DNA of 64,000 nucleotides, taken from assembly GCF_001610895.1 (NCBI RefSeq), contig NZ_CP011274.1, positions 1-64,000 of the forward strand, in the 5' to 3' direction. Shown in pieces: positions 1 to 64,000 of the stretch. Origin of the DNA: Planctomyces sp. SH-PL62. Its GTDB lineage: Bacteria > Planctomycetota > Planctomycetia > Isosphaerales > Isosphaeraceae. The notes under the pieces are model-generated. The model ran no database searches. It saw nothing but the letters and a program-made list of their open reading frames with translations, and was not told where the DNA came from. Position 1 is the first letter of the stretch; every line of letters starts with the position of its first letter. Made by a program: the position numbers and the translations under genes.

Positions 1-543
1 CGAACGGGCCGAACGGGTTCGGGATCACGAACTTGCCCAGGCTCACGCCGTCGCGATCGCAGTAGTAGCGGAAGGTCTCGGCGGTCAGCCGCTTGGAGAA
101 GCCGTAGGGGGAGAAGTCGGGCAGGCCCTGCGAGCCGGCCCCTTCGCCCCCCCTCGAAGACCGTGCCGGTGAGGACGACGCGGCGGCCCCCCCCCTGCTT
201 GAGCGCGGCGAGGACGGCCGGGAGGTTCCGCGCGTTGTTGGCGGCGGCGCCCACGGCGTCGAAGTCGGGGCTCTTGTAGTTGGTGACGTCGGCCGCGTGG
301 TGGACAGAGGACGTCGAAGCCGCCGTCGCGGAGGAGGCCGAGGAAGGCGTCGTCGCCGAACGAGGGGCCGAAGGCCGGCGTGCAGCACTCGAGGAGCCGA
401 CGGGCCCGCTGGCGGCGGACCTCGTCGGGGTAGCCCTCGGGCTTGCTCCGGAGCACGGCCGTGACCTGGTGGCCGGCGGCCGACAGCTCGCGGACCAGCC
501 CGAATCCGGTGAACGAGCTGGCGCCCGTGAAGAGTATTTTCAT
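1..543 (-). CDS. NAD-dependent epimerase/dehydratase, 3' end outside window, one frameshift
   Basis: This is an extended short-chain dehydrogenase of nucleotide-sugar metabolism. It starts at 543 with MKILFTGASSFTGFGLVREL, a Rossmann nucleotide-binding start with the GxxxFxG-type glycine pattern. An extra base near 306 breaks the frame. Removing it gives DVLVHHAADVTNYKSPDFD, then VVLTGTVFEGG and the active-site-like SPYGFSKRLTAE (YxxxK variant YGFSK), so the gene is otherwise intact. The reading continues past position 1 (IPNPFGPF at the edge). It follows rfbC by 38 bp on the same strand, within the sugar-nucleotide operon. The substrate cannot be told from sequence. The frameshift is probably an artefact, because five more single-base insertions lie in the next 1 kb. 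Confidence 0.75.
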
Positions 544-581
544 GGTGGGATGATCTGATCTAACTTCGTCGTCGTTTCGGG

Positions 582-1134
582 TCAAACCGTGAGGTGCCAG
601 GCGGGGTCGAAGTCGCGCTGGCCGGCGTCCTTGTCGGACAGGACGACCGGCGCGATCGGCCATTCGATGGCGAAACTTCGGATCGTTCCAGCGGACGCCG
701 CGCTCGTGGGCCGGCGAGTAGAACTCGTCGACGAAGTAGAACGCCTCGGTGTCGTCGGCCAGGGTGATGAACCCGTGGCCGAAGCCCTTGGGGACGTACA
801 TCATCCGCCGGTTCTCGGCCGACAGCTCGGCGCCGAAGCTCTTGCCGAACGTCGGCGAGTCCTTGCGAAGGTCGAGGATCACGTCGTAGAGCGACCCCCG
901 GATGCAGCGGACCACCTTGGTCTCGGCGGCGGGGGGCGAGCTGGTAGTGCATCCCCCGGAGCGTCCCCTTCTGGGCGCTCAGGGAGTTGTTGATCTGGAC
1001 GAACCGGTCGACCAGTCCGGCCTTGGCGAACTCCTTCCTCGCAGAAGGCCCGCGCGAAGAAGCCGCGGTCGTCGCCACCGCTTCTCCAGGTCGATCAGGA
1101 ACGCGCCGGGGATCGGCGTCTCGGTGAAAATCAT
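582..1134 (-). CDS. rfbC: dTDP-4-dehydrorhamnose 3,5-epimerase family protein, frameshifted
   Basis: A cupin-fold epimerase of dTDP-sugar (rhamnose-type) synthesis. Piecing the frames together gives MIFTETPIPGAFLIDLEKR, then DDRGFFARAFCEEEFAKAGL, QINNSLSAQKGTLRGMHYQ, VRCIRGSLYDVILDLRKDSP, YVPKGFGHGFITL and, at the end, DPAWHLTV. These are the family hallmarks, including the catalytic His of RGMHYQ and the PxGFxHGF motif. The repaired length of about 183 residues fits RfbC. Four single extra bases, near 674, 933, 1034 and 1077, break the frame, and deleting each restores the family sequence. It lies between two epimerase genes on the same strand. Either rapid decay or sequence error would explain this, and error is more likely. 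In this cluster the enzyme might act on a CDP-sugar, since a cytidylyltransferase lies upstream. Confidence 0.8.
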
Positions 1135-1176
1135 GGGAGTCCTCTCGTGATGGTCGCGTCGTCGGAACGGCTCAGC

Positions 1177-2176
1177 TCAGCCCAGGCGGTCCATGCGGCC
1201 CTTGAGGGTCCGCAGGCGGACGTAGCGGTCGCCCTCGAAGTCTTCCTTGCTGAAGCCGTGCTCGACCATCTTGCGGTGGAGTTCCTCCATGCCGCTGGCC
1301 AGGTTGTACTGGAGCTTGTAGTCGGGGAGGAGCGAGTAGAGGCAGGTCGAAGTTGACGCGGTAGTTGCGGGGGTCGGCGCCGACCTCGCCGGTGTAGGTG
1401 ATCTTGGCGTCGGGGACGAGCCGCTGGACCTGGTCGCCGACGTCCTTGACCTGGTAGTTCTCGCTGTTGGCGCCGACGTTGATCGCCTTGTCGTGGACGA
1501 CCTCCTTGGGGGCGTTCGCCAGGGCGATGAAGGTGCGGGCGATGTCGCGGCAATGGATCAGCGGGCGCCAGGGGGAGCCGTCCGACTGGATGCGGATCTC
1601 GCCGTAGGAGAGGGCCGAGCCGAGCAGGTTGTTGACGACCAGGTCGATCCGCAGGACCGGCGAATGGCCGTAGGCGGTGGCGTTGCGGAGGTAGGTCGGG
1701 CTGAACGAGTCGTCGGCGAGCTTGGAGACTTCCTGCTCGGTCTCGATCTTGGACTGGGCGTAGGCGGTCAGGGGGTTGAGCGGATCGCCTTCGTCGAGGT
1801 CGAGCTTCTCGCCCTGGCCGTAGACCGAGCAGCTCCCGGCGAAGAGGTAGCGGGGGACGCCGGCCTCCTTGGCGATCCGGGCGAGCCGGATGGAGGCGTC
1901 GCGGTTGATGTCGAACGTGATCTGGGAGTTGAGCGCGCCCATGGGGTCGTTCGAGAGGGCCGCGAGGTGCATCACCGCGTCGCAGCCCTTGAGGTCGACG
2001 TGCTCGACCTTGCGGACGTCCTTGACGAGGTCGACGTCGGCCGGGACGATCGGCTCCCACTCGCAGCCCTCGAACAGCCGGACGTCGCAGCCGACGACGG
2101 TGTGCCCTTCCTGCTTGAGCAGGTCGACCAGGTGGGATCCGATGAAGCCCCTGTGGCCCGTGACGAAGACTTTCAT
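1177..2176 (-). CDS. NAD-dependent nucleotide-sugar epimerase/dehydratase, one frameshift
   Basis: An extended SDR enzyme starting MKVFVTGHRGFIGSHLVDLL (GxxGxxG cofactor motif). It has the active-site pair SCSVYG and YAQSK (YxxxK) near residues 120-165 and a substrate-domain segment RNATAYGHSPVLRIDLVVN. The main frame runs to NYRVNFDL. One extra base near 1341 then shifts it. Corrected, it continues YSLLPDYKLQYNLASGMEEL and ends KGRMDRLG with a stop at 1177-1179, about 332 residues, normal for the family. It starts 68 bp after the end of rfbF on the same strand and precedes rfbC, so the three probably form one operon making a CDP- or dTDP-deoxysugar. The exact sugar is not determinable. Confidence 0.82.
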
Positions 2177-2244
2177 AATTCTTTGATCAATCTTGGGTTG
2201 ATGAATGGGTTAGGTCGATCCGGCGGCGCCGCGCCGCGGCGGGG

Positions 2245-3042
2245 TCAGACGGCCCAGGGGGCCCGGCCCGAATCCCAGAGCTTATTGAGCTGCTCCAGGT
2301 CGCGCTGGGTGTCCATGCAGGCCCAGTAGCCGCGATGCCGGAACATGTCGAGCTTGCCGTCCTGCGCGAGCCGGATGAGGGGCTCGCGCTCCAGGATGCA
2401 GCCCTCGTCCGGGCTGAGGTAGGAGAGGAACTCGCGCTCGAAGAAGAAGTAGCCGCCGTTGATCCAGCTGTCGACGAACTCGGGCTTCTCGCTGAACTCC
2501 TCGACGCGGTCGCCGTCCATCTTCAGCTCGCCGAAGCGGGAGGGGGGATTGACCCCCAGCACGGTGCCCATGTTCCCCCCCTTGAGGTGGAACGCGAACT
2601 CGTCGGCGAGGTTGGCGTCGGTCACCCCGTCGCCGTAGGTGACCGCGAACCGCGAGGCGTCGCCCAGGTACTTCTCCGCGGCGCGGGCCACCCGGCCGCC
2701 GGTCATGGTCAGCTCGCCGGTGAACGCCAGCGTGACCTCCCAGTCCTGGTCGTGGTCGACCGAGTGGACCGAGACGTTGTTGCTCTTGAGCTCGACGGTG
2801 AAGTCGCTGTTCATCGAGGAGTAATTGAGGAAGTATGACTTCACGACCTCGGCCTTGTATCCCAGGCAGAGGATGAACCGCCGGAACCCGTGGTGGGCGT
2901 AGGTCCGCATGATGTGCCAGACGATCGGGCGGGACCCGACCGGGACCATGGGCTTGGGACGCAGCTCGGTCTCCTCGCGAAGCCGGGTCCCCAGGCCGCC
3001 GCAGAGCACGAAGACGGGCACGTCGGACAGTCGATCTTTCAC
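2245..3042 (-). CDS. rfbF: Glucose-1-phosphate cytidylyltransferase
   Basis: Nucleotidyltransferase of 265 residues that would make CDP-glucose from CTP and glucose-1-phosphate, the entry step to CDP-deoxysugars. The N-terminus has the signature FVLCGGLGTRLREETELRPK (GGxGTRL...KPM). Further diagnostic stretches are RPIVWHIMRTYAHHG, VTYGDGVTDANL, GELKMDGDRVEEFSEKPE and the C-terminal YWACMDTQRDLEQLNKLW. All match RfbF/DdhA-type enzymes rather than RmlA. The first gene of the left-facing operon; 250 bp separate it from the divergent glycosyltransferase, so the shared promoters should lie at 3043-3292. The start at 3042 keeps the complete nucleotide-binding motif at residues 9-28. No oddities. 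Confidence 0.93.
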   Translation of the reverse strand: MKDRLSDVPVFVLCGGLGTRLREETELRPKPMVPVGSRPIVWHIMRTYAHHGFRRFILCLGYKAEVVKSYFLNYSSMNSDFTVELKSNNVSVHSVDHDQDWEVTLAFTGELTMTGGRVARAAEKYLGDASRFAVTYGDGVTDANLADEFAFHLKGGNMGTVLGVNPPSRFGELKMDGDRVEEFSEKPEFVDSWINGGYFFFEREFLSYLSPDEGCILEREPLIRLAQDGKLDMFRHRGYWACMDTQRDLEQLNKLWDSGRAPWAV

Positions 3043-3292
3043 CGATTCCCCCAGCGAGACGGGGCCTGGGGCGAGCCGGTCGAATCCCCGAGGCCGCTCT
3101 TGTCAGGGCGGGGCGCGGAGGATTCAATGGAATTCTCTCCTCGGCCCACGCCGTCCTCCGGCTCAACCTAACCTGTACGGGCCGCCGGGGATCATGCGTC
3201 GACGATCCGGGACGACGCGGCCGTGTAATACCATACTAGACCGACGGCCGGTCCGACAATTCCCCTTTCTCTCAAGCGTTAGGCGTGTTCGC

Positions 3293-4312
3293 ATGAAACT
3301 GCTCGTGGTGGTTCTCTGCTACAAGGTCCCCGACCTGACGATCGACTGCCTGCGCTCGCTGGAGCCGGAAATCGCCCGGATCCCCGGGGCCCGGGTCGGC
3401 GTCTGCGAGAACGGGACCGGGCCTGAAGCGGCCGAGCGGATCCGCCGCGCGATCGACGCGAACGGCTGGGGCTCCTGGGTCGACCTGACCGTCGTCGAGA
3501 TCAATCGCGGCTTCTGCGGCGGCAACAACCTGGTGATCCGCGAGGCCCTCGCCTCGGACGACCCGCCGGAATACGTGATCCTCCTCAACGCCGACACGAT
3601 CGTCCACGAAGGCGCGATGGCGTCGCTCGTCGCGTTCATGGACGCCCACCCCCGGGCCGGGATCGCCGGCAGCCGGCTGCTCTCGGCCGAGGGGGAGTTG
3701 CAGGCGTCCCCCTTCCGGTTCCAGGGGATCGCCACCGAGTTCGACCGGGGCCTGCGCCTGGGCCTGCTCACCAAGGTCCTCGCCCCGCCGCTCGCGGTCG
3801 ACCTGGAGGCCCCCAGCCGCGCCGAGTGGGTCTCCGGCGCGAGCATGATCCTCCGCACGTCCATGCTGGAGCGGATCGGTTTGCTCGACGAGGGCCTCTA
3901 CACCTACTTCGACGACATCGACATGGGCCTGCGGGCGAAGGCCGCCGGCTGGGAGGTCTGGTACGTTCCCGAGAGCCAGGTCATCCACCTGGAAGGGGCG
4001 TCCACGGGCGTCGGCGAGGCGACCCCCCAGCGCGTGAAGCGACGGCCCGCCTACTGGTTCCAGGCGCGTCGGCGGTGCTTCCTGAAGAACTACGGCAAGG
4101 CGTACACGGCCCTCGCCGACGCGGCGTTCCTCGCCGGGTTCGCCGCCTGGCGGCTGCGGCGGCGGATCCAGCGGCATCCCGACCGCGACCCCGAGCACTT
4201 CCTGGCCGACTCGTTCCGCCACAGCGTCTTCCGCACCGGATTCCAGATCCGAGAGGTCGAGAACCCGGCCCTGGCCGGCGCCTCGAAGCCGGAGCCGACC
4301 CCCGCGCCCTGA
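3293..4312 (+). CDS. Glycosyltransferase family 2 (rhamnosyltransferase-like)
   Basis: A GT-A fold glycosyltransferase of 339 residues that adds a sugar to the lipid-linked oligosaccharide at the inner face of the membrane. The start MKLLVVVLCYKVPDLTIDCL is the usual first beta strand. VEINRGFCGGNNLVIREAL and YVILLNADTIVHEGAMASL hold the NxGFxxxxN motif and the DxD-like NAD segment. AEWVSGASMILRTSMLERIG and YFDDIDMGLRAKAAGWEVWY give the acceptor and catalytic ED/DD region. The C-terminal 80 residues are basic and lack clear membrane helices. The frame is open upstream of 3293, but the family start is at 3293. It runs toward the convergent glycosyltransferase at 4413. Confidence 0.88.
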   Translation: MKLLVVVLCYKVPDLTIDCLRSLEPEIARIPGARVGVCENGTGPEAAERIRRAIDANGWGSWVDLTVVEINRGFCGGNNLVIREALASDDPPEYVILLNADTIVHEGAMASLVAFMDAHPRAGIAGSRLLSAEGELQASPFRFQGIATEFDRGLRLGLLTKVLAPPLAVDLEAPSRAEWVSGASMILRTSMLERIGLLDEGLYTYFDDIDMGLRAKAAGWEVWYVPESQVIHLEGASTGVGEATPQRVKRRPAYWFQARRRCFLKNYGKAYTALADAAFLAGFAAWRLRRRIQRHPDRDPEHFLADSFRHSVFRTGFQIREVENPALAGASKPEPTPAP

Positions 4313-4374
4313 CGGGCCGGTCCGGCCCGAGCCCGGTCTGGCGCCCCGTCCGTCGCATCCCCGGGCTTAAACGA

Positions 4375-4401
4375 TCTTCCCTCCTCGCGGGGGAAGGACG
4401 T
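4375..4401. terminator. Hairpin between convergent glycosyltransferase genes (REP-like)
   Basis: CTTCCC and GGGAAG pair across a short GC-rich loop, in the 100-bp gap between two convergent genes. It has no T-run, so its activity as a terminator is inferred from position. The right arm GGGGGAAGGACGT recurs exactly at 25523-25535, and GGGGGAAGG recurs inside the MITE-like element near 44824, so it may be a dispersed repeat. Confidence 0.4.
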
Positions 4402-4412
4402 GAGGGGCGGGC

Positions 4413-5417
4413 TCAGGCCCCGGCCGGGCCGCGATGTTCGATGACGCGGCTGCGGCGGCCCGAGAGTCGGCCCGCCCAGTACCGCGCCACGCCCAGGGCG
4501 CCGGGGATCTTGCCGAGGGTCACGAAGCAGGCGTAGGCTCGCGCGTCGGCCGGACGCCAGCCTCGCCGGGATCGGACGCCGCGGTAGACCCTGGCGAAGA
4601 GGAGGACGTAGGCGGCGGCGAGGGCCAGGAGGCTCAGCCCCCGCGTCGGCCAGGCGAGGGCCAGGGCCGCCAGGGGGAGGACCATCCCCCAGGCGACGAG
4701 GCTCCGGGTCTCGCGGACGTAGTGCCGCTCGGGGGGCGCGCCGTGGAGCGCCGCCCCCTCGGCGAAGGCGTGGCCGGTCCGCACCGAGCGCCGCCACCAC
4801 TGGCGGAGTCGGGTCATCGCCATGTCGTGGGCGGCCATGTCGGCGTCGATCCGGAAGATCTTCCAGCCGTCGCGACGGAGCCGGACGCAAAGCTCGGGCT
4901 CCTCGCCGGCGATCAGCTCGGGGTTGAACCCGCCGACCCGGTCCAGGGCCGCCGTCCGCATCATGGCGATGCCGCCGCAGGCTCGGGCCTCGCCGATCGG
5001 GGTGTCCCACTCCAGGTCGGCCAGGCGGTTGTAGACGGATCGCTCGGGGTGGCGCTCGCGGAGCCGACCGCAGACGGCCGCCGTCTCGGGGCGCTCGTCC
5101 AGCTCGCGACGGGCGCGGTCGATCCAGCCGTCGGCCAGCTCGCAATCGCCGTCGATGAACTGCACGTACCGGGCGTCCGGGGCGAGTTCGCGCAGTCGTT
5201 CGAGCCCGGCGTTCCGCGCCCTGGCGGCGGTGAACGGCGTGGTCAGGTCGAGTTCGACGACCTCCGCCCCCAGGCCCCGGGCCAGCTCGACGCTGCCGTC
5301 GCTCGAACCGGAGTCGACGTAAATCAGGACCAGGCCCAGGCCCCCGGCCGAGGCCAGGCAGAGTCGCAGGCGATCCCCCTCGTTCCGACCGATCGCGACC
5401 AGGCCGACGTCATCCAT
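4413..5417 (-). CDS. Glycosyltransferase family 2 with C-terminal membrane segments
   Basis: A 334-residue GT2 enzyme. The N-terminal catalytic domain reads VGLVAIGRNEGDRLRLCLAS, then YVDSGSSDGSVELARGLGAE and YVQFIDGDCELADGWIDRA (DxD motif as DGD). ACGGIAMMRTAALDRVGGFN and IAGEEPELCVRLRRDGWKIF form the typical acceptor loop and ExxD/L region. After about residue 245 there are two or three hydrophobic segments (LVAWGMVLPLAALALAWPT, LSLLALAAAYVLLFARVY), so it is probably anchored at the cytoplasmic membrane. It stands alone on the minus strand between two plus-strand blocks. Sugar specificity is unknown; the overall shape resembles glycosyltransferases of exopolysaccharide and glycolipid loci. 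Confidence 0.87.
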   Translation of the reverse strand: MDDVGLVAIGRNEGDRLRLCLASAGGLGLVLIYVDSGSSDGSVELARGLGAEVVELDLTTPFTAARARNAGLERLRELAPDARYVQFIDGDCELADGWIDRARRELDERPETAAVCGRLRERHPERSVYNRLADLEWDTPIGEARACGGIAMMRTAALDRVGGFNPELIAGEEPELCVRLRRDGWKIFRIDADMAAHDMAMTRLRQWWRRSVRTGHAFAEGAALHGAPPERHYVRETRSLVAWGMVLPLAALALAWPTRGLSLLALAAAYVLLFARVYRGVRSRRGWRPADARAYACFVTLGKIPGALGVARYWAGRLSGRRSRVIEHRGPAGA

Positions 5418-5853
5418 TTCGCGAGTCCACCCTCCGGCCCGTCTCGGCGACGCGGACCGCGGCGACTCCGGCGCCGGGTCCGGGGCCCCGGTCGCGGTTT
5501 TACTTTAGCAAACCCGCCGCGCCGGGTTCAACGCCGACACAGGCGCCGATCCGGCCCGTATGCGATCAGTCCGGCGATTTCGCCCACGCCCCCACGAACG
5601 GCCCGACCCACCGCGATGGGGCCGGATCGGGGGACGTGGCCTGAAATCCACGTGCGCCGATACGAAACGACGAGGGCGGTCAAGTCGTCTTTACCTTCGA
5701 GGTCCCCAACCTGTATCCTGCTTGATCTCGACGGCTCCTCGGGGCCTGATGCGCACGGCCTTGGTCCTCCGGGCTTCGCGGCCTCCTCTACGGCCGACAC
5801 CTGCGCGACGACGCCCCGGCCCTCCCCGAGGGCGCGACGTCTCCCCACCCACT
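5418..5853. other. 436-bp intergenic region upstream of the exporter genes
   Basis: This gap separates the minus-strand glycosyltransferase from the plus-strand ABC exporter, so it must hold divergent promoters. A small hairpin-like GCGGTTTT...AAACCCGC lies at about 5494-5516 in an AT-richer patch. An upstream in-frame extension of the permease runs from 5560 but has no family-like sequence and is not counted as coding. I see no other structure. Confidence 0.4.
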
Positions 5854-6780
5854 ATGGAACTTCATCTCGTCATGCTCGAGACCCAACCGACGTCCGCCTC
5901 CCCCCAGCGGTCCTCCGACGAATACGCGGCCGACCTCGACGCCATTTCGGGCGAGGGCTCGGAGCATGAGGTCGTGATCAAGCCCTCCTCGGGCTGGCTC
6001 GCCGTCAACTGGGGCGAGATGTTCGAGTACCGCGAGCTGCTCGTCTTCCTCATCTGGCGTGACATCTCGGCGCGATACAAGCAGACGATCCTCGGCGGCG
6101 CCTGGGCGATCCTCCAGCCGCTGATCACGATGGTGATCTTCACGTTCATCTCGCGGCTGGCGAAGATCCCGATGCCGAACGACCTGCCGGTCCCGGTCTG
6201 CGTCTTCGCGGCCCTGATCCCCTGGACGATGTTCTCGCAGGGGATGCCGGCGGCGGCCGGCAGCCTGATCTCCAACCTGAACATGGTGACGAAGGTCTAC
6301 TTCCCCAGGCTCTTCCTGCCGACCACCGCCGCGGCGGTCTTCCTGGTCGACGGCCTGCTATCGGTCGGCGTCTACGCGCTGATGCTGCTGTACTACGGGA
6401 TCACCCCGGCCTGGACGATCGTCTTCCTGCCGTTCTTCTTCCTGCTGACGCTGATGGCCAGCCTCAGCATGGGGGTCTTGCTGGCGGGGCTGACGCTCTT
6501 CTATCGCGACTTCAAGCACATCGTGCCGTTCCTCGTGCAGATCATGCTGTACGTGACGCCGATCTTCTACACGATCAACCCCACGGTCCCGGTCAAGTAC
6601 CGCTGGTTCCTGTCGCTCAACCCGATGTTCGGGATCACCGACGCCTTCCGGGCCTCGGTCCTGGGCCTGCCCATCCAGTGGGACTGCTTCCTGATCTCGA
6701 CCACCACGGCGATCGCCCTCTTCCTGTTCGCGATCCACTACTTCCGGCGGTCCGAGCGGATGTTCGCCGACTACGTCTGA
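5854..6780 (+). CDS. Polysaccharide ABC exporter, permease subunit (Wzm/TagG type)
   Basis: An inner-membrane subunit of an ABC-2-type exporter that carries a lipid-linked polysaccharide across the cytoplasmic membrane. An N-terminal soluble tail of about 50 residues is followed by the coupling segment YRELLVFLIWRDISARYKQT and the family sequence LGGAWAILQPLITMVIFTFI. About six membrane spans follow, with VYFPRLFLPTTAAAVFLVDG and LTLFYRDFKHIVPFLVQIML typical of Wzm. It ends FRRSERMFADYV, like the family's usual E-FADV/I tail. Length is 308 residues. The ATP-binding subunit starts 71 bp downstream. ATG 5854 is chosen as the last start upstream of all conserved sequence; 5872 is an alternative. 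Confidence 0.92.
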   Translation: MELHLVMLETQPTSASPQRSSDEYAADLDAISGEGSEHEVVIKPSSGWLAVNWGEMFEYRELLVFLIWRDISARYKQTILGGAWAILQPLITMVIFTFISRLAKIPMPNDLPVPVCVFAALIPWTMFSQGMPAAAGSLISNLNMVTKVYFPRLFLPTTAAAVFLVDGLLSVGVYALMLLYYGITPAWTIVFLPFFFLLTLMASLSMGVLLAGLTLFYRDFKHIVPFLVQIMLYVTPIFYTINPTVPVKYRWFLSLNPMFGITDAFRASVLGLPIQWDCFLISTTTAIALFLFAIHYFRRSERMFADYV

Positions 6781-6851
6781 GGCCCGCGCCCCCCCCTGCC
6801 GCCCCACGGGCCCCCATCTCGAATCGACCTCATCCCGGCGGATCTCGAACC

Positions 6852-8162
6852 ATGACTCGACCGATCATCAGCGTCAACAAGATCAGCAAACGGTACATCC
6901 TGCGCGGGGCGGGCGAAGGCGGCCGCGGGTCCGACTTCTCGCTCCGCGGCGCCTTCTCCGACTCGTTCTCCGCGGCGGCCGGCCTGCTCCGGGGCAAGCC
7001 CCTGCCGAAGCGGCCGATGACCGACTTCTGGGCGCTCCGCGACGCCGATTTCCAGGTGGAGCGCGGCAAGGTCGTCGGCCTGGTCGGCCGCAACGGCGCC
7101 GGCAAGTCGACCCTCCTGAAGATCATGAGCCGGATCGTCGAGCCGACCTCCGGGACGATCTCCATGCGGGGCCGGGTCGCCTCGCTGCTGGAGGTCGGGA
7201 CCGGCTTCCACTTCGACCTCTCGGGCCGCGAGAACATCTACCTCAACGGCGCGATCCTGGGGATGAAGCGGGCCGAGATCGCCCGCAAGTTCGACGAGAT
7301 CGTGGCCTTCTCCGAGGTCGAGAAGTTCCTCGACACGCCGGTGAAGCGCTACTCCTCCGGCATGTTCGTCCGCCTGGCCTTCGCCGTGGCGGCCCACCTC
7401 GAGCCGGAGATCCTGATCATCGACGAGGTCCTCGCGGTCGGCGACTACGCCTTCCAGAAGAAGTGCCTGGGCAAGATGCGCGACGTGGCCACCGGCGAGG
7501 GCCGCACCGTGCTCTTCGTCAGCCACAACATGGGCGCCCTGTCCCAGCTCTGCGACGAGGGGGTGATGCTTCAGCAAGGTCGGGTGACGATGACCGGCCC
7601 CGTCCAGGAAGTCATCCGTTCGTACATGAAGGCGACCTCCGACCTGGCGGCGGCCGGGACCTCGTTCGAGGAAGACCCGTCGAAGCCCGGCCAGTTCCGC
7701 AAGCTGGAGGTCCTCCACGCCGACGGCAGCACCTCGGCCGACTTCAGCTGCGACGAGCCGATCACCCTTCGCATCACCTACGAGGTTCGGCGGCCGGTCC
7801 GGCAGAACTACCTGACGTTCTACATCCACAACATGGAAGGGACGCGGGTCCTCCACTCGGACTTCCGGGACCTGGACCTCGGCCACATCGACGCCCTCCA
7901 GCGCCCCGGCGTCCACGTCTTCGAGGCCGTCATCCCCGCCCGGCTGCTCGGCTCCTCCGGCTACCAGATCACCCTCGACAGCACCGCCACTTTCATCGGC
8001 TGCCTCGACCACCGCGCCGAGTGCTGCGAGATCACCCTCCGCGACCTGACCCTTCGCGACGAGGCCCGCCCGGGCGTGATCGGCGCCCGCATCCCCTGGA
8101 CCCTCCAGTCGTCCGCCGCCGCCCCCGTCGCCGAGGCCGTCGAGGCCGACGCCGGCCGCTGA
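6852..8162 (+). CDS. Polysaccharide ABC exporter, ATPase with C-terminal glycan-binding domain (Wzt type)
   Basis: The ATPase that drives the Wzm-type permease, 436 residues. Residues 1-250 form the nucleotide-binding domain: Walker A GLVGRNGAGKSTLLK, Q-loop area ASLLEVGTGFHFDLSGREN, signature KRYSSGMFVRLAFAVA, Walker B ILIIDEVLAVGD and H-loop LFVSHNMGAL. Residues from about 290 on (FRKLEVLHADGSTSADFSCD and VHVFEAVIPARLLGSSGYQI) look like the Wzt C-terminal beta-sandwich, which in well-studied O-antigen exporters binds the modified chain end. This predicts a chain-end-recognising export route. It lies in an operon with the permease and is followed 116 bp later by hldE. Confidence 0.93.
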   Translation: MTRPIISVNKISKRYILRGAGEGGRGSDFSLRGAFSDSFSAAAGLLRGKPLPKRPMTDFWALRDADFQVERGKVVGLVGRNGAGKSTLLKIMSRIVEPTSGTISMRGRVASLLEVGTGFHFDLSGRENIYLNGAILGMKRAEIARKFDEIVAFSEVEKFLDTPVKRYSSGMFVRLAFAVAAHLEPEILIIDEVLAVGDYAFQKKCLGKMRDVATGEGRTVLFVSHNMGALSQLCDEGVMLQQGRVTMTGPVQEVIRSYMKATSDLAAAGTSFEEDPSKPGQFRKLEVLHADGSTSADFSCDEPITLRITYEVRRPVRQNYLTFYIHNMEGTRVLHSDFRDLDLGHIDALQRPGVHVFEAVIPARLLGSSGYQITLDSTATFIGCLDHRAECCEITLRDLTLRDEARPGVIGARIPWTLQSSAAAPVAEAVEADAGR

Positions 8163-8278
8163 GTCCGGCCCCCGAAAAACTGGGCTCGCCACGTTCGCCC
8201 GGCCGGGTAGAATCGCCCGGCCGGAAGGCCCCCGCAGGAGCGCGGGGGGTCAGGCGAGGCGAGGCAAGGAGGCCTTCG

Positions 8279-9688
8279 ATGTTCGACAACCGCGTCCTGG
8301 TGGTCGGCGACGTCATGCTCGACCGCCACGTGCACGGCCACGTCCGCCGGATCTCGCCCGAGGCCCCGGTCCCGGTCGTGGGCCTGCTCGGCGAGGTCTG
8401 CACCCCGGGCGGCGCCGGCAACGTGGCCGCCGGCCTGGCCGGCCTGGGCTGCGACGTGACCCTGGCCGGGCTCGTCGGCGCCGACGCCGAAGGGGAACTC
8501 CTCCGCGAGGCCCTCGGCTCCAAGGGGGTGGCGCGGCGCGAGCTGGTGGAACGCCCCGAGCTGATCACCGTCAGCAAAACCCGAATCCTCTCGGAAGCCC
8601 ATCAGCAGCTCCTGCGACTCGACCGCGACGGCGACCGCGACCGCTTCGCCGCCTTCGATGACGACCTCCTGGCGCGGGTCCTCCCCCTGATCGCCGACCA
8701 GACCGCCGTGGTCCTCGCCGATTACGAGAAGGGGGTCGTCACCCCCAAGGTCGCCCGCGCGGTCATCGCCGCCTGCCGGGCCCGCGGCGTCCCCTGCGTC
8801 GTCGACCCCAAGAAGGTCGACTTCTCCCCCTACGCCGGCGCCACCGTCGTCACGCCCAACCTGCTGGAAGCCGAGCGCACCGCGGGCCGGCCGCTGACCG
8901 ACGACGACGAGGCCGGAATCGCCGCCGAGGAGCTTCGCGAGGCGCTGCGCACCGACGCGATGCTGATCACGCGGGGCCCCCAGGGCATGACCCTGGCCCT
9001 CCCCGGCGCGGTCCACCACATCGCGTCGCGGACCCGGGACGTCTCCGACGTCACCGGCGCCGGCGACACCGTCGTCGCCGTCCTGGCCGCCTGCCTCGGC
9101 GACCACTGGCCGATCGCCGACGCCTGCCGGATCGCCAACACGGCCGCCGGGATCGCCGTCGGCCGCCCGGGCACCTACGTCGTCCAGGCCGGCGAACTCC
9201 AGGCCGCCTGGGGGGGCCTCTCTCCCAAGGTGCTCGGCCGCCAGGCCGCCGCCGCCGTGCTCGCGGAGGCCCGCCGCCGGGGCCGCCGGATCGTCTTCAC
9301 CAACGGCTGTTTCGACATCCTCCACGCCGGCCACCTCGCCTGCCTGGAGGGCGCCAAACGGCTCGGCGACCTGCTCGTCGTCGGCCTCAACTCCGACGCC
9401 TCGGTCCGCGGCCTGAAAGGTCCGAGCCGCCCCGTCATCCATCAGGACAACCGCGCCGGGCTGCTCGCCGGCCTCGCCTGCGTCGACGTCGTCGTCGTCT
9501 TCGACGAACCCACCCCGGTGGAGCTCATCGAGCTTTTCGAGCCCGACGTCCTCGTGAAGGGCGGCGATTACACGATCGACCAGATCGCCGGGGCCGACAT
9601 CGTCCTCGAGCGCGGCGGCCGCGTCGTCGCCCTGCCGATGGTCCCCGGCCTGAGCACGACCGCCATCCTCGACCGCAAGGCCGGCTGA
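8279..9688 (+). CDS. hldE: Bifunctional heptose-7-phosphate kinase / heptose-1-phosphate adenylyltransferase
   Basis: Makes ADP-glycero-manno-heptose precursors. The 469-residue protein has both expected domains. Residues 1-320 are a PfkB/ribokinase fold (VLVVGDVMLDRHVHGHVRRI, CTPGGAGNVAAGLAGLGCDV, VVDPKKVDFSPYAG and the catalytic DVTGAGDTVVAVLAACL). Residues 335-469 are the nucleotidyltransferase (IVFTNGCFDILHAGHLACLE with the HxGH motif, LVVGLNSDASVRGLKGPSRP, and LVKGGDYTIDQIAGAD near the end). The length is normal for HldE. It sits downstream of the Wzm/Wzt exporter on the same strand, which suggests a heptose-containing polysaccharide or lipopolysaccharide core. The start at 8279 begins directly with the kinase fold. 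Confidence 0.94.
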   Translation: MFDNRVLVVGDVMLDRHVHGHVRRISPEAPVPVVGLLGEVCTPGGAGNVAAGLAGLGCDVTLAGLVGADAEGELLREALGSKGVARRELVERPELITVSKTRILSEAHQQLLRLDRDGDRDRFAAFDDDLLARVLPLIADQTAVVLADYEKGVVTPKVARAVIAACRARGVPCVVDPKKVDFSPYAGATVVTPNLLEAERTAGRPLTDDDEAGIAAEELREALRTDAMLITRGPQGMTLALPGAVHHIASRTRDVSDVTGAGDTVVAVLAACLGDHWPIADACRIANTAAGIAVGRPGTYVVQAGELQAAWGGLSPKVLGRQAAAAVLAEARRRGRRIVFTNGCFDILHAGHLACLEGAKRLGDLLVVGLNSDASVRGLKGPSRPVIHQDNRAGLLAGLACVDVVVVFDEPTPVELIELFEPDVLVKGGDYTIDQIAGADIVLERGGRVVALPMVPGLSTTAILDRKAG

Positions 9689-9734
9689 TCCCGCCCCCCA
9701 GGGAGGCCGGATTCCTCCCCCCCTCAAGAACCAA

Positions 9735-9773
9735 GCCGCCCCGGAGCGATCAGCGATCGTCGACCGGGGCGGC
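9735..9773 (+). terminator. Hairpin after hldE
   Basis: GCCGCCCCGG (9735-9744) pairs perfectly with CCGGGGCGGC (9764-9773) across a 19-base loop, 47 bp after the hldE stop. No T-run follows, so termination is inferred from stem strength and position. Confidence 0.5.
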
Positions 9774-10071
9774 CCCCTCGCCCGCCGTCCCCGCCCCCTT
9801 TACACGCATGAGCGCGAGTTCAGAGCAGCGTTCTGAAAAGTCGGGAATACATAGGTGGATACTTAAAGTCCCACCCCTGAAGCCTTTTCGCCACGGCCGC
9901 GTCACGTCCGAACCGACCGCGGCGTAAGAAACCCGACGAACGACCGCAAGCCTACGCGACCATGGGGATGAATGGGCCCCAGGCGCATGCTTCGCCGGAT
10001 TTCCAGCCCGCCGCGCGGGGAATTCCGGGAATCCCGATCGAAACATGAACGGACCGACGCCCCAGGTCCCG

Positions 10072-10102
10072 ATGGTGAAGATTTTCAACCACTTTTCACC
10101 AT
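10072..10102. promoter_or_regulatory. Inverted repeat ATGGTGAA-N15-TTCACCAT, possible operator
   Basis: Perfect 8-bp half-sites at 10072-10079 and 10095-10102 are centred 23 bp apart, about two helical turns, which fits a dimeric regulator. They lie 35 bp upstream of the promoter candidate at 10137, in the AT-richer part of a 619-bp gap. No gene is recognisable between 9689 and 10307. Confidence 0.35.
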
Positions 10103-10136
10103 TGATTCTTGATAGCTACGCTTCGCCGCACAATGG

Positions 10137-10165
10137 TTGACGCTTCAACGATCAGTTGTTAGACT
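10137..10165 (+). promoter_or_regulatory. Sigma-70-like promoter candidate for the sugar transferase
   Basis: TTGACG, a 17-base spacer, then TAGACT. It is about 143 bp upstream of the ATG at 10308, so the transcript would have a long 5' leader. The fit to the consensus is moderate (5/6 and 4/6). Confidence 0.4.
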
Positions 10166-10307
10166 CAGCGAATTCGCTGGACGATCGATGCGCGTGGTCC
10201 CTCAGCTAGGTGCACTCGAGACTCCCCAACTTCTTTATCCCTCTTTAATGATTGGGATCTAGGGTTGAGGAGTGGAAGCGTCACCCACCCATGGAGAGCT
10301 CGCAACG

Positions 10308-11060
10308 ATGAACGCCATGTCGTCGTCATCGCCATCGTCTCTTCCCACGGAGTCCTACGGAACGACGATGATTCCCCAACAGGATGAGCTTCAACTCACC
10401 TCTTCCCTTTCCTTGCGGTCCCAGTGGGCCGGCCTGGCGGAGACCCTGCGTGGTTCCGTGAAGCGAGCGATCGACTTCAGCGGCGCCCTCGTCGGTCTCC
10501 TCCTGCTGACGCCCGTCATGCTGGCGGTGGCCGTCCTGATCCGCCTGGATTCCCCCGGCCCGATCTTCTTCCGCCAGCTGCGGCGGGGCTATCGAGGTCG
10601 GCTCTTCTGGGTGATCAAGTTCCGAACGATGGTGGTCGACGCTGAGAAGAAGCTCGGCGACCTGGAGCAGAAGAACGAGTCGGCCGGCGGCGTCCTGTTC
10701 AAGATGCGCGACGACCCCCGGGTGACCCCCCTGGGCCGCTTCCTCAGGAAGTCGAGCCTGGACGAACTCCCGCAGTTGATCAACATCCTCCGCGGCGAAA
10801 TGAGCGTGGTCGGCCCCCGGCCGCTTCAGCTTCGCGACAGCGAGATGCTCCAGTCGCTGGATGCCGAGGGCTATCGCCGTCGTCTCCAGGTCATGCCCGG
10901 ACTGACCGGCCCCTGGCAGGTCGGCGGCCGAAGCGGCGTTGATTACGCCAGGATGGTCGAACTGGACGTCCACTACGCCAACAACTGGTCGATCCTCGGC
11001 GACCTGGTGATCATCGCCCGCACCTTCGTGGCCGTGATCGTGGGCCGTGGCGCCTGTTGA
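10308..11060 (+). CDS. Undecaprenyl-phosphate sugar phosphotransferase (bacterial sugar transferase family)
   Basis: An initiating monotopic phosphoglycosyl transferase, 250 residues. It moves a sugar-1-phosphate from a nucleotide sugar to undecaprenyl phosphate, the first step of the lipid-linked glycan. After a Ser-rich tail of about 45 residues comes the re-entrant hydrophobic helix KRAIDFSGALVGLLLLTPVM. Family motifs follow: LDSPGPIFFRQLRRGYRGR, FWVIKFRTMV, PLGRFLRKSSLDELPQLIN (catalytic DE dyad), LRGEMSVVGPRPLQLRD and MPGLTGPWQVGGRS. It lacks the N-terminal multi-span domain of WcaJ/WbaP, so it is the short catalytic type. A GTG at 10272 is in frame, but ATG 10308 is preferred. It has its own long upstream region and is convergent with the FHA gene. 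Confidence 0.93.
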   Translation: MNAMSSSSPSSLPTESYGTTMIPQQDELQLTSSLSLRSQWAGLAETLRGSVKRAIDFSGALVGLLLLTPVMLAVAVLIRLDSPGPIFFRQLRRGYRGRLFWVIKFRTMVVDAEKKLGDLEQKNESAGGVLFKMRDDPRVTPLGRFLRKSSLDELPQLINILRGEMSVVGPRPLQLRDSEMLQSLDAEGYRRRLQVMPGLTGPWQVGGRSGVDYARMVELDVHYANNWSILGDLVIIARTFVAVIVGRGAC

Positions 11061-11108
11061 GCAGATAGGATCCCCGACCAGGCCCCCCTCCCCCGACGTT
11101 TCAACCCT

Positions 11109-11140
11109 CGGCTTTCGGGTCCGCAAGGACTCGGAAGCCG
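11109..11140. terminator. Bidirectional hairpin between sugar transferase and FHA genes
   Basis: CGGCTTTCGGGTCC and GGACTCGGAAGCCG form a 14-bp stem with two imperfect pairs, closed by a GCAA tetraloop. It lies in the 150-bp gap between convergent genes. There is no clear T-tract. Confidence 0.5.
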
Positions 11141-11210
11141 ATTCGCTTTCGAAGCGGGCTGAGGCGTCAGGGCCCCCGGCGTCCCGAACGGCGATCCTCC
11201 CTCCCTCGCG

Positions 11211-12722
11211 TCAGGATGACCCGGGGAGGAGTTTGAGGATCTTCTGCCAGCGCGTCTCTCGCTCCTCCTGGAGCGTCGCGATCCGCTGGTTGAGCCAGAG
11301 CATGACGTCGGCCTCGGCGTCCCGCCCTTCGGCCTTCGCGGGCCGCTCCCGACGCGGTCGCGAGGGGCCGCCGGCCTGCGCATGCACTTGACCGGCCGGC
11401 GGACGCGTTCCTGGCGTCTCGGATGCGGCCGGCGGGGCGGCCTCCACCGGCGCTGCGGGTGGTGCGACGTTTTGGGGAGGAGCCGGCGTCGGCGAACGGT
11501 CAACAGGTTCCGCGGTCACGGGTGCGGGATTCAGGGCGGCCGGCTGCGCGGGCGTGGCCACGGCGGCCGATGCGCTTCCGGCGGCGGCCGCTTCCCGCTC
11601 TCGGGTGAAGGCCGCCAGTTCGGATTTGAGGTCCTGGAATTCCCGAGTCACTTCGCGGAGCTGGTCGAGCTCCTGACGGATCAGGTCCATCTGCTCACGC
11701 TGGAGCGAGCCGAACATCTCGACGAGCATGCCCATCGCGTTCTGGAACTGGTCCATCATCTGCTGCTGCATCATGCCGAACTGGTTCATGAGCGGGACCA
11801 GGACGGACGCGGACTCGCCAAGGTTCCTCGCTTCAAGCTCGGCGGGGAGGACGGTGACGGACTGGATGGCGCCGGGGCGTTCGGGCCTGGGGGCGTCGCT
11901 CTGGGGATGGATCGTGGCGGGAAGCCCGGCCCCCCGGACGAGCGAGAGGGCGCGGACCGGGCGTTCCGAGGACCCCTCGAGATCGTCGTCGGTTTCGATC
12001 CCTCCCCCCGCGTCCGAGTCATGATCCCGGAACCGGCTGCGGATGCGGATGCGATAACGGCCGATGGTCAGCTCGTCGCCATCGGCCAGGGGGGTGTAGC
12101 GCACGGCCGCGTTGTTGACCTCGACGCCGCCCCCCCCCAGGAGGTCGACGACCCAGAGTCCCGAGGGGGTGCGCACCAGGCTGCAATGGAACGGCGAGAC
12201 GCTGGGATCGGCCAGCCGGAACTTGCAGCCGGCGGCGGAACCGACCAGCGAGATGACCCGATTCATCGGCCAGATCGCCGATCGCGAGGGGCCGTTGAGG
12301 AATTCCAGGCCGACGTCCGGCCACACGCCGTTCCCATAGGATCGGGCGATCAGGGGACTGGGCTCGGGAGGCCGGTCGTCTCCGCCGTGCGCGCGGGCGC
12401 CGATCGGCCGGCGAAGCTCGTAGGGGCCGATCCGCATCGGCTCCTCGCGGGTCAGCCAGCCGGACTTGCGAACCCGCCCCCCACCCTGGGTGCCGAGGCG
12501 GCTCTCCAGGTCGATCCAGAAGGCGTGGCCCTCCACGACCTGCAAGTAAGCGTGGCGACGGCTCACCAGGCGATGTTCGAGGGGGACGTCGGCCCGCAGG
12601 TCGCGACCGATGAGCGCGAAGGGCTGGTGCAGGAACCGGACGCCGACGTCGGGCTCGCCGACGGCTTCCACGACGAGCTGCAAGGGCTCGGCCAGGCGAC
12701 AGGCGTCCAAGAACGATTTCAT
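11211..12722 (-). CDS. Double FHA-domain protein with coiled coil
   Basis: A 503-residue signalling or scaffold protein. The first FHA-like domain is at about residues 25-90 (FALIGRDLRADVPLEHRLVS and RRHAYLQVV; the GR...SRRH pattern is the phosphothreonine-binding signature). The second is at about residues 165-245 (ISLVGSAAGCKFRLADPSVS, PFHCSLVRTPSGLWVVDL, and ADGDELTIGRYRIRI), with a weaker GS...SPFH core. A Met/Gln-rich amphipathic coiled coil follows (NQFGMMQQQMMDQFQNAMGM and onward to about 400). After it come a Pro/Ala-rich linker and a conserved-looking C-terminal helix, MLWLNQRIATLQEERETRWQ. No enzymatic domain is visible. Such proteins read Ser/Thr-kinase output, and planctomycetes carry many such kinases. 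Its place inside a polysaccharide locus suggests control of synthesis, but that is inference. Confidence 0.85.
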   Translation of the reverse strand: MKSFLDACRLAEPLQLVVEAVGEPDVGVRFLHQPFALIGRDLRADVPLEHRLVSRRHAYLQVVEGHAFWIDLESRLGTQGGGRVRKSGWLTREEPMRIGPYELRRPIGARAHGGDDRPPEPSPLIARSYGNGVWPDVGLEFLNGPSRSAIWPMNRVISLVGSAAGCKFRLADPSVSPFHCSLVRTPSGLWVVDLLGGGGVEVNNAAVRYTPLADGDELTIGRYRIRIRSRFRDHDSDAGGGIETDDDLEGSSERPVRALSLVRGAGLPATIHPQSDAPRPERPGAIQSVTVLPAELEARNLGESASVLVPLMNQFGMMQQQMMDQFQNAMGMLVEMFGSLQREQMDLIRQELDQLREVTREFQDLKSELAAFTREREAAAAGSASAAVATPAQPAALNPAPVTAEPVDRSPTPAPPQNVAPPAAPVEAAPPAASETPGTRPPAGQVHAQAGGPSRPRRERPAKAEGRDAEADVMLWLNQRIATLQEERETRWQKILKLLPGSS

Positions 12723-13184
12723 GATAGGTCCGAATGGTCCTGACGCGGGACGCGGGCGGGGCGGGATCTTCGGGGGGGGCGTCGACCACGGACGGCCCTC
12801 GTCGGTCCCGGGGCCGCAAACGGCCGCGCGGCCTCGCGAGGGGACGTCGAGGCGGGGGGTCGCCCCCGGGAGACCCGCCATGCAAGGCGTCCGGCCGTCC
12901 CTTGATCCAGTGTACCGACAGACGGCCGGCGCGACAAACGCGAGACCTCGACGTGAGCGGGGCCCGACGTTCCTCGTTTGAGTTCCTGGGTCCAAGTCGT
13001 TAGTCTACCGGGGAATCGACGCCGGGAGCCCGCTTTCGAGTCCGGATGCGGGTCGCCCTCGGCGTCCCCCCTCGCGGCCCTCGAATCCGGGCGCCCGGCG
13101 TCCGGGCCCGGCCTGCTCGGCGCGGCGACGGCCCTTCTCCAGGGCGTCGCGCCCGAGCTTACAGCAGCAAAGGATCTCCGGGAC
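12723..13184. other. 462-bp divergent intergenic region
   Basis: Very GC-rich DNA between the minus-strand FHA gene and plus-strand rfbA. It must carry both promoters. Long open frames cross it on both strands, but their translations are Arg/Pro/Gly-rich and show no family features. I see no clear promoter or repeat. Confidence 0.4.
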
Positions 13185-14078
13185 ATGAGTCGCAAAGGAA
13201 TCATCCTCGCGGGAGGAGCCGGGACCCGCCTCTATCCGATCACGCGGGCCGTCAGCAAGCAGCTCCTGCCGATCTACGACAAGCCGATGATCTATTATCC
13301 GCTGTCGACGCTGATGATGGCGGGGATTCGTGACATCCTCCTCATCTCCACGCCCGACGACATCGGCGGCTTTCAACGGGTCCTGGGCGACGGCTCCCAG
13401 GTGGGGCTTTCGATCGAGTACGCCGTGCAGCCCCACCCCGGCGGCCTGGCCCAGGCGTTCCTGATCGGCCGGGAATTCATCGGCGGCGACGACGTGGCGC
13501 TGATCCTGGGGGACAACATCTTCCACGGCCAGGGCTTCCAGGGAATGCTCAAGCGGGCCGGGAGTTTCAAGGAAGGGGCCACGGTCTTCGCCTACCCGGT
13601 GAAAGACCCCGATCGCTACGGCGTCGTCGAATTCGACGCCCAGGGTCGGGCCCTCTCGATCGAGGAGAAGCCGGCGCGGCCGAAGTCGCATTTCGCGGTG
13701 ACCGGCCTGTATTTCTACGACAATCGGGTCGTCGAGATCGCCTCCGACCTGAAGCCCTCGCCGCGGGGCGAGCTGGAGATCACCGACGTCAACCGGATCT
13801 ACCTGGAGCGGGGCGACCTTCGCGTCGAGCTGTTCAGCCGGGGATTCGCCTGGCTGGACACCGGGACGATCGAGTCGTTGATCCAGGCGGCGAACTACGT
13901 GGAGACGATCGAGGCCCGGCAAGGGTTCAAGATCGCCTGCATCGAGGAGGTGGCCTACCGCCAGGGCTTCATCACGGCCGCCCAGGTCGAGGCGCTCGCC
14001 GGGAAGCTCCCCAACGATTACGGCCGATACCTGATCCAGCTGCTCACCGAGGCGCCGACGCCCCCCGGCCGGGGCTGA
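13185..14078 (+). CDS. rfbA: Glucose-1-phosphate thymidylyltransferase
   Basis: Makes dTDP-glucose from dTTP and glucose-1-phosphate. The 297-residue protein begins [20 protein letters not shown], with the GGxGTRLxPxT signature, and continues [89 protein letters not shown] and [20 protein letters not shown]. These are diagnostic of RmlA. Length is normal. The open frame extends to 12978, but the family start is 13185. It would supply dTDP-sugar precursors to the polysaccharide locus together with rfbC at 582-1134, although 12 kb separate them. Confidence 0.95.
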
Positions 14079-14087
14079 GTCCGGACG

Positions 14088-14113
14088 CCCCGGGGGGGGA
14101 AGCCCCCCCGGGG
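14088..14113. terminator. Bidirectional GC hairpin between rfbA and the TPR gene
   Basis: CCCCGGGGGGG pairs perfectly with CCCCCCCGGGG around a four-base loop, inside the 60-bp gap between convergent genes. Long G/C runs like this are also places where sequencing slips. Confidence 0.6.
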
Positions 14114-14138
14114 TCGAGTCCGACGGCCCTCGCTCCTC

Positions 14139-17100
14139 TCACTTCAGCGCCTTCTCCACCTGGACGAAGGCGGCCTGTTCGAGGGGGTGGAGGTCGGTGG
14201 CTTCCAGGCCCCGGTCGCGAGCCTGGCCGAGGCTCCGCTTGGCGGCCTCGACGTCTCCCGCTTCCAGGTAGGCCCGCGCCAGGTGGAAGTAGCGGGCGGC
14301 GGAGGGGTCGATGGCGACCGCGTTTTCCAGGTCCTCGATGGCGCGTCGGCTCTCGCCGTTGGTGAGGTAGACGACGCCTCGGGTGTCGAGGAATTCGGGG
14401 ATCGGGCCCCGCAGGGCGATCGCCTTGTTGATCATCTCCAGGGGGGCGGCCCCCTTGTCGCCCTTGAGGCTGAGGAGCCAGGCCAGGTTGTTCAGGGGGA
14501 CGACCTCGCCGCCCCGAAGGCCGACGGCCTTGCGGTAGAGGGCGACGGCCTCGTCGTAGCGCCGCTCGCGATCGCGGAGGGTGGCCAGGGCGATCGTCAG
14601 CATGGGGGAACTGGGGTTCTGCTCCAGGCTGCGCTCGACCCAGGCCGAGACGCGGCCGATCTGGGTGGCGTCGTTGTAGGTCCGCGAGGAGAGCAGGACG
14701 GCGATCACCGTGGGGGCGATCGGCTCGGGGTTGGGGGTGGCCTTCCAGAGCGGCTCGCAGACGTCGAGCGCCTCCTGGACCCGGCCGCGGCGGCCGAGGA
14801 AGGCGGCGTAATCGAGCTGGTCCTCGAGCCGGGCCGAGGCGGTGGCGTTCCGCTTGAAGAGGCCCTCCGCCTGGTCGAACAGGCCGAGGTTCTCGGCCAG
14901 TTCGCCGGTGGCGCGGGCGAGGGCGGGCGACAGCGTGGGACGGTCGGCGATCTCCTTGATCCGGGCCTTCGCCGCCTCGGCCTTGCCGGTCGCGGCGTCG
15001 AGTCGGGATTGCAGGGCCAGGACGTTGAAGCCGTCCGGCTGGATCTTCTTGAGGCGGTCGATCAGCCCCTGGGCCTCGGTCGCGTCCTCGGCGCTGCTCC
15101 CGGTCTTGATGTGGGAGATCAGCTGCGAGGCGAAGTGGACGAGGCGGATGACCTGCTGGTTGAGCCCCTGGGCCGAGGTCGGCCGGGCGTCCTCGCGCAT
15201 CAGCTCGCGGTACTCGGCGTGGGCCTGGTCCCACTTGCCGTCGGCCGCGTAGAGGCGGCCGAGGAGGAAGCGGTCGTCCTCGCTGGCCTGGCGGTCGGCG
15301 GACAGCTTCTCAAGGATCGCGATGGCCTTGAGGCGGTAGGGGATGATCTTCTGGGCCTCGTAGATGCGGGCCAGGACGCGGAGGTCTTCCGGGTCCTTGG
15401 GGGCCTCGGTCTCGGGCTGGCCCGGCGGGGCGTAGAGGTAGAGCGCCTTGAGCGCCTGCTGGTAGTCGTGGGTCATCTCGGACCGGGCGACGTAGGTCAG
15501 GGCGAGGGTCCGCTTGGCCCAGGCGAGCTGGGGGGCGGTGACGACCGTCTTGGGGTCGGCCGCGTTCTTGAGGATGGCCGACAGCTCCTTCTCGACGTCG
15601 TCGACCAGGTTGCCGCGGAGCAGGAATTCGACGTAGCCGCGCCGGAGCGTGAAGTCGTCGGGCTTGGCGGCCTGGGCCTTGGCGAACGCGGCCTTCGCCG
15701 TCGCCAGCCACCTGGCCCTCGGGGCCTCCTGGGCGGCGGCCTGGTAGCCCTGGGCGATCAGGTCGGCGCAGGCGGCCACGGCCAGCGGGGCTCGCTCGGG
15801 GCCGACGGCCTTCTCGACCTGGCCCGCGACCTGCTCGGCCTTGGCGACCCGGCCGGTCGAGACCAGGAACTGGACCAGGACGATGTAGCGGTTGGAGTCG
15901 GCCGGGTCGGCGGCCACGGCCTTGCGCAGCTCGTCCTCGGCGTCGTCGGGGCGTTGCTGCCAGAGCAGGAGCTGGGCCAGCAGGATCCGCTCGGAGAAGT
16001 CGGTGGGGCGGGCGGCGATCCGCTGCCTGACGATCTCCTCGGCCTTGTCGAACTCCTTGTCGCGGATGGCCTTGTCCAGCAGCGAACGCTCGACCATCGA
16101 GGGGGCGGACGATTCCTCGCTGAGCACCGGGACCTTGCCCCAGAGCTGGCTCACCTCGGCGGTGCGGCCCGCCTTCATGAGCATGTCGGTGGCGCGCTGG
16201 ACGACCCCCAGGTTGCGCTGGCCCATGTCGACGGCCTGGCGATAGAGGTCGGCCGCGCGGTTCAGGCGGCGTTGCTTGTCTTCCTCGTCCTTGGCTAGGT
16301 CGATCTCCTGTTCCTCGAGCTGGGCGGAGGTCAGGGGGATGATCGACCAGTCGGGGCGGCGCGACCGCAATTCCGCCAGGAGGCCGCGGGCCTCGCCGCG
16401 GAGCCGGGCCTTCTCGTCGGCGTCGGCGGCGACCTTGGCCTGCCAGAGGCGGTACTCGATCTGGCCGTAGCGGAGCATGTAGCCTTCGGCCCCCTCGACC
16501 TCCTGGATCCCGGCCAGGGCCTTCTCGATCTCGGCGCGGCCGCGGGCGACCTCCTCGGGGGTGGGTTCCGGCTTGATCTGGAAGGCGAGCGCCAGGAGCT
16601 GGAGTCGGGGCTGGAGGTCGTTGGGGGCGAGTTCGGCCCGCTGGGTCCAGACGGCGGCGGCCTCGTCGCGGGCGCCCCGGCGCGACAGCTCCTCGCCGAT
16701 CGAATCCAGGAGGGTCATCCGGGCCTCGGTGGGCAGGGACGACGTGTCCTTGGCCATCGCGAGCAGGTCGGCGGCCAGATCGACCGCCCCTCGCGCCGTC
16801 AGCACCTTGACCCGGGCCAGGCGGAATTCCAGGGAATCCCCCAGGGCCTCGCGGCCCTCGTCGAGGGTGCGAAGGGCGGAGGCGAAGTCCTTCTTCGTGG
16901 TCTGGACGTCGGCCAGGGCGATCCAGATCAAGGGGGCCGAGCGATCGCGGGGGCCTTGGCCCGGGCGGCCTCCAGCAGGGCGACGGCCTCGTCGCGGCGC
17001 CCTTGCGCCAGCAGCGACTGGGCCTGCAGGACGGTCGCCTGGGAGGACGAGGGGTCGTCCTTCGCGGTCAGGGCGATCAGCCGCTCGACCTCGGGCCAGT

Positions 17101-18547
17101 CGCGGCGGGCGGCCGTGACCCGCTGGTTGCGGGCGATCAGGAGTTGCAGCAGGGGCGGCCGGGCCGCCGGGACCGTCTCGGCCAGGGGGCGGTACTCGGC
17201 GATCGCTCGATCCACCTCGCCCTGCTTCACCAGGTCGGCGATCCAGATCAGCCGGGCCTGGATGTTGTTGGGGTCGTCGCGGACCGCGCTGGCGAGGGCC
17301 GTCCGCTGCCGCTCGGGGTCGCCCAGGTTGGCGTAGCACCGCGCGAGCAGGTTGCTGATGTCGGCCCGCATCGCGGGGTTCGACGAGAAATCCAGCGGCG
17401 AGAGCGTCTCGAGCAGGATCTTCTTGGCTTCCAACCAGTTACGTGAATTCACGTGATAATACGCCGTGTAGTACTCGGCGTAGACCTTGAGGCCGAGCCG
17501 GCTCAGCTCCTGGATCTGGTCGCGGAGTTCGATCGTCGCGCCCCGCTGGGCGAGGACGTCGGCCAGGGTGACCCTCAGGTTCGCGTCGTCGGGGAGGACT
17601 TCGAGGCCCTTCTGGAGGATCTTGATCCCGGCCGTCGCGTCGCCCGACTGCATGGCGAGCAGCGCCGACGCCAGGTAGAGCCGCCCCGCCTTGGGGTCGG
17701 CCTCGAGGCCCTGCTTGAGGACTTGCGCGGCGGCTTCCCGATCGGGCGGCTTCCGCATGGTCTCGAGCTGGGCCAGTTCGAGGTAAGGCTCGGACTCCTT
17801 GGGCGCCAGTCGGGAGGCCTCCTGGTAATCGGCCCTGGCGGCTTCGAGATGGCCTTCGTTCGTCAGGACCTGGCTGCGGTATCGGCCCCGCACCAGATAG
17901 GAGCGGTAGTCCTTGGGATCGGCCTGGACCATCTCGTCGATGATCCGGTCGGCCTCCTCGGGCTGGTTGAGCTTGAGCCGTTGGATCGTCGCCGCCCGCA
18001 TCCGGGCGTCGAATCGTTCCTTGGCCCCCCGAGTGAAAGCCTGCTGATAGGAGGCGACCGCGCCGCGGTCGTCGTCGGTCTCCTGCTGGACGCGTCCCAT
18101 CAGGTAGGCGAGGTCGCCGTCCTCGGGGTTCTGCTTCAGCAAGACGTTCAGGTGGGTCCGCGCCTCGATCAGAGGGTCTCTGCCCCCGGTATACACGAGC
18201 AGCTCGGCCAATTGCCGCCGCACGTCGTGGCGATCCGGCTCCCTGAGCAGGACGTCCTTGTAGATCTGCGCCGCCTGGCCGATCCGCACCGGAGTCTTGG
18301 AACGCTCCAGGAGGACCTTGGCGTAATTGACCTGGGCGTCATGGTCCTCGGGGAAAACCAGGACGTGCTGGAGGTAGGCTTCCTCGGCCTTCGCCAGGTC
18401 GCCGGCCTTCTCGGCCGCCTCGGCCCGGGCCAGGTTGCTCCGCCCCAGTCGGGAGACCTGGTAACGCTGGAGCAGGACGACGCAAACGACGCCCAGGATG
18501 AGGACGACGGCCGCGATCGCCATGCGCCTCAAGGTCTTCGGTCCCAT
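14139..18547 (-). CDS. Giant tetratricopeptide-repeat protein, membrane-anchored, one frameshift
   Basis: A TPR protein of about 1,469 residues once one frameshift is repaired. It starts at 18547 with MGPKTLRRMAIAAVVLILGV, a single membrane helix, followed by degenerate 34-residue helix pairs from about residue 40 to the end (examples: AEAAEKAGDLAKAEEAYLQH, ARSEMTHDYQQALKALYLYA, ARYFHLARAYLEAGDVEAAK). The frame breaks near 16936, in a run of five G (plus strand). Adding one base joins AKAPAIARPP to LIWIALADVQTTKKDFASAL without loss. Its topology (inside N-terminus, large soluble repeat domain) resembles TPR proteins of exopolysaccharide systems, such as PEP-CTERM/XrtA-associated PrsT-like proteins. 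That link is inference from position beside the polysaccharide cluster. Confidence 0.8.
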
Positions 18548-18816
18548 GGAGCAACCTCTCAAGTGGTGCGGAGCGCGAGGCACGATTCCCGATGACGGAC
18601 GGGGGTGCTCCGTCCCGGCGGGCGATCTCGACGCCGTCCGCCGATCGGCGCCTTCAGTCTAACGAGTCTCCCCGTTAAACATCAAATCCGCCGACGAAGC
18701 CCCATTCTTACCCTAGTCCATACGCGGCCCGCATCAAAATAAGACGGCCCAATTTCGCAATCTTCCATGCAATCGCGACATCGCAAGCCTCGACCCGCCG
18801 GATCTCGATGCACCCA

Positions 18817-19358
18817 CGATTAACCGGGCATGCTTCGCCGTACCGTCGATCGGCCGCGAGGTTTCCCCGCTCCCCCGAATTCGCCCGGCCCATCGGGGCG
18901 TCCACGATTAACCGGACATACTTTCGATAGGCCTCCCGCCATCCCGACGCGGGAAGGATCAAACGTCCACACCGATTAACCGAGCATACCCGCCGCCTCG
19001 CCCGCTCCCGCTTCCTGGAGCCTCCGAAGGCCCAATCCACCGAATCCGCGCCGTCCGACCCGTCCTCGGCCCGGGGGAGGCCGTCGTCGACCGCGACCCC
19101 ATCTCGCCCTCCGGGATTCTTCGTGTCCAGGGGAACACCCCGATTCATGGCGCATACTTCCGGGATGCGGTCGATCCGGCGCATCCGAACACTAACGATG
19201 TTCGAACCGCAGTGGACACCAGAACATACCGATAGACCGAGCATGGAATTTGGGCCGTTTAGCGATTACCCAGACATACTTCCCACGATAGACCAGACAT
19301 ACTTAGGGCCTGCACTCACGATCAACCGGACATACCACTAGCGATTAACCGGACATAG
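18817..19358 (+). repeat. Iteron array, consensus CGATTAACCGGACATAC (replication origin)
   Basis: At least nine direct copies of a 17-bp motif start at 18817, 18905, 18973, 19141, 19230, 19263, 19286, 19319 and 19342. All face the same way. The consensus is CGATTAACCGGACATAC, with variants such as CGATAGACCAGACATAC. Two weaker matches lie near 19172 and 19214. The last five are spaced 33, 23, 33 and 23 bp apart, close to three and two helical turns, so bound proteins would sit on one face of the helix. The array ends 136 bp before a RepA-like initiator gene. Iterons in this place are the classic layout of a plasmid-type origin controlled by its own initiator. Open frames across the array only translate the repeat. 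From 18548 to 18816 I see no other element. Confidence 0.85.
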
Positions 19359-19411
19359 TTACGGTTTGTAAGTTCTTGAATGACAAGGCCTTGCGATGCA
19401 GAGAATTTGTT

Positions 19412-19470
19412 TCTAGACTCTTGTAGAGACTAGAAGACAACAACACGGGGAATTTCCCGTTGGTGTTGTC
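19412..19470. promoter_or_regulatory. Two adjacent hairpins in the AT-rich rep leader
   Basis: The first hairpin (19412-19434) pairs TCTAG-A-CTCT with AGAG-A-CTAGA around a TGT loop. The second (19436-19470) pairs GACAAC...ACGGG with CCCGT...GTTGTC around AATTT, with small bulges. They lie between the iterons and the rep start in the AT-richest part of the region. This could be the melting region, or a leader structure controlling initiator translation. Confidence 0.5.
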
Positions 19471-19494
19471 CTCCTCGATTTGCGATTCAGGACG

Positions 19495-21087
19495 ATGAGG
19501 ACCGGGACGGATCTCGATGCGACAGCCTCTGGGGCCGACGCCGGGAGCATCGGGATGGAAGAGCTGGAACTCTCGTTCGGGGATGGGGAGGGCGAGGAAT
19601 CGCCGGTCGAGGAAGTCTCGACTTCGAGCGACGCGGGCTGGAAGGACGAGCTGAACCTCGCCGAGTTCCCGATCGCCGCGCTCACGGACCGGGTCCCCGA
19701 CGGCCAGACGACCCTGGTGTTCGAGGATCGGCTGGAGCTGCGCGACAGCCCGCCGATCATCCGTCGGCTGACGATCATGGGGACGCACAAGCACGGCCTC
19801 CCCACCTCGCTCGACGACGAGCTTCTGGTGGGACTGATCCAGCTCACCAAGCGGCGGAGCAACTTCACCGACGCGCGGGTGCCGTTCTCGCGGTATGAGC
19901 TGATCGAGCTGCTGGGCTGGCCCCAGAGCGGCCAGAGCTACCGCCGCATCGAGGAGGCGCTGCACCGCTGGGTGGGCGTGGTCCTGATGTACGAGAACGC
20001 CTGGTGGGACAACACGGCCAAGAGCTGGGTCGACGAGCAGTTCCACGTCCTGGACAACGTGACCCTCTACGATCGCGAGCGTTGGCGGAAGTCCTCGGCG
20101 CGGTCGAAGGCGGGCAAGGGGACGACGTCGAAGGCCGACAAGCCCCCCCTGCCCCTCTCCAGCTTCAAGTGGAACGACGTGATGTTCCAGAGCTTCCAGA
20201 GCGGCAACCTGAAGCAGCTCGACCTGGAACTCTACCTGAAGCTCCGGCTGCCCACCACGAAGCGGATGTACCGGTTCCTGGACAAGCGGTTCTACCGCCG
20301 GATGCGGCTCGACTTCGACCTCCGGACCCTGGCCTGCGAGCACATCGGCCTGAGCCGGTCGTACGCGCCGACCGAGCTGAAGCGGCGGCTCAAGCCGGCC
20401 CTGGAAGAGCTGGAGCAGCTCGGGTTCCTGGAGGTCCTGACCCCCGAGGAGCGGTACTCGTACGTCAAGCGGGGGACCTGGCGGATCATCCTGATCCGGG
20501 GCCGTCGCGGCGGCGCGGCGGGGGCCGACGAGGGGACCGACGACGAGCCGTGCGAGCTGGTCGAGGCGCTTCGCGGTCGCGGCGTCACGGCCAAGGCCGC
20601 CCAGGAATTGGTGGCCGAGCACCCGGCGACCCGGATCCTGACCAAGCTGGAGGTCTTCGACTGGCTGATCCGCAACGAGGACAAGCGGATCGGCAAGAAC
20701 CCGGCCGGCTACCTCGTGGCCTCGATCCGGTCGGACTATCAGGAGCCGAACGATTTCCGGTCCTCGACCGGGGCCGAGTCCGCGAAGCAGGCGGCGCAGG
20801 CGACCCGCAAGGAGGCCGAGACCAAGGCGGCCGAGGCCAAGGCCCGGGACGAGGCCGTCGCCCGCGGCGAGGCCGATCGGGAGGCCCGCCTGAAGGCCGT
20901 CTGGGAAAAGCTCCCGACCGACCAACGCGACGCGATCCTCGCGACCGTCAAGGCCGAGAATCCCGGCCTGGGCCGCTGGAAGAAGATGCTCGAGCCCCTC
21001 TGCCTGGCCGCGCTGGAGGCGCGGCTCCGCGACGGCAAGGTCGCGTCCAGCCAGCCCCTGCTCTTCCCCGATTCCGACGAGTCCTGA
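19495..21087 (+). CDS. RepA-like plasmid replication initiator
   Basis: A 530-residue protein that should bind the iterons just upstream and open the origin. Residues 1-60 are acidic and low-complexity. The core (about 75-340) contains RLTIMGTHKHGLPTSLDDEL, then VPFSRYELIELLGWPQSGQS and YRRIEEALHRWVGVVLMYEN. It also has DEQFHVLDNVTLYDRE, YRFLDKRFYRRMRLDFDLRT and KRRLKPALEELEQLGFLEVL. This is the pattern of the replication initiator protein A family found on planctomycete and proteobacterial plasmids: two winged-helix units. An Ala/Lys/Glu-rich helical tail follows (about 420-480). ATG 19495 is chosen; a TTG lies five codons upstream. The gene is convergent with the partition operon at 21105-22573. 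Family identity is by motif recognition, not by search. Confidence 0.85.
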   Translation: MRTGTDLDATASGADAGSIGMEELELSFGDGEGEESPVEEVSTSSDAGWKDELNLAEFPIAALTDRVPDGQTTLVFEDRLELRDSPPIIRRLTIMGTHKHGLPTSLDDELLVGLIQLTKRRSNFTDARVPFSRYELIELLGWPQSGQSYRRIEEALHRWVGVVLMYENAWWDNTAKSWVDEQFHVLDNVTLYDRERWRKSSARSKAGKGTTSKADKPPLPLSSFKWNDVMFQSFQSGNLKQLDLELYLKLRLPTTKRMYRFLDKRFYRRMRLDFDLRTLACEHIGLSRSYAPTELKRRLKPALEELEQLGFLEVLTPEERYSYVKRGTWRIILIRGRRGGAAGADEGTDDEPCELVEALRGRGVTAKAAQELVAEHPATRILTKLEVFDWLIRNEDKRIGKNPAGYLVASIRSDYQEPNDFRSSTGAESAKQAAQATRKEAETKAAEAKARDEAVARGEADREARLKAVWEKLPTDQRDAILATVKAENPGLGRWKKMLEPLCLAALEARLRDGKVASSQPLLFPDSDES

Positions 21088-21104
21088 CCCGTCTCGATCT
21101 CGGC

Positions 21105-21575
21105 TCAGGCGGCGTCCCCTTCCAGGTCGCGGTCCGCGGCCGCCTCGGCGCTCCGGCCCGATCGGCGGTCGCGGGAGTCGTACAGGACCATCGACGCGAC
21201 CAGGGGCCGAAGCAGGTCGTTGACGACCTCAGAGCGGTCCTTCCCCATGTGGATCGCGTACAGCCAGAGCTTCTTGTCGACGTCCTCCTCGATGGCGAAC
21301 ATCCGCTGCACGCGCTTGGGCTTCGACGGCTTGGCCCGGCTGGCGCGCGACCGCGACGACGAGGACGCCGGCGCGGCGCGGCCGGTCGGCTCCTGATCGG
21401 CGGTCGCTTCGGAGTCGCCCGGCTCGGCGGCCGTCGACGTCGAGGCCGAGGGCGCGTTCCCCGCGGCCGGGACGGCGATCCGGCGTTCGAACTCGGCCTC
21501 GGTCATGCTCGGCCGGGTCAGCCCGGTCCGGTTCTCCGGTCCGGGGATGCCTCCACGTCGGGTCACGCTGCTCAT
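21105..21575 (-). CDS. Ribbon-helix-helix DNA-binding protein, likely ParA partner
   Basis: A 156-residue protein. The first about 95 residues are low-complexity (Ala/Ser/Thr/Glu, then basic KPSKPKR). The C-terminal part reads RMFAIEEDVDKKLWLYAIHM then GKDRSEVVNDLLRPLVASMV, which fits a ribbon-helix-helix fold: a strand, helix, turn (GKDRSEV) and second helix. It lies 128 bp downstream of parA on the same strand, the usual place of the small centromere-binding protein (ParG/omega-like) in partition operons. The disordered N-terminus also fits ParG-like proteins, where a flexible arm stimulates ParA ATPase, although here it is longer. Start 21575 has a purine-rich ribosome-binding stretch; an upstream extension to 21659 is possible. 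Confidence 0.7.
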   Translation of the reverse strand: MSSVTRRGGIPGPENRTGLTRPSMTEAEFERRIAVPAAGNAPSASTSTAAEPGDSEATADQEPTGRAAPASSSSRSRASRAKPSKPKRVQRMFAIEEDVDKKLWLYAIHMGKDRSEVVNDLLRPLVASMVLYDSRDRRSGRSAEAAADRDLEGDAA

Positions 21576-21703
21576 GGTCCACCCCCCTTCCCCGTCGGGT
21601 CCGGCTCGCGCCGGGGTCGCCTGAAATTTCTCTTGGATCCGCGCTCGCGCCGCGGCCAACTAGGGTCCAAACATCGGTAGCGGCCGCGCGGGGCGGCCGG
21701 CGC

Positions 21704-22573
21704 TCAGGAGGCTTCCCGGTAGTGCGGGTCGGGTTCGCCGAAGCCCTCGGCCGCGTCGTCGCCGAAGTCCGAACCGGCCGACGAGGCGTCCGCGAGCGGC
21801 GCGTCTTCCAGAAATTTCGCGGCCGCCGCGCGGTAGGCCGAGGCCGCCGCGCCCATGCGGTCGTAATGGATCAAGGGGACGCCCCGCGCGTAGGCCTCGC
21901 GGAACTTGACCGACGCCGGCACCACCAGCTCGTGCGCCAGCGGGCCGAAGTAGTTGCGGACCTCGGCCTCGATCTGCTTCGAGACCAGGGTGCGGTCGAC
22001 CCTCGTGATGAGGACGCCGGTGATCGCCAGCGGGCCGGCGTCGGTGAACTCCAGCCGGAACTCGCTGACCGTCTGCACCAGATCCTCCAGCGCCCGGACG
22101 CCGGCGAGGGCCGCGACGCAGGGGTCGATGGGGATCAGGATCTCCGAGACGGCGTAGAGGATGGCCACGTTCAGCGGGGTGAGGACCGGGCTGGTGTCGA
22201 AGAGCACCACGTCGAATCCGGTCAGCCCCTTGAGCAGCCGTCGGATCCGGAACTCGCGCCCCTGCCCCAATCCCTGGACGCCGCCCATCTGATCCGAGCA
22301 GTTGCCGAGCCGATCGCCGGGGGGAACGACCGACAACCCGGGGTAGTCCGTGGCGACCGCGACGTCGGCCAGGCTCAACCCTTCCAGCATGGCGTCCGCA
22401 AGCCCGACGGCCGGCGCGCCTCGGGGGAAGAACCCGAGCGCCGCGTTGCCCGACGGGTCGGCGTCGACCAGGAGCACGCGGCGGTCAAGCTCGACCAGAG
22501 CCGCGGCCATGTTGATCGCCGTCGTGCTCTTGCCGACCCCTCCCTTGGCGTTGGTGATCGCGACGCTCTTCAT
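21704..22573 (-). CDS. parA: ParA-family partition ATPase
   Basis: A 289-residue deviant Walker ATPase that would move replicon copies apart. It begins MKSVAITNAKGGVGKSTTAI, with the ParA-type Walker A motif KGGVGKST at residues 10-17. LLVDADPSGNAALGF (Walker A' region) and FDVVLFDTSPVLTPLNVAIL (Walker B) follow, then LIPIDPCVAALAGVRALEDL and VPASVKFREAYARGVPLIHY. There is no helix-turn-helix domain before the ATPase, as in type Ib partition proteins that rely on a separate RHH partner. That partner lies immediately downstream (21105-21575). Upstream lies the unusual repeat-rich region 22640-23960, where a type Ib centromere would be expected. The tail after residue 255 is acidic and variable. 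Confidence 0.93.
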   Translation of the reverse strand: MKSVAITNAKGGVGKSTTAINMAAALVELDRRVLLVDADPSGNAALGFFPRGAPAVGLADAMLEGLSLADVAVATDYPGLSVVPPGDRLGNCSDQMGGVQGLGQGREFRIRRLLKGLTGFDVVLFDTSPVLTPLNVAILYAVSEILIPIDPCVAALAGVRALEDLVQTVSEFRLEFTDAGPLAITGVLITRVDRTLVSKQIEAEVRNYFGPLAHELVVPASVKFREAYARGVPLIHYDRMGAAASAYRAAAAKFLEDAPLADASSAGSDFGDDAAEGFGEPDPHYREAS

Positions 22574-22639
22574 GATCCCCCCTCCCCCGCAGCTCGACCG
22601 CCCAGGATCGACGCCGTTAAAGCCCTGATTTCATTGAAC

Positions 22640-23960
22640 TTAACGGCGGCACCTTGGAGACTTGGCGGACTGGCCGCTGGGTTGCGATGTTTCTTGACGC
22701 CTGGACACCTGGATTCCATGGAAAACCGAAACCCTGACGCCTTGTTCTCTTGATCTATCGGTCACTGGATGCCTCGGCTTGTCGATTCCTCGAAAAATTG
22801 GCGACTTGATCCCCAGGCGCCAAGTTGCCAAGGCACCGATGTAACAGGACGGCCAGGTGCCAACTCTGCTTGGCGATGCAACGATCATGGCGAATGGGCA
22901 TCCAGGCATCAGGGTGATCGATGTGCCAGGGAGCCATGGGGCCAGGGTGACGCGAAGACCAAGGCGTCATGCGCCCGTTGGTGCCAAGGAACCTGGGCGG
23001 CATGGGGGCCTGTAATAGCTTGGTTCCAGGGCGGCTGGGTATCGGTTTGGCATGACGCCTGGGTTTCCATCCGCATGAAAACCAAGTCAGCCTACCGGAC
23101 TTGGAATCCTGGTCACTTGCAGCATCGCTCGCCTTGCTCTCCATCTCTCATGGTTTATCGGCATCAAGAGGCTATGACGACCAATCCCTATGGAGCGCCT
23201 GGGTGGATTGGACAAATGGGACCAATCGAACTGGGAGCCCATGTCGCTGTCTCGCCTTGGGCCTGCGGGGGGCTTGGTGAATTGGCACCCAGGGGATCGA
23301 GCCGACTTGATGCCAGGGCGGCAAGTCGCCATTGCCACCCAGCGACCCTGGAACCCTGGCGGCTTGACGCCTTGGTGCATGGCGTACCCTGGTGCCATGT
23401 CGCCCAGGGGCCTTGGCTTGTCCGTGGGTGCGTGAGCAGGCCGAGCCGGCCGGTGGACGTAGCGATGGCCCCGACCTGAGCCGCGACACCAAAGCAGGGG
23501 GGGTGTCCCTGGCGACATGGTTTCAAGGCGACTGGGCCGGCAAGGTGCACGAGACATCAAGGGGGCAGGGGGGCCAGGGCATGTTGGTTTCAAGTCGCAT
23601 TGATGGCAAGGCGTCTGTGTGCCTGGGTCCCAAGGCGGCTGGGAATCAAGCGACCTGGGAGATTGGGGATCAAGGAGCCTGCGAGCCTTGGATCCAATGT
23701 GCCAGGGCACCAAGGTTCCAAGGTGGTGGCGCGAGCAAGGCAATGTGGCAAGTTGGCGGCAAGGTCGCCATATGCCAGGGGGCCAGGTTGTCAGGGTGCC
23801 AAGGTTCCAGGATTCCAGTCTGCATCGGTTCCTTGGAACACAGGTCCGTGTGAAACCATGTCGCCATTTGCAGCATGCCACTTGTAGTGCCATGGCGCCT
23901 TGAAGCCAAGGTGATCGAGGGGCCAAGGTCGAGGAGGCGCCCTGGATCCATGACGCCTCG
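22640..23960. repeat. 1.3-kb degenerate word-repeat region upstream of parA
   Basis: A non-coding-looking stretch dominated by short words CTTGG, CCAAGG, GCCAGG, CCTGG, GGCGAC and GACGCC in both orientations, often as local inverted pairs. Examples are the CCAGGCGCCAAGTTGCCAAG block from 22813 and the run of GCCAGG/CCAAGG words at 23699-23726 and 23774-23818. It has visibly lower GC than the flanks. No unit repeats exactly, so it looks like an old decayed array. Many overlapping open frames exist on all frames because the words contain no stops. Their products are rich in Trp, Gly, Gln and His and are not protein-like. It lies between parA and the gene at 25341. Possible roles: partition centromere, decayed short tandem repeat, or structured RNA. 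Confidence 0.65.
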
Positions 23961-25341
23961 ATCGACTTGGTCCATTGGATAGTTGTGGCCGGGCTCTCGA
24001 TCGCCTCGCGAGCCCGTCGCGTCTCAGCGGAGTGGGGCAGGGCAGGGGGGCGTCAGCCGGACGAACCCGAGGCGCGGCGCGTCGCAGCCGGCGTCCTCGC
24101 GGGGGGGCGGGACGGGCCGTCGCGCCGCGTCGGCTCGGGCTCGGCGCCTGGGCGTCCTCGCCGGAGGGGGTCAGGATTCGCAGGCGACCCATCGAGGACG
24201 ACGACGCCGAGACCGTTTCGGATTGGGTTCGATTGGGGAGTTCGGGAGCGTCGGTTCTGGTCGCAAGGCCTGGTTCGATGGCGGGTTCTGAGGGATTGGG
24301 ATTGGCTTCGTTCGGCGCTTTCTTCGGGGTCGCCTTGGGCCTGGGCTCGGGGCGGACGGACTCCTTGCGGAGCTTGCTCAGGGTCTCGACGGTCTTGATC
24401 AGCTCGCGGGTTCGGGCGGTCTGGAACCGGCGCAGGCGCTCGGAGGCGTCGCTGGCCGAGAACGAGGCTTGCTCGGCCAGCTCGCGGGCGTCGTCCCCTT
24501 CGATGGCGTCGAGGTCGTCCAGGAGTTCCTCCAGGCGCTCGATCTCACGTTCGGCGATCGAGCGGAGCCGGGCGACGGCCGCCTCGGCGTCGACGGGCCG
24601 GGGGACGATCTCTCGCCAGAGGCGCCAGGCGCTGAAGGCGGGGTCTTCGTAGGGGGTGGACTCCTGGGCCTTCTTCCAGAACCGGACGCCCCAGCCGGTC
24701 TCGATGACTTCCCAGGCGAGGAAGACCTCGTTCAGCTCGGGGTCGTCGATGGCGTCGAACGGCTGCTTGCCCAGGAGCCGGATGAACTTGAACTGGTCGA
24801 GGAACGTCCAGTCCTGGTCCGAGAGGATGAGGCAGCGGATCTCGGTCCAGCGGTCGAGGAGCCAGCGCGCGCCCTCGGTCGTCTCTTCCAGGCCGGCGAG
24901 GAAGGCGGCGGGATCGTCGTCCCACTCGGGCCCCGATCCGGGGAGGAGCCGCTTGCCGGCCAGGTAGAGGAGCTTGCGGGCCAGGTCGCAGACGTGAGCG
25001 GTGCGCCTGGCGCGGGAGCGGAGCATCGCCTTGCGGACGCGACGGGAGAGCAGGGCGGCCTCGAACCGCTCGGCCCGGTCGAGCGCCCAGGAGGTCCGCG
25101 CCGCGCGCGAGACCAGCTCGCGCTCGATGGCGTTCGACGGCTGATAGTCGTCCGTCCACTCCTGGATCCGCGCCTGCAACTCGGCCGGGTCTTCCTGGGG
25201 GAGCACGGCGGGGCCGTCCTGCGCGCGCGCGCCGTGCTTCAGGGCGTTCAGCCGCGACCGCGACTTGCCGGCCTCGGTCCGGGGGCCGGTCGATTTTCCG
25301 GCGTTGGCGCGGTTGGCCTGGATCTGGGCCTCGGTGGCCAT
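23791..25341 (-). CDS. Conserved hypothetical of the ANRANAxKSTGPRTxxGK family
   Basis: The protein starts at 25341 with MATEAQIQANRANAGKSTGP and RTEAGKSRSRLNALKHGARA, the hallmark of a family common in planctomycetes and acidobacteria but of unknown function. The middle part (about residues 70-330) is helical and rich in Trp/Arg/Glu (for example EWTDDYQPSNAIERELVSRA and WTFLDQFKFIRLLGKQPFDA). It has two Glu-rich coiled stretches near 270-320. A Lys/Pro/Asn-rich linker follows. The last about 130 codons run into the word-repeat DNA and read as Arg/Pro-rich, so the true end is uncertain. A frame slip in the seven-G run near 24105 would end it at 24053 instead. The family's N-terminal GPRT motif suggests nucleic-acid contact, but this is unproven. 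Confidence 0.6.
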   Translation of the reverse strand: MATEAQIQANRANAGKSTGPRTEAGKSRSRLNALKHGARAQDGPAVLPQEDPAELQARIQEWTDDYQPSNAIERELVSRAARTSWALDRAERFEAALLSRRVRKAMLRSRARRTAHVCDLARKLLYLAGKRLLPGSGPEWDDDPAAFLAGLEETTEGARWLLDRWTEIRCLILSDQDWTFLDQFKFIRLLGKQPFDAIDDPELNEVFLAWEVIETGWGVRFWKKAQESTPYEDPAFSAWRLWREIVPRPVDAEAAVARLRSIAEREIERLEELLDDLDAIEGDDARELAEQASFSASDASERLRRFQTARTRELIKTVETLSKLRKESVRPEPRPKATPKKAPNEANPNPSEPAIEPGLATRTDAPELPNRTQSETVSASSSSMGRLRILTPSGEDAQAPSPSRRGATARPAPPRGRRLRRAAPRVRPADAPLPCPTPLRRDGLARRSRARPQLSNGPSRSRRHGSRAPPRPWPLDHLGFKAPWHYKWHAANGDMVSHGPVFQGTDADWNPGTLAP

Positions 25342-25635
25342 GTCGTGCGTCTCCTCGTCGGTGGGCGTCGATGGGGCCTCTACCGAAGAGGATGTATCCG
25401 AATGCGCAAATGGGGACGTGCGGGGGCAGGGGAGGGCTCGGGGCGACCAGGCTGGATCTGTCGAATTTTCCGTCTCTGCGACGGGAGAAATCATGCTGGT
25501 GCGATCATACCTCCCCCCCGGTGGGGGAAGGACGTTCTTCACCGCCGGAACGGACGGACGCCGCGAGGGGCGTACGGCCCTGGATGGGTCGCACGGCTCG
25601 CGGCGTCGCGTCGATTGCTTGGCATCTATCGATAA
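25342..25635. other. 294-bp intergenic region with REP-like hairpin
   Basis: The gap between two minus-strand genes. At 25512-25535, CCCCCC and GGGGGG arms form a hairpin. Its right arm GGGGGAAGGACGT is identical to 4389-4401. No gene is seen. Confidence 0.4.
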
Positions 25636-26091
25636 TCAGCGGCCGCTGTAGGTGAGGGTGGTCTTGATCCAGGCGAGGTTGCGTTCGAATTCCTCGGACG
25701 AGCGTCGGAAGGTGGTGAAGCTGGAGCCGAGGAACCGGGCGCTGACCGCCCCGATCAGGGCGACGACGACGAGGGCGCCGAGGCCGGTGAGCATGAGGGC
25801 CTGGGCGGGCTGCATCGCAGCCGCCTGGGCGATCCAGAGGGCGAGGCCGGCGAGGAGGACGCCGGTCCCGGCGATCGCCAGGAGGACGGCGACGACCAGG
25901 CCGACGATCGCCGGGATGGCCCTGGAGAGGGTCTCCCGGGCGTCGGCCGCGGCGAGCTGGCCCTGGAGTGAGGCCAGGTTCGCCAGGTCGCTGCCGAACG
26001 TGCCGACGTCCTCCATCAACCCGCCGCCGGTCGACCGGCCGTTGGCCTGGGCCGGGCCGCGGGCGTCTTTCACGACCTCTTGATGAGCCAT
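25636..26091 (-). CDS. Holin-X-like small membrane protein
   Basis: A 151-residue protein. A soluble N-terminal part (about 55 residues, with LANLASLQGQLAAADARETL) is followed by two close membrane helices, IPAIVGLVVAVLLAIAGTGV and LMLTGLGALVVVALIGAVSA. A short C-terminal tail SFTTFRRSSEEFERNLAWIK completes it. This matches the putative actinobacterial holin-X / phage-holin-like family usually found next to DUF883 and DUF3618 proteins in bacterial stress operons, not in phages. It is the last gene of the left-facing operon and overlaps the preceding gene by 22 bp, which implies translational coupling. The cellular role is unknown; envelope stress is an inference. Confidence 0.72.
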   Translation of the reverse strand: MAHQEVVKDARGPAQANGRSTGGGLMEDVGTFGSDLANLASLQGQLAAADARETLSRAIPAIVGLVVAVLLAIAGTGVLLAGLALWIAQAAAMQPAQALMLTGLGALVVVALIGAVSARFLGSSFTTFRRSSEEFERNLAWIKTTLTYSGR

Positions 26092-26339
26092 CCCAGGAGG
26101 ACTCCCACAGCCAGGGAAACGCCGACGGCCTTGACCGGATTGGAGACGATTGCGTCTTCGAGCGACTGACGGTAGGGCTCGATGGCGTCTTCCATCTGGT
26201 CGTACGCCTGGCGGGCCTGTCGGCTGGCGTCGTCGAAGCCGCGGCGGGCGGTCTCGCCCATGTCGCCGAGGGCCTCTCGGGCGTTCTCGACCGGTTGCCG
26301 GGCGCCGCCGGTCCATCCGCCGAACATCTGGGAACCCAT
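26070..26339 (-). CDS. DUF883/ElaB-YqjD-like membrane-anchored protein
   Basis: A protein of 89 residues. A long amphipathic helix rich in Ala, Glu, Arg and Gln (ARRGFDDASRQARQAYDQME) leads to a C-terminal hydrophobic helix, NPVKAVGVSLAVGVLLGWLI, ending KRS. The NPxKAVGxSLAVGxLLGxL tail is typical of the ElaB/YqjD/DUF883 family. In enterobacteria these proteins are stationary-phase, membrane-anchored and ribosome-associated. It is embedded in the operon between a hypothetical membrane protein (45-bp gap) and the holin-X-like gene (22-bp overlap). Confidence 0.75.
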   Translation of the reverse strand: MGSQMFGGWTGGARQPVENAREALGDMGETARRGFDDASRQARQAYDQMEDAIEPYRQSLEDAIVSNPVKAVGVSLAVGVLLGWLIKRS

Positions 26340-26384
26340 GATGATTCTCCTTCGCGTCGTTTCAGGAAAAGGGTCCGGACGAAC

Positions 26385-26900
26385 TCAACCGCGCCGCGAG
26401 GCGGACCGGGCGGGGCCGCCGTCGTAGGACTCTCCCGGTCTCCCGGAAGAGGAAGGGGGGACGAATTCGCCGGGGGGCTTGAGATTCAGGTGTTGCTTGA
26501 GCTGGTCTTCCAGCCAGACCGCGGCATAGGCCTGGACCGACTGGCCGACGAGAGGCCAGAGCATGCCGACCCCCCAGCTCAGCAGTCGACGGCCGAGCGG
26601 CTTGGAGGGCTTCTCGGGCGGGGCCGGGGGCTGGAAGAGCAGGGGCCGGGGGGCCGCGTCGGCCGTCGAGAGAGGCAGGGCGTCGGCCGCGATCTCGACG
26701 ACGCGCCGGGTCTTCTTGCGGCGGGGGACCACGAAGTAGCCCACCGCCAGACCGGCCCCGAGCGCGATGTACGGGTGGTTGCGGATGACCGACCGCCAGT
26801 CCATCGCCTGCTCGACCTCGCTGACGACGTTCGAGGCGCTGGTGTGCATCTCGCGGCGGATGAGGGCCATCTGGCGCCGGATCTCGTCGACGTCGCTCAC
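26385..26900 (-). CDS. Hypothetical protein with DUF3618-like N-terminus
   Basis: A 171-residue protein. MSDVDEIRRQMALIRREMHT begins a charged helix, and VRNHPYIALGAGLAVGYFVV-type sequence (read as VIRNHPYIALGAGLAVGYFV) forms a membrane helix, as in DUF3618 proteins. A second weakly hydrophobic helix follows (LLSWGVGMLWPLVGQSVQAY), then a Pro/Ser/Gly-rich tail. Its start overlaps the CBS gene end by four bases (ATGA). It belongs to the same operon as the DUF883-like and holin-X-like genes, a combination seen repeatedly in soil bacteria. No enzymatic motif is present. Confidence 0.65.
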   Translation of the reverse strand: MSDVDEIRRQMALIRREMHTSASNVVSEVEQAMDWRSVIRNHPYIALGAGLAVGYFVVPRRKKTRRVVEIAADALPLSTADAAPRPLLFQPPAPPEKPSKPLGRRLLSWGVGMLWPLVGQSVQAYAAVWLEDQLKQHLNLKPPGEFVPPSSSGRPGESYDGGPARSASRRG

Positions 26901-27382
26901 GGCTGGCTCCCCTGGACGAGGCTGTCATCGTCGGCGGCCGGGGGCGGGGGCGGCCCGGTCTCGTCCAGCGACAGGCGGCGGGCCAGGTCGGCCCAGAAGA
27001 TCAGGCCGGCGAGGTTCTCCTCCGCGTCGACGACGAGGGCCAGGCGGGCCCCGGCGGCGGACATCGTCTGGAGCACCTGGTCGACGTGGGCGTCGAGAGG
27101 GATCGTGGGGAACTCCGTGACCATGACCTCGGTGACCGGGCGATCGGCCAGGTCGGGCGAGTCGGCCACGGCGAGGGCCACGTCGCGATCGACGACCACC
27201 CCGACCGGCTTGCCGGCGTCGATGACCGGGACCACGTCGCTGTCGTTCTCCTTGAAGATCATCACGGCCTCGGTGACCGTGCTGAACGGGGAGCAGGACC
27301 GGACGACGGGGGACATCACGTCGGCCGCGGTCAGATCCTCGGACGCGAGGACAGGGATCGGATCGGGCGAACCGGCGCTCAT
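26897..27382 (-). CDS. CBS-domain pair protein
   Basis: A 161-residue regulatory protein with two CBS repeats. They are VMSPVVRSCSPFSTVTEAVM with DSDVVPVIDAGKPVGVVVDR (residues about 20-85) and VMVTEFPTIPLDAHVDQVLQ with GARLALVVDAEENLAGLIFW (about 85-145). Such pairs bind adenine nucleotides or related ligands and usually control a partner. The Pro-rich tail PPPPPAADDD is likely flexible. It lies 107 bp downstream of the AI-2E-type transporter gene and is translationally coupled (four-base overlap) to the next gene. A role in sensing energy state for this stress-type operon is inference. Confidence 0.85.
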   Translation of the reverse strand: MSAGSPDPIPVLASEDLTAADVMSPVVRSCSPFSTVTEAVMIFKENDSDVVPVIDAGKPVGVVVDRDVALAVADSPDLADRPVTEVMVTEFPTIPLDAHVDQVLQTMSAAGARLALVVDAEENLAGLIFWADLARRLSLDETGPPPPPAADDDSLVQGSQP

Positions 27383-27489
27383 GGTCGGGCTCCAGGGAAT
27401 GGGATTCGGCGAGTTCCTCGCCCCACGTCGCGGGCGCGAATCGCTCAACGACCAGGTGGTAATGCAGATGCCGTGCCGATCGCCCGGGA

Positions 27490-29490
27490 TCACTCCCGGC
27501 CGACCTGCACCTCGGCCTTGGCCTTGGCCTCCGTCTCGGCCTCCGTGTCCGCCTCGGCCTCGGCGTCGGTCGGGGCCTCCGGGCTGCGGTTGAGGATCAG
27601 GGCGCGGGCCGAGGCCAGCGAGACGACGACCCGGCTGGCCGAGGCCGGCTTGAGGCTCTCGACCACCTTCGGCGTCTCGGCGTCGTCGTCCCAGTAGCCG
27701 AAGACGACGGGAGTCTCGGGGTATCGGGCGCGCATCCGCTTGGTCAGGTAGCGGGCGCGGGTGAGGCCGATGGGGGGGAGGTGGGAGATCAGGATCAGGG
27801 CCGGGTCGAGCTGGGCGACCTTGTCCGTGACCTGCAGCGAGGAGCCGCCGGCGGAGATGATCGTGAACCGCACGCCCGACGGCTTCAGCAGCATGTTGAG
27901 CATCCGGAGCACCAGGGCGTCGGCGCCGCCGCCGGTGGCCAGGCCGACCAGGGGCCGGTCCTCGTCCTTCAGCGAGCCCAGGGAGGGGAGGGGGTCGATG
28001 TCGAGCTTGGACGTCGCGACGGGGGTCGGCGAGGAGCGGCCCCCCAGTCGGAATCGGCTGAGCAACCGGCGTCGGGCCGCTTCCGCCCGAGTGCGGACCG
28101 GCGACGGCTCGGTCGAGTCCTGGGCCTGGGCCGGGGCCGGGGCCGGGGCCGGGATCAGGACCACGTCGTCGCGGTCGGAGACGTCGTCGAGCCAGTCGCG
28201 GACGACCCGCCAGATGAAGGCGACGTCGCGGTTGTCGACGAAGTCGTGGGTGCGGTCGTGCTCGGCGCGGGAGAGGGTCGGGACGATGATCCGGTCGCAG
28301 ACCTCCTCGAACGAGGTCGCCTTGACGGCCTCGTCCAGCAGGAGCAGCGAGCCGTCGAGGTCGTGGCTGAGGACCTTCTGGTACCAACGCAGGTCGTCGG
28401 CCACCTCGACGTCGTGGCGGAGCAGGGTGCCCAGGAAGCCGAGGCCGGGGATCGACCGCCCGGCGACCGCCAGGCAGACCGTCAGCGCGTTGGCCAGCAG
28501 CAGCCCCAGCGGCCCCCAGAGCCAGGCCCAGAACATGGCCGCCACCAGCAGGCCGATCGGCGAGATGCCGGTGCTCTTGCCGTAGAGCAGGGGCTCGATG
28601 CTGTTGACCACCACCTCGGCGGCGGCGAACAGGGCGAAGACCAACAGCGGTTCGGTCCAGCCCGGGAAGTGGGCGATGGCGATGACGAACGGGAACGAGA
28701 ACGACAGGACCGTCCCCAGGTAGGGGATGAACCGGAAGATCGCCGCCAGGAACCCCCAGAGGGCCGGCGACGGCAGGCCGATCGCCCAGGCCCCCAGGCC
28801 GATCGCCGTCCCGAACCCGGCGTTCACCAGCGCCAGGGCCGTCAGGTAGCTGCTCAGGCCCCGGCCGATCTGGCCCAAGGTCTTGGTCGTGACACCGATC
28901 TGCCCCCATCCCACGAGCTGGATGATCCGGTTGCCCACGTCCTCGCGCTCGAACAGGAGGAAGACGACCAGCAGCAGGACGATCCCGACCAGGGCGATGC
29001 CCGACTCGAAAGGGCCGAGGTAGGTGTGGATCCGGCCCCAGAGGTCCTCGCCGCCGACGATCCGCACGGGCTGCGCCCGATCCCGGTCCCGGCGCTCCTG
29101 CTCGGACGCGATCGACTCCTCGAGCTCGGTGGCGGCCGAGAAGACCCGGTCGAGCGACGAGGACTCGCCCGGCTTCAGCCCGGCCAGCTTCTTGTTGATG
29201 TTCTGCTGATAGGCGGGGATCTCCTTGGCCAGCGTCGCGAACTGGTGGCCGACGACGTACGAGGTGCCGACGATCCCGGCCACCAGGACGATGAGGACGG
29301 CCGCCACGCTCAGGACCCGAGGGAGCCCCAGGCGCTCCAGCCGGGACACCACGGGGGCCAGCAGGAAGGAGACCAGGATGGCGAGGGCGACCGGCTTCAG
29401 GACCTCGGCCGCCAGCGACATGGCGATGATGATCGTCCCGCCGATCAGGAGGAAGCGGAGCAGCCGAGTCGTGGCGACGTCGAGGTTCAT
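27490..29490 (-). CDS. AI-2E/PerM-family membrane transporter fused to a B12-binding-like domain
   Basis: A 666-residue fusion. Residues 1-375 are the AI-2E exporter (PerM) fold: an N-terminal hairpin (LLIGGTIIIAMSLAAEVLKP, LAILVSFLLAPVVSRLERLG), a long periplasmic insert, then FIPYLGTVLSFSFPFVIAIA and EPLLYGKSTGISPIGLLVAA, the family's signature segments. Residues about 375-455 form a helical cytosolic linker. An Ala/Pro stretch (APAPAPAQAQ, from a GGGGCC tandem) follows. Residues about 520-640 (RPLVGLATGGGADALVLRML, VRFTIISAGGSSLQVTDKVA and ALILISHLPPIGLTRARYLT) resemble a cobalamin-binding Rossmann fold, but the DxHxxG cobalt-ligand motif is absent. The tail is a Glu/Ala/Lys repeat. Substrate unknown. 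First gene of the stress-type operon. The start at 29490 directly precedes the first helix. Confidence 0.85.
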   Translation of the reverse strand: MNLDVATTRLLRFLLIGGTIIIAMSLAAEVLKPVALAILVSFLLAPVVSRLERLGLPRVLSVAAVLIVLVAGIVGTSYVVGHQFATLAKEIPAYQQNINKKLAGLKPGESSSLDRVFSAATELEESIASEQERRDRDRAQPVRIVGGEDLWGRIHTYLGPFESGIALVGIVLLLVVFLLFEREDVGNRIIQLVGWGQIGVTTKTLGQIGRGLSSYLTALALVNAGFGTAIGLGAWAIGLPSPALWGFLAAIFRFIPYLGTVLSFSFPFVIAIAHFPGWTEPLLVFALFAAAEVVVNSIEPLLYGKSTGISPIGLLVAAMFWAWLWGPLGLLLANALTVCLAVAGRSIPGLGFLGTLLRHDVEVADDLRWYQKVLSHDLDGSLLLLDEAVKATSFEEVCDRIIVPTLSRAEHDRTHDFVDNRDVAFIWRVVRDWLDDVSDRDDVVLIPAPAPAPAQAQDSTEPSPVRTRAEAARRRLLSRFRLGGRSSPTPVATSKLDIDPLPSLGSLKDEDRPLVGLATGGGADALVLRMLNMLLKPSGVRFTIISAGGSSLQVTDKVAQLDPALILISHLPPIGLTRARYLTKRMRARYPETPVVFGYWDDDAETPKVVESLKPASASRVVVSLASARALILNRSPEAPTDAEAEADTEAETEAKAKAEVQVGRE

Positions 29491-29644
29491 GGCGATCGTT
29501 TCTCGCGAGCCTGCGGGGAGGGTGAGGCGGATCGGGACCCATCCCGCCGCGGGCCGTCGGCCTTCACCTTCCTTTAGCAATCGCCGCGCCGGAGACGCGG
29601 ATTCGCGCGACGTCGCGCCGGGGCTCGCGAGTTCCCGGCCGTGC

Positions 29645-29659
29645 GCAAGGGGATTCCCA
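29645..29659 (-). promoter_or_regulatory. Sigma-54-like promoter candidate for the AI-2E/CBS operon
   Basis: On the minus strand TGGGAATCCCCTTGC has the required GG-N10-GC spacing with a full TTGC at -12. It lies about 155 bp upstream of the transporter start and immediately beyond the 3' end of an NtrC-family activator gene. The -24 box is only a partial match (TGGGAAT against TGGCACG). Confidence 0.4.
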
Positions 29660-29755
29660 GGGCCGCGAGGGGGGCCGGGATCGATGTCGGCGGGGGTGCC
29701 GAGGGGGGCGAATCCCCGCGCCGCGAGGGGGCGGACGCGGGGGTTCGAGGCGGGG

Positions 29756-31231
29756 TCACTTGGGCTTGTAGGCGGCGGTGTCGATCTTGTAGAGGGCGAT
29801 CTTGGCGGAGATGCTCCGGCGCGAGAGGCCGCTGATCTTGGCGCAGCGGCCGACGTGACCCCGGCACTTCCGCAGGGCCTTGCGGAGGTATCGCTCCTCG
29901 AAGGCCGAGGTCAGCTCGGAGAGCTGATCGGTCAAGGGGCGGGCGAGGTCGACCTGGAGCGAACCCCGGCGGCCCTTCTTGGGGACGAGGTCGCGGGGGA
30001 GGTTCTCGGGCTTGATCTCGCCGTCGCGGGCGGTGACGCAGGCCCGCTCCATGGCGTTCTCCAGCTGGCGGATGTTGCCGGGCCAGGCGAAGGAATAGAG
30101 CCGGTCCATGGCGGCGCTGGAGATGTGGGCGGCGTTCTGGCCGGGCCGGGCGTACTTCTGTGCGAAGTAGGTGGCCAGGAGGCGGATGTCCTCGGGCCGC
30201 TGGCGGAGCGGGGGGAGGTCGATCTTGACCACGTTGAGGCGGTAGTACAGGTCCTCGCGGAACTTCCCCTCCTTGACCGCCGCTTCGAGCCCCTGGTTGG
30301 TGGCGCCGATGACCCGGACGTCGACCTCGATGGGGGCGTTGCCGCCGACGCGCTCGAACTTCCGCTCCTGGAGGACGCGGAGGAGCTTGATCTGCATCGA
30401 CATGGGGATGTCGGCCACCTCGTCGAGGAAGAGGGTGCCGCCGTGGGCGATCTCGAACCGGCCCTTGCGCTGGCCGGCGGCGCCGGTGAACGACCCCTTC
30501 TCGTGGCCGAACAGCTCGCTCTCCAGCAGGGTTTCCGAGAGGGCCGCGCAGTGGACGGGGACGAACGGCCCCTTGCGGTACTCGGCCGAGGCCTGGTGGA
30601 TGGCGCGGGCGAGCTGCTCCTTGCCGGTGCCGGTCTCCCCCTCGATGAGGACGGTGGTGGTGGTGTCGGCGATGTTGCCGATCAGCTCGAAGATCTCGAA
30701 CATCTTCGGGCTCTTGCTCAGGACGTTGAGGAAGCGGTGCCGCTCGCCGATCTGGGCTCGGAGGGCGGACAGCTCGTCCTGGAGGCTGCGCTCGCGGAGG
30801 GCGCGCTCGATGAGGAGGCAGAGGTGCTGGGGGTCGGGGGGCTTGGTCAGGAAGTCGTAGGCGCCCATGCGCATGGCGTGGACGGCGTCGTCGATGCTGC
30901 CGTGGCCGGTGGTGACGATGACGGTCACCGGCAGCCGCCGGGCCTGGATCTCGGCCATCAGCTTCAGGCCGTCGACCTTGGGCATCCGCAGGTCGGTGAC
31001 GACGATGCTGTACGGCTTCTCGGCCAGCATCTCCAGAGCCTGGGCGCCGTCGGGGGCGAGGTCGACCTCGATCCCCAGCGCCATGTTGAGGAGCTGCTGG
31101 AACGAGGTGCGCGTGTCCTCGTCGTCCTCGACGAGGAGCATCCGCCGGACCGGCTCGACGCTCAGGGCCGTCGGCTCGGCGTCCTGGGGAGGTTGGGGGT
31201 CTCTCGGCTCGTTGTCGACGACTGTGGTCAC
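29756..31231 (-). CDS. NtrC-family sigma-54-dependent response regulator
   Basis: A 491-residue enhancer-binding protein. The receiver domain (about residues 30-145) has acidic pocket VEDDEDTR, phospho-acceptor region YSIVVTDLRMPKVDG and conserved Lys in YDFLTKPPDPQ. The AAA+ domain (about 170-405) has Walker A IEGETGTGKEQLARAI, the sigma-54 contact loop ESELFGHEKGSFTGA (GAFTGA as GSFTGA), Walker B GGTLFLDEVADIP, and FREDLYYRLNVVKIDLPPLR. The C-terminus carries a Fis-type helix-turn-helix, LRKALRKCRGHVGRCAKISG followed by LSRRSISAKIALYKID. It is divergent from two sensor-kinase genes starting at 31500, and sigma-54-like promoters flank it on both sides. Its partner kinase is therefore probably one of those. 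Confidence 0.95.
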   Translation of the reverse strand: MTTVVDNEPRDPQPPQDAEPTALSVEPVRRMLLVEDDEDTRTSFQQLLNMALGIEVDLAPDGAQALEMLAEKPYSIVVTDLRMPKVDGLKLMAEIQARRLPVTVIVTTGHGSIDDAVHAMRMGAYDFLTKPPDPQHLCLLIERALRERSLQDELSALRAQIGERHRFLNVLSKSPKMFEIFELIGNIADTTTTVLIEGETGTGKEQLARAIHQASAEYRKGPFVPVHCAALSETLLESELFGHEKGSFTGAAGQRKGRFEIAHGGTLFLDEVADIPMSMQIKLLRVLQERKFERVGGNAPIEVDVRVIGATNQGLEAAVKEGKFREDLYYRLNVVKIDLPPLRQRPEDIRLLATYFAQKYARPGQNAAHISSAAMDRLYSFAWPGNIRQLENAMERACVTARDGEIKPENLPRDLVPKKGRRGSLQVDLARPLTDQLSELTSAFEERYLRKALRKCRGHVGRCAKISGLSRRSISAKIALYKIDTAAYKPK

Positions 31232-31398
31232 CCGCTTCGCTCCCGGATCGGTGGGCGTCCGGCCCGTCGTCGCCCCGGCGACTCACGCCTGGATTGCGGG
31301 GCGTCTCCTCGGCCGTCGCGCCGCCTCCATGTTAACACAGCCGCCGCCGATCGTCAGGGCGCGGCGTCCCGACTTCCACCCGCACCGATCCGGCTCCC

Positions 31399-31414
31399 TG
31401 GAATGCGGTTTGCT
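31399..31414 (+). promoter_or_regulatory. Sigma-54-like promoter candidate for the sensor-kinase operon
   Basis: TGGAATGCGGTTTGCT fits the -24/-12 consensus TGGCACG-N4-TTGCW, with GG and GC exactly 10 bases apart and a perfect TTGCT. It lies 86 bp upstream of the kinase ATG, and the NtrC-family activator gene is divergent from it. A short palindrome TGTTAACA at 31330-31337 could be an activator site. Confidence 0.5.
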
Positions 31415-31499
31415 TGGTGGTTTTAATAGAAAGGGAGCGCGACGCGCGCGGCGGAACGATCCCCTGCAAATCTCCCGACGGACGGATGGACCGACGCGC

Positions 31500-32687
31500 A
31501 TGAAGACCCGGACCCAGTTCGACGCCGAACCCTCGCGGGCGTCCGCGGGCCCCCCGCCCCGCCTCGTGGGGACGGCCGACGCGGACGGGGCCGCGACCTC
31601 GTTCGACGACCGCTGGGCCGAGTACACCGGGCTGTCTCCGGCGGCCAGCCTGGGCGCCGGCTGGCTGGAGGCCGTCCATCCGCTCGATCGCGGCCCCCTC
31701 CTCCAGGCCTGGCGGACGGCCGCTGACGACGGGGCCGAGTTCGAGGCCGAGATCCGGCTCCGGCGCGGGGCCGACGGCGTTCATCGCCGCCACCGGGCCC
31801 GAGGGACCCCCGTCCGCGACGGGGCGGGGGCCGTCGCCCAGTGGGTCGTCGTCCTGAGCGAGATCGACGGCCCTCGTCGGGACGAGCGGCTCGAACGCAT
31901 GGTCCGGGAGCGGACCGTCGAGCTGCGGCGGAGCAACGCCGAGCTGGAGCGGTTCGCGGCCGTCGCCGCGCACGACCTCCAGGAGCCGTTGCGGAAGATC
32001 GTGGCGTTCGGCGACCGCCTCGCCGCCCGTTCCGGCCCGACGCTCGACGCCCAGGGTCGCGACCACCTCGACCGGATCGCCGCCGCCGCCGGCCGCATGC
32101 GCGAGCTGGTAGACGGGCTCATGGAGCTTTCGCGGGTCGACGCGCGGGACCGTCCCCTCCCGGCCGTCGACCTGGGGGCCGTCGTCGCCGACGTCGTCGC
32201 GGATCTGGACGAGCTGGTCGCGAAGACCGGCGGCCGGGTCGAGGTCGGCCCCCTGCCGACGATCCGGGCCGACCGCACCCAGATGCGCCAGCTCTTCCAG
32301 AACCTGATCGGCAACGCGCTGAAGTTCCATCCCCCCGGTCGCGGTTCGCTCGTCCGCCTGTCGTCCCGGGTCGCGGACGACGGCGGGAATGCGACTTCCT
32401 GCTGGGTGCTGGAGGTGGCCGACGACGGGATCGGCTTCGACGAGGCCTACGGCGAGCGGATCTTCCAGCCCTTCGAACGGCTGAACGGCCGCGAGGCGTT
32501 CGAGGGCTCGGGCATGGGGCTGGCGATCTGTCGAAAGATCGTCGAACGTCATTCGGGTAGACTCACGGCGGTGAGCGCGCCGGGCGGGGGTTCCACGTTT
32601 CGGGTCGCGCTCCCCCTTGAACCTCCGACCCCGGGATCCCAATCTCATGATTCCCAAGCGAGAGCCGATCACGACGCCGACGAATGA
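31500..32687 (+). CDS. PAS-domain sensor histidine kinase
   Basis: A soluble kinase of 395 residues. The PAS domain (about 20-125) has WAEYTGLSPAASLGAGWLEA and the PAC-like region FEAEIRLRRGADGVHRRHRA. A coiled linker (RTVELRRSNAELERFAAVAA) leads to the H-box AHDLQEPLRKIVAFGDRLAA. The ATPase domain has the N-box LFQNLIGNALKFHPP, G1 VADDGIGFDE, F-box IFQPFERLNG and G2 GSGMGLAICRKIVERHSG. The HDLQEPLRK H-box is the phytochrome-like type, often paired with small receivers. No membrane segment. The frame is open far upstream, but ATG 31500 follows the promoter candidate and precedes the PAS start. It overlaps the next gene by four bases (ATGA), so the two are coupled. Confidence 0.93.
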   Translation: MKTRTQFDAEPSRASAGPPPRLVGTADADGAATSFDDRWAEYTGLSPAASLGAGWLEAVHPLDRGPLLQAWRTAADDGAEFEAEIRLRRGADGVHRRHRARGTPVRDGAGAVAQWVVVLSEIDGPRRDERLERMVRERTVELRRSNAELERFAAVAAHDLQEPLRKIVAFGDRLAARSGPTLDAQGRDHLDRIAAAAGRMRELVDGLMELSRVDARDRPLPAVDLGAVVADVVADLDELVAKTGGRVEVGPLPTIRADRTQMRQLFQNLIGNALKFHPPGRGSLVRLSSRVADDGGNATSCWVLEVADDGIGFDEAYGERIFQPFERLNGREAFEGSGMGLAICRKIVERHSGRLTAVSAPGGGSTFRVALPLEPPTPGSQSHDSQARADHDADE

Positions 32688-33928
32688 AGACCGACGCGTC
32701 CGCCTCGGAGGTGGGGATGTCTGAGAAGCCGATCCGCCTGATGCTGATCGACGACGACGAGGAGGACTATCTCCTGACTCGCGACCTCCTTGAAGGCATC
32801 GCCGACATCGAGATCGAGCTCGACTGGCTCGCCGACGCCGACCGCGCCGTCGACGTGATCTGCGACGGGGGCTGCGACCTCTACCTGGTCGATTACAGCC
32901 TGGGGAGGATCGACGGGCTGGCCGTGATCCGCGAGGCCCTCGCGCGGGGCGCCTCGGCGCCGATGATCCTCCTGACCGGCCTCGACGAGCGCGCCATCGA
33001 CCTCGACGCCATGCGCGCCGGCGCGGCCGACTTCCTGGAGAAATGGCGGCTCAACCCCACCCTCCTGGAGCGGTCGATCCGCTACAGCCTCCAGGAGAAA
33101 CAGCACGCCGAGGAGCTGGAGCGCCGGGTCCAGGAGCGGACCACCGAGCTGGCCCGGGCCAACTCCGCCCTCCAGGCGCAGGTCGCCGAACGGGTCCGCG
33201 CCGAGGAGGCGCTCCGCACCGCCGACCGTCGCAAGGACGAATACCTCTCCACCCTGGCCCACGAGCTGCGCAACCCCCTGGTCCCGATCCGGAACGCCCT
33301 GGAGATCATGCGGCTGGCCGGCTCCGACCCGGCCGTCTTCGAGCCCAGCCGCGCCATGATCGAACGCCAGGTCAAGCACCTGATCCGGCTGATCGACGAC
33401 CTCATGGTGGTGGCGCGGATCTCCCGAGGGATGATCAAGCTCAAGTATGAGTCCTCCTCGGCGGAACGCCTGACGGCGACCGCCGTGGAGAATCTCCAGC
33501 CGTTCCTGACCAAGCGTCGGCACGACTTCCAGGTCGACCTCGCCGAGGGCCTCCCCCCCCTGCGCGTCGATTCCGAGCGGCTGGTCCAGGTCCTTTACAA
33601 CCTCCTGCACAACGCCGCCAAGTACACCCAGCCCGGCGGCCGGATCCGCCTGGGCGTGGAGCCCGAGGGCGACGGCGTCCTTTTCCGGGTCCGCGACGAC
33701 GGGCCGGGCATCCCCCGGGACATGCTCCAGGCCGTCTTCGAGATCTTCTTCCAGGTCAAGCGGCCCGACGACGACGGCGTCGCCAGCGGCCTCGGCGTCG
33801 GGCTCTGGCTGGTCAAGCGGATCGTCGAGCTGCACGGCGGCCGGGTGGAAGCCCGGAGCGGGGCCGACGAGCGAGGGAGCGAGTTCCTCGCCTGGATCCC
33901 CGCGACCCCCCCCGACGCCGAAGAGTGA
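32684..33928 (+). CDS. Receiver-histidine kinase hybrid (REC-HisKA-HATPase)
   Basis: A 414-residue protein with an N-terminal receiver (acidic pair IDDDEED, phospho-acceptor in CDLYLVDYSLGRIDG near residue 70, conserved Lys in FLEKWRLNP). A coiled coil follows (ERRVQERTTELARANSALQA), then the H-box STLAHELRNPLVPIRNALEI, N-box LYNLLHNAAKYTQPG, G1 VRDDGPGIPRDM and G2 SGLGVGLWLVKRIVELHGG. The input is therefore a phosphorelay, not a ligand. The coupled kinase directly upstream (four-base overlap) is the obvious phosphate donor, through its phytochrome-type H-box. Output may go to the divergent NtrC-type regulator at 29756-31231. No membrane segments. Confidence 0.93.
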   Translation: MKTDASASEVGMSEKPIRLMLIDDDEEDYLLTRDLLEGIADIEIELDWLADADRAVDVICDGGCDLYLVDYSLGRIDGLAVIREALARGASAPMILLTGLDERAIDLDAMRAGAADFLEKWRLNPTLLERSIRYSLQEKQHAEELERRVQERTTELARANSALQAQVAERVRAEEALRTADRRKDEYLSTLAHELRNPLVPIRNALEIMRLAGSDPAVFEPSRAMIERQVKHLIRLIDDLMVVARISRGMIKLKYESSSAERLTATAVENLQPFLTKRRHDFQVDLAEGLPPLRVDSERLVQVLYNLLHNAAKYTQPGGRIRLGVEPEGDGVLFRVRDDGPGIPRDMLQAVFEIFFQVKRPDDDGVASGLGVGLWLVKRIVELHGGRVEARSGADERGSEFLAWIPATPPDAEE

Positions 33929-34005
33929 CGGGTCCGGCATCGCGTTTGCACAGGTCGCATTCAGAGAATGACGAATGCCGATCCCAGCACGCGAGGAAGG
34001 TCCCC

Positions 34006-34230
34006 ATGAGCACCCCCATGACGTCCCACGCCCCGGCCGGCTGGCTCGCGGCGATCAAGCACTTCTTCTGCCGGGTCTTCTCTCGGCCCGAGAATCGCGG
34101 CGCCTGCGACCGCATCGTGCCCGAGGAGGCGCGGCCGATCACGTCCGACGAGATCGTCGACGAGAGCTCCGAGGACTCGTTCCCCGCCAGCGACCCCCCG
34201 AGCTACACCGGCACGACCTCGTTCACCTGA
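34006..34230 (+). CDS. Small hypothetical protein with acidic DSFPASDPPSYTG tail
   Basis: A protein of 74 residues with an Arg/Phe-rich N-terminal helix (AIKHFFCRVFSRPENR) and a C-terminal DESSEDSFPASDPPSYTGTT. That DSFPASDPPS motif ends many small bacterial proteins of unknown function, often near stress genes. ATG 34006 is preceded by GAGGAAGG five bases upstream, a good ribosome-binding site, so the upstream in-frame extension is not used. It follows the two kinases and precedes a zinc-ribbon gene by 32 bp. Function unknown. Confidence 0.7.
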   Translation: MSTPMTSHAPAGWLAAIKHFFCRVFSRPENRGACDRIVPEEARPITSDEIVDESSEDSFPASDPPSYTGTTSFT

Positions 34231-34262
34231 GCCCGAGGCCCGACGCCCGAAAGGAGCCCGAC

Positions 34263-34499
34263 ATGGCGACCTGCGAGGTCTGCGGCAACGACTATGAGAA
34301 CGCCATCACCGTGACGAAGGACGGCAAGGAGCACGTCTTCGACTGCTTCGAATGCGCGATCCACGCCCTGGCGCCCGCGTGCGCCCACTGCGGCTGCCGG
34401 GTGATCGGCCACGGCGTGTCGGAAGGGGGGGCGATCTACTGCTGCGACGCCTGCACCCGCCACGAGGCCTCTTCGCACCAGCATGCCGGATCCCGCTGA
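34263..34499 (+). CDS. Small cysteine-rich zinc-ribbon protein
   Basis: A protein of 78 residues with four cysteine clusters: CEVCGNDYENA (positions 4-7), FDCFECAIH, CAHCGCRVIGHG and YCCDACTRH. The arrangement fits a treble-clef/TRASH-like or metallothionein-like zinc protein. AAGGAG nine bases upstream supports the start at 34263. It sits between two other small genes in the same direction, so it may share their stress-related expression. No enzymatic role can be assigned. Confidence 0.8.
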   Translation: MATCEVCGNDYENAITVTKDGKEHVFDCFECAIHALAPACAHCGCRVIGHGVSEGGAIYCCDACTRHEASSHQHAGSR

Positions 34500-34622
34500 T
34501 CGGCGGGCGGCACGAAACTTGCGGTCCTGGTCTCCCATGGCCTTCGGGCGTCGACGACGCCCGGCACTCCCCGGGACGGTCCCCGGGACGATCAGGCGAA
34601 GTCAACAAGGGGGATTCGACAG

Positions 34623-35180
34623 ATGGCGGACGCGAGAACCCCGCTCGAGCGTGCCTTGACGCTCGCGGCGGTCAGCGGTTTGAGGGCCACGATGGGGCCG
34701 GCGCTGCTGGACTCCTCGAGGCGCGGCGGCGGCCGGCGGAGCGGCTGGGTGCTGGGGGCGCTGGGCGAGATGGCCGTCGACAAGCTCGGCCTGTTCACCC
34801 GGCGATATCGGCCGATGCTGATGGTCCCGCACGCCCTCGCCGGGGCCTACGCGGCCCGCGAGAGCCTGCGGCGGGACGGCGTCGAGGACGCCTCCGGCCC
34901 GATCATGGGAGCCGTGGTCGCCGCCGGCGTGGCGGGGGTCGCCCCCATCGCGCGGATGGCCCTGAACAAGGGCCTCGGCGTCAACGACGCGGTCCTCAGC
35001 ATGGCCGAGGACTACCTCGCCCTGAAATTCGGCGGCGAGGCCGTCGGCCTCTCGATGGAGCAGCTCGGCGACGCGGCCAAGGACGCGCTCGGCGACCTCC
35101 GCGACAAGGTCGCCCCCGACCTTGAAATGCCCGCGATCCCCGGCATGGCTCCTTCCCCACCGCTCGCCGGCCGGGTCTGA
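34623..35180 (+). CDS. DUF4126-like small membrane protein
   Basis: A 185-residue protein. ERALTLAAVSGLRATMGPAL resembles the start of DUF4126-type proteins. Hydrophobic stretches near residues 55-75 (YRPMLMVPHALAGAYAARES) and 95-115 (IMGAVVAAGVAGVAPIARMA) suggest two or three membrane passes. The C-terminal third is soluble and helical (MEQLGDAAKDALGDLRDKVA). It is the last gene before a strong terminator and is convergent with the metal-efflux operon. Family assignment is tentative and function unknown. Confidence 0.6.
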   Translation: MADARTPLERALTLAAVSGLRATMGPALLDSSRRGGGRRSGWVLGALGEMAVDKLGLFTRRYRPMLMVPHALAGAYAARESLRRDGVEDASGPIMGAVVAAGVAGVAPIARMALNKGLGVNDAVLSMAEDYLALKFGGEAVGLSMEQLGDAAKDALGDLRDKVAPDLEMPAIPGMAPSPPLAGRV

Positions 35181-35209
35181 TCCCACGACCGCATCGCCCG
35201 AAACGCCCG

Positions 35210-35243
35210 GAGCCCCGCGCCATCGAAGCATGGCGCGGGGCTC
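35210..35243 (+). terminator. Strong Rho-independent terminator
   Basis: A perfect 14-bp stem, GAGCCCCGCGCCAT with ATGGCGCGGGGCTC, closed by CGAAGC and followed by the T-rich TTTCATTTGTT. It lies 30 bp after the stop of the plus-strand gene and just beyond the 3' end of the convergent RND gene, so it may serve both. Confidence 0.9.
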
Positions 35244-35252
35244 TTTCATTTG

Positions 35253-38200
35253 TTATCGGGAGAAGGGATGAGTTCCTCCCGAGGGGGTCCCGTCCCCTGG
35301 GGCCGGTCCCTTGCCGAAGAGGAGGTAGAGGACCGGCAGAGCGAGCATGGTGAGCATCGTGTCGCAGGCCATGCCGAAGACGACGACGGTGGCGAGCGGC
35401 TTCTGGACCTCCGCGCCGATGCCGGTGGAGAGCATCATCGGCACGAACCCCAGGGCGGCGACCGTCCCGGTCATGAGCACGGGGCGGAGCCTCGCCAGCC
35501 GCGCGTCCTCGATGGCCGCCCGCTTCGGGAGGCCGCGGGCCATCCGGTCGCGGATGGCGCTGACCAGGATGAGCCCTTCGAGCATCGACGCCCCGGCCAG
35601 GGCGACGAAGCCGACCCCCGCCGAGATGGTGAACGGCAGGCCCATGACGTACAGCCCAAGGATCCCGCCCGCCCTCGCGAACAGGACGCCGCTGAAGATC
35701 ATGAGGGCGTCCCGCACCGAGTGGAACGTCATGTAGAGCAGGCTCAGGATGAGCGCGAGGGCGAGCGGGACGACGATGTAGAGCCGCCGCTCGGCCCGCT
35801 CCAGATGCTCGAACTGGCCGCCCCATTCGATGGAGTAGCCCGTCGGCAGGCTTACCTCGCGGCCGATGCGGTCTCGCGCCTCGGCGACGAACGAGGCGAT
35901 GTCGCGGCCCCGCACGTTCGTCTGCACGATGAGCCGACGCCGGCCCCAGTCCCTCTGGATCGTCGACGGCCCGACCGTCGGCTCGATCGTCGCCAGGCGG
36001 GTCAGCGGGAGCCTCTGGCCCGAAGCGGTCGTGATGAAGAGGTCTTCCAGGGCCTCCGGGTCGTCGCGGTATCGGAGCGGCAGCCGCACCACCAGGGGGA
36101 ATCGCCTGTCCGGCTCGATGATCTCGCCGACGCCGATCCCCCCGATGGAGCGGATGACGTCGGTCACCGCCCGCGCCGGGACGCCGTATCGGGAGAGGGC
36201 CTCGTTGTCGACGTGGATGCGGAGCACGGGGAGACCCGTGACCTGCTCGACCGACGTGTCGGCGGCGCCCCGGATGCCCGTGACGAGTTTCTGGATCTCC
36301 TCCCCCTTAGCCTTCAAGGTCTCCAGGTCTTCGCCGTAGATCTTGATGCCGAGATCGGACCGGATGCCGGCCACCATCTCGTTGATTCGAAGCTCGATGG
36401 GCTGCGTGTAGACGGCCCGCATCCCGGGCAGGACCTTCGTCACCTCGGCCATCGCGGCGACGAGTCCATCCTGCGTCTTCGCCTTCGTCCAGCGCTCCCG
36501 AGGGGTGAGCGTGATGAAGACGTCCGAGACTTCCAGCCCCATCGGATCGGTGGCGACCTCGGCGGTTCCGGTCCTGGTCCAGACGTCCTGGATCTCGTCG
36601 GGGAAGTGCGATTTCAGGTAGTTCTCGATGCGAGTCCCGTAGCGGATCGACTCTTCCAGGCTCACGCTCGCGAGCCGGACGGTGTTCACGACGATCGAAC
36701 CCTCGTTCAGCCTGGGCACGAATTCCGAGCCGAGCTGCAAGCCCATGACGGTCGAGAGGAGGGTGATCGCCCCGACCGTGAGGAGCGTCGCCCTGGGATG
36801 GTTCAGGCCCCAGCCGAGGATCGGCTGGAACACCCTGTGGGCCATGCGGTCCACCAACGTCGGCTTCTCCGACGTCCTTCGCCCCAGCCCGAGCGAGGCG
36901 AGCACCGGCATGAGCGTGAGCGAGAGGACGAGCGAGGCCGAGAGGGCGAAGACGACTGTGAGGGCCATCGGCCTGAAGAGCTTCCCCTCGATCCCTTCGA
37001 GCGTAAGGATGGGGAGATAGACGATCATGATGATGAGCTCGCCGAACATCGTCGGCCTCCTCACCTCGACCGCGGCGTCCCGGATCACGTCCAGTTTCGA
37101 GCGGTCCGAGCGGTCGCCCGCCAGCCGCTTCGCGCAGTTCTCGACCATGACGACCGAGCTGTCGACGACCAGGCCGAAGTCGATGGCGCCCAGGCTCATC
37201 AGGCTCCCCGCGACGCCCACTCGCTCCATCATCGTCACGGCGAAGAGCATCGAGAGCGGGATGGCGGACGCGACGATGAGCCCGGCCCGCAGGCTGCCGA
37301 GGAACGCGAAGAGGACGGCCACGACGAGGACCGCCCCTTCGACGAGGTTGCGCCCGACGGTCCTGAGCACCTGTTCGACGAGGTCGGTCCTCTTGTAGAC
37401 CACGGCGACCTCGACGTCGGCCGGCAGCGACCTCTTCACGTCGTCCATCGCCGCGTCGAGGGCGTAGGCGACGTCTCGAGAGTTCTCGCCCATCCGCATG
37501 AAGGCGAGCCCGAGGACGGCCTCGCCCCGCCCTTCGGCGGTGACGGCCCCCCGGCGGATGGCGTGGCCCACTTCCACCTCGGCGACGTCGGAGATCCGGG
37601 TCGGGACCCCGTCCTGGGCCTTGATGACGATGGCGGCGATCTGCTCGACGGAGACGGTGCGAGCGACGCCCTGCACGAGGCTCGCCTCCCCGGAACGGAC
37701 GACGTAGCCGCCGCCGACGTTCTGGTTGTTGTCCCGGAGGGCCTGCATCAGGTCGTCGAGCGTGAGTCCGTGACGCGCGAGCTTCATCGGGTCGGCCTGC
37801 ACCTCGTACTGCTTCTCGTAGCCCCCCCAGGCGTTGATCTCGGCGACACCGGGCACGCGGAGCAGCCGGGGCCGGATGACCCAGTCCTGGAGCGTGCGCA
37901 GCTCGGTCGAATCAAGCTCGGGGTTCTTGCTGGTGAGGAGGTAGTGGTAGACCTCGCCGAGTCCGGTGGCGACCGGCCCCATCCTCGGCCGCGCCACCCC
38001 ATCGGGGATCTCCACCTCGCCGAGCCGCTCGTTGACCTGCTGCCTCGCGAAATAGACGTCTGTGTCGTCCGAGAAGATGGCGACGACCTGGGAGAAGCCG
38101 AACTTCGAGACCGAGCGTAGCTCCTCTAGACCCTTGAGACCTCCCATCGCGTATTCGACGGGGAACGTGATGAGCCGCTCCACCTCGTCGGGCGAAAGTT

Positions 38201-38363
38201 CGGGGGCGGTTGTGTTGATCTGGACCTGGATCGGCGTCGTGTCCGGGAAGGCGTCGAGCGGCAGCCGGACCGCCGAGCGGACGCCGACGACGACGAGCAG
38301 GGCCGCCGCGAGGAGGACGACGAATCGGTTCCTGAGGCTGGCGTCGATGAGGGCGTTGAGCAT
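35253..38363 (-). CDS. Heavy-metal RND efflux pump, inner-membrane subunit (CzcA/CusA family)
   Basis: A 1,036-residue proton-driven pump spanning the inner membrane with large periplasmic loops. It starts MLNALIDASLRNRFVVLLAA. PVEYAMGGLKGLEELRSVSK, the loops near 100-320 and 560-860, and about twelve membrane helices match the HME-RND family. The proton-relay region in helix 4 reads GAIDFGLVVDSSVVMVENC, close to the DFGxxxDGAxxxxEN pattern of divalent-cation pumps (Zn/Co/Ni/Cd) rather than the copper/silver type. The metal is therefore probably divalent, though exact specificity is not readable. The adaptor gene ends 33 bp upstream. No outer-membrane channel gene is in view; the operon would need one elsewhere. 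Confidence 0.95.
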   Translation of the reverse strand: MLNALIDASLRNRFVVLLAAALLVVVGVRSAVRLPLDAFPDTTPIQVQINTTAPELSPDEVERLITFPVEYAMGGLKGLEELRSVSKFGFSQVVAIFSDDTDVYFARQQVNERLGEVEIPDGVARPRMGPVATGLGEVYHYLLTSKNPELDSTELRTLQDWVIRPRLLRVPGVAEINAWGGYEKQYEVQADPMKLARHGLTLDDLMQALRDNNQNVGGGYVVRSGEASLVQGVARTVSVEQIAAIVIKAQDGVPTRISDVAEVEVGHAIRRGAVTAEGRGEAVLGLAFMRMGENSRDVAYALDAAMDDVKRSLPADVEVAVVYKRTDLVEQVLRTVGRNLVEGAVLVVAVLFAFLGSLRAGLIVASAIPLSMLFAVTMMERVGVAGSLMSLGAIDFGLVVDSSVVMVENCAKRLAGDRSDRSKLDVIRDAAVEVRRPTMFGELIIMIVYLPILTLEGIEGKLFRPMALTVVFALSASLVLSLTLMPVLASLGLGRRTSEKPTLVDRMAHRVFQPILGWGLNHPRATLLTVGAITLLSTVMGLQLGSEFVPRLNEGSIVVNTVRLASVSLEESIRYGTRIENYLKSHFPDEIQDVWTRTGTAEVATDPMGLEVSDVFITLTPRERWTKAKTQDGLVAAMAEVTKVLPGMRAVYTQPIELRINEMVAGIRSDLGIKIYGEDLETLKAKGEEIQKLVTGIRGAADTSVEQVTGLPVLRIHVDNEALSRYGVPARAVTDVIRSIGGIGVGEIIEPDRRFPLVVRLPLRYRDDPEALEDLFITTASGQRLPLTRLATIEPTVGPSTIQRDWGRRRLIVQTNVRGRDIASFVAEARDRIGREVSLPTGYSIEWGGQFEHLERAERRLYIVVPLALALILSLLYMTFHSVRDALMIFSGVLFARAGGILGLYVMGLPFTISAGVGFVALAGASMLEGLILVSAIRDRMARGLPKRAAIEDARLARLRPVLMTGTVAALGFVPMMLSTGIGAEVQKPLATVVVFGMACDTMLTMLALPVLYLLFGKGPAPGDGTPSGGTHPFSR

Positions 38364-38396
38364 GGATCGGCTCCTGAGGGCAGGGGGGGGCTGCGG

Positions 38397-39926
38397 CTAC
38401 TCGCAGCAACCGGCCCCGATGGAGCCTTTCATGATCTCGGTCTTGAGGAGGAACGAGCCGTCGGTCACGACCTCCTGGCCGGATTTCAGCCCCCAGGTCA
38501 CCTCGAGGACGTCGCTCCGGTGGATCGGCCGGGACTTGATCCGCTGCGGCCGGAAGGAGGAGCCCCCCTGCGTGAGGAAGACGATGTCGGCGCCTTCGTA
38601 GCGCTGGACGGCGGCCTTCGCGACCGTGAGGGCCTCGTGGGCGTCGTCGACCCGAATTCGGACCTTGCCGTACTGGCCGGACCTGAGCTTGCCGTCGGGG
38701 TTGGGCAGTTCGGCCCGCACCTTCGTCGTCCGGGTCCTCTCGTCGACCCCGGCCCCGACCCAGGTGATCCGGCCGGCGTGGGTCGTCGCGTCGCTTGGCG
38801 AGGAGAGCCCGGAGACCACGAACGAGACCGCTTGCCCCTCGCGGATCTCGGCGACGTCCCGTTCGTAGACGTCGATCCAGAGCCAGATAATCGACGTGTC
38901 GGCGACGGTGAAGATGCTCGTCGCGGGCTCGACGGCCTCGCCGTTCACGGCGTGCCGCAGGATGACCGTCCCGTCGATGGGGCTGCGGATCTCCAGCGGC
39001 GGCTTCGCGTCGTTGGTGCGGAGGACGGCCCGCAGCGCGTCGTCGTCGAACTGGAAGTTCCGGAGCCGTTGCTCGACGTCCAGCAGGTTCGCCTTCGCCT
39101 GATTCAAGGCGGTCCTCGCCATGACCTCCGGCCGCGACCCGACCACGCCCTCGGCGACGAGCGTCCCGGTGCGGCCGAGGGCGTCCTCCGCGAGCTTGAG
39201 GGCCGCGTCCGCCGCGATGTACTGAGCCTTGGCCGTGCTCACTTCGGATGAATCGACGATCGCGAGGACTTCCCCCGCCTTGACCTTCCGGCCCAGGTCG
39301 ACGCGGGCCTCGCGGACGTAGCCGCGCGCCCTCGGGGTGATCTCGGCGAAGCGATTGGCGTTGTAGGCGGTCTCCGCGTTCGCGGTCAATTCGTGGGCGT
39401 GCTCGTCCGGCTCGACCGACGCCGTGCCCAGGCCGACGTCCTTGACCAGCTGGGTCGAGGCCAGGCGGACCATCGGGAGCAGCTTGCAGTACTCGACCAG
39501 GCCGTCCGGCCCCTTCTCGCCGAACTCCTTACACCAGCCGTCGTCGATGAGTTCGAGGCCGGCCGAAGCCGACGTCCCATCCTTGAAATTCTCCGGGTGG
39601 CATTTCGGGCAGAAATGGGCCGGCAGCCCGTGGTCGCACGGCTTGACGTCGTACTTCTTCGCAAGCTCCGGGTGGCAGAGCGTACAGACGTCCTCGGGGA
39701 TGCTCCCGTGCTCCGCGCAGAGCAGGAGCTTCTCCTTCAATTCCGGATGGCAGAGCGTGCAGAACTTCTCCGGAACGCCGTGCTCGTCGCAGAAGAGGCC
39801 GTACCCAGGCTGGGCCGAGGCCGCTCCGGGTCTCGGGAGCCAGTCCGGCCGGAGATACGAAACACCGGCGACGACGGCCGCCCCGATGCCGAGGGCGACG
39901 ACCGCCCCGACGAGAATCTTTCTCAT
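38397..39926 (-). CDS. RND efflux periplasmic adaptor with three Cys/His metal-binding repeats
   Basis: A membrane-fusion protein of 509 residues. An N-terminal anchor (LVGAVVALGIGAAVVAGVSY) is followed by three tandem repeats: CDEHGVPEKFCTLCHPEL, CAEHGSIPEDVCTLCHPEL and CDHGLPAHFCPKCHPENF (residues about 45-115). The rest is the usual lipoyl/alpha-hairpin/beta-barrel adaptor (ARGYVREARVDLGRKVKAGE, IDGTVILRHAVNGEAVEPAT, and VTWGLKSGQEVVTDGSFLLK at the end). The repeats probably capture metal for the pump, like the heavy-metal-binding domains of other adaptors. They contain CxxCH, the c-type heme signature, but nothing else indicates heme. The protein ends GAGCCE, with two more cysteines. The pump gene follows 33 bp downstream. 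Confidence 0.92.
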   Translation of the reverse strand: MRKILVGAVVALGIGAAVVAGVSYLRPDWLPRPGAASAQPGYGLFCDEHGVPEKFCTLCHPELKEKLLLCAEHGSIPEDVCTLCHPELAKKYDVKPCDHGLPAHFCPKCHPENFKDGTSASAGLELIDDGWCKEFGEKGPDGLVEYCKLLPMVRLASTQLVKDVGLGTASVEPDEHAHELTANAETAYNANRFAEITPRARGYVREARVDLGRKVKAGEVLAIVDSSEVSTAKAQYIAADAALKLAEDALGRTGTLVAEGVVGSRPEVMARTALNQAKANLLDVEQRLRNFQFDDDALRAVLRTNDAKPPLEIRSPIDGTVILRHAVNGEAVEPATSIFTVADTSIIWLWIDVYERDVAEIREGQAVSFVVSGLSSPSDATTHAGRITWVGAGVDERTRTTKVRAELPNPDGKLRSGQYGKVRIRVDDAHEALTVAKAAVQRYEGADIVFLTQGGSSFRPQRIKSRPIHRSDVLEVTWGLKSGQEVVTDGSFLLKTEIMKGSIGAGCCE

Positions 39927-40105
39927 GGTCCATCCCCATTCGCTGTTCGAGAGTTCGAAACGAGCCCGCAGTACCGCGCGTGGACGCGCAGGTTCTTCCT
40001 CGCCCGCGCCGCGAGACGGCGCGAGCGGACGAGCGGCGTGGATCGCCGCGTCGCGGACCTTCGAGGCGGGGCCGCCTCAGTGGTCCGGAGTCTTGATGGG
40101 CGGGC

Positions 40106-40471
40106 TCAACAGCGGAAGTTCTGGAGCATGAGATGCGCCCGGCGCGGTCCGCCCGTGGGGCTTCCCGGCGTCGCGCCGAAAGCGGGCGTCGGCCGCCCCC
40201 AGAGGGCGGCGAGGATGTAGGCGGCGGGGGACGAGAGCGGCGACCATTCGCCCGGCCCCGTCTCGGAATCGAGCTGCGAGTCGGGGCCTCGGACGGCCCC
40301 GGCGCAAATGCAACTCGTCGCGTCGTTCTGGACCGGCCCGGGCGTCTGGCGGTCGTCCGACCCTTCGGTCCCCTCACACTGGGACGCGCAGCAACCGACC
40401 AGGTCCGCCCGACAGAGCTGGGGGCAGGCCAGGAGCAAGGCGGCCAGCATCAATGACAGGAACGATTTCAC
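40106..40471 (-). CDS. Small secreted cysteine-rich protein of the metal-efflux operon
   Basis: A protein of about 121 residues starting at GTG 40471: VKSFLSLMLAALLLACPQLC, a signal peptide ending near CRADLVGCC. The mature part has several cysteines (GCCASQCEG, SCICAG) and ends FRC, with a histidine-poor, Pro/Gly/Ser-rich body. It lies 179 bp upstream of the adaptor gene on the same strand. Small periplasmic metal-binding proteins often head such operons (compare CusF by role only), and that is the likely job here. An in-frame ATG at 40501 would add ten residues before the signal peptide. No family recognised. Confidence 0.6.
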   Translation of the reverse strand: MKSFLSLMLAALLLACPQLCRADLVGCCASQCEGTEGSDDRQTPGPVQNDATSCICAGAVRGPDSQLDSETGPGEWSPLSSPAAYILAALWGRPTPAFGATPGSPTGGPRRAHLMLQNFRC

Positions 40472-41145
40472 GGACACCCCTGACGCCTCGATCGGGAAGG
40501 TCACCTTTCAACCATATCGGCGCACCGACCGGAAGGAAAGGACGATTCCGCCCCGATCAAGCCCGCGATTCGCCATCCGCGACGGTCGAAGGGGTTCCGA
40601 CCAGCCTTCAGACCAGACAGCGCCTTTTCAAGTCGATGGGGACGCCGTCGAGGTCGCTTCACCGGCAGCCGATTCAGGCCGGAAATTCGGCGCATCTTCG
40701 GTTGCGAAAACATAATCGCCATTATCGGACCCAGGCGACGAGCCCTCCGTTGAGGGAAAGTCCGCGGACCTTGGGCCTTCACCCGCCGCAACGATATGGC
40801 GGTCGTCTTCTCGATCGCGACGTACGAGGAGAATGACCTGATGATGTGGGTCTCCGGACGATCGCGTTCGGCGTCCGACCTCCTTCATCTCCATCCGATC
40901 GTTGCGGTCCGGCCGCCGAAGAGACCGCCTCTCGGGCGGCGGAATTTTCGCTCGGGAATGGACATGAATTGTCCGTCGGATTTTAAAGGCCGTCCGAACG
41001 CGTTGCGTAACGCTTAGTCCAGTCGAGACTTAGCGATTGTTCTTGAGTTGGCTCGGACGTTGCTATCGAGGGGGCGGTCGCGTCGTATTGAAGATGGTCA
41101 ACTGGCCGTCGGCTCTCAACGGAGCCCGGTTCGGTCAAGGAACGA
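40472..41145. other. 674-bp divergent intergenic region
   Basis: It separates the metal-efflux operon (minus) from the DUF1559 gene (plus) and must hold both control regions, including any metal-responsive operator. It is less GC-rich than its flanks, notably at 40690-40730 and 40980-41060. Short open frames cross it without family features. I found no convincing inverted repeat for a MerR/ArsR-type regulator. Confidence 0.4.
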
Positions 41146-42138
41146 ATGCCCACCATGACCCGCCTCCGCATCAATGACCGAAACCGTCGCCGCGGCTTCA
41201 CCCTGATCGAACTCTTGGTGGTCGTCGCCATCATCGCCGTGCTCATCGCGATGCTCTTGCCCGCCGTGCAGTCGGCGCGCGAGGCCGCCCGAAGGATGCA
41301 GTGCGTCAACAATCTGAAGCAGATCGCCCTGGCGGCGCACAATTATCACGACGTCAACAATTGCTTCCCCTCGGCGAGGCCCTCTTCCTCCCCGCAGCAC
41401 GGCCACATGGTCTCGCTCCTGGCGTTCCTGGAGCAAGGCGTCCTGACCAACGCGTTCAACGTCGCGCTCTCGGGCGGGTTCGCCGACCCGGGGAACCAGA
41501 CGGTGGCGAACACCAACCTGTCGGTCCTGCTGTGCCCGTCGAATCCCAACCAGCAGACCATCCGTCTGCGCAAGTCCAGTTCGACCGGGAAGGCGTATGG
41601 GGCGTATATCACCGACGCCGAAGGGACTTTCATGACGGGCTGGGTCTGCGATTACTGGGTCAATCACGCCATCAGCGCGTCGACCATCGCTCTGCTCAGC
41701 CCCGGCGCGACGGCTCCCGACCCGATCCTCAAGGGGACCGCGCCGAGGATGGCGATGGTCACCGACGGCCTCTCCAACACCACGCTGTTCCTCGAACACG
41801 CGGGCTATGACAAGCACTACGTCAAGGGGGTGGGCTGGCCGATGCCGGACACAGATCTCACCCTCGACCAGCCCGGGGCCTGGGGGGCGTGGCTGGGTTG
41901 GTGCGCGTTCATGGTCCAGGGGTACTCCAACTCTCCCCCGCCGACCAATTCGGGCACCCCCGCCGGGACCGCCTGTGCGATCAACTGCAACAACTCGCAG
42001 GGGGTCTTCGGCTTCCATCCCACGGGGGCCAACGTCGCCATGGCCGACGGCGGCGTCCGGATGCTCTCGACGAGCATGACGGTCGCCAACCTGATGGCCA
42101 TGGTCAGCCGCAACGGCGGGGAGATCGTCCAGGAATGA
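41146..42138 (+). CDS. DUF1559 prepilin-like protein
   Basis: A 330-residue protein with a type IV pilin/type II secretion pseudopilin-like start: a basic leader ending [16 protein letters not shown], cleaved after Gly, then a long hydrophobic helix. The first conserved block [20 protein letters not shown] is followed by [14 protein letters not shown], and the C-terminus has [20 protein letters not shown], the H-x8-DG motif of the family. DUF1559 proteins occur in large numbers in planctomycetes. They are thought to be secreted surface or cell-wall-associated proteins, but function is unproven. ATG 41146 follows CAAGGAA closely; ATG 41155 is an alternative. It overlaps the next gene by four bases. 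Confidence 0.95.
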
Positions 42139-42602
42139 CTGGGACTCCGCCGTCGACGTCCCGGCCGCGGCTGCGCCTCGCGGCGACGTCCGTGACCGCC
42201 GCAGTGCTGATCGCGACCGTCGGTTGCGGCGGGCCTGAGCCGTGCGTCGTCTCGGGCCGGGTGCTCGTCGATGACCGCCCGGCCGAGGGCGTCTATGTCG
42301 TCTTTCATACCGCCGGTGATTCGACCGGGCTGGCCGATTCCGGCTCGGCGCGATCGGTCGAAGGGGGCTTGTTCACGGCCGTCGTCAGTACGCCGGGCGA
42401 GTCGAAAGTCACCGCGTTCTGGCCGGCCGTGACGGTCGAGGGTCAGGACGTCGTCGAGGGGGCCGACCGCTTCGGCGGCGTCCATCGGGACCCGCGACGT
42501 CCAGTCGCGACGGTGACGATTCGCCAAGGGGAGAACGTCCTGGAGCCGTTCTCGCTGGCGTCTCCTCCGACCGGGAAGACGCGCGGCCGCGGCCGCCGTT
42601 GA
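42135..42602 (+). CDS. Small lipoprotein, partner of DUF1559 protein
   Basis: A 155-residue protein with an N-terminal export signal and lipobox-like [18 protein letters not shown], so it is probably a lipoprotein with Cys near residue 31. The mature part is beta-rich: [20 protein letters not shown], which resembles the carboxypeptidase-regulatory-like/transthyretin-like modules in planctomycete proteins that follow DUF1559 genes, then [20 protein letters not shown]. The basic tail is [10 protein letters not shown]. It is translationally coupled to the DUF1559 gene (ATGA overlap), so the pair probably works together at the envelope. The function is otherwise unknown. Confidence 0.8.
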
Positions 42603-42675
42603 GTCGCCGATCGCCGTCGCTCCGTCGGTCGTTCGAGTCCACCACTCTCGCCGATTCACCCATCGAGATTAGATC

Positions 42676-44772
42676 ATGTTGAGAGACTTGACGCGTCGTG
42701 GTTTGGCCGCCCTGGCGGTCGTGTGCTGGGCCGGATCGTCGGGCTTCGCGGCCGAGCCTCTCCTGGTCCGATCCGCACGATCGGGCGCCTGGTCCGCGAA
42801 GGAGACCTGGGAGCAGGGCCGCACGCCCGGGGCCGGCGACCGGGTCGTCGTCCGGGCCGGTCACCACGTCGACTACGACGTGGTTTCCGAGGAGGTCGTC
42901 CGCCTGGTCCAGATCGCAGGGACGTTGGAGTTCGCCAGGGATCGGGACACCCGGCTGGAGGCCGGGCTCATCACCATCACGACGTCCGAGGAGCCGTCGG
43001 AGGACGGGTTCGACTGCCACGCGGCGATGAAGGACATGGGCGCGATGCAAGACGCCTCCCGGCCCGCGCTCCTCGTAGGTCGGCCCGGAGCCCCGGTCGG
43101 CGCGGGGTTTTCGGCCTTGATCCGGCTGCATTACATCGAGGGGATGGACAGGCTCTCGTGCCCGGCCATCGTCTGCTGCGGCGGTCGGATGGAGTTTCAC
43201 GGCCAGCCGATGCCGCACACCTGGTTGAAGATCCGCCAGACGGCGGACGCCGGCGCCTCGACTCTTCACGTCGACGAGTGGGCCGGCGGTTGGAAGCAGG
43301 GGGACCACGTCATCGTCACCGGCACCCGCCGCCAGCGCGACGGCCGCGGGGTCGGCGGCGATTTTCTCGCGGGCGCCCAGACCGAGGAGCGCCGGATCGT
43401 CGGCGTCTCGCCCCGAGACTTCTCCGGCGGTTACCCGGTGAAGCTCGACCGGCCGCTGGCCTTCTCCCACTTCGCCGAGGGGAACTTCCGCGCCGAGGTC
43501 GCCAACCTCACGCGCAACGTCGTGGTGGAATCGGCCGAGCCCGCCGGCGTCCGCGGGCACACGATGTACCATCGGAAGTCGGCCGGGTCGATCAGCTACG
43601 CCGAGTTCCGTCACCTGGGCAAGCTCCATGAGAAGGGCCGCTACAGCATCCACTTCCACCTCGCCGGCGAGACCATGCGAGGCAGTTCGGTGATCGGAGC
43701 GTCGATCTGGGACAGCCACAACCGCTGGATCACGATCCACGGCACCGACGCCCTGGTGGTGCGCGACGTCGTCGGCTACAAGAGCGTCGGCCACGGCTTC
43801 TTCCTGGAGAGCGGCTCGGAGGTCAACAACATCCTGGACCACAACCTGGCGGCGCTCGTCCTGCCCGGCAAGACGCAGAATGAACAGGAAGTCCCCTTCG
43901 ACCCCAACCGCGGCGCCGGCTTCTGGTGGGCCAACAGCCAGAACAGCTTCACCCGCAACGTGGCCGCCGAGTGCGCGGAATACGGCTACCGCTTCGATGT
44001 GAAGAAGACCGAGGACTACAACCCGGTCCGCCAGATCCGCCAGCCCGACGGGACCCTCGCGCCGAAGGACGTCCGCATCCTGCCGTTCGTCCGATTCGAG
44101 GACAATGAAGCGCACACCATGAAGTTCTTCTGCCTGAACCTGCGCGGGGTCACCAGGCCGGACCGGGGTTTGGACTTCTACAGCCAGAACGAGAGCCTGT
44201 CGCGCGAGGCGGTCGAGGCGAGGCCCGAGCCGGGGCGCCCCTTCTGGATCCGCAACTTCCGCGGCTGGGAGGCCAACTGGGCCACCCACCTGGGGACGAC
44301 CGGCGTCTTCATCGACGGCCTGGACGTCTTCCGCTCCGACGTGGCCGTCTGGCGCTCCATCATGGACGGCTCCGGGTTCCGCCGGATGACCACGAAGGAC
44401 ATGCGCGTGAACGACATCCACAATCCAATGAGCTCCGGCTACGCGCCGACGAGGGAGGAGTCCGAGAGAGGGGCCTTCCGCGGGCTCTCAAGCTTCAAGG
44501 ACGACATGCCGCCGACCACGGTGATCACGTCGGCCGTGCGGGAGGGGAACCTCGTCCGCGTCCGGGGATCAGTCGCCGATTCGAGCGATATCAAACGGGT
44601 GCTGGTCAACGGCCGCGAGGCGACCTCCACCCGCGGCAGCTTCGCCGAGTGGGAAGCGGTCCTCGAAGCGCCCTCCGGCGCGGCTCTCGAGGTCAGCGCC
44701 GGCGCCGAGGACGTCCAGGGCCACGTCGAGCCCAGGCCGCACGTCGTCGACGTCGAGCCTGCCGGCCTGTAA
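42676..44772 (+). CDS. Secreted G8-domain, right-handed beta-helix protein (CEMIP/TMEM2-like)
   Basis: A 698-residue secreted protein. A signal peptide (LAALAVVCWAGSSGFA) is followed by the G8 domain at about residues 30-190: SGAWSAKETWEQGRTPGAGD, VVVRAGHHVDYDV and IAGTLEFARDRDTRLEAGLI. These are the W-x-P/G-x-GD, VVI-G and L-x-G-xL patterns of G8. Then come RQTADAGASTLHVDEWAGGW and right-handed beta-helix repeats (SVIGASIWDSHNRWITIHGT, LVVRDVVGYKSVGHGFFLES, NSFTRNVAAECAEYGYRFDV). The layout resembles vertebrate hyaluronan-related proteins CEMIP and TMEM2 and their bacterial relatives. An extracellular polysaccharide-binding or -cleaving role is likely, but the substrate is unknown. The C-terminus is a small Ig-like beta domain (VREGNLVRVRGSVADSSDIK). 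Confidence 0.85.
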   Translation: MLRDLTRRGLAALAVVCWAGSSGFAAEPLLVRSARSGAWSAKETWEQGRTPGAGDRVVVRAGHHVDYDVVSEEVVRLVQIAGTLEFARDRDTRLEAGLITITTSEEPSEDGFDCHAAMKDMGAMQDASRPALLVGRPGAPVGAGFSALIRLHYIEGMDRLSCPAIVCCGGRMEFHGQPMPHTWLKIRQTADAGASTLHVDEWAGGWKQGDHVIVTGTRRQRDGRGVGGDFLAGAQTEERRIVGVSPRDFSGGYPVKLDRPLAFSHFAEGNFRAEVANLTRNVVVESAEPAGVRGHTMYHRKSAGSISYAEFRHLGKLHEKGRYSIHFHLAGETMRGSSVIGASIWDSHNRWITIHGTDALVVRDVVGYKSVGHGFFLESGSEVNNILDHNLAALVLPGKTQNEQEVPFDPNRGAGFWWANSQNSFTRNVAAECAEYGYRFDVKKTEDYNPVRQIRQPDGTLAPKDVRILPFVRFEDNEAHTMKFFCLNLRGVTRPDRGLDFYSQNESLSREAVEARPEPGRPFWIRNFRGWEANWATHLGTTGVFIDGLDVFRSDVAVWRSIMDGSGFRRMTTKDMRVNDIHNPMSSGYAPTREESERGAFRGLSSFKDDMPPTTVITSAVREGNLVRVRGSVADSSDIKRVLVNGREATSTRGSFAEWEAVLEAPSGAALEVSAGAEDVQGHVEPRPHVVDVEPAGL

Positions 44773-45019
44773 GAGTCTGTCCCGGAAGTGTGCCTCGGTC
44801 CGATCGACGGCCTTCCCCCCTTGCGGGGGAAGGTGGCCCGAAGGGCCGGATGAGGGGGGGACGAGCACGGAAGCCGTCGGCGTTTTCGAAAGGCCGGACT
44901 GCGAATCCCGACGCTCGACTTGCTCGTCCCCCCCTCATCTGACGCCTTCGGCGTCTGTCTTCCCCCGCCGGGGGGGAGACCGTTCCAGCTCGCCTTTCCC
45001 CCCTATATGGGACAGGCTC
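44773..45019. mobile_element. MITE-like element with IS5-type ends
   Basis: A 247-bp non-coding element. Its ends are GAGTCTGTCCC (44773-44783) and the near-inverse GGGACAGGCTC (45009-45019). Inside are two large opposed blocks: GGGGGAAGG...GGATGAGGGGGGACGAGCA near 44820-44870, and its rough inverse TGCTCGTCCCCCCCTCATC near 44920. The outer sequence AGAGNCTGTCCCNNAAGTG is shared with the end of the IS5-like remnant at 51065-51075, so the same transposase family could mobilise it. It begins directly after the TAA stop of the G8-domain gene, and TAA also flanks the IS5-like end. The exact target duplication is not clear on the right side (CAA). Confidence 0.6.
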
Positions 45020-45544
45020 CAAGCCGACGAACCGGTAAGCCTCACACTTCGATCATGTGGCGACCTCGCGCCGAGGGGGACGAATACGCCGCCCCCTCGG
45101 CACCGCTTCGGCGTCGCGGCCGCCTTCCGGCCATCGTCGGCGAACGTTTTTGATGACGGCCGTCCGCAGGAGCCCCTAGCCTCCGTTCCGGTACTGGAAT
45201 TGAGGAGCGATCCGCCCTGTGCTATAGTCGTCCCCTGGTTTCCACGCCCGACGACTTCCTGGCCAGTTGAAAACACTCTCGATGATCCCGTCCTCCCGCT
45301 CATCTCGCCCCACGCCGCCTTGAGCCGCCCGCAATCGGGTGTGACTGCGGCTTCGTCGATGCTCTTCGCCCACGCCGGCTGAGAGTCCGTATCGACCCGC
45401 CCCATAGCTCGGGATCCTCCCCTTCCTCGGCTCATCGAGGTTGCGGCGGCGATCCGTCGCTTTGTCGATCAGAACGTCAGATCCAGTGAGCCAAGCCCTG
45501 CGTCGGGGTTCCGTCCCGACTCCGTGCACATGGAAAGAATGTCT
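45020..45544. other. 525-bp region upstream of SulP gene
   Basis: No recognisable gene. An open frame on the minus strand (45176-45559) has no family-like sequence. The stretch probably holds the transporter promoter. I see no clear promoter boxes or riboswitch fold. Confidence 0.4.
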
Positions 45545-47020
45545 ATGCAGCGAATCCAATCCGAGTGGTTCTCCAACATCAAGGGAGACCTGCTCGCCGG
45601 GACCGTCGTGGCCCTGGCCCTCATCCCCGAGGCCATCGCCTTCTCCATCATCGCCGGTGTGGACCCGAAGGTCGGGCTCTACGCGTCATTCTGCATCGCG
45701 GTCGTGGCGGCGTTCTTCGGCGGCAGGCCGGGGATGATTTCCGCCGCCACGGGGGCGATGGCCCTCGTGATGGTCAGCCTGGTCAAGACGCACGGCCTGG
45801 AGTATCTCCTGGCCGCCACCATCCTCACCGGCGTGCTCCAGATCCTGGCCGGGCTCTTCAAGCTCGGGGCGCTCATCCGGTTCGTGTCGCGGTCGGTGGT
45901 CACGGGATTCGTCAACGCGCTGGCGATCCTCATCTTCTGGGCCCAGGTGCCCGAGCTGGTCGGCGGCACCTGGCACGTCTATCCGATGGTGGCCGCCGGG
46001 TTGGCGATCATTTATCTGCTGCCGCGAGTGACGAAGACCGTCCCCTCCGCGCTCGTCTGCATCATCGCCCTGACCATCGTGGCGATGGTGACCAAGATGC
46101 CGCTCCGGACGGTGGGCGACATGGGCCGACTTCCCTCGGATTTCCCGGCCTTCCTGCTCCCGAACGTCCCGCTGACCTGGGAGACGTTGAGGATCATCCT
46201 CCCCTACTCGTGCACGCTGGCGGTGGTCGGCCTGCTCGAATCGATGATGACCGCCACCATCGTCGACGACATGACCGACACCCACAGCGACAAGAATCGC
46301 GAATGCGCCGGGCAGGGCGTCGGCAACATCGTCGCCGGACTCTTCGGCGGGATGGCGGGCTGTGCGATGATCGGCCAGTCGGTCATCAACATCAAGTCGG
46401 GCGGCCGGACCCGGCTCTCGACGCTCTTCGCGGGCCTGTTCCTGCTCTTCCTCATCCTGGTCCTGAGCGATTGGGTGCGACGGATTCCGATGGCCGCCCT
46501 GGTGGCGGTGATGACGATGGTCTCCATCGGCACCTTCAATTGGGCCTCGCTCAAGAATCTCGTCGTCCACCCGAAAAGTTCCAGCTTCGTCATGCTGGCG
46601 ACGGTGGTCGTGACGGTGGCGACCGGCGACCTGGCCAGGGGGGTCCTGGTCGGCGTCCTCCTGAGCACGCTCTTCTTCGCCATGAAGGTCGAGCGAATCG
46701 TGCACGTCCGGCCCGAGCTGGTCGACGGCGGCAAGAAGTGCGTCTACCACGTGAGCGGGCAGCTCTTCTTCGTCTCCTCGCACGCGTTCATCCGCGGCTT
46801 CGACTTCACTCAGGACGTCGAGCGCGTCGAGATCGAGTTCACCCACGCCCACTTCTGGGACATCTCGGCGATTTCGGCCCTCGACAAGGTCGTCTTGAAG
46901 TTCCGTCGCAAGGGGGTCGAGGTCGAGCTGGTCGGCCTGAACGAGGCCAGCTCGACGATGATCGACCGCCACGGCGACCACGACGGGCCCGAGGCCCTGG
47001 AGCTGACCGCAAGCCACTGA
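45545..47020 (+). CDS. SulP-family anion transporter with STAS domain
   Basis: An inner-membrane SLC26/SulP transporter of about 491 residues. [20 protein letters not shown] is the family signature near the N-terminus. About 10-14 membrane segments follow, with [20 protein letters not shown] and [20 protein letters not shown] as the conserved SulP core. The C-terminus (residues about 395-480) is a STAS domain ([40 protein letters not shown]). Substrates in this family are sulfate or bicarbonate. A beta-carbonic anhydrase gene lies 0.9 kb downstream, and this pairing favours bicarbonate, as an inference. ATG 45545 is chosen because GGAAAG lies seven bases upstream; ATGs at 45530 and 45539 are also in frame. 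Confidence 0.92.
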
Positions 47021-47065
47021 CCAACGACCCCTGAACTTCCCCTCTCCTCGACTGGAAGTCGTCCC

Positions 47066-47100
47066 GGCGTCACGGCCCTCCGCAGGACGGCCGTGACGCC
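47066..47100 (+). terminator. Terminator hairpin after SulP gene
   Basis: GGCGTCACGGCC (47066-47077) pairs perfectly over 12 bp with GGCCGTGACGCC (47089-47100), loop 11 bases, 45 bp after the stop. There is no T-run. Confidence 0.65.
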
Positions 47101-47160
47101 CATCCCCCGAACATCAAGGGCGTTCCGTCCGGTGGGTGGACGGGGCGGTGGGCTCCTTCA

Positions 47161-47217
47161 CGAATCCGATGGACCTCGGGTCGGATTCGCGATAGCATCA
47201 AATTGAATGCAAATTCA
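47161..47217. promoter_or_regulatory. Operator-like inverted repeats before toxin-antitoxin genes
   Basis: CGAATCCGA (47161-47169) and TCGGATTCG (47181-47189) are perfect inverted repeats. TGAAT-GCAA-ATTCA (47204-47217) is a second palindrome just ahead of the AAGGAG ribosome-binding site. Antitoxins of the Phd/YefM family repress their own operon by binding such palindromes. Confidence 0.5.
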
Positions 47218-47235
47218 GTGCAAGGAGCCCGGCCC

Positions 47236-47532
47236 ATGCTCGACCTCACCAACGACATCGACTCCCTCTCGGAGTTCAAGCGGCGCACGCCCGAGTTCAT
47301 CAGGCGGCTCAAGGCCGAGGGCCGCCCGGTCGTCCTCACCGTCAACGGCAAGGCCGAGGTGGTCGTGCAGGACGCGGCCTCTTACCAGAGGCTCGTCGAG
47401 ATCGCCGAACGGGTCGAGCGGATGGACGCCCTGCGGGCTTCGCTCGAGGACATGAAGGCGGGCCGCGTCTCCCCGGCCGAGGACATGCTCGCCGAGATGA
47501 GGCGGATCCTCGACGCGAAGAAGGCCCGATGA
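47236..47532 (+). CDS. Phd/YefM-family antitoxin
   Basis: A protein of 98 residues that would bind operator DNA and neutralise the toxin encoded next. The N-terminal Phd fold reads NDIDSLSEFKRRTPEFIRRL, EGRPVVLTVNGKAEVVVQDA and ASYQRLVEIAERVERMDALR, the standard pattern of this family (FK...P..VLTxNGKAxxVxxDxxxY). The C-terminal toxin-binding helix is MKAGRVSPAEDMLAEMRRIL. AAGGAG lies eight bases before the ATG at 47236. The stop overlaps the toxin start (ATGA), the usual translational coupling. Confidence 0.93.
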   Translation: MLDLTNDIDSLSEFKRRTPEFIRRLKAEGRPVVLTVNGKAEVVVQDAASYQRLVEIAERVERMDALRASLEDMKAGRVSPAEDMLAEMRRILDAKKAR

Positions 47533-47840
47533 CGTACCGGGTCGTCGTCACCGCACGGGCGCGGGTCGACGCCCTGGAGGCGTTCCTCTGGCTCGCCGAA
47601 CGGTCGCCCGATGCGGCCGAACGCTGGCGTCTCGCCTTGCAGGAAGCCATCGAAGGGCTGTCGACGATGCCCGAGCGGCATCCCGTGGCCGAGGAGGAAT
47701 CCGAACGTCTCGGCGTCGCCCTCAGGTAGATGCTCTACGGACGCCGTCGCGGCACTTATCGCCTGCTCTTCTCCATCCAGGACGACGTCGTGACGCTCCA
47801 CTACGTCCGCCACGCCTCCCGAGGGCCGATCGAGCCCTGA
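47529..47840 (+). pseudogene. RelE/ParE-family toxin interrupted by an in-frame amber codon
   Basis: The first 66 codons read MTYRVVVTARARVDALEAFL, WLAERSPDAAERWRLALQEA and MPERHPVAEEESERLGVALR, a RelE/ParE toxin. At 47727-47729 stands TAG. The same frame then continues MLYGRRRGTYRLLFSIQDDV and VTLHYVRHASRGPIEP to TGA at 47838-47840, which is exactly the missing C-terminal half with the family's R-x-LYGRRRG-YR-LF pattern. One base change, most simply CAG (Gln) to TAG, explains it. The truncated product lacks the catalytic/basic core, so the toxin should be inactive unless the stop is read through. It is coupled to the antitoxin at 47236. A sequencing error is a third possibility. Confidence 0.85.
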
Positions 47841-47909
47841 CCTTCGTCGGAAGCGACGGCGGTGCGGGCCGGGGCTCGGCGTGCAGTCGGCGCGAGCCCC
47901 GCGCGAGGT

Positions 47910-48857
47910 TCAGGCGGTGCCCTCGGCGATCGGGACGCCGTTGGGCTCCGCGCCGTCGTGGGATGGGGTCGGCCTGCTGCGGGGGGCGCCGTCGCGCTTC
48001 AGGATCTGCGCCATCTGGATGGCGAGGGCGTGGAATTCCCGGGGGTTGGAGGGGGCCGCGACGAGGTGGACGTTCTCGTCGGAGCGCGACGCGGTCGGGT
48101 CGACGGGCATGCAGACCTGGTGGTTGCGGATGTTGTGCACGCCGTACAGGACCTCCACCTCCCACTTGCCGCTGGTCTCGACTTCCTGGCGGAGGCCGAA
48201 CGCCGTCTGGGCGGCGTTGATGCAGACGGCCGACTCGATCAGGGCCTCGCGATATCCGGGCTCGTCGCGGGCGTTGGGCCCCCAGACCTCCTTGAAGCCG
48301 TTGGCCGCCTCGCGGACCGCGACGAAGATGCTCTGGGTGAGGGAGCGGAGCACCGGCGAGACCGATTTCGACCAGAACCGCAGCGGTCGGAGATAGGAGT
48401 CGACCGCGGCCGTGACGGCCCCGCAGCCGCTGTGGCCCAGCACCACGACGACGCGGATGCTCTCGCTCAGGTTCACCAGCGCGTAGTCGACGCTCGCCTG
48501 GCAGACGTCGCCCATCACGTTGCCGGCCACCCGGATCACGAACAGGTCGTTGAACCCCTGGCCGAACAGCATCTCGGTCGGCACCCGGGCGTCCGAACAA
48601 CCGACCACCACCGCGAACGGCGACTGCCTGGGCATCTCGCCGTACGTCCTCGGCATCCCCATCTCCAGGCCGTTGCACGACACGATGTAGCGCGGCTCGC
48701 CCGGGGACGGGGTCCGCGTCCGGCAGCTCTCCATCCAGTGGGAGAACATCCGATTCCCATCCTCGAGCACGCGGCGGGCTGCCTCCGCGTCGGGAGGCAC
48801 GGGCTTGGCCGAAGGATTGTCCGCGTCGAATCGGTAGATGTAATCGATCGTATTCAT
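47910..48857 (-). CDS. Beta-class carbonic anhydrase
   Basis: A zinc enzyme of 315 residues that interconverts CO2 and bicarbonate. Zinc-ligand motifs are present: Cys and Asp/Arg in FAVVVGCSDARVPTEMLFGQ (about residue 83 onward), and His and Cys in VVVLGHSGCGAVTAAVDSYL (about 140). Between them is NDLFVIRVAGNVMGDVCQAS, the family's RVAGN block. It is longer than typical beta enzymes (200-230 residues), with an extra N-terminal segment and a tail after VEVLYGVHNIRNHQV. It is convergent with the SulP/toxin-antitoxin genes and may supply or use the bicarbonate moved by the SulP transporter. ATG 48857 is used; ATG 48875 is in frame upstream. Confidence 0.93.
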   Translation of the reverse strand: MNTIDYIYRFDADNPSAKPVPPDAEAARRVLEDGNRMFSHWMESCRTRTPSPGEPRYIVSCNGLEMGMPRTYGEMPRQSPFAVVVGCSDARVPTEMLFGQGFNDLFVIRVAGNVMGDVCQASVDYALVNLSESIRVVVVLGHSGCGAVTAAVDSYLRPLRFWSKSVSPVLRSLTQSIFVAVREAANGFKEVWGPNARDEPGYREALIESAVCINAAQTAFGLRQEVETSGKWEVEVLYGVHNIRNHQVCMPVDPTASRSDENVHLVAAPSNPREFHALAIQMAQILKRDGAPRSRPTPSHDGAEPNGVPIAEGTA

Positions 48858-49168
48858 GTAAGCCCCTGCCGACATCCCAGAACGTCCCCGCGCGTGGTCG
48901 ACGTCGCGCGGTATAATTAAAGGATACTCATTAGGGGCCCGGGGGTCTCCCTCGCGTTTCGCGAATTTCGGGCCCGGCGCGGGCTCGCGTTCAGGCCCGG
49001 GGTCGAGAGGACGCGGGCCTTCCGCCCGCGCCGGGGACGGCTCCCCGGACCGCCCGTCCTCGGACGGGGGCGGGCGATCGGGACGCGCATGAAGAAGCCC
49101 CCGGCTCTCCGTAGCCCGGGGGCGAACCTACCCGCTCATGTTTCTGCGATCCGTTCCGGCGCAACCGC
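48858..49168. other. 311-bp region upstream of carbonic anhydrase
   Basis: An AT-rich patch at 48905-48935 contains TATAAT on the plus strand and its complement on the minus strand. It is the likely promoter area for the carbonic anhydrase, though boxes cannot be assigned with confidence. The rest is very GC-rich. Confidence 0.4.
49097..49123. terminator. Hairpin GCCCCCGG...CCGGGGGC
   Basis: A perfect 8-bp GC stem with an 11-base loop, located 46 bp downstream of the stop of the minus-strand gene at 49169. No T-run; termination is inferred from position. Confidence 0.45.
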
Positions 49169-49408
49169 TCAGGCGACCAATTGGGCCTCGTCCGGCGCCG
49201 CTTTGGCGACTTCCCGAGCCGCCTCGAACAGCGGGTAGGAATCCACCTTCACCGGAGCGAGAGCCGGCGACCTGCCTTCCAGCACGTCGATCTTCTTGCG
49301 CAGCCGGGCGCTGACGCCCGCGTGCGCCGCCTGGCTCTGAAGCGCGTGGAAGAGTTTCGGGCCGGCCTCGGGGCCATACTTCCGGACGTAGTTTTCGAGC
49401 CGCCTCAT
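49169..49408 (-). CDS. Small hypothetical protein
   Basis: A protein of 79 residues, MRRLENYVRKYGPEAGPKLF then HALQSQAAHAGVSARLRKKI. It is basic and helical at the N-terminus and ends with the less ordered VDSYPLFEAAREVAKAAPDE. It is preceded by a purine-rich stretch (GAAACGGGG) that could be a ribosome-binding site and is followed by a hairpin. I do not recognise a family. Composition and frame look like real coding sequence. Confidence 0.5.
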   Translation of the reverse strand: MRRLENYVRKYGPEAGPKLFHALQSQAAHAGVSARLRKKIDVLEGRSPALAPVKVDSYPLFEAAREVAKAAPDEAQLVA

Positions 49409-50011
49409 CCCCGTTTCCCCTCTCCGGCCGTCTGGCCGATTTTAACCCTCGTTTGCTACCTTAAGTACGTCCGGGTCCAGGACTTGGTTCGGATTTGATG
49501 GTTGTTTCCGGGCGACGTTTCCGAAAATTTCGTGCGTCCCGTCCACGGACGCCGTCGACCCCGTGTCGAGGCCGACGAACAGCCTCCCAATCGCGAGGGG
49601 CGAGAGTTAGGCCGTCCGCGAAGCCCCGACCAATGTCTCCGCCGTGTTCGGCGCCCGGCCGGCCGTCCGCTTCCCGTACGGCGACGCTACGTTCGACATG
49701 TGGGACGGCCTGGGCGTCACGCCGGCCGTCGTGGGCGCGGTCGTCGCCACGCATTTCGTGGAGCTTCTGGCGGCGGTTCGAAGAGGACGGTCGTCTTCGC
49801 GGGTCGGGTGGCGAATAGCTGAGCGAGACGGCGGGTGCCACGACGACGAGACAACCCACCGCGTCGTTCCCGTCCCCCCTGCTCCCTGGTATGGTTGACA
49901 TGCTTTGGCCGTGATGGAAGAGCAGCCATTCGGTCGCCCTCCTCCCATCGCGCGAAGCCTCGGCATCCCGGAACGACGATCACCTCGCGTCAACACCCCG
50001 GAGAGGCACCG
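49409..50011. other. 603-bp region without recognised gene
   Basis: One plus-strand frame from 49644 (FGARPAVRFPYGDATFDMWD) looks mildly protein-like for about 50 codons, then degenerates. It may be a decayed gene fragment. No family recognised, and no complete gene is seen. Confidence 0.35.
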
Positions 50012-50427
50012 ATGCGCAGACCAACCCCGATCACCGCGTGCGCCCTGACCGGTCTCGTCCTGCTCGCCGCGTCGGGCCGCGCCATGGCGGACTTCCTGCC
50101 CGGTCAGTTCATCACCCATTCGCAGGAAAGCTGGGGCGGGGCGCCCGCCCCGGGCAACGCGGCCCAACTGCTCATGGACCGGTTCGATTTCGTGTACCCC
50201 ACCGGGTCGGTCGAGGTCGGGGTGGGAGGTCCCGGCGGGTTCTCGGCCATCTTCACCAGCGGCCCGGCCGTCCTGGACTATCTCCCGGCGAGCGGCGGCC
50301 CCGACCCGCTGAACCAGGACCTGCTCGATCCGACCTCCACGAGTTCGGGCGTGCTCGGCGGGCAGGTCCTTGCGCTGCGGCTGAACGTCGACTTCAACAA
50401 AGCGGGATACCTGGTCGGTCGGATGAT
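50012..50427 (+). pseudogene. Secreted protein gene broken by an IS5-like fragment
   Basis: The gene starts at 50012 (GGAGAGG six bases upstream) with a signal peptide, MRRPTPITACALTGLVLLAA and GRAMADFLPGQFITHSQESW. A beta-rich body follows: LLMDRFDFVYPTGSVEVGVG, FSAIFTSGPAVLDYLPASGG and LGGQVLALRLNVDFNKAGYL. It stops looking like itself at about 50427, where transposase sequence begins in the opposite orientation. The chance reading ends HLVFASTHP at 50467. Intact relatives of such proteins often continue to a PEP-CTERM sorting signal, which would have been lost here. Function unknown; the gene is probably dead. Confidence 0.7.
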
Positions 50428-51024
50428 CGCCATCTCCCACCTCGTGTTCGCCTCGACCCACCCGTAGAGCCTGAAGTTGTGATACTTCGAGTCGGCGTAC
50501 ATCCGCGTCACCTTCCCCATCGGCTGGCCGTCGAGGCGGGCGAACAACTCGGTGGCGGCCCGGGCGTCGTCCACCGAGGCGGCCGTCACGAGCACGGCGA
50601 GCAGCAACCCCATGGAGTCCACGACGATGTGGCGTTTCCGCCCGTCGACGTTCTTGGCGTTGTCGCGGCCCCGTTGTTCGCCGCCGGAGGTCGAGTCGAC
50701 CGACTGGCTGTCGACGCTGGCCGTGGTCCGGGGCCGATAGGGCTTCTCCTTCGTCCGCACCTTCCGCCGCAGGGCGTCGTGGACGCGGTCGAGCGTGCCG
50801 TTCGACCGCCACTCGTCGAAGTAACGCCAAGCCGTGCTGCGGGGAGGGAAGCCCTCGGGCAGGTATCGCCGCTGGCAACCCGTGCGGAGCATGTAGAGGA
50901 TCGCGTCGAGGACCTCGCGGACGTCGGTCCTGCGCGGCCGTCCGCCGGGATAGACCGGGATCAGCGGCTCGATCAAGGCCCACTGCTCGTCGCTGATGTC
51001 GCTGGGGTAGCGTCGGGTTCTCAT
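50427..51024 (-). pseudogene. IS5-family transposase, C-terminus deleted
   Basis: It starts at 51024 with MRTRRYPSDISDEQWALIEP and LIPVYPGGRPRRTDVREVLD, then GCQRRYLPEGFPPRSTAWRY, the IS5 N-terminal domain. The DDE domain has its first Asp in ASVDSQSVDSTSGG and its second in VDSMGLLLAVLVTAASVDDA. It breaks after VEANTRWEMAIIR. The family normally continues about 50-60 residues with the third catalytic residue (Glu, near the R-RLSKDYE tail), which is absent here, so the enzyme cannot be active. The reading beyond 50427 belongs to the neighbouring broken gene in antisense. Confidence 0.85.
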
Positions 51025-51075
51025 CTCCTCCCTACGCCGCCCAATGCCTCTTTGTTCCACTTATGGGACAGTCTC
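50427..51075 (-). mobile_element. Truncated IS5-family element
   Basis: One end is intact: the terminal repeat AGAGACTGTCCCATAAGTGG (minus-strand reading) finishes at 51075, 51 bp outside the transposase start. The other end is missing, because the transposase stops abruptly at the junction with the disrupted gene near 50427. The element is therefore immobile by itself. The intact end matches the ends of the MITE-like element at 44773-45019. Confidence 0.75.
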
Positions 51076-51109
51076 TAAGTGATGGCGTTCATGTTCGGAG
51101 CGACACTAC

Positions 51110-51535
51110 ATGGTCGTTGACGAAGCCGCTAGATTGTCCGTTGCAAACGCTCTTGAGGATTACGTGGAAGGTCGGATTGGAAGTCGTGCGCTCAATGCTG
51201 TGCTCGTACTAGGTGAAAAACGAGACACTGTGTGCTATGAATTGTACTTTGCATTGGTGGATGATTTTTATAGTATCTGGGAAGACCATGCGAATTCTGG
51301 AAAGATGGCCCTTTCTGCACGCCAAAGGCGCATGATCGGAAGATGGGTGTGCTTGCTGAAGTCAAGAGAAGAATGGCCCTTGCCATCGCGATTCGGGAAG
51401 CCCTGGCTGGCGAAATTGATTTCCGAGTTGTGGCAGCTTGCTCTGGAGGCGGCGTATCGTAGATCACCGCTTGATAATGAGTTTTGGCCGTACGACGCCA
51501 AGGACGAATGGCAACGCAGATTCAATATGGAATGA
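51110..51535 (+). CDS. Hypothetical protein of low GC content
   Basis: A protein of 141 residues with a Trp/Arg-rich C-terminal half: CYELYFALVDDFYSIWEDHA, LSARQRRMIGRWVCLLKSRE and EEWPLPSRFGKPWLAKLISE. It shows the acidic-helix then W-x-R-x-x-x-L-x-S-x-x-E-W-P pattern of a small planctomycete family of unknown function. Base composition is close to 50% GC, far below the neighbours, so it was probably acquired recently. It is flanked by an IS5-like fragment (34 bp upstream) and an intact IS630 whose target TA lies one base after its stop codon. I cannot assign a function; a small cargo or immunity-type gene is conceivable. Confidence 0.6.
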   Translation: MVVDEAARLSVANALEDYVEGRIGSRALNAVLVLGEKRDTVCYELYFALVDDFYSIWEDHANSGKMALSARQRRMIGRWVCLLKSREEWPLPSRFGKPWLAKLISELWQLALEAAYRRSPLDNEFWPYDAKDEWQRRFNME

Positions 51536-52574
51536 TACAGCGGTTTGCCCTCGGGTGGCGTACGGGGATAATAGCTGAAGGAGCCATGGCCGCGTGACGC
51601 GGCGGCTCGGGAGGCGTGCCGTGGGCAGGGCTTATTCGGCGGACCTGCGTCAACGGGTGGTCGACGCGGTGGACCGGGGCGAGGGCTCGCAACGCGAGAT
51701 CGCCCGCCGCTTCGGCGTCAGCTTGTCGTTCGTCGTGCGGATGCTCCAGCGGCGGCGGAGCGGCGGCGGGTTGGAGCCCAAGCCCCACGGCGGCGGGGCC
51801 GGCTTCAAGCTCTCGGTCGACGATCGCATCCGGCTGTTCGACCTGTCCCGCCGGCATACCGACCCCACGCTCAAGCGGCTCAAGGAGATGGGGGGCTTCG
51901 ACTGCACGCTCGTGACCATCTGGAGGACGCTGCGGCGGGCCCGCTGGACGCGCAAGAAGAAGAGCCTGCACGCGGACGAACGCGACGGCCCCGACGTCAA
52001 GGAGAGCCGCCGGAAATTCCGCCGCAAGGCGAGGCGGCTGGACGCGCGACGGCTGATCTTCCTGGACGAGGCCGGCGTCGACACGTCGATGACCCCGACC
52101 CACGGCTGGGCCCCGAGGGGGCGACGGGTCGAGGGCTCGGCCCCGAAGTCGTGGTCGACGACGACGGTGGTCTCGGCGATGGGCCTCGACGGCGTGAGAG
52201 GCTCGTTGGCGTTCCCCGGCGCGATGGACGAGCCGGCGTTCCGGACCTACGTCGAGCACGTGCTGGCGCCCCACCTCCACCCCGGCGACCTGGTCGTGAT
52301 GGACAACCTCCGCGTCCACGACTCGCCGGCGGCCGAGGCGGCCATCGAGCGGGCCGGTGCGAGGGAGGTCCGACTGCCGCCGTACAGCCCCGACTACAAC
52401 CCGATCGAGGAGATGTGGTCGAAGCTCAAGGCCCGCCTGCGCCGGACCGCCGCCAGGACGACGCCGGCCTTGCATCGGGCGATCGCCGACGCCCTCGATC
52501 ACGTCACGGCCAAAGATATACGCGGCTGGATCCAGCATTCATGGCTGTATGCAACCCCATGGTAAACCGCTGTA
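51536..52574 (+). mobile_element. Intact IS630-family insertion sequence
   Basis: Terminal inverted repeats TACAGCGGTTTGCC (from 51536) and GGTAAACCGCTGTA (ending 52574) match except at one position. TA stands at both outer edges, the TA target duplication typical of IS630/Tc1-mariner elements. The element is 1,039 bp and carries one full-length transposase gene. It inserted right after the stop codon of the gene at 51110-51535. Confidence 0.9.
51594..52565 (+). CDS. IS630-family transposase
   Basis: A full-length 323-residue transposase. The N-terminal helix-turn-helix reads YSADLRQRVVDAVDRGEGSQ and REIARRFGVSLSFVVRMLQR. The DDE catalytic domain has its first Asp in LIFLDEAGVDTSM, the second in LVVMDNLRVHDSPAAE and the Glu in YSPDYNPIEEMWSKLKARL. 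All three acidic residues are present, so it should be active. It ends just inside the right terminal repeat (stop at 52563-52565). Unlike many IS630 copies it needs no frameshift. It could mobilise only its own ends; no related MITE was seen. Confidence 0.95.
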   Translation: MTRRLGRRAVGRAYSADLRQRVVDAVDRGEGSQREIARRFGVSLSFVVRMLQRRRSGGGLEPKPHGGGAGFKLSVDDRIRLFDLSRRHTDPTLKRLKEMGGFDCTLVTIWRTLRRARWTRKKKSLHADERDGPDVKESRRKFRRKARRLDARRLIFLDEAGVDTSMTPTHGWAPRGRRVEGSAPKSWSTTTVVSAMGLDGVRGSLAFPGAMDEPAFRTYVEHVLAPHLHPGDLVVMDNLRVHDSPAAEAAIERAGAREVRLPPYSPDYNPIEEMWSKLKARLRRTAARTTPALHRAIADALDHVTAKDIRGWIQHSWLYATPW

Positions 52575-52691
52575 ATACTACGTAATTGCTTTGATGACTC
52601 GCCTGCGCCGTGGCACCCAATGGTCGGTGATCGAGGCGATTTGGTATGGCAGGGTGATCCGACTCCCGGGAAGGCCGCGCCGGCCGGGCGA

Positions 52692-54806
52692 TCAGCGCGG
52701 GGCGGCGGTCAGGCCCCGGATCGAGACGTCCAGGGGCTTGCCCTTCGCCGCCGGGCCGAACGTCAGGACGACTTCCTTGACCCGAGACAGGCCGGGGGTC
52801 GCGGGGAGTTGCACGCGGAGTTCGGCGTCGGCGTCGGCCGTCGGCGCCAGCGCGACGAACAGCTCGGTGGCGATCCGTCCCGAGGCGGGGTCGGCCTCGG
52901 CCTTGACCGGCTTCAGGGTGATCGTCGCGGCCGAGGCCGGGGTGGTCAGTCGGTAGCGCAGGGCAAGGACCGCGCCCGAGAGGTTCGACCCTTCGGCGGC
53001 CTCGGAGACGAAGGCGATCCCCGGTTCGTGGGCGTCCGGGCTGGCGACGCGGAAGCCCTGGTCGTCGCGACGGGACTCGATGGGGTTCGTCTTCGCGTCC
53101 CAGGCGAATGCCGACGCGGGGGCCGCGAGCAGGTCGACCGCCCCGCCCGTCGGGAAGACCTGCTCCAGCCCCTCGTGGAGCCCCCTGGATTCCAGGTACG
53201 CCGCCATGTTGTCCGAGGCGGTCCCGAGGAGTCCCAGGATCAGCGAGAACGTGTGGGCCGAGGTCTGGAAGAGGATCGGCTCCCGGGCGGTCGTGTTGTA
53301 GCCCTCCCAGGGGCCGTGATCGGTGAGGAGGGTGGAGAGGACCGGCCAGGACGCGGCGAGGAACGCCTCGACCCGCGCGGGCGCGACGGCGTAGGCCGGG
53401 CCGAGCGTGTAGAGCGACGGCGCGTCGATGATCCGCGCGTCGGGCGCCACGGTGATCTCGGGGATGCCGATGTGCCCGGTGTACTGGGTCCCCCGGCCGC
53501 TGTAGGACTCGGAGAGGAAGCCGGGGAGGCCGTGCCGGGAGGCGTAGTCGATCTCGACCTCGACGAAGTCTTCCAGGAGCCGCCGCCAGCTCGGCCGGTC
53601 CAGCTCGGTCATCGTCAGCTCGAATCCCAGGCCCTGGAACGCCGACCCTTCCCAGGGCGCGAGGACGTGCCGGACGCGGCCGTCGGCGGCCCGGTACGGC
53701 TTCATCTTGAAGCCCAGGTTGGCGATCGCGTCGAGCGGCAGCCCGTAGCGGAGGACGATGAACGTGGCCGGGCCGCGGAACTCGTTGACGAGGTAGTCGA
53801 CGTGGCCGGTGACCCACTTCCCTTCCAGGTCGTTCCAGCCGAAGAGGCGGTCGTGGGTCACGTCGCGGCCGAAGTAGAACTGGCCCGCGGCCGGGTCGTA
53901 GAGCCGGGCGTAGCCCTCGCGTTGGGCTTCCAGGAAACGCTCCAGCCGTGCGCGGATCTCGACGGCCTCGGGATCGTCGGCGATCTCGGGCCTCGCCAGC
54001 GCGCCGAGGCAGCGGGCGACCGAGGAGGAGAGGTTGGCGTTGTCCACGAAGACGGTCATCACGATCCGCTCGTCGAGGACGTTCATGATCGCCTGTTTCG
54101 TCGCGTTGTCGTGGAACGGTTCCAGCGGGCCGTCGAAGTGCTCCCAGCCGAATCCGGGCGCCCGGCGGACCTCGGCCTCGCCGCCGTCCTTGCGGGGCAT
54201 GAGCCAGCCCTTGGCGACGAGCGCGTCCCACACCGCGTCGACCTTCCCCGGTCCCACCGCCTCGGCGAGCTTGGCCTTCTCCACGTCCGAGGTCAACGGC
54301 CCCAGCCGCTTGCCCGTGGCGAGGTCCAGGAAGTTCCCGAGCAGGCCCTCGGCGCTCAGCGAGGGGTCGGCCTGGTCGACCAGCAGGTTCTTCGACTGCC
54401 GCGAGAGCAACGCCAGCGCCTCCCGGCGCGGCAGGAACGGGGCGTCGCACGCGCCGGCGGCGACGTTCGCCAGGATCTCCATCCCCTGCCCGATCGCCGT
54501 CAGCTGCGTGAACGAGCGCAGGAAGATCCCCCTCGCCGGGTCCTGATTCCAGCCCTCGAACGGATAGCCCGACTCGGCGTCGAAGATCCGGTTGTCCGGC
54601 CCCAGGTACCTCAGCGCGTTCGCCAGCAACGCCCGCGCGTGCGGGTGCTCCTCGGGGACGGTCGGGAAGCGGAATCCCGGCTCGCTCTCCGGCGGGGCGG
54701 CCGAGGCCGGGGGCGGCGGGGCGGCGGCCAGGGCGAGCGACAGCCCGAGCAGCACCCGTCGAGGGCTCCGGAGGAAGACGTCGAGCCAGCTTGCATCAGG
54801 ATTCAT
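52692..54806 (-). CDS. Secreted protein, partner of the GH94-type membrane protein
   Basis: A 704-residue exported protein. A twin-Arg-like signal peptide (RSPRRVLLGLSLALAAAPPP) is followed by a helix-rich body with many aromatic residues. Segments such as NRIFDAESGYPFEGWNQDPA, LFGWNDLEGKWVTGHVDYLV and GYNTTAREPILFQTSAHTFS suggest an alpha/alpha-barrel glycan-active protein. TGHIGIPEITVAPDARIIDA lies in the middle, and the C-terminal about 130 residues form a beta domain (LSGAVLALRYRLTTPASAAT). I cannot place it in a named GH family. Its start overlaps the stop of the upstream 2,045-residue gene by four bases (ATGA), so the two are co-translated and probably act on the same glycan. It is the last gene of the operon, next to the IS630 insertion. 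Confidence 0.65.
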   Translation of the reverse strand: MNPDASWLDVFLRSPRRVLLGLSLALAAAPPPPASAAPPESEPGFRFPTVPEEHPHARALLANALRYLGPDNRIFDAESGYPFEGWNQDPARGIFLRSFTQLTAIGQGMEILANVAAGACDAPFLPRREALALLSRQSKNLLVDQADPSLSAEGLLGNFLDLATGKRLGPLTSDVEKAKLAEAVGPGKVDAVWDALVAKGWLMPRKDGGEAEVRRAPGFGWEHFDGPLEPFHDNATKQAIMNVLDERIVMTVFVDNANLSSSVARCLGALARPEIADDPEAVEIRARLERFLEAQREGYARLYDPAAGQFYFGRDVTHDRLFGWNDLEGKWVTGHVDYLVNEFRGPATFIVLRYGLPLDAIANLGFKMKPYRAADGRVRHVLAPWEGSAFQGLGFELTMTELDRPSWRRLLEDFVEVEIDYASRHGLPGFLSESYSGRGTQYTGHIGIPEITVAPDARIIDAPSLYTLGPAYAVAPARVEAFLAASWPVLSTLLTDHGPWEGYNTTAREPILFQTSAHTFSLILGLLGTASDNMAAYLESRGLHEGLEQVFPTGGAVDLLAAPASAFAWDAKTNPIESRRDDQGFRVASPDAHEPGIAFVSEAAEGSNLSGAVLALRYRLTTPASAATITLKPVKAEADPASGRIATELFVALAPTADADAELRVQLPATPGLSRVKEVVLTFGPAAKGKPLDVSIRGLTAAPR

Positions 54807-57800
54807 GATTCGGTCCCCGAATCGACGCCCGTCCGTCCCACGTCCCGCACGACCCGGACGTCCCCCAGCTCCGCGGCGGCCGGGAGGCCCGAGCGGTCGG
54901 CGACCACCCCGTCGGCGAGCCTGAGGCCGAGCACCGACTCGACGGCCTGGCGGAACATCCAGCCCGCCGCGCCGGTGTAGCCATTCCAGATCATACGGCC
55001 CGGGTCGAACGTCGTCACCATGTCGGCCGCCTGCTGGTTGGGCGGGCCGCCGTAGGTCTCGATCTCGCCGGGGACCGCGTGGAAGACGGCCGCGATCTTC
55101 TTCCAGAGGCGGAACGCCGTCTCGACGTACGCCTCGGCCGCCGCGGCGTCGCCCCGCTCGCGGGCATGCTCGGCCAGAATCCGGGCCGCGCCGACGAGCC
55201 ACTGGACGCCGTGGCAGTACATGCCGTTCTCGCGGACCCCCTCGGGATACCAGCTGCTCCGGCCCAGGTACGGCCGGGTGTCCTCGCGAAGCGGCGGCGA
55301 GCCCAGGAGGATCACGTCCCCCCGCTCCAGCTCCGCGAGCGCCGTCTCGAAGACGATCCGGCCGCGCCCGGGGTCGACGCCCGCCATCACGGCCCAGGCG
55401 GCGGTGAGGGCGTCGATCTCCCAGACGCCGCTCCCCTTGACCCCGATCTCCGTGCCGTCGTCGTGGATCGCCCGGAGGTAGCGGTCCCCCCGCCAGGTTT
55501 TCTGGATCGCCACGTCCAGGTCGGCGAGCCGACGAGCATAGAACCGCCCGCGCGCCTCGCCGTCGCGGGCCTCGATCGCCGGGATCAGCCGCTTGAGGAT
55601 ATAAGAGAGGAAGAACGCCAGCCAGACGCTCTCGCCGCGTCCCTGGGCGCCGATCTCGTCGAGGCCGTCGTTCCAGTCCCCGGTCCCGATCAGCGGCAGG
55701 CCGTGCGACCCCATCCGACGATCCAGGACGAGGTCGACCGCCCGCAGGCAATGGCCGTAGACCGAGTCCTCGCGGGTCGACCGCATCGGGTCGAAGCCCA
55801 TGCCGTGCTTGCCCGCCGGCAGGGGCTCGAACGGCTGCTCCGACTCCAGGTAGGGCGTGCGCTCGTCGAGGATCGAGGCGTCGCCGGTCGCGTCGAGATA
55901 GTCGACCACGGCCCAGACCATCCAGAGCAGGTTGTCCGAGGCGTGCGAGCGGCCGACGAACCCGGTGCGGCCGTCCTGGAGCCGGTGGAACCAGTGGACC
56001 ACGTCCCCTTCCAGGAACTGCTGCGAGGCGTGCAGCAGGATCTGGGAGCGGGCGATCGCCGGGTCGACCCAGATCAGGTTCACCGAGTCCTGGAGCTGGT
56101 CGCGGAAGCCGAACGCGCCGCTGGCCTGGTAGAACCCCCGCCGCGACCAGATGCGCACGGCGAGCGCCTGGTACTTGAGCCAGGCGAGATAGGCGTCGAA
56201 CTCGGGGAGCGCCGTCTCGACGCGGACGGTCGCACCCATCGCCGACCACCATCGTCGGGTCGCCTCCAGGGCCTCCTCGGCGTCGGCCGCATCCTGATAT
56301 CTGCGGACGACGGCCTCGGCGGCGCGGCGGTCGTCCGCCTGGCCGAGCACGACGACCACGGTGCGCGTCCCCCGCGCCGGGAGGTCGAGCGTCGACAGGA
56401 GCCCGGCGACCGGCCGGTCGTCCCGGTCCTCGGCCGCGTCGTGGCCGGCGTGCTCCACGAAGTAGGGCCGCGCGACGGCCCGACCCCGGCCGAAGAACCG
56501 CCCCCGAGCCGTCTCGAAAACCTCGACCTCCTCCGAGGTCGCCACGAACGCCGGGCCGCTCCGAAACGTGTTCCGAGGGTTCTCGAAGAAGACCGCGTTC
56601 AGGGTCCGGTCGATCCGGGTGAGGAGGCGTCCCGAATGCTCGGGCTGGCTCGCGAGGACCATCTGGAAGTACGACCCCAGCCGCAGCCGTCGCGGCGAGC
56701 CCGCGTGGTTCTTGACCGTCAGCAGGTAGACGCCGGTCGGCTCGTCGGGGGGGACGAAGACGGTCAGCTCAGTCTCGATCGTCCCCTTCGTCATGCGGAA
56801 CACGGCCGTGCCGTCGACCCCGAACTCCGACTCCGTCGCCGCCTTCGGGTCGTTCAGAGGCTGATAAGTCGGCGAGAACCACTCGCCGGTCGCCGGCTCG
56901 AACAGGTAGAAGGCCTCCGAGGGGACCTCCTTCGTCACGACGTCCGACCAGTCGGGCGTCAGCCGATTCTGCTGGGCGTTGACGCTCGCCGACGTGTGCA
57001 ACCCCCGATTCGTCACCACCACGACGTGCCCGAGCGCGTTCGCCATCGTGTGGTCGAACGGCCGGGGGGTGAACGGCGTGCGGACCAGGAGATTGAGGCC
57101 GTCTTCCGAGAACTCCGCGTAGGGCGAAGGGGTCTCCGGAGGGATTTCGCCGTGGCCGAGGCGGTGCCTGGCCTTCCGCGTCCTCTCCGTCGAGGCCGCC
57201 CTCGCGTTGGGGATGTCGAGGCGTCGCGCGATCAGGTCGATCGCCGCCGCCTTGTCGTCGGCCAGGCCGATCAGGAGCTTCGCCTTCGCCTCGCCCCGCG
57301 CCGGGACGTTCAGGCCGACGAGCAGGCTGGCGATCGGGTCGAGCGTCGGGTGCGACGCCTCGTCGTTCGCGGCCGTGAAGGCCAGGGTCTCCAGTGCCCG
57401 GGGGTCCCCCACCCCGCGAGCCCGGCCCAGGAAGTCCAGCCGAGACGACAGGAACCCGTCGGGCCTGCGGTCGACGGCCAGGAACCCCAGGGCCTTCGAG
57501 TGCTTGTCCCAGGCGAGGACCGCGTGGAGGGCTTCGACGTACTCGATCTCGGCGAACAGACGGTTGTACTGCGTGTGATTCCGGTCGGCCTCGGGCTTGT
57601 TCAGCACCCATTCCAGATACGGGACGAACCGGAACGTCCGCGGACGGTCGGACGAGTTCACGAGCGTCAGCGTCCACTCCTCCACCGGATCGTCGCCGGC
57701 CGGGATTCGGACCCGCAACTCCGCCAGGATGCCGTCGTCCCAGCTCTGGGTCGTCTCCAGGACGTCCCCGCGACGGGCCCAGACCTGCGCCCCGGGATCG

Positions 57801-60800
57801 AAGGCCGCGCCGGGCGGGTTGCCGGCGAGGATCGCGGCCGACCCTTCCTCGTCCACCAGATAGAACGCCCGGCCGGCGGGGTCGAGCGTGTCGTACGAGC
57901 GACGGCTCACGTCCTGATCCCGCGATGGGATTCGGCCGGTGATCGCACCATCCTCGCGCACGGTCAGCTCGTAGCGATCGTTCTGGAGAGTCGCCGTCGC
58001 GAGTGGCTTCGAGCCGAACCGACGGCGCACCAGCCGGACGGCCGCCGACGCCAGCGCGAGGGCGAGAACCGCGACGCCCAGCAGCGCGAGTCGCTGGCCG
58101 ATCGGCCTCGCGAGCACGTCTCCCCAGAAGCCGCCGTCACGCGCCGCGAGGGTCTCGGCCGCGCTCCAGGCGCGGTCCCAGTTCGCGCCGCGAGGGATGT
58201 AGAACGGCAGCAGCAGGGGCGCCCAGGTGGCGAACCGCTTGACGGCCTCGGGGATGCAGCGGGCCGTCGAGGACGGCGCGAGGTAGCGGGCCAGCTTCCG
58301 CTCCCCGGCGTCGACCCCCAGGAAGCTCAGGTTCACGAGGGTCGCCACCCGGAGCCCCATGTGGTCCATCCAGATCAGGACCCGGACGGCGTCATAAGCC
58401 AGCAGATAAATGAACACCTGCAACGACCAGGCGCGGAAGGCGTCCGGCGTGGTCGTCAAGTACTCGAACGTCGCCGCCACGGTCCGAACCGCCCCGTCCT
58501 GGTTGTACCAGGTCGGCTCCCCCATCGGCCGCAGGAACGAGTTGATGATCGGCGACATCCAGAGGCCCCAGCGCGCCACCTGGATCGAATTCTCCGCGAG
58601 CCGCGTCAGCCCGGCCGTCGAGAACATCTCCCGGATCGGCGCCGACTGGCGTTCGAAGCCGGCGGCCATGAAGGTCCGGTTGAGCGCGAACAGCCAGGCG
58701 GCCGTCGACCAGCTCAATACGCCCGCGAGCGCCTCGGCGAAGAGGAGGTCGGCCCCCCCCTGCACCGTCCCCAGATTCAGGAATCCCCACTTGCTCACCA
58801 GCGGATAGATCCCGAACGGCTCGGGCGTCCGCCCCACCGACGTGTAGCGATGGAACTTCTCCACGACGATCGCGAGCTGCGCCGCGTCCAGGTAGAAGCC
58901 GATCGCCGCGCCGATCAGCCCCCCCAGCAAGACGCGCACGCCGTAGTAGCGCGGAGCCTGCAACCGACCCCGGCCCAGGGTGGATCGCAGGGCGTCGCGG
59001 ATCGCGTCCGTCCCCGCGTACGCCGCCGCGCCGATCAGGAATCCGAAACCCGCGCGATGCGAGAGGTCCCGCTCGGAAAGCGCCACCTGCACCCCGGTCG
59101 CCAGCCCCAGGCCGACCATCGCGCCCCGGGCCGCCAGCCAGGGATCGCGGTAGCTCCGCGCCAGTCGCTCGAAGAACGGCGGGCTGCCGTCGAACGTCTC
59201 GAAGATCGTCTTCACGAGCGGGAACGCCAACGCCCCCAGGAGCGCCGCGACGAGCATCGGCGCGGCGGCGAGGACGTCCAGGAACGTCGGCGACGCGGCC
59301 AGCAGGGCGACGACGTAAAGCGCCGTCATGAACGTCCCGCTGTAGATCATCCCCTTCTTCATCCCCTGCCAGGGATGCGCGAGGACCGAGGCGGCCGTCG
59401 GCGCCCGGCCGTTCACGGCGTCGATCGCCAGGCCCGTGCAGAGGTACGCCTCGGCCCAGAGCCCGGCCTGGGACAGGACCGTCGCCAGCAGGACGACCGG
59501 CATGCGGAAGCCGGGCGAGCGATCGAAGAACATCGGTCCCGACCCCAGCGAGGCGATCCAGGGGCCCGCCGCGACCGCCGCCGCCGCCGCCAGCATCGCC
59601 CCGTACGCCCGCGCCGATCGCGGCGGGCGACCGGCCGTCGCCCACCCCAGCGACTCGGCGAGCAGCACGTTGAACACGAAGACGATCAGCGCCCGTCCCA
59701 GATACGCCGCGGCGGGGGAATCGCCGCCGAGCAGCCCGCCGGCCTCCAGGAGCGTCAGCCCGCCCAGGACGTACGGCGCCCCGACGATCAAGGCCGCGCC
59801 CGCCGCCCCAAGCCCCTTCCCCGACGAGGCCAGCCGCCCGACGTGCGCCAGGAAATAAATCGCCAGCGCCACCGCCGCGCCGGTGCGACTCAGCAGCAGG
59901 ACCTGCCACCAATCGGCCGGCGGCTGCAAGAGCGTCAGGCCGCTCGACGACGAGGCCAGCAAGCCGGCCGCCGCCGCATGCCGGAAGACCTCGAAGGGCC
60001 CCGGCACCCTCCGGGCCAGGATGCGGGTCCACCACGCGCCCGCCAGGCCGCCGCCGAACGCCAGCCAGGCCGCCCCCCAGCCTACCGCCAGGGCGTCGCG
60101 CGACCCGATCGCATAGACCCCGGCCACCACGAGCGCCGTCGCCGTCCAGCCCACGCCCAGGGCCAGGTCTCTCGCCGCCCTCGCGAGCGCTCCCGACCTC
60201 CTCGGAGCGATCGCGACCGCCGGGCCGTCGCCTCGCGACGAGCCCCGCCCACGCATCGCCAGGCTCGCCAGCAAGGCCGACGTCAAGGCGGCCAGCGCAA
60301 CGGCCATAAGGCGCGCAATAGCAATGAGACTGAGTCCGCGTTGCAATGTTACGGGGGTGAATTGAACATTGAAACCGAGCGTGCCGGAGATCTGGGCGGG
60401 TCCGCCTCCCCTGTGGTGTACGGCCAGGACGACCTCGTCGAGGGAACCGACGGTGGACCAGTCCAGGAGGTGTTCGGAGCGGTTCCAGCCGGGGGCGAGG
60501 CTGAGGGGGAGGCGCTGGACGCCGGCCCGGCCCTTGATCTCCAGGGCCACGTCGAGGGCCCCGAGTTCGTCATATTTCTCGGGTTTCAAATCGATTGCGA
60601 CGATCGTGGGGCGATGTTCGGGATGGATTTCGCGAAATTCTTTCGCAAAGACCCCTACAGTCGCGTCGGAACTGATCGTATACTCCAACCACGACACTTC
60701 GCCGCCGGCGGCCGGCTCGAACGTCCGAGTCACGGTCCCCCGGGCGATCCCAACATTGAATGTACCTTGTTCACCAGCCTCCGCGAGGGAAGTCGGCCCG

Positions 60801-60940
60801 GGGTTCGCGTCGTCAGGAGAGCCGTTCGAAGCGGTCTCGGCGACGACGTTTCCGGATCCGAAGGCCCACGTCAGAATGAACGCCCCGACGATCAGACGGC
60901 GACCGCCGAGACCGGCGCGGATCCTCCCTCGGTCGTCCAT
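54803..60940 (-). CDS. Giant membrane GH94-type (cyclic-glucan-synthase-like) protein
   Basis: A 2,045-residue protein. A signal peptide (LIVGAFILTWAFGSGNVVAE) is followed by a small beta domain (50-205) and a very hydrophobic region with roughly 15-18 membrane spans (about 210-970). A long soluble part with two beta-sandwich blocks follows (RYELTVREDGAITGRIPSRD; GTAVFRMTKGTIETELTVFV), then a C-terminal alpha/alpha barrel. The barrel carries GH94/phosphorylase motifs: FGFRDQLQDSVNLIWVDPAI, VHWFHRLQDGRTGFVGRSHA, the catalytic-Asp motif LIGTGDWNDGLDEIGAQGRG (near 1,753), and WYPEGVRENGMYCHGVQWLV. In cyclic beta-1,2-glucan synthases this domain trims the chain; here the GT84 domain is not evident. 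Start 60940 has GGGAGGGGGAGC just upstream. A frame open to 61078 adds no family sequence. Confidence 0.85.
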   Translation of the reverse strand: MDDRGRIRAGLGGRRLIVGAFILTWAFGSGNVVAETASNGSPDDANPGPTSLAEAGEQGTFNVGIARGTVTRTFEPAAGGEVSWLEYTISSDATVGVFAKEFREIHPEHRPTIVAIDLKPEKYDELGALDVALEIKGRAGVQRLPLSLAPGWNRSEHLLDWSTVGSLDEVVLAVHHRGGGPAQISGTLGFNVQFTPVTLQRGLSLIAIARLMAVALAALTSALLASLAMRGRGSSRGDGPAVAIAPRRSGALARAARDLALGVGWTATALVVAGVYAIGSRDALAVGWGAAWLAFGGGLAGAWWTRILARRVPGPFEVFRHAAAAGLLASSSSGLTLLQPPADWWQVLLLSRTGAAVALAIYFLAHVGRLASSGKGLGAAGAALIVGAPYVLGGLTLLEAGGLLGGDSPAAAYLGRALIVFVFNVLLAESLGWATAGRPPRSARAYGAMLAAAAAVAAGPWIASLGSGPMFFDRSPGFRMPVVLLATVLSQAGLWAEAYLCTGLAIDAVNGRAPTAASVLAHPWQGMKKGMIYSGTFMTALYVVALLAASPTFLDVLAAAPMLVAALLGALAFPLVKTIFETFDGSPPFFERLARSYRDPWLAARGAMVGLGLATGVQVALSERDLSHRAGFGFLIGAAAYAGTDAIRDALRSTLGRGRLQAPRYYGVRVLLGGLIGAAIGFYLDAAQLAIVVEKFHRYTSVGRTPEPFGIYPLVSKWGFLNLGTVQGGADLLFAEALAGVLSWSTAAWLFALNRTFMAAGFERQSAPIREMFSTAGLTRLAENSIQVARWGLWMSPIINSFLRPMGEPTWYNQDGAVRTVAATFEYLTTTPDAFRAWSLQVFIYLLAYDAVRVLIWMDHMGLRVATLVNLSFLGVDAGERKLARYLAPSSTARCIPEAVKRFATWAPLLLPFYIPRGANWDRAWSAAETLAARDGGFWGDVLARPIGQRLALLGVAVLALALASAAVRLVRRRFGSKPLATATLQNDRYELTVREDGAITGRIPSRDQDVSRRSYDTLDPAGRAFYLVDEEGSAAILAGNPPGAAFDPGAQVWARRGDVLETTQSWDDGILAELRVRIPAGDDPVEEWTLTLVNSSDRPRTFRFVPYLEWVLNKPEADRNHTQYNRLFAEIEYVEALHAVLAWDKHSKALGFLAVDRRPDGFLSSRLDFLGRARGVGDPRALETLAFTAANDEASHPTLDPIASLLVGLNVPARGEAKAKLLIGLADDKAAAIDLIARRLDIPNARAASTERTRKARHRLGHGEIPPETPSPYAEFSEDGLNLLVRTPFTPRPFDHTMANALGHVVVVTNRGLHTSASVNAQQNRLTPDWSDVVTKEVPSEAFYLFEPATGEWFSPTYQPLNDPKAATESEFGVDGTAVFRMTKGTIETELTVFVPPDEPTGVYLLTVKNHAGSPRRLRLGSYFQMVLASQPEHSGRLLTRIDRTLNAVFFENPRNTFRSGPAFVATSEEVEVFETARGRFFGRGRAVARPYFVEHAGHDAAEDRDDRPVAGLLSTLDLPARGTRTVVVVLGQADDRRAAEAVVRRYQDAADAEEALEATRRWWSAMGATVRVETALPEFDAYLAWLKYQALAVRIWSRRGFYQASGAFGFRDQLQDSVNLIWVDPAIARSQILLHASQQFLEGDVVHWFHRLQDGRTGFVGRSHASDNLLWMVWAVVDYLDATGDASILDERTPYLESEQPFEPLPAGKHGMGFDPMRSTREDSVYGHCLRAVDLVLDRRMGSHGLPLIGTGDWNDGLDEIGAQGRGESVWLAFFLSYILKRLIPAIEARDGEARGRFYARRLADLDVAIQKTWRGDRYLRAIHDDGTEIGVKGSGVWEIDALTAAWAVMAGVDPGRGRIVFETALAELERGDVILLGSPPLREDTRPYLGRSSWYPEGVRENGMYCHGVQWLVGAARILAEHARERGDAAAAEAYVETAFRLWKKIAAVFHAVPGEIETYGGPPNQQAADMVTTFDPGRMIWNGYTGAAGWMFRQAVESVLGLRLADGVVADRSGLPAAAELGDVRVVRDVGRTGVDSGTES

Positions 60941-61072
60941 GCTCCCCCTCCCGCCCCGCGGCCCTCGCGACGGTCCCGACCCGCGTCCTGGGCCCTGAGA
61001 TCCCGCCGGGAAGCCGGAGCGTAACTCGACGCCGCGGCGTAATACAAGCCGCAGCCTCGCGAGCTTATCAGG

Positions 61073-61100
61073 TTGCAAGAGGGTTAGCTCATCGTATAGG
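61073..61100 (+). promoter_or_regulatory. Sigma-70-like promoter candidate for the act operon
   Basis: TTGCAA, 16-base spacer, TATAGG, placed 49 bp upstream of the actA ATG. It lies in the AT-richer half of the 208-bp gap that separates the act operon from the divergent GH94-type gene. Confidence 0.4.
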
Positions 61101-61148
61101 TTGATTCCCTCAAATCGATTTCGTTAGTAAACCCTAGAGAGACGAGCG

Positions 61149-61808
61149 ATGCCCCAGGTCTTCCACCCGAGTGCCAACACGCTCTCGCGCGTGGTCTTAT
61201 TCAGCCTCGTGGCCGGGCCGGGAGCCCTGCTGGGGCTGATGTTCCTGCTGGTTCGATCCCCGTACCAGACCCAGGTCGGCGTGGTCCGCGAGCAGCCCGT
61301 GCAGTTTTCGCACGAGCACCACGTCAAGGGACTGGGGATCGACTGCCGCTTCTGCCACTCATCGGTGGAGACGGCGGCCTCGGCCGGAATGCCCCCGACC
61401 CACACGTGCATGACGTGTCACTCCCAGATCTGGTCCGGCAGCCCCCTGCTGGAGCCGGTCCGCGCCAGCCTCAAGGAGCAGAAGCCCCTGGCCTGGACGC
61501 GGGTCCACGACCTCCCCGACTTCGTGTACTTCCACCACGGGGTACACGTCCAGAAGGGGGTCGGCTGCGTCGAATGCCACGGCCGCGTCGACCTGATGCC
61601 GCTGGCCTGGCGGGAGAAGCCGCTGACGATGGAATGGTGCCTCGACTGCCATCGCAACCCCGAGCCTCGCCTCCGCCCGACGGACGAGGTGTTCGCGATG
61701 GACTGGACGCCCCCGGAGGGCAGCGGGCTGGAAGCGGCCCGCGAGACGAACACGATGAACCATGTGGAGGTCGGCCAGTTGACGAACTGCTCGATTTGTC
61801 ACCGATGA
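61149..61808 (+). CDS. actA: Alternative complex III pentaheme cytochrome c subunit ActA
   Basis: The membrane-anchored multiheme subunit of alternative complex III, which oxidises quinol and passes electrons to cytochrome c or directly to an oxidase. The 219-residue protein has one N-terminal membrane anchor (LVAGPGALLGLMFLLVRSPY) and five CxxCH heme sites: CRFCH, CMTCH, CVECH, CLDCH and CSICH. Further His residues (FSHEHHVKGLG, FVYFHHGVHVQKG) are likely axial ligands. The stop overlaps the next gene's start (ATGATGA), as in other act operons, and actB follows. ATG 61149 is the only start near the anchor. Five heme sites and the actA-actB order are the established pattern. Confidence 0.95.
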   Translation: MPQVFHPSANTLSRVVLFSLVAGPGALLGLMFLLVRSPYQTQVGVVREQPVQFSHEHHVKGLGIDCRFCHSSVETAASAGMPPTHTCMTCHSQIWSGSPLLEPVRASLKEQKPLAWTRVHDLPDFVYFHHGVHVQKGVGCVECHGRVDLMPLAWREKPLTMEWCLDCHRNPEPRLRPTDEVFAMDWTPPEGSGLEAARETNTMNHVEVGQLTNCSICHR

Positions 61809-64000
61809 TGAAACCGCAAGTCGCCGACCTCGACAAGCCCTTGACCCTGACCGAGCTGATGCGCGGCGCCGCGGCCCCCGAGGCCGGCTCCACCGGCCCG
61901 CGCTACTGGCGCAGCCTCTCCGAGCTGGCCGACGACGGCGCGTTCAGCGAGCAGGCCCGGACCGCCGCCGCGCGGGCCCAGGCCGCGATCTTCGGCCTGG
62001 ACGATTCCAGCCGCCGCAAGTTCCTGACGCTGATGGGCGCCTCGTTCGCCCTCGCCGGCGTCACCGGCTGCGGCGTCCAGCCGCTCGAGAAGATCGTCCC
62101 GTACGTCGAACAGCCCGAGCTGATCGTCCCGGGCAAGCCCCTCTTCTTCGCCACCGCCTCCTCGTTCGGCGGCGACGGCGTCGGCCTCCTGGTCGAGAGC
62201 CAGATGGGGCGGCCGACCAAGATCGAGGGGAACCCCTCGCATCCGACCAGCCGGGGCGCGACCGACATCTTCGCCCAGGCCGAGGTCCTCAACCTCTACG
62301 ATCCCGACCGTTCGCAGGTCGTCGTCCACGACGGCCGCGTCGACACCTGGGAGCGGTTCCTCCGCTTCGCCATCGACCTTCGCGAGCGGAAGAAGGCCGA
62401 ACGGGGCCGGGGCCTGCGGCTCCTCACCCGCTCGGTCGCCTCCCCCACGGAGCTCGACCAGATCCGCCGCCTCCGCGAGCTGATGCCCGAGGCCAAGTGG
62501 CACAGCTACGAGCCGGTCAACCGCGACGCCTCCCGCAAGGGGGCGGAGCTGGCCCTGGGCTCGGCGTTCGAGGTCGGCTACCACCTGGAGAAGGCCGACG
62601 TCGTCGTCGCGCTCGACGCCGACCTGCTCGGCCGCGGCCCCGCCGGCCTCCGCCACGCCCGCGCGTTCGCCGACCGCCGCGATCCCGACGGCGAGTCCCC
62701 GCTGCGGCTCTACGCCTTCGAGCCCACGCCCACCCTCACCGGCGTCGCGGCCGACCGCCGCACGCCGGTCGCCTCGGCCGACGTCCTCCTCGTCCTCGCG
62801 GCGCTCGCCAGGGCGCTCAAGGTCGAGGGCGCGCCCGAGCTGGACGGCAAGCGGATCGAGCCCCACGCCGCCGCGATCGTCGCCCTGGCCGCCGAGCTCG
62901 AAGCGGCGAAGGGGAAGGCCCTGGTCGTCGTCGGCGACGGCCAGCCCGCCGAGGCCCACGCCCTGGCCCTGGCCGTCAACGCCGCCCTGGGGGCGATCGG
63001 CGAGACCCTGACCCTCGCCCCCCCCGCCGAGCTGGCCCCGGTCGACCAGACCGCGTCCCTCGTCGAACTCGCCCGCGACATCGAATCCGGCGCCGTCGAC
63101 ACCCTGTTCGTGCTGGGCGCCAACCCAGTCTACGAGGCCCCGTCCGACCTCAAGATGGGCGACGTCCTCCAGAACCCGAAGCTCACGGCGCTGATCCACC
63201 TCGGCCTCCACAACGACGAGACCGGGGCCATCAGCCACTGGCACATCCCCGAGGCCCACTTCCTGGAGGCCTGGGGCGACGTCCGCTCCGCCGACGGGAC
63301 GTGCAGCCTCCAGCAGCCGCTCATCGAGCCGCTCTACCAGGGCCGATCCGCGTCCGACGTCCTCGCGGCGTTGCTGGGCGAGGTCGGCGTCCCCGGCCAG
63401 GAACTCGTCCGCAGCTACTGGCGGACCCGGCTCCCGGCCGAGACCTTCGAACAGACCTGGCGCAAGGCGCTCCGCGACGGCGTCGTCGACCTCCCGGCCC
63501 CGGCCGAGAAGGCCGCCGAGACGCCGACCGCCGCCAAGCTCGACAAGGTCCAGTGGCCCGGCCCCGCGGTCCTCGCGGCCGACGAACTGGAAATCGTCTT
63601 CCGGCCCGACCCGACCATCTGGGACGGCCGGTACGCCAACAACGGCTGGCTCCAGGAGCTTCCGAAGCCCCTGACCACCCTGACCTGGGACAACGCCGCG
63701 CTGGTGAGCCCGGCCCTGGCCAAGCGGCTGGGGCTCGAGGACCAGCAGGTCGTCCTGCTGGAGTTCCGCAGCTCGATCGTCGAGGCCCCGGTCCTGATCA
63801 CCCCCGGCCAGGCCGAGGACACGGTGACCGTGCACCTGGGCTACGGCCGCGCCCGCGCCGGCCGGGTCGGCAACGGCATCGGCTTCGACGCCTACCGCCT
63901 GCGGCGGTCCGACGCCCCCTGGGCCGCCGTCGGCCTGAAGCTCACGGCGACGACCAAGCGGATCCCGCTGGCGATCACCCAGCACCACCACCGCACCGAG
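61805..64000 (+). CDS. actB: Alternative complex III molybdopterin-like/Fe-S subunit ActB (3' end outside window)
   Basis: The large periplasmic subunit, seen here for 732 codons. The N-terminal twin-arginine signal SSRRKFLTLMGASFALAGVT ends with CGVQPLEKIVPYVEQP, as in ActB. The molybdopterin-oxidoreductase-like part follows (GRPTKIEGNPSHPTSRGATD, IFAQAEVLNLYDPDRSQVVV and WHIPEAHFLEAWGDVRSADG), but the Fe4S4/cofactor cysteines of true enzymes are absent, as known for ActB, where the domain is structural. The ferredoxin-like C-terminal domain that would carry the Fe-S clusters lies beyond 64000. It overlaps actA by four bases. The rest of the operon (actC, D, E, F) should follow. Confidence 0.93.
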   Translation, partial: MMKPQVADLDKPLTLTELMRGAAAPEAGSTGPRYWRSLSELADDGAFSEQARTAAARAQAAIFGLDDSSRRKFLTLMGASFALAGVTGCGVQPLEKIVPYVEQPELIVPGKPLFFATASSFGGDGVGLLVESQMGRPTKIEGNPSHPTSRGATDIFAQAEVLNLYDPDRSQVVVHDGRVDTWERFLRFAIDLRERKKAERGRGLRLLTRSVASPTELDQIRRLRELMPEAKWHSYEPVNRDASRKGAELALGSAFEVGYHLEKADVVVALDADLLGRGPAGLRHARAFADRRDPDGESPLRLYAFEPTPTLTGVAADRRTPVASADVLLVLAALARALKVEGAPELDGKRIEPHAAAIVALAAELEAAKGKALVVVGDGQPAEAHALALAVNAALGAIGETLTLAPPAELAPVDQTASLVELARDIESGAVDTLFVLGANPVYEAPSDLKMGDVLQNPKLTALIHLGLHNDETGAISHWHIPEAHFLEAWGDVRSADGTCSLQQPLIEPLYQGRSASDVLAALLGEVGVPGQELVRSYWRTRLPAETFEQTWRKALRDGVVDLPAPAEKAAETPTAAKLDKVQWPGPAVLAADELEIVFRPDPTIWDGRYANNGWLQELPKPLTTLTWDNAALVSPALAKRLGLEDQQVVLLEFRSSIVEAPVLITPGQAEDTVTVHLGYGRARAGRVGNGIGFDAYRLRRSDAPWAAVGLKLTATTKRIPLAITQHHHRTE

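Follow-up and report, generated by a model that had tools for sequence, protein, structure and literature searches.

A candidate iteron-type replication origin with an RPA-family initiator on the planctomycete plasmid pPL62-1

RK2 TrfA and other initiators of iteron plasmids are built of two winged-helix domains, and the repeats of known iteron plasmids are typically spaced near 22 bp; chromosome 2 of Vibrio cholerae, whose initiator is RctB, is about 1 Mb in size. In the sections of a mini-review available to us, its origin ori2 is described as an iteron-type origin on a secondary replicon, and the mechanism given there for RepE, TrfA and RctB serves here as the model for initiator binding, DNA opening and helicase loading (PMC10797057). 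The planctomycete plasmid pPL62-1 and its initiator are already in print, with iterons not mentioned there: the accessible parts of Ivanova et al. 2017 state that pPALBO1, pPL62-1 and pSINAC01 share replication initiator protein A and synteny, and no description of an origin was seen in these parts; the terms ‘iteron’ and ‘direct repeat’ occur nowhere in the paper (PMC5352709). A literature search conducted mostly outside the subscription journals returned no title on this origin. Like the mini-F RepE plasmids, pPL62-1 carries direct repeats beside rep, at spacings near 22 bp, and an AT-rich block beside the array, and the model of its initiator matches RepE54–iteron structures. We propose that the segment at 18.8–21.1 kb is, very probably, the vegetative replication origin (oriV + rep) of pPL62-1, working by a theta mechanism with a RepE/RctB-like initiator acting on iterons.

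The window analysed here is a stretch of 64,000 nucleotides, bases 1–64000 of contig C2 (97,874 bp) in a genome of 6,784,659 bp that comprises five contigs (6,507,102, 97,874, 86,054, 81,115 and 12,514 bp). C2 is plasmid pPL62-1 (97,874 bp) of the planctomycete SH-PL62, for which the accessible tables of the genome paper list a chromosome of 6.507 Mb and plasmids PL62-1 to PL62-4 (PMC5352709, Tables 1 and 2). The nearest named relative found was Paludisphaera borealis, and 43 of 58 queried PALBO1 proteins of this organism match C2, largely in the same order; the queries cover 58 of 84 annotated features, and the IS5 transposase query among them was invalid owing to a wrong start. The match spans the junction of the two ends of C2, as it would in a circular molecule. 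A preliminary description of the window had considered a plasmid origin embedded in the chromosome, and had suggested looking for dnaA, rRNA operons and a GC-skew inversion on the contig. The search placed dnaA at the start of C1, the 6.5-Mb contig, together with all four 16S genes found, and with C2 a separate contig matched by PALBO1 across its ends, both this option and a chromosomal origin are rejected. GC skew gives weak support for an origin at the array: 1 of 500 block shuffles had a skew range as large as that of C2, and none of 500 one as large as that of PALBO1. The skew minimum lies at a distance of 8 kb from the array in C2 and of 15.8 kb in PALBO1.

A scan of the window with the 17-bp word CGATTAACCGGACATAC at up to three mismatches found seven copies, all on the + strand and all within 18817–19358, compared with a mean of 0.02 matches in the shuffled 64-kb window. 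Two CGAT sites, at 19141 (five mismatches) and 19230 (six mismatches), are too degenerate to be accepted on sequence alone, since at up to six mismatches the window contains 38 forward sites (10 within 18800–19360) and 18 reverse sites. Both are kept in five congeners, where conservation is 0.99 at the first and 0.89 at the second, while the adjoining 17 bp on the left score 0.67 and 0.65; the two sites are therefore counted as iterons. Nine same-direction repeats, the minimum claimed in the preliminary description, are thus recovered, seven by scan and two by conservation: three distal iterons at 18817..18989 (starts 18817, 18905 and 18973; 17 bp each), a degenerate fourth, CGATTCATGGCGCATAC, at 19141..19157, and a proximal ladder of five at 19230..19358, of which the first site is the degenerate one, all on the + strand. 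In the alignment with the five congeners, conservation is 0.90 at the iteron positions, compared with 0.52 in the intervening DNA (153 versus 389 positions).

The last five iterons start at 19230, 19263, 19286, 19319 and 19342, which gives the spacing of 33/23/33/23 bp reported earlier. The accompanying statement that these intervals equal three and two helical turns is approximate, because at 10.5 bp per turn they correspond to 3.14 and 2.19 turns and the ladder drifts by 240 degrees; only at 11 bp per turn are they near whole turns, the sites then remaining within 65 degrees.

Between the array and the gene, 19360–19419 is 60% AT in a replicon of 31% AT (about the 99.9th percentile of the window), in keeping with the AT-rich leader noted before. 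The surrounding block at 19359..19449, a candidate DNA-unwinding element, has a mean conservation of 0.84 in the five congeners and is alignable in 16 relatives. Two hairpins, not further specified, had also been reported here. One at 19436..19470 (+), with arms GACAACA/TGTTGTC, has its outer arms preserved in most of the 16 aligned relatives; the palindrome AAGGCCTT at 19385–19392 is not conserved in the aligned relatives. The hairpin also contains the single terminator-like site found in a scan of 18600–19700 (– strand, 19460–19445; 0.5 expected). Folding of the leader RNA gave a z of –1.34, with 25 of 200 shuffles as good, and consensus folding of the gappy 16-sequence leader alignment returned zero pairs and no covariation for the hairpin, so that beyond the preserved arms there is no evidence of conserved RNA structure in the leader. 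No Rfam family reached its gathering score in the window. A weak promoter-like pair, TTGCGA-17-TAGACT at 19391..19419 (+), is a candidate rep promoter recognized by eye only, as a sigma-70 promoter scan of 18600–19700 found none.

The reading frame at 19480–21087 matches Pfam RPA (PF10134) with an E-value of 8e-11 and 42.4 bits (cut-off 27). In the congener alignment, indels break the frame upstream of 19555, and the annotated start of the P. borealis initiator aligns with ATG 19555. This start is therefore favoured, and the initiator gene probably occupies 19555..21087 (+) and encodes a product of 510 aa. The distance of 136 bp between array and gene given in the preliminary description holds for ATG 19495 only; from the probable start the gap is 196 bp.

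An AlphaFold2 model of the initiator, built from 57 aligned sequences, has a mean pLDDT of 86.8 and predicts two winged-helix domains: residues 30–321 adopt a RepE/RctB-like fold, followed by a helical C-terminal part. The best fold match is RctB, whose domains 2–3 superimpose on residues 30–321 with Z 17.1 and rmsd 4.8 over 247 aligned residues at 14% identity (Foldseek E 3.5e-10). RepE54 bound to iteron DNA (1rep_C) gives Z 14.4 and rmsd 3.2 over 202 aligned residues at 16% identity. A sequence-profile search of solved structures returned three weak, unrelated matches only, so the fold assignment comes from structure comparison alone. TrfA is absent from the structural list, which is uninformative because VIA-align re-ranks the Foldseek matches. 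Since the Pfam models Rep3_N (13.5 bits, cut-off 22.4) and TrfA (12.6, cut-off 22) both score below threshold, we file the protein as an RPA-family initiator with a predicted RepE/RctB-like fold, and not as a Rep3 member.

Compared with the mini-F RepE/RK2 TrfA type, pPL62-1 thus differs in its low identity to RepE and in its sub-threshold Pfam scores, and further in the 23/33-bp alternation of its iterons and the extra helical part at the C-terminus of the initiator. It is also without a match to TTATCCACA, which we take to be the DnaA box in its E. coli-type consensus: this word and looser forms of it were found neither on the plasmid nor in two 20-kb samples from the chromosome ends, and the consensus may not be that of the host. 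The likeness to RctB/ori2 lies in the fold and in the placement of an iteron-type origin on a secondary replicon, and the replicons differ greatly in size, pPL62-1 being 98 kb. With the RPA initiators of Deinococcus, Rubrobacter and Isosphaeraceae the protein shares an above-threshold RPA match, and distant tblastn relatives lie on Deinococcus and Rubrobacter plasmids; unlike the Deinococcus and Rubrobacter proteins, the group of close orthologues is confined to the window's own family (f1) among the 59 genomes searched. No relative of the initiator was found in a phage collection.

Among these 59 genomes, 32 contain an initiator match and 21, including SH-PL62, a close orthologue (L025–L045) with 59–89% identity. 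Same-direction sites at up to four mismatches precede 20 of the 21 and none is reversed; for the site-less case, L045, the available upstream sequence is only 283 bp long. At the same threshold, 13 of the 21 arrays end with intervals of 33 and then 23 bp, while L042 and L043 have 33/33 and L040 has one interval of 22 bp. The initiator gene of L040 (genome G023) contains an internal stop. Twelve more distant RPA genes were also examined. Clear arrays of other words precede six of them (L002, L003, L047, L051, L052 and L053), which include those of plasmids C3 and C4 of SH-PL62 and of Isosphaera pallida; in L049 the repeats face both ways, and the copy number of L001, L046, L048, L050 and L054 does not differ from the shuffle maximum by more than one. 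As C3 and C4 carry arrays upstream of their own RPA genes that differ from each other and from that of C2, one cell holds three iteron words on three plasmids.

The most durable alternative, though an improbable one, is that the repeats serve the neighbouring parA system as its partition site (centromere, parS) and are not an origin. A gene for a ParA-family ATPase (Pfam; 21704..22573, –) and, downstream of it, one for a small conserved protein (21105..21575, –) adjoin rep, and in the portion of a Deinococcus radiodurans study available to us, direct repeats upstream of parAB gave ori and parS-like function (PMC7671480). The small protein is a likely partition partner. It has no Pfam match, and its ribbon-helix-helix label is by eye only because its single-chain model is poor (pLDDT 61.9), with helix where a ribbon-helix-helix would have strand. 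However, the array lies upstream of rep, between it and a divergent TPR gene; 1.7 kb separate it from the nearest par gene (measured to the 3' end) and 3.2 kb from the parA start. A distinct 8-bp periodic stretch is located directly upstream of parA. In addition, pSINAC01 (L037) has ParA and ParB in place of ParA and the small protein and yet retains the same iterons, which ties the iterons to rep and not to par.

It is still less probable that the repeats are operators through which a regulator controls rep or the divergent TPR gene, and that replication starts at another place. Their position between the two genes would suit operators, and in known plasmids the iterons often double as autoregulatory sites of rep. 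Against this, the far-side neighbour of the array in pSINAC01 is a sigma factor gene and the array stays with rep; spacings near two and three turns recur in related loci from the best 80 of 167 matches (see below); and the predicted fold of the initiator is that of iteron binders. Least credible of all, with next to no probability left to it, is that the repeats belong to a mobile element, as its ends or as internal repeats. Short direct repeats do occur at some transposon ends, and the preliminary description had named copies of these repeats at transposon ends across the genome as fatal to an origin, but at up to two mismatches the whole genome contains six copies of the motif, all in the array and in one direction (reversed-pattern control 0), no transposase match was found among seven proteins scanned around the array, and same-direction sites accompany the orthologous rep in 20 of 21 genomes.

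The reading of the locus as an iteron origin of plasmid type that has an initiator of its own, as the preliminary description had it, is well supported by the array, which is unique in the genome, conserved and linked to rep across relatives, by the Pfam RPA match and by the predicted fold. By analogy with the described systems, we infer that the double winged-helix initiator would bind in monomeric form to the directly repeated 17-bp iterons, CGAT and CCGGACATAC being the likely half-sites, and that the 33/23-bp ladder would space the iterons by about two or three helical turns. Once loaded, the array would open the adjacent AT-rich block, one strand of which would be held by the initiator and to which the host helicase would be recruited, leading into replication of the presumed theta mode. 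The same iterons probably limit copy number, by autorepression and handcuffing.

The other option of the preliminary description, a chromid or megaplasmid, holds in part: at 98 kb the replicon is no megaplasmid, and calling pPL62-1 chromid-like is defensible by composition and gene content. With rep, the iterons and parA, it has the plasmid-type replication system of a chromid. Its GC content is 69.02%, compared with 69.01% for the chromosome (21 pooled 20-kb samples), and the tetranucleotide distances of 20-kb pieces of C2 fall inside the chromosome range, as do those of pieces of C3 and C4. A single ActA-type gene was found in the genome; it is carried by the plasmid, in a cluster whose gene products are named as annotated in PALBO1 and which presumably encodes alternative complex III. 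This gene shares a contig with the orthologous rep in 6 of 6 genus members examined (5 of 5 congeners), and lies on another contig than rep in 7 of 7 other genomes that have both, mostly fragmented drafts. The chromosome carries cytochrome b and two further COX1 genes; hence we do not claim that the plasmid is indispensable, and the idea that it bears the sole complex III is weakened by the cytochrome b genes. With the alternative complex III marker located on the rep contig throughout the genus members examined, one may ask why respiration genes reside on a 98-kb replicon.

A scan of genome contigs for related loci yielded 79 loci from the best 80 of 167 matches, to which set all figures in this and the following paragraph refer. 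Their titles name Planctomycetota, Verrucomicrobiota, Acidobacteria, proteobacterial bins and a cyanobacterium, and many are metagenome bins. Five were excluded, four with too little upstream DNA and one with N, and the remaining 74 were searched de novo for 14-mers at up to three mismatches in the 650 bp upstream, each against six shuffles of its own. At least five copies precede 57 of the 74 loci, each above its own shuffles, and four copies precede another 10; seven loci (L071, a close orthologue, and L092, L098, L102, L112, L118 and L123) have only two or three copies, not above shuffles. The close group accounts for 17 of the 74, and outside it at least five copies were found in 41 of 57; downstream controls reached this number in 5 of 70. 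In arrays with four or more copies, the spacings between neighbours cluster at 22–23 and 32–33 bp: of 379, 173 are at 21–24 bp, 68 at 32–34 bp and 5 at 25–31 bp, although they are not independent, since several loci are near-duplicates. The frame CG-N10-CA occurs in 44 of 71 arrays (17 in the close group and 27 of the other 54); column shuffling never exceeded 9, and the next best frame, of separation 4, reached 23 of 71. It is absent from 27 of the 71, including those of C3, C4 and I. pallida.

Within the same best 80 of 167 matches, array similarity correlates with initiator identity (rho 0.49; 71 arrays, 2485 pairs, which the near-duplicate loci likewise make non-independent), falling to 0.41 for pairs below 60% identity and 0.26 below 45%; in each identity range, 0 of 2000 label permutations gave a rho as high. 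For a simpler array measure on 67 loci the corresponding values are 0.44, 0.34 and 0.22, compared with 0.15, 0.08 and 0.03 for the whole leader and –0.02 to 0.06 for random 30-mers drawn from leader DNA immediately 5' of the gene; the 30-mers, taken at unmatched offsets, are a generous null, and the whole-leader comparison is the fairer one. The array therefore keeps far more of the initiator relationship than does the neighbouring DNA. Shared descent contributes to the correlation and is removed only in part by the leader controls. With this in mind, the iteron word and the initiator appear, from sequence comparison, to have changed together across several bacterial phyla.

A broader proposal, which we offer tentatively and regard as somewhat more apt to fail than to hold, is that a single iteron-reading family unites the RPA-type initiators of Planctomycetota, Verrucomicrobiota, Acidobacteria and others, with CG-N10-CA as the shared half-site frame and a two-or-three-turn spacing rule. 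Site and protein would have co-diverged over very long times, three replicons with three words could occupy one cell, and a natural initiator–iteron specificity code might be readable from sequence; the Isosphaeraceae lineage with this origin would be an old, largely vertically inherited small chromid. The 71 arrays and their initiators, from the best 80 of 167 matches, provide a data set on site recognition by winged-helix initiators and on the means by which co-resident replicons are kept apart. More immediately, the pPL62-1 array is a well-defined candidate origin for a planctomycete plasmid and could serve vector building in the group.

With regard to vertical inheritance, initiator identity was also compared with that of a chromosomal marker, C1:3470-6703, which we take to be the carbamoyl-phosphate synthase large subunit. 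G034 was omitted for want of a marker match, and the value for G002 (87) was obtained from two pieces (86 and 91). The two identities correlate with a rho of 0.80 over 19 genomes, and of 0.91 without the two genomes of genus g9 (G013 and G030), which fall off the line and may reflect transfer or faster evolution.

Upstream of the ParA-family ATPase gene of plasmid pPL62-1 (parA, 21704-22573, minus strand) lies an apparently non-coding stretch (22574-23790) in which CCAAGG/CCAGGG words recur with an 8-bp periodicity, the autocorrelation being 0.39, 0.38 and 0.37 at 8, 16 and 24, respectively. The three 500-bp bins of the plasmid richest in these words start at 22501, 23001 and 23501. The words are also enriched upstream of parA in the Paludisphaera borealis plasmid PALBO1 (11501-12500), but more weakly. 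This periodic stretch is a candidate partition site. After parA, a small conserved protein is encoded on the minus strand (21105-21575), which appears ribbon-helix-helix-like by eye and had no match in a Pfam search. Strong matches to it (E-value below 1e-40) were found at 10 of 79 related loci, drawn from the best 80 of 167, and weak ones at three more.

The gene cluster for alternative complex III and a cytochrome oxidase extends from 61149 in the window to position 73917 of the plasmid; its ActA-type gene shares a contig with the orthologous rep in all six genus members (6/6).

The SH-PL62 chromosome carries a full-length RPA-domain gene (L001, 5680777-5681469, minus strand, 268 bits), which may belong to an integrated pPALBO2-like plasmid. 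No clear iteron array was found in the DNA upstream of L001. An integrated plasmid of this type is described by Ivanova et al. (2017, PMC5352709), who also give a GC content of 65.56% for SH-PL62, versus 69.0% in our 21 chromosome samples of 20 kb. On another SH-PL62 plasmid (contig C4), rep (L003) is preceded by six iterons spaced exactly 22 bp, in which two words, with TACTCC and TATCGC cores, alternate.

Among the close orthologues of the pPL62-1 initiator, L040 (G023, contig C193) contains an in-frame TAA, yet has 11 iteron sites upstream; it is either a pseudogene or an assembly error. Close orthologues are also contained in records titled Candidatus Kuenenia stuttgartiensis (L075-L077). 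These titles or the binning are probably wrong, and the genome set places the contigs that match the records in length (in G027 and G036) in the window's own family.
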